Positions 1-32,980 of a stretch of DNA of 32,980 nucleotides are shown here, piece by piece. The stretch spans positions 1 through 32,980 of the forward strand of contig JARGPD010000010.1 in the NCBI GenBank assembly GCA_029212845.1, given 5' to 3'. Within the stretch, counting starts at the first letter, position 1; each line of letters starts with the position of its first letter. The notes beneath the pieces were generated by a model. That model made no database searches. It had not been told where the DNA came from and saw only the letters and a list, made by a program, of their open reading frames with translations. A program made the position numbers and the translations under genes. This stretch comes from Planctomycetota bacterium (GTDB lineage: Bacteria > Planctomycetota > UBA1135 > GCA-002686595).

Positions 1-84
1 CCCCTAGCCCGCCGGCACTACTACATGCTCCGCGAGGTCCCCGGCTTCTGGGTCTACTGGCTGCGCCGCGCCACGGGCAAGTGA
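1..84 (+). CDS. C-terminal fragment of a CDS truncated by the window edge (...RRHYYMLREVPGFWVYWLRRATGK*), function unknown
   Basis: Open frame 1 from window start to TGA at 82-84. Confidence 0.5.
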   Translation, partial: PLARRHYYMLREVPGFWVYWLRRATGK

Positions 85-153
85 CCGACAGGCTGGCCGG
101 CGGATGGTCGTCCATGGCCATTGGCCGGCCCCGACCCCAGGCGACGAGCGTGC

Positions 154-477
154 CTAGTCCTCGAGCGTGACGGCTGTGCCGTAGACGAGCACTTCGGCGG
201 CGCCGGCGGCGATCTCGGTGCCGCAGAAGCGCAGGGCTACGACGGCGTCGGCGCCCATCTCGCGGGCCTCGTCGGCCAGGCGGTCGAGGGCCTGCTCGCG
301 GGCTTCGGCCAGCAGCTTGGTGTACTCGTCCAGCTCTCCGCCGACGATGCCCTTGAAGAAGGCGCCGATGTCCCTTCCGAAGTGGCGGGAGCGGACGCTC
401 GAGCCACGGACCAGGCCGAGGGCCTTGCCGATGCGCCGGCCGGGGACGTCGTCGGTGGTGAAGAGGAGCTGCTTCAT
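154..477 (-). CDS. YbjQ-family (UPF0145, putative heavy-metal-binding) protein
   Basis: 107 aa MKQLLFTTDDVPGRRIGKALGLVRGSSVRSRHFGRDIGAFFKGIVGGELDEYTKLLAEAR...; typical YbjQ pattern; ATGA overlap with upstream gene. Confidence 0.85.
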   Translation of the reverse strand: MKQLLFTTDDVPGRRIGKALGLVRGSSVRSRHFGRDIGAFFKGIVGGELDEYTKLLAEAREQALDRLADEAREMGADAVVALRFCGTEIAAGAAEVLVYGTAVTLED

Positions 478-911
478 CGCTTGACCGCGGTGTAGGGGTC
501 GAAGGGGCGGCTGCGCCAGCGGCGGCGAGCGACGGTGAGGAAGACGAGCGTGAGCCCGCCGAGGAAGAGGCTGACCACCAGCTTCTGCCAGAGGTCGATG
601 CGGGCGTCCCAGAAGCCGACGAGCGCAATCGCAAGCAGGCCGATGGCCCCGGCAACCGTCGCGACCCAACCGAGGGTCACGCCGGCGCTCTGCAGGGGCT
701 CGGCCTCGATGCGCTGCCATGCGAGCTCGATCGGCTCGGGAGGCGCTGCGGTCCTGGCCATCAGGTCGAGGCGCTGCAGGGCGGTCACCTCGCGGGCGAG
801 CTCGGGCTCGGCCGCTAGGCGCAGGGCGAACTCGCGGCGTGACTCGTCGTCGAGCTGGTCGTCGACAAAGGCCATGCAGAGGAGCTCATCGCGGGTCGGG
901 TGCGCGGTCAT
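474..911 (-). CDS. Anti-sigma-factor-like membrane protein
   Basis: 145 aa; N-terminal ASD-like helical region, two predicted TM segments; directly downstream of an ECF sigma factor. Confidence 0.6.
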   Translation of the reverse strand: MTAHPTRDELLCMAFVDDQLDDESRREFALRLAAEPELAREVTALQRLDLMARTAAPPEPIELAWQRIEAEPLQSAGVTLGWVATVAGAIGLLAIALVGFWDARIDLWQKLVVSLFLGGLTLVFLTVARRRWRSRPFDPYTAVKR

Positions 912-913
912 CT

Positions 914-1588
914 CTATTCGGCCTCCTGTTCGGTGGAGGCATAGTCCGAGAGGGCGCCGTCGAGGTGCGGCTCGAGCAGGTCGCGCAGGCGTCGGCGGGC
1001 GTGGAAGAGGCGCGACATGACCGTGCCTTCAGGGATGTCGAGGGCGTGGGCGATCGCGCGGTAGGAGAGGTCCTGGAACTGGCGCAGCACCAGGATCTCG
1101 CGGTCGCGGGCGGAGAGCCGGTTCATCGCCTCCCAGAAGAGCGTGGTGGTCTCCTCCTGCTCGGGCCCATGGGACGGCAGCGGGCTGTCGTCGACGAGGT
1201 CCCAGTCGGCCTGCGTGCCGTCGTCGTCCTTGCCCGCGCTGAGGCTGCTCTTCTTGATGCGGCCCTGCTTGCGCAGGAAGCTGAAGCAGGTGTTGCGCAG
1301 GATGCGGTGGAACCAGGGCAGGAACGGTGCGTCGTCGCGGTAGGTGCCGCGCGCCTTCCAGGTCTTGAGGAAGGCCTCCTGGCACAGGTCGCGGGCATCC
1401 TCGGGCGAGCCGACCAGTCCCTGGGCTACGCGCTGGGCGCGGTCGCCCACCGAGCGCACGAGGCGCGTGAAGGCGTCCTCGTCGCCCGCCTTCGAGGCGA
1501 GCATCAGCTGGGTGGCACGGTTCTCCATCGAGTCCCCGTACTCCGCCCCGGCTTCCCTCTTCAGGGGAATGTCGTTCGAATCCTTCAT
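914..1588 (-). CDS. RNA polymerase sigma-70 factor, ECF type
   Basis: Region 2 (DLCQEAFLKTWKARGTYRDDAPFLPWFHRILRNTCFSFLRKQ) and region 4 (LSARDREILVLRQFQDLSYRAIAHALDIPEGTVMSRLFHARRRLRDLL); ATG at 1586-1588 overlaps lpxB stop. Confidence 0.93.
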   Translation of the reverse strand: MKDSNDIPLKREAGAEYGDSMENRATQLMLASKAGDEDAFTRLVRSVGDRAQRVAQGLVGSPEDARDLCQEAFLKTWKARGTYRDDAPFLPWFHRILRNTCFSFLRKQGRIKKSSLSAGKDDDGTQADWDLVDDSPLPSHGPEQEETTTLFWEAMNRLSARDREILVLRQFQDLSYRAIAHALDIPEGTVMSRLFHARRRLRDLLEPHLDGALSDYASTEQEAE

Positions 1589-3012
1589 GGTCGGCCTGGA
1601 TTCTCGCCGACGGAGCCGCCGCTGGATAGCCCCGGGAGCAGCTCCAGGGAGGCCCGGGCGGCCCGGCGGACGGCACCGGCGGTCCCGAGGCGGCGTGCGG
1701 CCCGCTCCTGGCCAGCTAGGTTCTTCGCCCGCCAGGCGGCGTCGCCGAGGGCGCTGGCGAGGGCGGCGGTGACCTCGGCGGTGGGGCCCTCGCCGTGGAA
1801 GCCGAACTCGGGATGCACCTCTTCGTTGGCCAGGAGGTTGACCGACGTGAACCATGGGCAGGTCAGGATGTGGTCGCGCATCCAGCCCTGGCGGCTGTTC
1901 TTGAGGCGGTAGAGGACGACCGTCGGCAGGCGGTGGGGCAGGAGGTCGAGCACGACCGTGCCCGAGACCGTGAGCGCGGCGGCGGCGCGGCTGAGCTCCT
2001 GGTGCAGGGGGCCCTTGGCTAGCTCGACGCGCGCGGGGCTAGCGGCGAGCAGCTGCACGAACAGGGGGTCGAGGTCGCGCCGCGAGTGGGGCAGGAAGAC
2101 CTCGAGGTTCGCGTGGGCGGGCATGGCTTGCAGCTCGGCGACGCGGTCGAGCATCCAGGGCAGGTTGCGGCCCACGACGCCGGCGCGGCTGCCGGGCAGG
2201 ATCGCGAGGGGGCCCTTCGGCGCGGGCAAGGACTGGTCGCGCTGGGACTCGCGCGCGTGGCCGTCGGCGTCGAGGGCCTCGAGCTCGTCGAGCAACGGGT
2301 GCCCGACGTAGGCTGCGGGTACGCCGTGGCGTCCGTACCAGGCCGGCTCGAAGGGCAGGATCGACAGCCCGAGGTCGACGACCTTGCGGTAGCCCTTCAC
2401 CCGCCAAGGCGCCCAGCCCCAGTACTGCGGCGTGACGAAGTGCGCGACCTTGGGGGCCCGGGCGCCCGCTCCGCGCACGAGCCGCGCGAGGGGCACGTGC
2501 AGGGCCGGCGAGTCCACGGGCAGGAACAGGTCGGGCTGCCAGTCGCGGGCGCAGGCGGTCGCGTCACGCAGGAGACCGAGGTAGAAGGGCAGGGTCTTGA
2601 GCACGCCGTCGAAGCCCATCGCCGCGCGGGAGCCGGGGTCGCCGATCGAGGTCATGCCGCGCTCGACGAGGGCGGCGCCGCCGAGTCCGCGGAGGTCGGG
2701 CTCGGGCAGGCCCGCTCGGTGGGCCTCCCGCTTCAGGGCATCGATCAGGTTGGCGGCGTGGATCTCGCCGGAGTGCTCGGCGGCCGAGATCAGGATGCGC
2801 AGGGGGCGCTGGGCGAGCTCGCCGGTGGCAACCAGCGGGGGCAGGTGGTCGGGATCGGCGAGGGGCGGCGGCCCGAGGGCCAGGACCTCACGCACTACGG
2901 CCTCATTGGCCTCGCGCTTGGCGAGGTAGCCCATGAGCCGGGGCGGGATCAGGGCCAGACCGCCGAGGGCACGGGCGAACTCCAGGGCGACGTCGAGGCT
3001 GGGAGAGGACAT
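1585..3012 (-). CDS. lpxB: Lipid-A-disaccharide synthase
   Basis: 475 aa; ISAAEHSGEIHAANLI, LRGLGG, AMGFDGVL, PVDSPALHVPLARL, VTPQYWGWAPWR, YVGHPLLDE, LAILPGSRAGVVGRNLPWML motifs of LpxB. Confidence 0.92.
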   Translation of the reverse strand: MSSPSLDVALEFARALGGLALIPPRLMGYLAKREANEAVVREVLALGPPPLADPDHLPPLVATGELAQRPLRILISAAEHSGEIHAANLIDALKREAHRAGLPEPDLRGLGGAALVERGMTSIGDPGSRAAMGFDGVLKTLPFYLGLLRDATACARDWQPDLFLPVDSPALHVPLARLVRGAGARAPKVAHFVTPQYWGWAPWRVKGYRKVVDLGLSILPFEPAWYGRHGVPAAYVGHPLLDELEALDADGHARESQRDQSLPAPKGPLAILPGSRAGVVGRNLPWMLDRVAELQAMPAHANLEVFLPHSRRDLDPLFVQLLAASPARVELAKGPLHQELSRAAAALTVSGTVVLDLLPHRLPTVVLYRLKNSRQGWMRDHILTCPWFTSVNLLANEEVHPEFGFHGEGPTAEVTAALASALGDAAWRAKNLAGQERAARRLGTAGAVRRAARASLELLPGLSSGGSVGENPGRP

Positions 3013-3153
3013 GGCGATCGGCGGAGCCTACCGCGCGGTGGACGGCGGAAGAAGGGCAGGCGCCACAGGAATGGGGCGCTTGGGCCATGGGGTGCCCGCC
3101 CGGGGCCCCGGGACGAGCGCTCCTCGAGGCACACGGTTCGTGCCCCCGGTCGC

Positions 3154-3169
3154 TACACTCGGTCCCATG
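3154..3169 (+). promoter_or_regulatory. Putative -10 box TACACT 7 nt before ATG (candidate leaderless promoter)
   Basis: cgcTACACTcggtcccATG; same layout at 5379, 15121 and 28404. Confidence 0.45.
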
Positions 3170-3862
3170 TTGCGGCTCGTCGGCTTCTTCGCCTTGGTGA
3201 TCGTCCTGCACGGGCTCCTGCTCCACGTCCCCGTGGTCGGACCCTTGCTGGCGAGCATCGGCTTCTTCGGCTACTGGGCCGTCGCGATCCTGGCCTCGGT
3301 GCTGGCGTCGCGGGCGGCGAACAAGCTGGTCGAGTGGCGCGCCTTCGAGCGCCGCGTGCGCGATCTTGGCGCCGTGGACACGCCCCACAACCGGGGCAAG
3401 CTCGGGCTCCTGCAGGTTGCCGTCGGGCGCTACCGGGCTGCCGAGCCGAACCTCCAGGCGGCCTTCGATGCCCAGCCTGACGTGCCCGACTGGGCGCTCG
3501 GGCTCGGCCGCGTGAAGGCCGCGCTCGGCGACCAGCAGGCCGCCGGCTCGTACTTCGCGCGGGTCGTCTTCGAGGACGCCCAGTTCGGCTATGGCGAGGC
3601 CTTCCTGGGCCTGGCCGACGCGGCCTTGGCCTTGGGCCGCGCCGACGACGCTCTGCGCGCGCTCGAGGACCATGACCTGCGGCACGGCCCGAACCCGCGC
3701 AGCGCCTACCAGCGCGGCCAGTGCCTGCGCGCGCTCGGGCGCAAGGACGAGGCGCGCGAGGCCTTCGGCCAGGTCTTCCGCCTGCGCTCCGAGCTGCCCG
3801 CCTTCCAGCGCAAGGGCTACGCGGGGCTGCTGCTGAAGGCGCAGCTGGCGCGCTTGACCTGA
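3167..3862 (+). CDS. Membrane-anchored TPR-repeat protein
   Basis: 231 aa; N-terminal hydrophobic segments, then TPR-like repeats (GLGRVKAALGDQQAAGSYFARVV, GLADAALALGRADDALRALE, GQCLRALGRKDEAREAFGQVF). Confidence 0.75.
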   Translation: MLRLVGFFALVIVLHGLLLHVPVVGPLLASIGFFGYWAVAILASVLASRAANKLVEWRAFERRVRDLGAVDTPHNRGKLGLLQVAVGRYRAAEPNLQAAFDAQPDVPDWALGLGRVKAALGDQQAAGSYFARVVFEDAQFGYGEAFLGLADAALALGRADDALRALEDHDLRHGPNPRSAYQRGQCLRALGRKDEAREAFGQVFRLRSELPAFQRKGYAGLLLKAQLARLT

Positions 3863-4653
3863 TGGGACTCGAAGACTTGCCTGCGCACGAGCAGCCCCCG
3901 GCACTCGAACCTCCGAGCTTCGTCTTGGTCGAGGTGCTCAAGGCCGACGACCTCGGCCGGATCGAGCTCGGTCGCCTCGGTGTCCGAACCCACGCTGGTC
4001 AAGCCGGTGGCCTCGGCGATCCCGAGCACGGCGGCCCCGGCGGGCAGCTGGTGATCCGACGGCTTGCGGCGCGCGGTCCCTTGGGCTTCTTCGCGCGCGC
4101 GCTCCTGCGCCGCGAGGCGCGTGCGCTCGACCTGCTCGACGGGGTCGCGGGGGTCGTGCCGCTGCTCGGTCGCACGGGCTCGCGCGAGCTGCTGCGCGGC
4201 TACGCTCCGGGCGTGCCCCTGCACCGGACGGAGCGTCTGCCCGAGGACTTCTTCGAGCAGCTCGCGGAGCTAGTCCGTGACCTGCACGCGCGCGGGGTCG
4301 CACACAACGACCTGCACAAGGAGCCCAACGTGCTGGTGGGCGAGGACGGGCGGCCGGTGCTGGTCGACTTCCAGCTCGCGAGCGTTCACCGGCGCGGCTC
4401 GCGCCGGCTGGCGCGGCGCGCGGCGGAGGACCTGCGGCATGTGGCCAAGCACGCGGCGCGCTACCTGGATCGGGACTCGGGCCGGCGCTCCAGCCGGGCC
4501 GAGCGGGGGCTCGTGTCGCGGGTGTGGATGGCGACGGGGAAGAAGCTCTACAACGTGGTCACGCGGCGGCTCCTGCACCGCCCGGATGCCGAGGGGCGCC
4601 GCCCCCGCGGCGGCCCCTGGCCCAAGTGGCAGCCGCCTGTCGGCCCAAGGTGA
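3862..4653 (+). CDS. RIO/WaaP-like (LPS kinase-type) protein kinase fold protein
   Basis: 263 aa; catalytic loop HNDLHKEPN and VDFQLA; ATGA overlap with upstream TPR gene. Confidence 0.7.
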   Translation: MGLEDLPAHEQPPALEPPSFVLVEVLKADDLGRIELGRLGVRTHAGQAGGLGDPEHGGPGGQLVIRRLAARGPLGFFARALLRREARALDLLDGVAGVVPLLGRTGSRELLRGYAPGVPLHRTERLPEDFFEQLAELVRDLHARGVAHNDLHKEPNVLVGEDGRPVLVDFQLASVHRRGSRRLARRAAEDLRHVAKHAARYLDRDSGRRSSRAERGLVSRVWMATGKKLYNVVTRRLLHRPDAEGRRPRGGPWPKWQPPVGPR

Positions 4654-4683
4654 AGGGACGCCGGGCGGTACTCGCGGCCGGAG

Positions 4684-5247
4684 CTAGAGTCCCAGGAAGT
4701 TGGCGAGCAAGGCTGGGCCCTGGTCGCAGAGGATCGACTCGGGGTGGAACTGCACGCTGACATGGGGGTGTGCGCGGTGCCGTAGGGCCAGGACCTCGCC
4801 CAGGGGGGAGCGGGCCGTGACCTCGAGCTCGGGCGGCAGGCCGTCCTCGACCACGCACAGGCTGTGGTAGCGGCCGGCTTCGAAGGGGCTGGGCAGGCCG
4901 CGGAAGATCCCGGCGTCGTGGTGGAGAACCTCGACCGGTCGCCCATGGGCCAGCTCGGGCGAGCCTCCGATCGTGGCGCCCGCGGCCAGGGCCAGGGCCT
5001 GGTGCCCCAGGCAGACCCCCAGCATCGGGGTCCCAGGGAAGGCGGCGAACAGGGCCTGGGACAGGGTCGCATCGCGCGGGTGGCCGGGCCCAGGCCCGAC
5101 GACGATGCGCTCGGGCGCCAGCTCTTGGAAGTCGGCCAGGGTCGCGGTCGCGCGCTCTAGGACGCGCACCTCTTGGCCGAGGCCGGCGAGGGCCTGGACC
5201 AGGTTCCAGGTGAACGAGTCGCGGTTGTCGAGCAGGGCCAGGGCCAT
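4684..5247 (-). CDS. Class I glutamine amidotransferase, anthranilate/aminodeoxychorismate synthase component II
   Basis: 187 aa; LLDNRDSFTWNLVQ, VVGPGPGHPRDA, GVCLGHQALA, SVQFHPESI motifs (TrpG/PabA). Confidence 0.9.
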   Translation of the reverse strand: MALALLDNRDSFTWNLVQALAGLGQEVRVLERATATLADFQELAPERIVVGPGPGHPRDATLSQALFAAFPGTPMLGVCLGHQALALAAGATIGGSPELAHGRPVEVLHHDAGIFRGLPSPFEAGRYHSLCVVEDGLPPELEVTARSPLGEVLALRHRAHPHVSVQFHPESILCDQGPALLANFLGL

Positions 5248-5378
5248 GGCCAGATTGGAGCCGGGTTGCGGCTCCGGGACCAGGGCAAACCGGCCGACCC
5301 GGGGCAACCTTGGAACCCGCCTCGAAACCATGGGCAAGCGAGGGCAACACGGAGCGTGATTCGAGGCCCCCCCAGGCG

Positions 5379-5393
5379 TATGGTGCCCCCATG
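5379..5393 (+). promoter_or_regulatory. Putative -10 box TATGGT 6 nt before ATG (candidate leaderless promoter)
   Basis: ggcgTATGGTgcccccATG. Confidence 0.4.
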
Positions 5394-6770
5394 GATCGCG
5401 AGACCATGGACATCGTGATCATTGGCTCGGGCGAGGTGGGTCACCACCTCGCGGATGTGCTCTCCAAGGGCCAGCACCGGGTCAGTGTGATCGACAAGGA
5501 TCCCGAGCGGATTCGTGAGCTGCAGGAGTCCCTCGACGTGCAGGCGGTGCCTGGCGACGCCACCGTCGCCGAGGCCTTGACCCTCGCAGGCGTGCCGAAG
5601 GCCGACATCGTCGTGGCCGCCACGGACAACGACCTGGTCAACATGATGGCCTGCATCCTGTCCAAGAAGCTGGGCGCCAAGCGCGTGATCCTGCGCATCA
5701 AGGACACGGCGCGGGTCGACGGCTTCCGCTTCTTCTACAAGGGGGCGCTCGGCTACGACGTGCTCTTCTCGACCGAGGAGCTGGCTGCCGAGGCCGTGCT
5801 GCGCACGGTCGCGACCAACCACGCCCTCGAGGTCGAGACCTTCGCCGGCGGCCAGGTGCAGCTGCGCCGGCTGCGGGTCGGCCCTGACAGCGAGCTGCTC
5901 GGCCGCCCGCTGAGCACCCTGCGCCTGCCCGCGGGCGTGATGCTGGTGGCGACGATCCGCAAGAACGTCGTCGCGGTGCCGGGCGGCAGCTTCGTGCTGG
6001 AGTCCAGCGACCACGTCTACGTCGTTGGCAAGCGCGACAACCTGGACGAGTTCGAGGCCCTGGCCGGCGAGCCGGTCAAGGTCCGCCGCAAGGTGGTGAT
6101 CGTCGGCGGCGGTTCGGTGGGCGTCACCATCGCCGAGCGCCTCGACGAGCTGCCGGGCATCTCCGTGCGGCTGTTCGAGCGCGACCCCGCGCGCGCCGAG
6201 AAGGTCGCCAAGCGCCTCTCCAGCCGCGTGCTCGTGCTGCAGGGCGACGCGACGGACCTTGACTTCCTGCTCGAGGAGCAGGTCGGTGAGGTGGAGGTCT
6301 TCATCGCCGCGACCAAGCGCGACGAGGACAACCTCATCGCCTGCCAGCTGGCCAAGAGCCAGGGCGTCGAGCGGACCGTGGCGCTGGTCAACAAGCGCTC
6401 GTACCGCAACGTCTACAACCTGATGAACATCGACGTGGCGGTCTCGCCACGGCTGCAGTGCGCCCAGCGCATCCTGCGCTTCGTGCGCTCGGGCTCGGTC
6501 TCGTCGATCGCGGTGATCGCCGACGGTCGCGCCGAGGTGCTCGAGCTCGAGGCGCACTTCGCTGGCGGCAAGAAGCAGCGCCGGGTCAAGAACCTCGGCC
6601 TGCCGGACGGCGCCAAGATCGGCGCGGTCGTGCGCACCGAGGACGTCTTCATCCCCAACGGCGAGAGCGTGATCGAGGACGGCGACCAGGTGATCCTGTT
6701 CAGCCTGCCCGAGGACATCCGCGAGGTCGAGCGCATCTTCCTGCAGGCCGACGCCCACGTCGCCGAATGA
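5391..6770 (+). CDS. trkA: Trk system potassium uptake protein TrkA
   Basis: Two Rossmann RCK_N modules (MDIVIIGSGEVGHHLADVLS..., KVVIVGGGSVGVTIAERL...) and RCK_C regions; start may be 5391 or 5406. Confidence 0.93.
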   Translation: MDRETMDIVIIGSGEVGHHLADVLSKGQHRVSVIDKDPERIRELQESLDVQAVPGDATVAEALTLAGVPKADIVVAATDNDLVNMMACILSKKLGAKRVILRIKDTARVDGFRFFYKGALGYDVLFSTEELAAEAVLRTVATNHALEVETFAGGQVQLRRLRVGPDSELLGRPLSTLRLPAGVMLVATIRKNVVAVPGGSFVLESSDHVYVVGKRDNLDEFEALAGEPVKVRRKVVIVGGGSVGVTIAERLDELPGISVRLFERDPARAEKVAKRLSSRVLVLQGDATDLDFLLEEQVGEVEVFIAATKRDEDNLIACQLAKSQGVERTVALVNKRSYRNVYNLMNIDVAVSPRLQCAQRILRFVRSGSVSSIAVIADGRAEVLELEAHFAGGKKQRRVKNLGLPDGAKIGAVVRTEDVFIPNGESVIEDGDQVILFSLPEDIREVERIFLQADAHVAE

Positions 6771-8533
6771 ACCTGCACGCGGTCCTGCACCTGCTCGGAA
6801 AGGTGCTCCTGCTGTTGGCCGTGTTCCTCCTGGTTCCGGCCGGGGTCGCGCTGGTGTGGGCCGAGCACGAGTCCTGGGCCGCCTGCCTGCGCTCGTCCCT
6901 GGTCGCCGGCGTCCTCGGCATCGGCCTGGTGCACCTGGTCTCGCGCCAGGACCTCGATCAGACCTCGGGCCGCATCCCCGGGGTGCTGGCCTTGGCGCGC
7001 AACCGCCGCATCCTGGCGGTGACCGGCGTGCTGGCGCTCTTCCTGCTGCTGGTGCCTTGGGCCGTCAGCGACGCGGTCAGGCGCTTGGTGAGTCTCTTGC
7101 CCGAGCTAGGCTCGCTCACCCCCGAGGGCCTGCTGGTCGTGCTCGAGGCGCTGGTGCTGCTGCTGCTCGGTGCGGGCCTCGTGCACCAGCTGCGGCATGA
7201 CCGGCGCCGCGACGAGCTGGGCCAGAAGGAGTTCTACCGGCGCGAAGGCCTGGCCGTGGTGGGGCTGGCCTGGACCGTGGCGGGCCTGATCGGCGCCCTG
7301 CCGTTCCTGTTCTCCGGAGCCATCCCGGGCTTCATCGACGCCTTCTTCGAGTCGGTCTCCGGCTTCACGACCACCGGCTCGACGATCCTCTCGGCCGAGG
7401 GCATCGACGGCCTGTCCCGCTCGATCGCCTTCTGGCGCTCGTTCACCCATTGGCTCGGCGGCATCGGCATCGTGCTGGTGTTCGTCGTGCTGTTCCCCGC
7501 CGGCGGCCGCAGCCTGTTCCGCTCCGAGGTGCCCGGCGTCTCGCGCGAGGCCGTGCGCCAGCGCGTGCGCGACAGCGGCATGGGCCTCTTGCGCGTGTAC
7601 ATCAGCCTGACCGTGCTGCAGATCGTGCTGTACATGGTCGTCGGGCTCGACCTGTACGAGTCGGCCGTGCACGCCTTCGGCACCCTGGCGACGGGTGGCT
7701 TCTCGACCCACTCCGAGAGCATGGCCTACTTCCGCTCGCCGATGGTCGAGGGCGTGACGATCGTGTTCATGTTCCTGGCGGGCATCAACTTCGCGGTCTA
7801 CGACACGACCCTGCGCCTCGGACCCAAGCAAGGCTGGGCGATGGCCTGGCGCTCGAGCGAGGTGCGCCTCTATACCGGCGTGATCGTCGGGTCGGCGGCG
7901 GTGATCGCGCTGGTGCTGTGGTTCTGGGGTGGCTCGAACGGCGCCGTTGGGTCGGAGCTGCCGGACTACTCGCGCCTCAGCACGGCGGTGCGTGACTCCA
8001 GCTTCGTGGTCGTCAGCGTGCAGACCAGCACCGGGTTCGGCACCGCCGACTTCGACCAGTGGCCCGAGTTCACGCGCATGCTCCTGATGGGCCTGGCGTT
8101 CATCGGGGCCTGTGCGGGCTCGACGGGCGGCGGCCTGAAGGTGGTGCGCTTCATGGTGCTCGCCAAGGCCAGCCTGCGCAGCTTTCAGGTCTTCGCACGC
8201 CCGCGGGCCAAGCTGTTCGTGCGCATGAACGGCCAGCCCCTCGACGAGGAGCTCGTCTCGGGCATCATCGGCTACTTCGGCATGTGGTGCTTGATCGCGG
8301 GCGCGGCGACCCTGGCGCTGGCGGCCATGAACATCGACCCCGTCACCGCGACGACCAGCGTGCTAGCGACGCTCAACAACATCGGTCCCGGCCTCAGCAT
8401 GGTCGGCCCGACCGAGTCCTTCGGCTGGATGCCAGATCTCGGCAAGCTGCTCTGCAGCATCCTGATGGTGATCGGCCGGCTCGAGTTCTACGCCGTGGTC
8501 GTGCTCTTCCTGCCCCGCTTCTGGCGCATCTGA
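6767..8533 (+). CDS. trkH: Trk system potassium uptake protein TrkH
   Basis: 588 aa polytopic protein; SVSGFTTTGSTIL, HWLGGIGIVLVFVVLFP, LATGGFSTHSES, VQTSTGFGTADF, GGSTGGG-like ACAGSTGGGLKVVR selectivity loops; ATGA overlap with trkA. Confidence 0.94.
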   Translation: MNLHAVLHLLGKVLLLLAVFLLVPAGVALVWAEHESWAACLRSSLVAGVLGIGLVHLVSRQDLDQTSGRIPGVLALARNRRILAVTGVLALFLLLVPWAVSDAVRRLVSLLPELGSLTPEGLLVVLEALVLLLLGAGLVHQLRHDRRRDELGQKEFYRREGLAVVGLAWTVAGLIGALPFLFSGAIPGFIDAFFESVSGFTTTGSTILSAEGIDGLSRSIAFWRSFTHWLGGIGIVLVFVVLFPAGGRSLFRSEVPGVSREAVRQRVRDSGMGLLRVYISLTVLQIVLYMVVGLDLYESAVHAFGTLATGGFSTHSESMAYFRSPMVEGVTIVFMFLAGINFAVYDTTLRLGPKQGWAMAWRSSEVRLYTGVIVGSAAVIALVLWFWGGSNGAVGSELPDYSRLSTAVRDSSFVVVSVQTSTGFGTADFDQWPEFTRMLLMGLAFIGACAGSTGGGLKVVRFMVLAKASLRSFQVFARPRAKLFVRMNGQPLDEELVSGIIGYFGMWCLIAGAATLALAAMNIDPVTATTSVLATLNNIGPGLSMVGPTESFGWMPDLGKLLCSILMVIGRLEFYAVVVLFLPRFWRI

Positions 8534-8566
8534 GCGACGTGCAAAGGACTTGAGAGGTCCAGCACG

Positions 8567-9454
8567 ATGAAGCAGTGGTGGGGTGTTGGGCTCTCCGGCG
8601 TGGTCCTGGTTCTGGTCGCCGCGCTGCTCCTTCGCGCTTGGGCCTCCTCCGGGGGGGCGGTCCCCGCGGAGCACGAGGATGGCTAATGGGTGGCCTTCCT
8701 CGCCCACGAAGATGTCCTCGAAGGCGCAAGCTGGTCCGTCGCCGACAACGACCTCGTGCGCAAGCCCCACCAGACAGAAGGCTATCGCGGCTCGCTGCCG
8801 GTACTGTTCACCTTGGAGGGGGTCGAGTTGCGGGCCACTGGGTTCCTAGCATCCAAGGCGATGGAGCAGCGGGACCTCACAGCTCTCTCCAGGCTGATCG
8901 GCGGATGGAAGGGGGCGAAGGAGCTCTGTCCCATCGGTCTTGCTGTCGAAGCTGACCTCTGGAGCTTCTACTTCATGGGGCCCGCGAGGGCCGAGCCCGC
9001 GATCGAGCTCGTCCTCGGCGAGCTAGCCCAGGACTTCTTCGGGCAAGCGGGGACGGTCCGATCCAGGGAGGACCCCGACTGGTCCTTCCACGTCGAGCGC
9101 CTCGTGCCCAGCCGCGATGAGCAGCTCGCTCTGCTCGTGCAGTGGCAGCTGAGCGAGCTCACGCAGTAGGACTTGAAACCCTCTTCGAGTCGACCCGTCC
9201 GGTTCACCCTGAGGTTCAGCTCGAAGGAGTCCGCCGCGAGCTTCTCCGAGGCGGCCCTGGAGTAAGGCTACACGTAGGTCGGGGAGGGCGTCGGCTCCCT
9301 CACCAGCATGACGTTGAGGACCTGGGTCCAGCTCGAGCGCGAGGGCAGTGGGCAGGCCGATGAGTTGCTCGAGAGGCTCAGGCAGCTCGACGGCTTGGCG
9401 GAGACCTACGGCGGGATTTTCGATGGCCTGGATGCGTGGGGCGACTCCCACTGA
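8567..9454 (+). pseudogene. DUF695/RraB-like protein with N-terminal TM/signal segment, interrupted by four in-frame stops (TAA 8684, TAG 9167, TAA 9263, TAG 9275)
   Basis: Single frame from ATG 8567 (preceded by GAGAGG) to TGA 9452-9454; MKQWWGVGLSGVVLVLVAALLLRAWASSGGAVPAEHEDG*WVAFLAHEDVLEG...DPDWSFHVERLVPSRDEQLALLVQWQLSELTQ*DLKPSSSRPVRFTLRFSSKESAASFSEAALE*GYT*VGEG...LDGLAETYGGIFDGLDAWGDSH*; family call by memory of the RraB C-terminal pattern. Confidence 0.7.
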
Positions 9455-9487
9455 CCGACGTCGGGGTCGCGACCGGGCCAGTCCTGC

Positions 9488-10132
9488 CTAGAGGATGTCC
9501 TCGCGGTACACCGCGCGGCTCTCCTCGGAGGCCTCGCGGCGGATCGCGACGAGGCGCCAGAGGCCCTCGCAGCCGACGGCGGTGATGTACTCGGTGCCGT
9601 CCTGGAAGCGCACGCGGCCGCTGACGAGTCCGATCAGCATCGGGCGGTCGGTGTCGGGGTCGACCCAGAAGACGCCGGCGCCGACCTGGGACTCGTCGCG
9701 CGGGAGCGGGCTCGCCGAGCGGAAGGCCAGGCCGTCGATGCGCGGGTCCTCGGTGGGGTAGAGGTCGATCTCCCAGGCGTCGCGACCCCGGCGGCCGCGG
9801 GCATAGACGTTGTCGTCGGGGCCCGGCCGCAGGAAGGCGATGTCGACCTGGGGCAGGTAGATCTCACCTTGGGCGAGGTACAAGCCGTCGCCGATCGGCT
9901 CGATGATCGAAGCCTCGATGCTGGGACCGTCGCCGTACCAGACGGTCATGTCGACCTCGCCCGAGGTGGCGGTGCTGCCCAGGAACACCACGCCGTGCTC
10001 GGTCGAGACACCGAGCTCGGTGCCGCCGGCGGTGTGGACCGTGACCGTCGGGTCCTGCACGTTGCGCGTGACGACACAGGAGCCGAGCAGGCAGAGGAGT
10101 GGGGCCAGGAGGAGCGAGGAGCGGCGGGTCAT
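9488..10132 (-). CDS. Hypothetical lipoprotein
   Basis: 214 aa; signal peptide with lipobox LLCLLGSC. Confidence 0.75.
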   Translation of the reverse strand: MTRRSSLLLAPLLCLLGSCVVTRNVQDPTVTVHTAGGTELGVSTEHGVVFLGSTATSGEVDMTVWYGDGPSIEASIIEPIGDGLYLAQGEIYLPQVDIAFLRPGPDDNVYARGRRGRDAWEIDLYPTEDPRIDGLAFRSASPLPRDESQVGAGVFWVDPDTDRPMLIGLVSGRVRFQDGTEYITAVGCEGLWRLVAIRREASEESRAVYREDIL

Positions 10133-10220
10133 GGGAGGATTCCGGGATGTGGTGCGGGGCCGGGGGGATGGTATCCCCCCGGCCCGCTTCGGGCAATGGC
10201 TGCCTCGCGTTCAGGGGCGC

Positions 10221-11825
10221 TCAGCCCATGGTCTGGACCCAGGCGTCCTGCAGGTCCTCCCAATCGACGTCCGCGAAGGCCGCGTCCACGGCCTTGTCGA
10301 GGTCGCTGGTGCTGGCGAGGGTGTCCAGATAGGTGTCCAAGATCGTGTCCCAGTCGTCGTTCCAGTCCTTGCAGCTCTTCTTGCCAGTGCGCAGGAAGTA
10401 CACGAAGGACCAGCCCTGGGCGTACAGCTCGCCGCCACCGAAGCCGTACTCGTTGTCTCCGTAGTACTCGCGCTTGCTCCAGCGCACGAGCTTCTCGAGC
10501 GGCACGAACTTGCCGGTCTTGATCATCTCGGCGGCGGTCGCCTTGCGCCAGGCGGCCTCCTTGAGCACGAACTTCTTGTGCTTGTACTGGTAGCCGCTGT
10601 AGAAGTCGCCGGTGCCTTCGTTGTACCAGCTGTGAGGAGCGAGCTTCCCGTAGAAGTAGTAGATGAACTGGTGGAAGGCCTCGTGGTTGAGGACCAGCCA
10701 GGTGTCGCTGCGCGGGCGCGTGTCATAGATCACGAGCTCCTGGTCCCAGGAGGACCAATAGCCGGCCGAGCCGCCGGGGCCGCCGTAGCTGTGGTACTCG
10801 TCGCGGTTGGCGCACACGCGCACGACGCTGGTGCGAGCGAGCTCCATCGGGTCGGCCTCGCCGACGGTCGTGCGACCGAACTCCGGGTCGACAGGGACGT
10901 CCTCGCCGGGCTCGCCGTCCTCGTCGGCGGCCACCCCGCCGCTCTCGGGCGTGCCACTCTTGCGGGCCTTCTCGGGCGGGTAGTCGACCATGTAGACGGC
11001 GCGGATCGCCTCGAGCCGCTCCATCAGCTCCTTCATGAAGCGCTTGTCGTCGTTGTGCGAGACGATGAAGTAGTTCTCGGTCTCGTACAGCTCCCAGCCG
11101 GGGGTGCGGCGCACGTAGTCCTGCAGCTCGCGGCGCTTCTTGGCGCGCACCGGCGAGTCGTCGGCGTGGCTGATGTCGGCGTCGAACTCGGGCTCCTCGA
11201 CCTCGATGACCTTCAGGCTCTTGGCCATCTTGTCGTAGGTCTTCTTGTACTTGGTCTTCCACTTCTTGTCGTCGCCGGGACCGTTGAAGACCACCGCGAC
11301 CTCGCAGTCGGGGTGCAGGCGATAGACCATCGCGTAGGCGCGCATCTTGTACTCGGCGTCGAACCGCGACTCGCCGATGAAGTCGTACTGGGTCGCCTTG
11401 ACCTTGCCGACCTTCGTCTCCTTCTTGCTGTCGACGTACCAGCCGGTCCCAGGCAGCGCCACCTCGGCCCACTCGATGATGCCGTCGATCGGGTCGAAGC
11501 CGCCGAGCTCGATCACGATGTCGCTCTCGTCCTCGACCTCACCGCGGCGATCGAACTTCAGCAGCCAGGCTTCGATCTCGAAGGAGCTCTGGCCGAGCGG
11601 GATCTGCACGGGGTGGGGGTCGTTGTACTTGCCGATCAAAAGGTCCTCGCCGACCTTGGGCGGGATGAAGGACCAGTCCTTCGGCATCTTGATCTTGAAG
11701 CCGAGGTCCGAGTCATCGACGTAGTAGTCACCGACCTTGGGGATCTGGGCTAGGGCCGGGGTGGCGGCAGGTGCGAGCAGGATGGCAAGGGCGAGCAGGC
11801 CAGGGGCGAGGTTCTTCCAAGACAT
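10221..11825 (-). CDS. Secreted HExxH (gluzincin-like) putative metallopeptidase
   Basis: 534 aa; signal peptide MSWKNLAPGLLALAILLAPAATPALAQ; LNHEAFHQFIYYFYGKLAPHSWYNEGTGDFY has HExxH plus downstream Glu. Confidence 0.75.
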   Translation of the reverse strand: MSWKNLAPGLLALAILLAPAATPALAQIPKVGDYYVDDSDLGFKIKMPKDWSFIPPKVGEDLLIGKYNDPHPVQIPLGQSSFEIEAWLLKFDRRGEVEDESDIVIELGGFDPIDGIIEWAEVALPGTGWYVDSKKETKVGKVKATQYDFIGESRFDAEYKMRAYAMVYRLHPDCEVAVVFNGPGDDKKWKTKYKKTYDKMAKSLKVIEVEEPEFDADISHADDSPVRAKKRRELQDYVRRTPGWELYETENYFIVSHNDDKRFMKELMERLEAIRAVYMVDYPPEKARKSGTPESGGVAADEDGEPGEDVPVDPEFGRTTVGEADPMELARTSVVRVCANRDEYHSYGGPGGSAGYWSSWDQELVIYDTRPRSDTWLVLNHEAFHQFIYYFYGKLAPHSWYNEGTGDFYSGYQYKHKKFVLKEAAWRKATAAEMIKTGKFVPLEKLVRWSKREYYGDNEYGFGGGELYAQGWSFVYFLRTGKKSCKDWNDDWDTILDTYLDTLASTSDLDKAVDAAFADVDWEDLQDAWVQTMG

Positions 11826-12021
11826 GGAACGGGTGGGTTGTCAGCTACGGCGAGGACCCCGGTGTGGGGACGGCACCGGGGTGCCGAGGCGAGGGGGAAG
11901 GGGCTGCCCATCGAGTTCGAGGGCAGGGCTTCTCCTTACATCTACGCAAAGGACGTCACCGACTTTCGATCCCTTGGTGAACTTCTACCAAACGAGAAGG
12001 TAACGGGGCCCGTACCGTCTA

Positions 12022-12041
12022 GGCCCATCCCCCCATGGGCC
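12022..12041 (+). other. Stem-loop GGCCCAT-CCCCCC-ATGGGCC
   Basis: Perfect 7-bp inverted repeat with 6-nt C loop, ~22 nt before the next ATG. Confidence 0.4.
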
Positions 12042-12063
12042 CTTTCCAAAATCCGATTCAGTC

Positions 12064-15063
12064 ATGCGCAACGCCCCCTTGCTGCTGTTCGGCGCCATCG
12101 CCCTCGTCCTTGGCGCGCTCTTCTACCTCCTGCTGGGTCCCACAAGTGGGACGGATGCAGCGACCCAGCCCGACCTGGGACCGGCCTTGGTCGAGGAGCA
12201 GGCCGCGTCGGACTCCCGCTCGACGGACCTCTCCGGGGTCTCCGGCGAGCCCCAGGGGGACGAGCGCAAGGCGGTCTCTGCCGACTCGATGAGCCTCGAG
12301 CCCGGGCGGGCCGTTGCTGCGGCAGAGGACGCGGACCTTCCAGGGGTTCGGGGGCGCGTGACCGACGCTGCCGGCAACCCCCTGCCGGGTGCGCGCGTGA
12401 TCGCGGCCGGGCCCGATGGCATGCCGATGGACCTGGACATGGACGCGAACTCGGGCTGGGGCCAGCGCTGGCGGACGGTCACTGGCTCGGATGGAAGCTT
12501 CCACCTGCGGGGGCCCGAGCCGGGCGCCCTGCGACTCGGCGTGCGACTCGCCAACTTCGCGCCGCTCGACGTCGACAACCTGACCCTGCCCGCCGGCGGC
12601 GGGGCGGACTTCGGTGACCTCGCGCTCGAGGAATCGGTCGTGCTCGAGGGCCGCGTGTCGGTCGCTGGCGGCGGGCCCGTGGCGGGGGCCGAGCTCTTCC
12701 GAGAGCCGGTCGACGACGGGGACGGCTTCCGCGTGTTCTTCAACCAGCTGCCCCAGCACCCGGTCGCGGTCACCGACAGCGAGGGTCGCTTTCGCGTCGA
12801 CATGCTGAGCGCGGGGCCTTGGAAGCTGCGCGTCGAGTCCCTCGAGCAGCCCGACCGCTCCTTCGAGGGTCGCACCGAGCGGCCCGGTGAGGTGCGCGCC
12901 GGCCTGCGGTTCGAGCTGAAGCCGGGTGCGGCGATCTCCGGCCAGCTGACAGGCGCACCCGAGGGCGGGCTGGAGGACCTGGTCGTGCGCGCGACGCCCA
13001 AGGGGGGCGGCAACTTCGGGATGAGCCAGTCCTACCGCCAGGGTGAAGTGAACGACGACGGCAGCTTCCGCATCGGCGGCTGCGAGCCCGGCACCAGCTA
13101 CACGCTCCAGGCGCGGCTCGACGAGTCGCGCTCGGCGCGCTGGGGCATGGAGCAGAAGACGCGCACCAAGTCCGTGGACGCGGTTGGTGGCCAGTCGGGC
13201 ATCGTGCTGGCGTGGAGCGGCTCCACCGGCGTCTCGCTCAGCGTCGTGAAGGCCTCGGACGGGCGCCCGCTCGAGGACTTCAGCGTGTCCTACGGTTCTG
13301 GTTACCTGCGTCAGCTCGAGGCCGACGGCGAGCCGGTCGAGCACCATCCCGGTGGCAAGGTGCTGCTGGACGAGCTGCGCATCAATGTTTGGAACTCGGA
13401 GCCCTTCAAGGTGAGCGTGCAGGCCGCCGGCTTCAAGACCCTCGAGCGCGAGTTCGAGCTGGTCGAAGGCGAGGTCCTAGCCGGTGGGCTCTTCCAGCTC
13501 GAGTCGGCTCCCGTCATGACCGTCAAGGTGCTCGATGCCGCTACCCAGCAGCCGATCGAGGGAGCCAGGGTCAGCCTGACCATCGGCAGCAAGGGAGACA
13601 CGGAGCTGACCTTCGCCGGCTGGGGCGCGGTGATGGACGATGAGGCCGGTGCGCGCACGAACCGTGGACGCACCGACGCCGCGGGCATCGCGCTCTTGAC
13701 CTCCTTCCCCGGCGAGGTTGCCCAGCTGGAGGTGCGCCACGAGGACCACACCGACTGGGAGCTCGAGGAGCTGGTCCTGCCCGCCAGCGGGCCCGCCGAA
13801 CAGGAGGTCCTGATGGGGGTCGGCGGAACGGTCGTCGTGCAGGTGCTCGACGCCTTCGGTGCGCCGCTCCCCGGCGCGAACGTCGAGGAGCGCACGCCCC
13901 CCGAGCCCGTCGCCAACACCGGCGGGGACTTCCGTATGGCCTCGGTGATCGGCGGACCCGGCGGAGGTCCGGGCGAGGTCACGGACCAGGACGGCCTGGC
14001 GACCTTCAAGCACCTCGCGCCGGGTCCCCACGAGTTCCGCCTCGCGAAGCAGCAGAGGGGGGGCGTGATGGTCTTCCTATCGGGCGGGGGCGGCGACGAG
14101 GAGCGCTGGGACCCGGTCGAGGTGGTCGAGCGCGGCGAGCACGAGCTGATCCTGAAGGAGCAGCCCCAGGGCGCCCTGGTGGGGCGCGTGCTCGAGTCCG
14201 GGGAGGCGCTCGCGGGCGCGTCGCTCTCCCTCTCCAAGCGCACCCAGGGCCAAGGTCGTGGTGGAATGCGTGGCTACTTCCCCGGCATGGGCGGCAACGG
14301 AGCGACCTGCGATGGCCGGGGCAACTACCGATTCGATGGGGTCGAGCCAGGGGACTACACCCTGACCGTGACCCACGCGAGCCGCGTGATGCCGACGGAG
14401 ATCGACCTGGTGCTGGTCGTGGGCGAGAACACCCAGGACGTGGACCTGCCGGTGGCGATCATCGAGGGGCGTGTGACGCGGCCGGACGGCACGCCGATCG
14501 CTGGCGTGGACGTCAGCGTGCATGCGGCCGGTGGCAGCTCCAGGTCGCGCACGATGAGCTTCTTGGTCATGGACGACGGTGGCTCGGAGTCCGCGGTGGT
14601 GGTCGGTGACGGGGCCGCGGACCCGACCGTGACCGATGCCGACGGGCGCTATCGCTTGCGCGGGGTCCAGACCGGTGTCGAGCTGGTCGTGAAGGCCAAG
14701 CACGACGAGGCCGCGCCGGCCGAGAGCGATCCGCTCGAGCTGGCCGATGGTCAGCTCGAGGGGGGCGTGGACCTGGTGCTCTCGCCCGCAGGCTCGATCG
14801 TGATCGAGGTGGACGGCGTCGACGAGCAGGAGTACATGCTGCTCAGCGTCACACCGATCGCCGAGGACGGGACCGCAGGCGAGCGCCAGACGAACTTCAC
14901 TACGGAGACGACGGGGACCTTTGGTGGGCTCGTGCCCGGTAGCTACCGCGTCCGGATCCAGGTGATGAACCAAGGCTCTGGCTTCGGCGACAACAATGCA
15001 GCCGAGCCCCAGGTCGTCGAGGTGAAGGCCGGGGAGGCCACCCCGGTCTTCTTCGACCTGTAG
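12064..15063 (+). CDS. Large N-terminally anchored protein with multiple carboxypeptidase-regulatory-like (Ig-like) domains
   Basis: 999 aa; N-terminal TM (LLLFGAIALVLGALFYLLLG), repeated VRGRVTDAAGNPLPGARV..., LEGRVSVAGGGPVAGAEL, IEGRVTRPDGTPIAGVDV patterns. Confidence 0.85.
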   Translation: MRNAPLLLFGAIALVLGALFYLLLGPTSGTDAATQPDLGPALVEEQAASDSRSTDLSGVSGEPQGDERKAVSADSMSLEPGRAVAAAEDADLPGVRGRVTDAAGNPLPGARVIAAGPDGMPMDLDMDANSGWGQRWRTVTGSDGSFHLRGPEPGALRLGVRLANFAPLDVDNLTLPAGGGADFGDLALEESVVLEGRVSVAGGGPVAGAELFREPVDDGDGFRVFFNQLPQHPVAVTDSEGRFRVDMLSAGPWKLRVESLEQPDRSFEGRTERPGEVRAGLRFELKPGAAISGQLTGAPEGGLEDLVVRATPKGGGNFGMSQSYRQGEVNDDGSFRIGGCEPGTSYTLQARLDESRSARWGMEQKTRTKSVDAVGGQSGIVLAWSGSTGVSLSVVKASDGRPLEDFSVSYGSGYLRQLEADGEPVEHHPGGKVLLDELRINVWNSEPFKVSVQAAGFKTLEREFELVEGEVLAGGLFQLESAPVMTVKVLDAATQQPIEGARVSLTIGSKGDTELTFAGWGAVMDDEAGARTNRGRTDAAGIALLTSFPGEVAQLEVRHEDHTDWELEELVLPASGPAEQEVLMGVGGTVVVQVLDAFGAPLPGANVEERTPPEPVANTGGDFRMASVIGGPGGGPGEVTDQDGLATFKHLAPGPHEFRLAKQQRGGVMVFLSGGGGDEERWDPVEVVERGEHELILKEQPQGALVGRVLESGEALAGASLSLSKRTQGQGRGGMRGYFPGMGGNGATCDGRGNYRFDGVEPGDYTLTVTHASRVMPTEIDLVLVVGENTQDVDLPVAIIEGRVTRPDGTPIAGVDVSVHAAGGSSRSRTMSFLVMDDGGSESAVVVGDGAADPTVTDADGRYRLRGVQTGVELVVKAKHDEAAPAESDPLELADGQLEGGVDLVLSPAGSIVIEVDGVDEQEYMLLSVTPIAEDGTAGERQTNFTTETTGTFGGLVPGSYRVRIQVMNQGSGFGDNNAAEPQVVEVKAGEATPVFFDL

Positions 15064-15084
15064 GCGCGGTCTTCGAGTCTAGAG

Positions 15085-15116
15085 CTGTGCGCCGGGCCCG
15101 CCACCCCGGCGCACAG
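15085..15116 (+). terminator. Strong stem-loop after the 999-aa gene (12-bp stem, 8-nt loop)
   Basis: ctgtgcgccggg (15085-15096) pairs with cccggcgcacag (15105-15116); no clear U-tract. Confidence 0.6.
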
Positions 15117-15120
15117 TCGC

Positions 15121-15135
15121 TAGAATCTCGCCATG
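15121..15135 (+). promoter_or_regulatory. Putative -10 box TAGAAT 6 nt before ATG (candidate leaderless promoter)
   Basis: cgcTAGAATctcgccATG. Confidence 0.5.
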
Positions 15136-16011
15136 CCGCGCAATCCAACCCAGCCTCCTGATCCGACGCGGCCCTACCAGGCCATCCTGCTCGACCTCGA
15201 CGGGACCCTGATCGGGCCTTCGGGCGCGCCTCATCCGCGCACGAAGGAGGTGCTCCAGCGGCTGATGGCGACCGAGGCCACGGTCATGATCGCCACGGGT
15301 CGCAGCGAGGCCGGCACCCGGGGCGTGCTGGCCGATCTCGGGCTCGAGGCACCGGCGGTCGTCTTCAACGGCGCCGGCGTCTTTTGCCCCAAGCGCGACC
15401 GTCTGATCGAGGAGCGCACCCTCTCCGACCGCACCATCGCGCGCGTGCTGGCCTTCACCGCCGAGCGCCACCTGCCGGTCGTGGTCATGGGCGCCGGGGC
15501 CAAGTGGGCACGCCACCCCCAGAGCGAGATCGAGAGCCGAGCCCTGCGCGGGCTCGAGGACCTGCACCTGGTCGACGAGGGCGAGCTGCCCGTCGAGCGC
15601 TTGATCCGCATCACGGTCTTCTCGGACCAGTACACGCACTCCGGCCTGCTGCAGGCCGAGCTCGACGCCGCCGTCGGCCAGCCGGTCTACTACACGAACT
15701 TCCCCCTCGCGGCCCTCTACGAGCACGTTGGCAGCCCCTACCAGGTCGTCGACGTGCAGCCGCCCTGCCGCGGCAAGGGCGAGGCCCTGCGCTTCCTCGA
15801 GGAGCACCATGGCATCCCGGCCTCGGCCGTCGTCGCGGTGGGGGACGCCACCAACGACATCCCGATGTTCGAAGCGGCCGGCCTCTCGGTGGCCATGCGG
15901 GACGCGATGCCCGAGGCGGCGCGCTTCGCCGACCGCGTGATCGGCGGGGCGGAGACCGACACGATCGCAGAGCTCGTCGAGGAGCTCTTCGCGGGCTACC
16001 TGGTCAGCTGA
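15133..16011 (+). CDS. Cof-type HAD-IIB family hydrolase
   Basis: 292 aa; ILLDLDGTLIG, MIATGRSEAGTRGVL, VAVGDATNDIPMFEAAGLSVAM motifs. Confidence 0.92.
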   Translation: MPRNPTQPPDPTRPYQAILLDLDGTLIGPSGAPHPRTKEVLQRLMATEATVMIATGRSEAGTRGVLADLGLEAPAVVFNGAGVFCPKRDRLIEERTLSDRTIARVLAFTAERHLPVVVMGAGAKWARHPQSEIESRALRGLEDLHLVDEGELPVERLIRITVFSDQYTHSGLLQAELDAAVGQPVYYTNFPLAALYEHVGSPYQVVDVQPPCRGKGEALRFLEEHHGIPASAVVAVGDATNDIPMFEAAGLSVAMRDAMPEAARFADRVIGGAETDTIAELVEELFAGYLVS

Positions 16012-17098
16012 ACCACTTCGGTGCTTCGAGCACCGAGCAGCCCTTGCAGACCTCGGGCAGGTCGCCGGAGAACATGCGCTTGCGCAGGTCCTGGGCGGCC
16101 TCGCCATTCCAGACAGCCTCGAGGCCGTCCTCGATGACGTTGCCGAGGTGCAGCTCGCGCGGGCCACGGCAGCAGGGGAAGGCCGACCCGTCGGGCTCGA
16201 CCTTCAGGTAGCCCATCACGTGGGGGCAGAACCCGAGGTGCGCCTGGTCGAGCTCGAGGTGCATGACCTCGATCACCGTGGCCGAGTTGATGCGCACGGG
16301 CTGCTCGGCGTTGGTGTGCTCGCAGCCGTGGGGCGCGTGCACCTCGATGCGCAGGTTGATGCCGCGCTCCTCGGCGCGGGCGGTCATGGCCGCGAGGGCT
16401 GCACCGACGCCCTCTTCGCCGTGGGCGGCGAAGGCGTCGAGAGCCTCGAAGTTCTCACTGGAGTCGAGCAGCTCGAGCACGGTGATTTCGCGGCCGCCGA
16501 GCTCGTCGGCAACGAAGTCCACGAAGCCCTCGAGGTGCGGCACGACATCGGCGGCTAGCACCATGTGGATCGTGACCGGCAGCCCGACCTCCTTGCAGCG
16601 CTCGATGGCGTAGCGCGCCTTGGGCACGACGTCGTCGAACTTGGCCGGAGCCCGCAGCTTCTCGAAGATGGCCGGGATCTGGGAGTCGATGGAGAAGGTC
16701 AGGTGGTGCAGGTTCGGCAGCAGCTGCTCGAGCACCTCGGGCGTCAACAGCGCCCCGTTGGTGATGATGTCCAGCCAGACCTGGTGCTCGCGGACCTTCG
16801 GGAGGAGCTCCTTGAGGTTGTTGAGCAGCGGCTCGCTGGTGGCGCTCGGCGTGAGCACCGTCGTCAGCTCGAACAGCTCGTCGAAGAGGGGCGCGCGCAG
16901 CTCCTTGGGCGTCGAGACCACGGGCGGATTCTCGACCTGGCTGCACATGATGCAGCGCAGGTTGCAGGCGGTGTTCGTGGAGTACTCGAGGAAGTGGGGC
17001 CGGGACTTCCAGACCAGTCGCTTCTCGGCGAGGTCTTCCGTGAGCGCCACGAAATTGGCGATCTCACGGCGGTACTTGGGCGCGGGGGAGCTGCTCAT
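16004..17098 (-). CDS. Radical SAM/SPASM domain protein
   Basis: 364 aa; CNLRCIMC cluster motif and C-terminal CPHVMGYLKVEPDGSAFPCCRG...CKGC; convergent 8-nt overlap with the HAD gene. Confidence 0.9.
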   Translation of the reverse strand: MSSSPAPKYRREIANFVALTEDLAEKRLVWKSRPHFLEYSTNTACNLRCIMCSQVENPPVVSTPKELRAPLFDELFELTTVLTPSATSEPLLNNLKELLPKVREHQVWLDIITNGALLTPEVLEQLLPNLHHLTFSIDSQIPAIFEKLRAPAKFDDVVPKARYAIERCKEVGLPVTIHMVLAADVVPHLEGFVDFVADELGGREITVLELLDSSENFEALDAFAAHGEEGVGAALAAMTARAEERGINLRIEVHAPHGCEHTNAEQPVRINSATVIEVMHLELDQAHLGFCPHVMGYLKVEPDGSAFPCCRGPRELHLGNVIEDGLEAVWNGEAAQDLRKRMFSGDLPEVCKGCSVLEAPKWFS

Positions 17099-17132
17099 GG
17101 GCTCTTAGATACCATGCCCGAGGGCCAAGGGG

Positions 17133-17417
17133 TCACTCGGTGGCAGCGCAACCGCCGCTTCCGCTGCCGCCCGCGGGCTCGGGACCCGAGCTCTTGCCCG
17201 GGGTGTCCTTAGCCTTGTCGGTCTGGTAGGAGTCGCTGCGGTAGTCCGTGTTGTAGAAACCGCTGCCTTTGAAGATCACGCCACCGCCCATGCCAATCTG
17301 GCGCTGGAGCTTGAGCTTCCCGCACTTGGGGCACTTCTTGCGCGGCTGCTCGCTCATCGAGTGGAAGATCTCGGCGTGGTGCCCGCAGGCCCCGCAGTGG
17401 TAGTCGTAGGTCGGCAT
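17133..17417 (-). CDS. FmdB-family zinc ribbon protein
   Basis: 94 aa; MPTYDYHCGACGHHAEIFHSMSEQPRKKCPKCGKLKLQRQIGMGGGVIFKGSGFYNTDYR. Confidence 0.9.
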   Translation of the reverse strand: MPTYDYHCGACGHHAEIFHSMSEQPRKKCPKCGKLKLQRQIGMGGGVIFKGSGFYNTDYRSDSYQTDKAKDTPGKSSGPEPAGGSGSGGCAATE

Positions 17418-17419
17418 GC

Positions 17420-17962
17420 CTAGGCCTCCTCGGCTTCCTCAGGCTCGGCGGCCACATGGACCTGGGCCGAGCGCAGCACGACGTCACGCCAGGTGAAGCC
17501 GGTGCGGAGGGTCCCGACGATGGTGCCGGGCTCCTGGCCGCTGCCAGGGATCATCTGGATCGCCTGGTGCAGGTTCGGGTCGAACTCGCCCCCGGTCTCG
17601 ATGCGCTGGACGTCCTCGCTGCCGAGTGCGCTGAGCAGCTGGTCCCTGGTCATGCGCACGCCGATGGCGAGGTTCTTGGCCTCATCGGTCTCGGCGGGAC
17701 TCGCGAGCGCCATGTCCAGGTTGTCGAACACGAGCAGCAGGCTCTCGAGCAGGGGCTGCATGCGCATGCGCAGGCGCGCCTCGAGGTCCTCGTTCGAGCG
17801 CCGGCGCATGTTCATGCAGTCGGCTTGGGAGCGCTGCCAGCGCGCGAGGTAGTCGTCACGCTCGGCGCGCAGGGACTCGAGCGTCTCCTCGGCGGGCTCG
17901 GCTTCGGGGGTCACTTGCTCACCCTCTTGGGGGAGGTCCTGTTCCTTCTCTTCGGTTGCCAT
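17420..17962 (-). CDS. grpE: Nucleotide exchange factor GrpE
   Basis: 180 aa; acidic N-term, LRAERDDYLARWQRSQADCMNMRRRSNED, VFDNLDMAL, FDPNLHQAIQMIPGS, GTLRTGFTWRDVVLRSAQVHVA. Confidence 0.92.
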   Translation of the reverse strand: MATEEKEQDLPQEGEQVTPEAEPAEETLESLRAERDDYLARWQRSQADCMNMRRRSNEDLEARLRMRMQPLLESLLLVFDNLDMALASPAETDEAKNLAIGVRMTRDQLLSALGSEDVQRIETGGEFDPNLHQAIQMIPGSGQEPGTIVGTLRTGFTWRDVVLRSAQVHVAAEPEEAEEA

Positions 17963-17965
17963 GGC

Positions 17966-19114
17966 TTACTTGAAGTAATCGACAATGCGGTCGAAGAAGG
18001 ACTTCTCGTCGGTCTTCTCTTCTTCGATGTTCTCGAACTCGCGCAGGAGCTCTTCCTGGCGGTCGGTGAGTTTGCTGGGGATCTCGACGAACGCGCGCAC
18101 CAGCTGGTCGCCGCGCGCGCTGCCCTGCACGCTGGGCAGGCCCTGGCCGCGCAGGCGGAAGACCTTGCCGGAGGGAGTGCCCTTGGGGATGGCCATCTCG
18201 ACGCGACCGCGAAGGGTCGGGATCTCGACCGTCGTGCCGAGGGTCAGCTGACCGAACGAGAAGGGCACCTCGGTGATCACGTCGGGACCACTGCGCTGGA
18301 AGATCTTGTGGTCCTTCTCGTGGATGTCCACGTAGAGGTCGCCACGCGGCGAGCCCCCGGGACCCGCGTCGCCCTCGCCGGAGATGCGCAGGCGCATCCC
18401 GTCCTCGACACCCGCGGGGATGTCGATCTGGATCGAGGACTTCTTGGGCTTGAGGCCCTTGCCCGAGCAGTCCCCACACGGGTTCTCCTGGGTCTCCCCG
18501 GAGCCGTGGCAATTGGGGCAGGGCGAGGACATCGTGAAGAAGCCCTGGCGACGCATGACTTGGCCGCGCCCGCCGCAGGTGCCGCAGGTGATCGGCTTGG
18601 CGCCGTCCTTGCCGCCGCTCCCGTCGCAGGTCTTGCAGGCCTCGTTGCGCTTGAGGTCGATGTGGCGCTCCACGCCCGCGTCGATCTCCTCGAGGGTCAG
18701 CTCGAGGGCCACGCGCAGGTCGCGACCACGAGCCTGGCGCTGGCGCCCGCCGCGCCCGCCACCTCCGAAGATGTCGCCGAAGCCACCACCGCCTCCGCCG
18801 CCACCGCCGAAGATGTCGCCGAAGGCCGCGAAGATGTCCTCGATGTTCGAGAAGCCACCCGCACCTCCGCCGCCGCCAGGCGCGCCCTGGAAGGCCTGGT
18901 GCCCGAAGCGGTCGTACCGCGCGCGCTTCTCCTTGTCGGAGAGCACCTCGTAGGCCTCGGCGGCCTGCTTGAAGCGCTTCTCAGCGTCGGAGTCACCCGG
19001 GTTGCGGTCCGGGTGGTTCTTCATCGCCAGCTTGCGGTAGGCGCTCTTGATGGCCTTCTCGTCCGCATCGCGCGGGACGCCGAGGACCTCGTAGTAGTCG
19101 GACTTGTCGGACAT
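17966..19114 (-). CDS. dnaJ: Chaperone protein DnaJ
   Basis: 382 aa; J domain with HPD ([19 protein letters not shown]), G/F region, four CXXCXGXG-type motifs. Confidence 0.96.
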
Positions 19115-19144
19115 GATTGCTAGGTGGAGCGCCGGAACATCTCG

Positions 19145-19186
19145 GCACGGGGCGCTCCGGTCGCTTGGACCGGAGCGCCCGCGTGC
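19145..19186 (-). terminator. Long stem-loop between groEL (upstream) and dnaJ (downstream)
   Basis: gggcgctccggtc (19150-19162)/gaccggagcgccc (19168-19180), extended by gcacg/cgtgc across one bulge; no obvious U-tract. Confidence 0.55.
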
Positions 19187-19209
19187 CTCTGGCAAGGTCT
19201 AGGTCGGGA

Positions 19210-20814
19210 TCAGTTGACGCTGCCGGCGACGGCGTGGTCCTCGTCCTTCAGCTCGGTGACCAACGAGTTCGTCGTCAGCAGCAGGCCAGCGATCGACGCC
19301 GCGTTCTGCAGGCCGGCGCGGACCACCTTGGCGGGGTCGATGATGCCAGCCTTGAAGAAGTCGACGTACTCGAGGGCGAGGGAGTCGAAGCCCCAGCCTT
19401 CCTTCTTCTCGAGCACCATCTCGGCGATCACCGAGCCGTCCTCGCCCGCGTTCTCCGCGATCTGACGGATCGGAGCAGCGAGCGCGACCTCGAGGATCTT
19501 GATGCCGTGGCGCAGGTCACCCTTGACCTTGACGTCCTTGAGCACGGAGATGGCCCGCAGCAGGCAGGTGCCACCGCCACTGACGATGCCCTCCTGGATG
19601 GCCGCGCGGGTCGCGTTGAGGGCGTCCTCGACGAGGTCCTTCTTGGCCTTCATCTCGGACTCGGTGTCACCACCGACCTTGATGACGGCGACGCCGCCGG
19701 TCAGCTTCGCGAGGCGCTCCTCGAGCTTCTCCTTGTCGTAGTTCGACTTGGTCGAGTCGATCTGCGAGCGGATCTGGGCGCAGCGCGAGTTGACGTTCTT
19801 CTTGGCGCCGGCGCCGGAGACGATCGTCGTGGTGTCCTTGTCGATGCGGATGTGCTTGGCCTGGCCGAGCTGGGCCACCGTGACGTTCTCGAGGGTCAGC
19901 CCGAGGTCCTCGGTGATCGCCTGGCCACCGGTGACACAAGCGATGTCGCCGAGGTACGCCTTGCGACGGTCACCGAAGCCGGGCGCCTTGACGGCGCAGA
20001 CGTTCAGGCCGCCACGCAGGCGGTTGATGACCAGCGTCGAGAGGGCTTCGCCGTCGATGTCCTCGGCGATGATCAGGAGCGGCCGGGAGGTGCTCATGAC
20101 CTTCTCGAGGATCGGGACGAGCGCGCGCGCCGAGCTGATCTTCTGGTCACAGATCAGGATGTAGGCGTCGTTCAGCTCCGCGATCAGCTTGGCCGGATCG
20201 GTGGAGAAGTAGGGCGACACGTAGCCCTTGTCGAACTGCATGCCCTCGACCACCTCGAGCACGGTCTCGCGGGCCGAGTTCTCCTCGATGGTGATCACGC
20301 CCTCGTCGCCGACGCGGTCGAAGGCCTCGGCGAGCAGGTCGCCGATCGCCTGGTCGTTGTTGGCGGAGATGGCCGCGATGGCTGCCTTCTGGGCGCGGTT
20401 CTTCACCGGGCGCGCGGTCTCGGCGATGTGCTTGACCACGGCCTCGACACCCTTGTCGATGCCGTTGCGCAGGGCGACGGGGTTGACGCCGGTGGCGAGG
20501 TGCTTGAGGCCCTCGGAGTAGATCGCCGAAGCCAGGACCGTGGCCGACGTGGTGCCGTCACCGGCGACGTCGTTGGTCTTCTTGGCGGCCTCGAGCACGA
20601 GCTTGGCGCCCATGTTCTCGAAGGGATCTTCGAGGTCGATCTCCTTGGCGACGCTGACGCCGTCCTTGGTCACGGCGGGAGCGCCGAAGCTCTTGGAGAG
20701 GATCACGTTGCGGCCAGCGGGACCCATGGTCACGCGGACGGTCTTGGCGAGCTTCTCGATGCCAGCCTGCATCTTTTGGCGGGCGTTGTCGTCGAAGAGG
20801 ATTTGCTTGGACAT
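19210..20814 (-). CDS. groEL: Chaperonin GroEL (paralog lacking GGM tail)
   Basis: 534 aa MSKQILFDDNARQKMQAGIEKLAKTVRVTMGPAGRNVI...VAGDGTTSATVLA...; ends KDEDHAVAGSVN. Confidence 0.96.
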   Translation of the reverse strand: MSKQILFDDNARQKMQAGIEKLAKTVRVTMGPAGRNVILSKSFGAPAVTKDGVSVAKEIDLEDPFENMGAKLVLEAAKKTNDVAGDGTTSATVLASAIYSEGLKHLATGVNPVALRNGIDKGVEAVVKHIAETARPVKNRAQKAAIAAISANNDQAIGDLLAEAFDRVGDEGVITIEENSARETVLEVVEGMQFDKGYVSPYFSTDPAKLIAELNDAYILICDQKISSARALVPILEKVMSTSRPLLIIAEDIDGEALSTLVINRLRGGLNVCAVKAPGFGDRRKAYLGDIACVTGGQAITEDLGLTLENVTVAQLGQAKHIRIDKDTTTIVSGAGAKKNVNSRCAQIRSQIDSTKSNYDKEKLEERLAKLTGGVAVIKVGGDTESEMKAKKDLVEDALNATRAAIQEGIVSGGGTCLLRAISVLKDVKVKGDLRHGIKILEVALAAPIRQIAENAGEDGSVIAEMVLEKKEGWGFDSLALEYVDFFKAGIIDPAKVVRAGLQNAASIAGLLLTTNSLVTELKDEDHAVAGSVN

Positions 20815-20884
20815 TGGGATTGGTGGGTTGTGCGTTGTGGTTGTTCGAGGGGAAGAGGAGGGGGAGGGGAGTGGTGGGTCCGGG

Positions 20885-22576
<1,692 letters not shown>

Positions 22577-22641
22577 GTCGAGTCGTTCCTTGAAGTCTTT
22601 GAGGTGGGGGATGGAGTCGGATCCGCGTCCGCAGCAGCTCA

Positions 22642-22658
22642 CCCGACAGCAAGTCGGG
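22642..22658. other. Inverted repeat CCCGAC-N5-GTCGGG upstream of groEL
   Basis: Perfect 6-bp arms, 5-nt spacer. Confidence 0.35.
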
Positions 22659-22789
22659 GCCACAGGGGTCGCGGTGGTCTCTTGCGACGAAGGGTCCGCT
22701 AGGGCCCGGCCGCATGGAAGGCCCGCCGAGTGCAAGAAGGGTGCCGAACCACCTGGGGGTGTCAGGAGGCCGGTTCCGACGGTCGCTCG

Positions 22790-22844
22790 CTGCCTGTTTG
22801 GCAGGCCCGGACGGGGGGCAACCGAGCGTCTGCCAAGTCGGCAG
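22790..22844. promoter_or_regulatory. Two copies of CTGCC-N5-GGCAG inverted repeat spaced exactly 40 bp, in the divergent groEL / sigma-like gene intergenic region
   Basis: CTGCCtgtttGGCAG at 22790-22804 and CTGCCaagtcGGCAG at 22830-22844. Confidence 0.4.
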
Positions 22845-23018
22845 GGGGGGCTAGGGGCGGGGTCGGGCAAGGGCCTTCGGCTGCGTCCGGGTCCCGCCCC
22901 GCGCTGTTGTCACCGGCTCCAGGTGAAGAGCTCGATCTCGGCATCACTTGACATCTCCGTTTGCCTCTCCTTACCTTTCAATTCGGCGACTGCTTGCCCG
23001 CCCACTCCCCTCCACGAC

Positions 23019-23735
23019 ATGGCTCAGGACCCCTCGCATCCCGACGACCTCGAGCGCCTCTTCTCGGGCGCTCTGCAGTTCGAGCTCGATCGAGCTGCGG
23101 GCGGGCCCCACTCGCTTCCGCGATCGAAGCGGCGCCTGCGCGGCGCCGCCCTGCTGCAGGGCGATTCGCCGAGGCGCATCATGCAGGGACTCATGGACGG
23201 GGATCCCCTGGACATGGACGGTCGCTGTGGGCGGCGCATGGAGCACCAGGCGCTCTTGATGGACAGGGCGCGCGTTCGTTGGCGCTCGGTCAGCTACCTG
23301 GCCTACCTCGCGGCGCGCGACGGCTACCGCGGCAACCCGCCCCTGGATCAGTTCATCGAGCGCGCGATCGACCAAGCCTTGGAGTCTTTGATCGAGGAGG
23401 ACTGGGAGGCTGATCGCTCCGACGCGCCGATCGACCCGGAGCTCGAGCAGTATGCCTCGATCGCCCTCGAGGCCGACCTCGACCCGCGCCATGCCCGGCG
23501 CGTGACCCTGGAGTTCAACTTGCATCCGCTGCGCCTGCGGCGTCCGCTCTTTGCGGTGCTCGTAGCCGGTCGTGGCTTCGCCGAGGTCGCCGAGGCTTCG
23601 GGCCTGGCCACCGCCGAGCTCGAGCGCGAGCTGCGCACGACGCTGACCCGCATGCTGCGCTTCAACAACCCAGGTGAGGGGCTCGACGAGAGCCTCGACC
23701 AGGCCATGGACGACCTACTGGGGAAGGACTCATGA
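23019..23735 (+). CDS. Hypothetical protein, possibly a divergent sigma-70-like factor
   Basis: 238 aa; C-terminal [42 protein letters not shown] resembles sigma region 4. Confidence 0.5.
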
Positions 23736-24637
23736 GCACCCTAGCCATGCACCCCGACCTGCGCGGCGTCCTCGAAGACATCGCCGCCCAGCCCGAGCAG
23801 CGCCTCTTCGCCGGCACCTACTTCCGCCGCATGCACGAGGCCTTTCTTGGTGAGGACGCCACCGTCGGCATCGCCCAGAGCGGCCTCTCCAGCGCCGAGC
23901 GCCACCTCGTCGCCATGCACCGCCGCGAACTCAGCAGCGTACTCTTGGAGGCGTTCTACTCGAACTTCTTCAGTCCTGGAGGTCCATCTGGTCTGCTGCA
24001 ACCTGTTGAGCAGCCCATGTCCCGATCCGATTGGGAGGAGACTGCCCGGTTCGCTAGGGATACTTCACCGAGCGATGCCTTTGCTGACGGTGTAGGGCCC
24101 TGGCTGCATCGACTCCTCGACGGCAAGGCTCCTATTGGGATGGCAGGGTACAGTGGGATGCTGGCTGCTTCCTTGCGGCTGGCTTCTTCGAGCTATGCAC
24201 AGCTTTATTCAGGCATCGTCTATGGGCGCTACGACGCGGATCGAGCAGCGCTCGGCACTTGGGCCTCACTTGTCCGCAGATCTCCTGCAGTTGTAAAGCT
24301 CTCTGCACTTCGCTACTCGCGGGACGTACATGCTGGTCGCGGGGACCTCCTCGCCGCTCGGGCATGCCAAGATCGGCTGGTTGGAGCCGCCCTACGATCG
24401 GGAGATCCAGGTCTCATCGCTGAGGAACTCGTGAGCGGCGCCCTCTTGCAAAGGATTCACCGACTTCCGCATCTCTCCCTCTTGCCCCAGGTCCCCAGCA
24501 ATGAGGTGCATGAGGCGTGCTACACCCGCCTGAGGGACTTGCTCCCCATGGTGCTTGAGCACCACGCCGGAGACGTCTCGCTTTGCGAAGAGCTTGACGG
24601 TTTGGTCGATTCCGACATCTCATGGAGTTCATCTTGA
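23732..24637 (+). CDS. Hypothetical protein
   Basis: 301 aa intact ORF; ATGA overlap with preceding gene; codon usage changes after about codon 80. Confidence 0.7.
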
Positions 24638-24864
24638 AGCTACGACTCGCCCTTGCGGTTCTTGCCCTCACTGCGGTCTTTGCACCTAGCTCCCTTGGCG
24701 ACCCTCCCTCTCCGCCCCTCAAGTCTGGCAGCGGGCTTGGTTCGGTCCCTGAGAATGTGCCAAAGCCTGGCGCGAATCGCCTTCGTAGAATCGTTGGCGA
24801 GAAGGGGCCGACGAGTACCGTCACGACATCCGGGGTCAGACCTCCGTCCGGCCGTCCTGGATAG
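24622..24864 (+). CDS. Small secreted hypothetical protein
   Basis: 80 aa [32 protein letters not shown]...; signal-peptide-like N-terminus; overlaps 3' end of preceding ORF. Confidence 0.4.
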   Translation: MEFILKLRLALAVLALTAVFAPSSLGDPPSPPLKSGSGLGSVPENVPKPGANRLRRIVGEKGPTSTVTTSGVRPPSGRPG

Positions 24865-24930
24865 GCGAGTTCATCGCCTCTCGATCGTCGCCTTGCTCCA
24901 TCTCCTCGCACATCGAACTGGTGTGATCCG

Positions 24931-27900
24931 ATGAGGACCAACTCGCTCCTCATGGCCGTGGTTGCCATGGTCGTACTGGTCGCCGTAGGGTTCGTCGTGT
25001 CCCTTCGCCAAAGTGCAGGCCAAGGCACTTCTCCAGCCCCAAGTCACAACCCGCCCCACTCGATCGAGGAGGGTGCCGACGGCCCGGTGGTCACTGAGGC
25101 CGATGCCGGTGCCACACCGGAGAGTCCCGATTGGAGTGGGGGAAGGAACTCCGTCGAGGGACTGCACCGAGTCTTTGGTGTTGTTCTCGATTCAATGGGT
25201 GAGCCCTTGCCAGGCGCGGAGGTCTCGTGGACCCCTGAGACGCTCAAGATGCCAGGATCTCCGACCTGTATTGGAACCTGGAGGCAGGTGGTGGAAGAGT
25301 CGGTCTACGCACGAGCGGATGCATCTGGCGACTTCCAGCTCACGCTCCAACCTGAGGACGGTCGGGGGGTCCTGTGGGTGACCTCTCCAGGAATGTTGTC
25401 GACCTTCCAGTGGTTGGACCCTGGCTTCGAGGACGATTTGGTCTTCGAGTTGGCCCCAGCTACAACGCTGCACGGACAGGTAAGCCGATCTGATGCTGGA
25501 CGGCTCGATAGCTGCCTGATCATCCAGCGCGGGTCCAGCCAAGATTCCGGATCCTGGGTAGGTCTTGACTCGACCGACCGAGCGCTGCACCTGTTCGTCC
25601 GTGCGCACGCGGTCCCAGAAGGGTCGGTGGGCTCAGCAGTCGTGGCAATGTCATGCACCCCAGAGCCGACCTTGGCTTGGGCTGAGCAAGGCGAGCTGAG
25701 GTCAGCCCGTCGGTATACCGACGATGGAGAACCAGTCCAGTTCGAACTCTCACCAACGTTTCGCCTGGAGGCATCGGTTGAAGATGTCAGCGCGCTCGAG
25801 CATGGCCATCCTCGGGTCGTCGTGAGCAGCGTTGAACCGGCACGTTCCTTGGTAACCCTGGACATCCTTCAGGACGGCAAGGGGACGGCGTCCGTCCCAC
25901 TGCTTTCTGGCGGCTTCTTTCAAGCGACTCTCGTAGGGGCAGGCGTGGCACCCGAGGTGAGGCGCTTCGAATCACCGGGGATTGGGCAAGTCGTTAAGGT
26001 CGCTTTCGAGGGGCACAACGGCGAGGTGCTGCCCGTGCGTTTCGTTGGGAAGAACGGAACTGGAATCGAAGGTGTTAGCGTTTCCAGTACATGGCAGGAG
26101 TCTGACGGTAGCTTCGCCGTAACCTCGGTCCTCGCTCGAACGGACTCGGTTGGTATAGCTGAAGTTGCCCTTCCTCGGGCAAGCGTCTCTTGGATCGGAC
26201 AGGATCACCCGGGCTACCAGTCAGGCTTTGTGGGCCCCCTTGAGGTTGATGCTCTCCCAAGGACGGAGGATGACTCGCTCCTGCCCTACGAGGTGGTTCT
26301 GGAACCTCTGGTGGAGTTGACGGGGCGAGTGAGAGCGAGTGGCGAGGACCTGCTGGAGTACACACTCTTCGGATGGCCCGGTGGAGCTGCCGCGTCGGAG
26401 CAAGAACAGCTGGATTACGACATCGATCCCAAGGGGGTCTTCCGTTTGATGGTCCCTGATTCGCCCATCAACCTTGCAGCTTGGGCTGAGGGATACGGAC
26501 AGAGCCGTTCCGTCTGGGTCGATGCTGGGAGCGCGGCGGAAGACCAGATCGTGATCGATCTTCCCGATGCTCTATTCGGCAGGGGGAGGGTGCTCGACGA
26601 GCGGACACGCAAGCCAGTGGCTGGCGCAAGCATTGAGGTGCACATTACTGATTTCGGCGTGGCCTACACGAGGGCACCGGTCGAGCTGGTGACCAGCGAA
26701 GCTGGAACATTCGAGGCCCTGGCCTTCTCCCCTGCAGAAACCGCCAACATCACGGTTGTCGCGGAAGGGTACGCCAAGACGGGGAGCGTGGCGCGTTTCG
26801 AATCTGACGGTACCTCCAACTTCGTGGACTTCGGAGATGTACTCCTGGCCCAAGACAGCTGGGCGGAGATCGAGGTTGTGGGCTTGAGACTTGATGAGGA
26901 AGCTTGGATCGAGATCGACTCTTCGGGCGAGTGGTTACAACTCCAGCGGAGGGGCGAGCTGCTCATCCACCGAGAGTCAGGCATGCACGCTGGCCGATTT
27001 CCGTTCCTTGTCTCCAACGGGAGCGAGACCTATCGGGAGCAGAGGGTCGAGTACTTGACAGGTCGAGGCCCTTGGACCTTGCGCCTAGAAGTGCACGGCG
27101 GGGCTGGCCTCGAAGTCAACCTAGGTCAGCTTGGTTCCGACTGTGTGGGTGGATTCATCCGCGTCTACTTAGGGAGTGCGTTCGAGACTGTCGAGCGGGA
27201 GTGCATCCTACAAGCAGAGCACCTAGAAGCTGGTCTCGTACGGATCGACGGCATCCAGCCAGGCCCAGCGGTTCTGGTATTGCACGAGCCTGTCAATGGA
27301 GTGGCCATCGCCGGAGCATCCTTAGAAGTCTTGCCCGGCACTCACAATCAGGTCAGCCTGAAGCCATGCGATCGAAACTTGAAGGTCGAAGTGGTCGACC
27401 CAGCGGGGCAGCCGATTCCGGGGACAGTGGTTGGTGTTGGCCCTGCGATCGCTCCAGGTCATTACTCCTACTTCGGCTACGCGGACAGTTCAGGGGTCGC
27501 TGACCTAGGACCGGTACCATTCGAATCGGGTGTGCTTCGGGCTCTGAGGCCGGACTCGGCTCTCTTGGCAGGCGTTCCGATTCAAGTCCCCGAGAACGGA
27601 GATCCGATTCAGGTGATCTTTGATGTGGACCACTACGTGAATCTACTGGTCCAGGATCGAGGCGTTCCCTTGGCTGGGGTCTCGATGCAGACTGCGATCG
27701 CCGCCATGGACACAGCGGCATCAATGAGGTTCTCTGATGACCAGGGCAACGTGCTCATTGGCCCCGTCAGCGACGTTGAGTTCGAGTGTCGGCCGATGGC
27801 GTCCTGGGTCTGGACCGAGTCGCGTATGGTGCATGCGGTCGAGGAGGGTGCCGAGCCGGTGGTGATCGAGTTCCGACGGGTAGGGGACCTCGCTTTCGAG

Positions 27901-28167
27901 GTGCGCGACTCGGGCGGGATGCTGCTCGATGGGGTGGCGGTCGAGGTGCTCTCCGAGGAGTACGCCACCGACGTAGCCGGCTGGGTCGCGGCGGGTCGTG
28001 TCGAGGCCCCTTCCGCAGGGCTCGTCACGGATGAAGAGGGGCGGCTGCTCCTGTCCGGCCTGCCGAACGGCGCGTTCGCGTGGAGCGTGCCCGCGCTTGG
28101 GCTCGAGGGCAAGGTCGTCGTGCCACCCCTGGCCGAGGCCCTGGTCTTGGTCCGCCCTGGGAGCTGA
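24931..28167 (+). CDS. Large N-terminally anchored protein with carboxypeptidase-regulatory-like domains
   Basis: 1078 aa; TM segment LLMAVVAMVVLVAVGFVVSL; HRVFGVVLDSMGEPLPGAEVSW, GRGRVLDERTRKPVAGASIEV repeats. Confidence 0.8.
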   Translation: MRTNSLLMAVVAMVVLVAVGFVVSLRQSAGQGTSPAPSHNPPHSIEEGADGPVVTEADAGATPESPDWSGGRNSVEGLHRVFGVVLDSMGEPLPGAEVSWTPETLKMPGSPTCIGTWRQVVEESVYARADASGDFQLTLQPEDGRGVLWVTSPGMLSTFQWLDPGFEDDLVFELAPATTLHGQVSRSDAGRLDSCLIIQRGSSQDSGSWVGLDSTDRALHLFVRAHAVPEGSVGSAVVAMSCTPEPTLAWAEQGELRSARRYTDDGEPVQFELSPTFRLEASVEDVSALEHGHPRVVVSSVEPARSLVTLDILQDGKGTASVPLLSGGFFQATLVGAGVAPEVRRFESPGIGQVVKVAFEGHNGEVLPVRFVGKNGTGIEGVSVSSTWQESDGSFAVTSVLARTDSVGIAEVALPRASVSWIGQDHPGYQSGFVGPLEVDALPRTEDDSLLPYEVVLEPLVELTGRVRASGEDLLEYTLFGWPGGAAASEQEQLDYDIDPKGVFRLMVPDSPINLAAWAEGYGQSRSVWVDAGSAAEDQIVIDLPDALFGRGRVLDERTRKPVAGASIEVHITDFGVAYTRAPVELVTSEAGTFEALAFSPAETANITVVAEGYAKTGSVARFESDGTSNFVDFGDVLLAQDSWAEIEVVGLRLDEEAWIEIDSSGEWLQLQRRGELLIHRESGMHAGRFPFLVSNGSETYREQRVEYLTGRGPWTLRLEVHGGAGLEVNLGQLGSDCVGGFIRVYLGSAFETVERECILQAEHLEAGLVRIDGIQPGPAVLVLHEPVNGVAIAGASLEVLPGTHNQVSLKPCDRNLKVEVVDPAGQPIPGTVVGVGPAIAPGHYSYFGYADSSGVADLGPVPFESGVLRALRPDSALLAGVPIQVPENGDPIQVIFDVDHYVNLLVQDRGVPLAGVSMQTAIAAMDTAASMRFSDDQGNVLIGPVSDVEFECRPMASWVWTESRMVHAVEEGAEPVVIEFRRVGDLAFEVRDSGGMLLDGVAVEVLSEEYATDVAGWVAAGRVEAPSAGLVTDEEGRLLLSGLPNGAFAWSVPALGLEGKVVVPPLAEALVLVRPGS

Positions 28168-28403
28168 CTCGAGTGCGGACCGAAGAGAACAGCAGCTGAC
28201 ACCCGGTCGGGCACGGCATCCAAGCTGATGCTCGTCGCCGGCGCGGACATCACCAGTCGCGGGCGCAGGCTCGCCCCTGCATGCCAATGGAGAGTGCCCA
28301 CGCTGGGAGTGTCCTCGACAGTCGTGCCAACATGCCTGCCGACGTGGCTGCTGGGACCCTTCTGGTTGTCGAGTCCATCTGGTGACCGCTGGGCGCCCGT
28401 CGC

Positions 28404-28418
28404 TAGGATGGTGCCATG
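28404..28418 (+). promoter_or_regulatory. Putative -10 box TAGGAT 6 nt before ATG (candidate leaderless promoter)
   Basis: cgcTAGGATggtgccATG. Confidence 0.4.
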
Positions 28419-29600
28419 TTGCGCGCCACACTGAGCCTTGTCCTCACCCTGCCCCTCGCCCTCCACGCTCCGCTCCCCGGAGAGGGCTCTGAGGTTTCCA
28501 TCGAGGCCCTGGACGGGACTCGCAAGGCCATCGCCATCGACGGGCTAGAGCTGGCCGAGATGGGGCCCAAGAGCGCCCTCTTGAGCTTCTTACCGGGTCC
28601 TACTCCGGCGGCTCCCGAGGGCGGTTTCGAGCTACGCCTGCTCAGCGGCGACCGCGTGCGTGGCGAGGTCGTCGGTGGGGGCGAGGAGCGCATCGACCTG
28701 AGCCTGGTCGGCGGCTTGTTCGCCAGCTTTGCCCTGGAGGAGGTCTCCCTCGTGCTGGCGCTCGATGATCGAGACCGCCTGGCCCAGCTCTCGCCCCCCT
28801 CGGAGGGCGACCGCGCCTGGCGCCGGACGGGCGGCGGCTTCGACCCGCTCGATGGCTTCTTGCTCGGCTTCTCCCCCGAGGGCGTGCTGTTCGAGGGCGA
28901 GCTTGGTGAGCGGCTGATCGCCTGGAGCGAGCTAGCCGCCCTCCACGTCGAAGCGCTCGAGCCCCTGTCGCCCGAGCCAGGGGATGCGACGCCGATCTCC
29001 GTCGACCTAGTCGACGGCTCGCGCCTGCGCGGCTCCTTCGCCGGCATCACTTCGGGCGCCCTGGCCCTCGACCGTGGCGCGGACGAGCCGCTGAGCATCG
29101 GCCTCGAGCTGCTGGTCCAGGTGGCCCTCGATGATCCGCGCCTAGTCTTCCTTGGCGACCTCGCCTTCGAGGACCTCGGCCCCAACGGCCTGTTCGACGA
29201 TGGCTTCGGCCTGGCCTGGCCGCCGCGCGTCGATCGCGCCGTGGGTGGAGGCCCCCTGCGCGTCGACGGCCGCACCCACGCCCGCGGGCTCGGCGTCCAC
29301 GCCCCTAGCCGCTTGGCCTTCGACCTGCCTGCAGGGGGGACCCTGCGCGGTGCGGTCGGCGTCGACGACTCGGTGCTGCGCCTGCCCGCCGATGGCTCGG
29401 TGATCTTCCGGGTGTTCCATGCCGGTGAGCTGGTCTGGGAGAGCGAGGAGCTGAGCTCCGGCTCCCCGGCCGTCGAGTTGCCAGCGCTGGAGCTGACCGA
29501 GACTGGCCGGCTAGAGCTCGAGGTCGATGCCGCATCGAACTCGATCACGGGGGACCGGGCCAACTGGTTGGACCTCCGGATCGTTCGCGCCGGCCGCTAG
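28416..29600 (+). CDS. NPCBM/NEW2 domain-containing secreted protein
   Basis: 394 aa; signal peptide; C-terminal VDGRTHARGLGVHAPSRLAFDLPAGGTLRGAVGVDD...VWESEEL...LELEVDAASNSITGDRANWLDLRIV. Confidence 0.85.
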   Translation: MLRATLSLVLTLPLALHAPLPGEGSEVSIEALDGTRKAIAIDGLELAEMGPKSALLSFLPGPTPAAPEGGFELRLLSGDRVRGEVVGGGEERIDLSLVGGLFASFALEEVSLVLALDDRDRLAQLSPPSEGDRAWRRTGGGFDPLDGFLLGFSPEGVLFEGELGERLIAWSELAALHVEALEPLSPEPGDATPISVDLVDGSRLRGSFAGITSGALALDRGADEPLSIGLELLVQVALDDPRLVFLGDLAFEDLGPNGLFDDGFGLAWPPRVDRAVGGGPLRVDGRTHARGLGVHAPSRLAFDLPAGGTLRGAVGVDDSVLRLPADGSVIFRVFHAGELVWESEELSSGSPAVELPALELTETGRLELEVDAASNSITGDRANWLDLRIVRAGR

Positions 29601-29625
29601 CGCGGACCGTGGTGGAGGGGCCGGG

Positions 29626-30582
29626 CTATCCCAGGGCGACGCCCTCGCCCTCGGAGGGCTCGAGCTGGCGATAGTAGACTCCGACGTTGCCGCCGCGAAT
29701 CTTGGCGGCACGTAGCGCGCGCTCGGCGTGCCGGCGCAGGGTCTCGACCGAGTCGATGTCGCGGCCGTTGAAGGTCTCGAAGCCGAGGCTCGCGCTGACG
29801 ACGATCTCGCGCTTGGAGCCCTTGGGCCGGCCGGAGAGCTTGTGGATCTCGTCGACGAGGCGGTTGACCACGCGGGCGGCGTCGACCTTCTGGGTGTAGG
29901 GCAGGACGACGGCGAACTCGTCGCCGCCGATGCGACCGGCCACGTCCTCGGTGCGCAGGGTGCGGCGGATGATCTCGCCGGCCTGCTGGATCAGGATGTC
30001 GCCGACCGTGTGGTCGTGCTGCTTGTTGACCGCGCCGAACCTGTCCAGGTCGATCAGGACCAGGGCCAGGTCGAGGTCGTGGCGCTGGGCCGCGGAGAAG
30101 TGCTCCTCGAGCCGGGCCTGGAAGGCGCCCACGCGCAGCAGGTTGGTGTGGTCGTCGTGGTGGGCGCGGTGGCGCAGCTCGACGATCTCGGACAGGAGCC
30201 GCGACTCGCTGAGCAGGCGACCGAGGCGCATGCGCAGCTCCTCGAGGGGCGCGCTGCGATCGGCGAGGTCCCAGACCTCGTTGCGCATCGAGGCCAAGGC
30301 ACCGGTGAGCGGGGACTTGCCGTCGAGCCGGGTCAGCCACAGGAGCGGGATGGGCGGGTCGCCGGCGCGGGCCTGGTCGAGGGCGCGCAGCTCCTCGACG
30401 CCCTCGGAGGAGAGGCTGTCCAGCAGGATCAGGCTCGGCACCTCCGCATCCATGGCCCGCAGGGTGGCCCGCAGGTTGGTCGTCACCTGGCTACGAAAGC
30501 CCTCCAGTCCGAGCTCCTCGAGCCGGTGCTCGAGTCCCTCGCCGCGGTGGTCCGCGATCAGGAGTAGTGGTGACGATGGCAT
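29626..30582 (-). CDS. Diguanylate cyclase (GGDEF) with N-terminal receiver-like domain
   Basis: 318 aa; RIGGDEFAVVLPYT with RTED I-site-like motif five residues upstream; N-term LILLDSLS resembles REC. Confidence 0.88.
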   Translation of the reverse strand: MPSSPLLLIADHRGEGLEHRLEELGLEGFRSQVTTNLRATLRAMDAEVPSLILLDSLSSEGVEELRALDQARAGDPPIPLLWLTRLDGKSPLTGALASMRNEVWDLADRSAPLEELRMRLGRLLSESRLLSEIVELRHRAHHDDHTNLLRVGAFQARLEEHFSAAQRHDLDLALVLIDLDRFGAVNKQHDHTVGDILIQQAGEIIRRTLRTEDVAGRIGGDEFAVVLPYTQKVDAARVVNRLVDEIHKLSGRPKGSKREIVVSASLGFETFNGRDIDSVETLRRHAERALRAAKIRGGNVGVYYRQLEPSEGEGVALG

Positions 30583-30773
30583 GCTTAGAGAGCGCCCGGA
30601 TCTCCCCGGTGCGGCGAGGGATCGGGCAGGTGAGGTGCCCGCAACCGGGCGCTCGGAGGCACGCTCCAAGGGCCCTAGGAAATCAGGCAGGTCCAAGGGC
30701 CCAACGGAGTCGGGCCCTAGAACCTTGCTTTTAGCGTACCTCTTGGGCGGCTCTAGGGCCACCTGCTGAGTGA

Positions 30774-30801
30774 TTGACTTCCTGGGTTCCATCGCTACAC
30801 T
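30774..30801 (+). promoter_or_regulatory. Sigma-70-type promoter for rpsB-tsf: TTGACT-N16-TACACT
   Basis: ttgactTCCTGGGTTCCATCGCtacact; about 235 nt upstream of rpsB ATG. Confidence 0.6.
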
Positions 30802-30807
30802 GCTGCG

Positions 30808-31035
30808 CCCCGATTCTTCTACAGAAGGCAGCGACCTCCGAGGAGGCGCTCTCCCTGGAGGTCGGATTGGGGGCCCGAACCTAGCCGCACGCGCTGTGGC
30901 GACCGAACGGAATTCGCCCAAAGGTGCCTAGCAAGGCCCCGGAAGGCCCCAACAACCCAAGACCGGGGCTGCTCTCAGCTCCACTCTCCTCTCCTTATGG
31001 ATGGCCTGCCTCAAGGCGTCCCTCAGCGAAAGCTC
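30808..31035 (+). ncRNA. Putative structured 5' leader of rpsB
   Basis: Long leader with stem CGACCTCC (30832-30839)/GGAGGTCG (30857-30864) and stem GCCCCGG (30936-30942)/CCGGGGC (30963-30969). Confidence 0.35.
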
Positions 31036-31947
31036 ATGAACCAGATCAATCCGAGCGAACTCATCCAGTCGGGTGTGCACTTCGGCTGCCGCGTCTCGCG
31101 CTGGAACCCGAAGATGGCGCCGTTCATCCACGGCCGCCGCAGCCTGATCCACGTGATCGACATCCGCCAGACCGTTCGCGGTCTGCTGCGCGCGCGCAAC
31201 TTCCTCCAGAAGCTCGCCGCCGAAGGCAGCCAGATCCTCTGGGTCGGCACCAAGCGCCAGATCAAGGGGGTCGTCACCGAAGCCGGCGAGCGCACGGGCA
31301 TGCCCGTCGTCGTCGAGCGTTGGATCGGTGGCTCGCTCACGAACTACACCGTCATCCGCAGCCGCCTCAAGCGCCTCGAAGAGCTCGAGGGCCGCGAGGA
31401 GTCCGGCCAGCTGGCGACGCTCAGCAAGAAGGAGCAGTCCTCCCTGCGTCGCGAGTCGCGCAAGATCAACCGCAACCTGGGCGGCATCCGCGAGATGAAC
31501 GGCATGCCCGGCGCCATGGTCGTCGTCGACCCCGGCCGCGAGTACAACGCCGTGCGCGAGGCCCGTAAGATGGGCGTCCCGGTGATCGGCCTGCTCGACA
31601 CCGACTGCGATCCGGACATGGTCGACATCGTGATCCCGGGCAACGACGACTCGCTCAAGAGCGTCCGCCTCTTGATCAGCTACCTGGTCGAGGCCGTCGA
31701 GGAAGGCGCCGCCGCCGCCCGTGAGGTCTCCGCCGCCGCCGGCTCCGCCGAGCGCCACGAGGACATCCCCGAGGGCGAGCCGCGCCCGACCCTTGGCAAC
31801 AAGCTGCCCATGCCCGGCGCCGAAGCCGAGCAGCTGGCTGGCGCCACCGAGGAGGCCAAGAGCGAGGAAGCTCCGGCCGCCGAGGAGGCTCCCGCTGCCA
31901 CCGAGGAAGCCGCTGCTGAGACCAAGACCGACGCACCGGCTTCCTGA
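31036..31947 (+). CDS. rpsB: 30S ribosomal protein S2
   Basis: 303 aa; LIQSGVHFGCRVSRWNPKMAPFIHGRRSLIHVIDI, WVGTKRQIKG, GVPVIGLLDTDCDPDMVDIVIPGNDDSLKSVRLL; Ala/Glu-rich C-terminal extension. Confidence 0.97.
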   Translation: MNQINPSELIQSGVHFGCRVSRWNPKMAPFIHGRRSLIHVIDIRQTVRGLLRARNFLQKLAAEGSQILWVGTKRQIKGVVTEAGERTGMPVVVERWIGGSLTNYTVIRSRLKRLEELEGREESGQLATLSKKEQSSLRRESRKINRNLGGIREMNGMPGAMVVVDPGREYNAVREARKMGVPVIGLLDTDCDPDMVDIVIPGNDDSLKSVRLLISYLVEAVEEGAAAAREVSAAAGSAERHEDIPEGEPRPTLGNKLPMPGAEAEQLAGATEEAKSEEAPAAEEAPAATEEAAAETKTDAPAS

Positions 31948-32068
31948 AGCCCGAGCGCGAGCCGCTACATCCACGGACCTCACGCTCGATTGCATCGCGC
32001 GTGGGGTCCGCGCTTACATCACTCCACTTCGAACACACGGGAACATCCCGTCACCCACTCATTTAGTC

Positions 32069-32911
32069 ATGGGAAACATCACCGCCACGATGGTTCGTGA
32101 GCTGCGCACGGAGACCGGCGCCGCCATGATGGACTGCAAGAAGGCCCTCGAGGCCTGTGAGGGCGACGTCCAGGCCGCGAAGGACCACCTGCGCAAGCAA
32201 GGCCTGAAGACCGCCGCGAAGAAGGCCAGCCGCGAGACCTCCGAGGGTCGCGTCTTCGCCTGGATCTCCGACGACAACAAGCGGGGCGCCGTGATCTCGG
32301 TCTCTTGCGAGACCGACTTCGTCGCGCGCACCGACGACTTCGAGGCCATGCTCGTGGCCCTCTCGAAGCACGTCGCAGAGCACAAGCCCGCCGGCGTCGA
32401 GGAGCTCTACGCCCAGGCGTGGAGCGGCGAAGAAGACACCGTCGAGGCCTTCATCCAGCAGGTCATCGGCAAGCTCGGTGAGAACATCAAGGTCACGCGC
32501 CTTGGCTTCTTCGACAACGCCAACGGCAAGGTCGACAGCTACATCCACCACAACGACAAGCTCGGTGTGCTGGTCAGCGTCACGGCGGATGCCGGCGACA
32601 AGCTCGACGCCTTCACCAAGGACCTGGGCCTGCACATCGCCTTCCACAACCCGCCGCACATGACCCGCGACGAGGTCCCGGCCGAGGACGTGGAGCGCGA
32701 GCGCGCCATCCACCGCGAGACGGTCAAGGACAAGCCGGCCGAGATCCAGGACAAGATCATCGAGGGCAAGCTGGGCAAGTTCTTCAGCGAGCTCGTGCTG
32801 CCCGAGCAGCCCTGGGTCAAGGACGATAAGCAGAGCGTCTCCAAGGTGCTCGCCGCCGCCCTGGGCAAAGAGGCCAAGATCGAAGGCTTCTTCCGCTTCG
32901 ACATCGGCTGA
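32069..32911 (+). CDS. tsf: Elongation factor Ts
   Basis: 280 aa; ITATMVRELRTETGAAMMDCKKALEACEGDVQAAKDHLRKQG, SCETDFVART. Confidence 0.97.
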   Translation: MGNITATMVRELRTETGAAMMDCKKALEACEGDVQAAKDHLRKQGLKTAAKKASRETSEGRVFAWISDDNKRGAVISVSCETDFVARTDDFEAMLVALSKHVAEHKPAGVEELYAQAWSGEEDTVEAFIQQVIGKLGENIKVTRLGFFDNANGKVDSYIHHNDKLGVLVSVTADAGDKLDAFTKDLGLHIAFHNPPHMTRDEVPAEDVERERAIHRETVKDKPAEIQDKIIEGKLGKFFSELVLPEQPWVKDDKQSVSKVLAAALGKEAKIEGFFRFDIG

Positions 32912-32933
32912 TTCCTGCTGGAATCCGCTAGGT

Positions 32934-32974
32934 GCGGCCCGGGACTCCCACAAGACGCGGGAGTCCCGGGCCGC
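32934..32974 (+). terminator. Stem-loop terminator after tsf (perfect 16-bp stem, 9-nt loop)
   Basis: gcggcccgggactccc (32934-32949) / gggagtcccgggccgc (32959-32974). Confidence 0.75.
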
Positions 32975-32980
32975 GTCGCG

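Follow-up and report, generated by a model that had tools for sequence, protein, structure and literature searches.

Does a reading frame that is interrupted by several stop codons represent a dead gene, or could it still give rise to a protein? The question is raised by a locus in a 32,980-nucleotide stretch of a planctomycete genome (the window), where a frame on the forward strand runs from ATG 8567 to the TGA at 9452 (8567–9454) and is interrupted by TAA 8684–8686, TAG 9167–9169, TAA 9263–9265, and TAG 9275–9277. The coordinates are exact, and all of these codons are in frame. An earlier note had described the locus as a DUF695/RraB-like gene with an N-terminal anchor, a DUF695-like middle, and an RraB-like end, carrying four stops and zero frameshifts, and had offered a very young pseudogene or context-specific readthrough as explanations. 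The analysis presented here favors, with a probability of roughly 0.87, a unitary pseudogene of a DUF695–RraB gene that was acquired, inactivated, and is decaying.

Homology Flanks the Internal Stop Codons

That one frame holds throughout the stretch proved uninformative. At the local base composition, 7.2 stops are expected by chance in a frame of 295 codons, and four or fewer occur with a probability of 0.16; over the same stretch, the other plus frames contain 9 and 3 stops (the latter in frame +2), and the minus frames contain 2, 5, and 8. Frame 0 gives the strongest coding signal in most sub-windows of 8567–9454. Since the stop counts carry no weight, it is homology that identifies this frame as a gene. 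More generally, few stops in a high-GC frame say little about whether it is a gene, and homology flanking the stops is what decides.

A homolog profile was built from 19 intact DUF695–RraB proteins of the same phylum, and it matches the window frame over profile positions 52–243 with an E-value of about 3e-25. A frameshift-aware alignment of the DNA to this profile follows a single frame from 8852 to 9425 (profile positions 54–241) across TAG 9167, TAA 9263, and TAG 9275, with zero frameshifts at penalties of 6–12 bits; frameshifts appear only at a penalty of 4 bits, mostly as compensating pairs around the stops. When the parts before and after TAG 9167 are each scored alone, they reach 33.0 and 33.9 bits, compared to 2.6 bits or less in 200 shuffles, and homology thus lies on both sides of the disabling mutations at one locus. 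Judged by homology, the sequence on either side of TAG 9167 is one former gene.

The RraB-like end is well founded. With X placed at the stops, the RraB family (PF06877) matches residues 200–287 (E = 1.1e-8, 36 bits), passing the Pfam gathering cut-off of 23.3, and the domain remnant at 9161–9427 has three stops across it. The earlier note had made its proposal depend on RraB similarity 3′ of TAG 9167, and this similarity is present, the part beyond that stop scoring 33.9 bits alone against the homolog profile. The DUF695-like middle stood only in part: the DUF695 HMM (PF05117) yields no hit at E up to 10 for the entire frame or at E up to 1 for the 5′ fragment, leaving the frame short of the gathering cut-off, whereas in intact relatives it finds matches with E-values of 3e-8 to 9e-34, yet the frame does align with the relatives' DUF695 part from profile position 52.

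Intact proteins that combine DUF695 and RraB (PF05117 + PF06877) are about 250 amino acids long, as in genomes G004, G037, and G445 (L089). The window copy shares with them the order of the parts, the DPxW and RPV motifs, and the G-F/Y and DG near the C-terminus, all in the one-frame alignment over positions 52–243. In contrast to them, it is interrupted by three stops within the aligned part, is missing the conserved GD, H, and W, and has no recognizable first 50 residues but an unmatched hydrophobic leader.

All 19 of the related DUF695–RraB proteins are uninterrupted, with sense codons at the positions disabled in the window, and none of these homologs is an ortholog at the window site. The family is sparsely distributed, and a pseudogene of it is an ordinary finding, by itself of little importance. 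A survey of 60 relatives gave one significant homolog, an intact protein of G037 with the parts in the same order and 27% identity, and eight were found in 391 other genomes of the phylum, and RraB occurs in 25 of 154 genomes of the class. Neither the GTDB species genomes nor viral contigs yielded a close protein relative, and a search of the relatives, the GTDB species genomes, and other genomes of the phylum found no congeneric sequence. RraB occurs once in the host genome; a candidate second copy, a 28-bp match on contig C191, was rejected as it falls in unrelated coding sequence.

RraB of Escherichia coli is an inhibitor of RNase E. By sequence, PF06877 is common to that protein and the window frame, but the match to the NCBIfam RraB equivalog is far under its cut-off, even for an intact relative, and regulation of RNase E is not claimed for the window gene or its relatives. 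DUF695 is not mentioned in the literature searched. As a separate observation, locus L028 (1041–1319; genome G151) encodes a small RraB protein with an N-terminal membrane segment and one TGA inside, its counterparts (L023, L025) being intact in two genomes of the same genus; this is perhaps a second decaying gene of the RraB family.

The 5′ Part and the Original Start

The proposed N-terminal anchor, which includes TAA 8684, did not hold up as part of the family. The first 285 bases (8567–8851) show no homology to it, scoring 10.1 bits, within the 8.4–12.1 of shuffled controls. The hydrophobic leader (8567–8683) has weak coding support, falling at the 5.5th percentile of real gene windows, the 40th of N-terminal windows, and the 87th of wrong-frame windows. 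One relative (L092) has an in-frame hydrophobic segment upstream of its W, and given this example the leader may be a real membrane anchor.

Most family members have a conserved W only a few residues after their start (MSxNW, MSADGNW, MGLGW), and this region corresponds to the neighborhood of 8679–8693. A candidate original start is found there on the forward strand, an ATG at 8679 that reads M-A-N-G-W in frame +1 (8679–8693) and has GGAG seven bases upstream. If translation once began at this ATG, as its resemblance to the relatives' N-termini makes possible, TAA 8684 would not count as nonsense, and a single frameshift would be required shortly downstream. Because this codon falls in a 5′ part with no detectable homology, close to where the relatives start, it may coincide with the original start or precede it. 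The other three stops are treated as secure. The description of four stops and zero frameshifts is therefore firm only for three stops between 8852 and 9425, where no frameshift is favored, and does not extend to the fourth.

Conserved Residues and Codon Bias Are Degraded

In a jackknife of the profile, the window frame scores 77 bits, the lowest of the set, and intact members score 131–284. It keeps 23 of 40 conserved columns (27–39 in intact members); among the residues missing are the GD pair, the H of RPxxH, and the C-terminal W of YDGW. The poorest score in the family is what decay would predict, and it could in part stem from a divergent subfamily instead. The GC content at third codon positions (GC3) is 0.86, a value that ranks at the 12th percentile among 419 host genes, whose median is 0.94. 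With motifs lost, a score far under that of every intact relative, and this weakened codon bias, the suggestion that the pseudogene is very young is not supported.

These data also bear on whether part of the gene might survive. From GTG 8690, a possible start, to TAG 9167, an uninterrupted frame of 159 codons scores 33 bits against the family profile and might still encode a working, truncated DUF695-like protein, only the RraB part being dead. Its codon bias, however, is not stronger than in the dead 3′ part (GC3 of 0.84 and 0.89, respectively), it has no match to the DUF695 HMM, and many conserved residues are gone, making a functional 5′ piece unlikely. The two halves are alike in GC3, and hence neither appears preferentially kept.

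The source is a fragmented metagenome-assembled genome (263 contigs, 88% complete), which raises the concern that the gene is in fact intact and that its stops come from faulty sequencing or assembly, or reflect chimeric strain variants. Several such errors within 0.9 kb are improbable because none of the 23 other genes in the 33-kb window is interrupted by a stop, and errors would leave the general loss of conserved residues unexplained; artifactual stops are considered very improbable. The pseudogene reading accounts for one-frame homology across three stops, for the intact relatives, and for the lost residues.

Nonsense without Frameshifts Is Mildly Unusual

The earlier note had stressed that pure nonsense with a preserved frame is unusual. 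In bacteria, ratios of indels to substitutions range from 0.10 to 0.36 (PMC4978911, Table 1). With 85% of indels assumed to shift the frame, the probability that all disabling hits are nonsense and none is a frameshift is 0.045 for three of three and 0.016 for four of four at a ratio of 0.1, and 0.019 and 0.005, respectively, at a ratio of 0.15; higher ratios make the outcome rarer still. Zero frameshifts with three to four nonsense hits is therefore mildly unusual rather than remarkable, at P of about 0.005–0.05, values that do not allow for the frame having been picked for this property. Small compensating indels or one early frameshift may also be hidden. About 3–5% of random substitutions in the frame give a stop, and three to four nonsense hits would correspond to an inferred total of some 65–120 substitutions.

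In its in-frame stops, lost conserved residues, weakened codon bias, and patchy presence, the locus resembles ordinary bacterial unitary pseudogenes. It differs from them in having nonsense mutations only, with frameshifts not favored, a mildly less common pattern.

No Sign of Stop-Codon Reassignment or Suppression

The alternative to decay is that the gene is intact and that context-specific readthrough of TAA and TAG yields the full protein. Such a mechanism would fit the kept frame, with no frameshift favored over 8852–9425, and a published report describes bacterial in-frame stops that appear to be under purifying selection (PMC7918605). The host shows none of the hallmarks of stop reassignment or suppression, whether a suppressor tRNA, loss of a release factor, or stops in conserved genes. 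Typing with ARAGORN at the loci of 38 tRNA matches in the 88% complete assembly gave 35 amino-acid/anticodon types, all ordinary, along with one unassigned call and one tRNA cut by a contig end; no suppressor was among the tRNAs typed, and one in the genome is unlikely. RF1 is present, and internal stops are absent from the 56 ABC_tran matches of the genome and from the 23 window genes, for which TGA, TAG, and TAA all serve as terminal stops. Genome-wide reassignment, which the earlier note had considered unlikely from gene ends, is rejected on these grounds.

Context-specific readthrough fares no better. Three or four successive events would multiply to a negligible yield, and other conserved residues of the family are lost. 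Moreover, relatives show no conserved residue at the stop columns: TAG 9167 aligns with a variable position (occupied by H, R, A, N, E, or K) directly before the family GD motif, TAA 9263 with a variable residue preceding the conserved G-F/Y, and TAG 9275 with a variable column. Production of the full protein from an intact gene in this way is judged exceedingly improbable, and hardly any probability attaches to the specific version in which a membrane-anchored DUF695–RraB protein, expressed at a very low level by repeated readthrough of TAA and TAG, is under selection. A scan of 0.94 Mb of the host genome for coding frames that cross stops returned 43 sites (35 single sites and four pairs), many of which may be ordinary same-frame neighbors; as it also missed the target itself, it carries no evidential weight.

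Genomic Site and Inferred History

The pseudogene lies between two intact genes whose synteny is conserved, trkH on the left (6767–8533, forward strand) and, convergent to it, a gene for a small secreted protein or lipoprotein on the right (9488–10132, reverse strand). The latter has no Pfam match and is present in 70 of 81 genomes of the taxonomic family; its named relatives come from planctomycetes, Pla86 and Poly30 among them. The closest genomes are G061 and G036; their trkH is 73% and 72% identical and their lipoprotein gene 65% and 70% identical, respectively, and the convergent genes are separated by 190 and 157 bp, with no remnant resembling the frame in between. No ortholog was found at this site in these two genomes or in nine longer or selected gaps.

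A gain in the host lineage is preferred over loss in the relatives, which may have occurred instead, because the gene is missing at this site from the two closest genomes and the family is patchy. In the simplest history, a DUF695–RraB gene would have been gained at the convergent trkH/lipoprotein-gene junction and then inactivated by nonsense mutation, at least three in-frame stops lying inside the homologous sequence. Drift under relaxed constraint would have followed, as the lost conserved residues and the weakened codon bias suggest, and full-length protein is probably no longer made.

Both genes share a contig in 32 genomes of the family; they lie no more than 329 bp apart in 27 of these and 0.8–9.9 kb apart in five (L228, L229, L230, L231, and L236), where the extra sequence differs; the longer gaps examined contain unrelated open frames. 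The junction is thus a place where this planctomycete family occasionally carries differing extra sequence.

Two further features of the window were observed. Two adjacent genes, at 23732–24637 (no Pfam match) and 24931–28167 (CarboxypepD_reg domains), are compositionally foreign, with a GC3 of about 0.68 compared to a genome median near 0.94. A tandem groEL pair (19210–20820 and 20885–22570) adjoins dnaJ and grpE, and only the second copy has a Gly-Met-rich tail.
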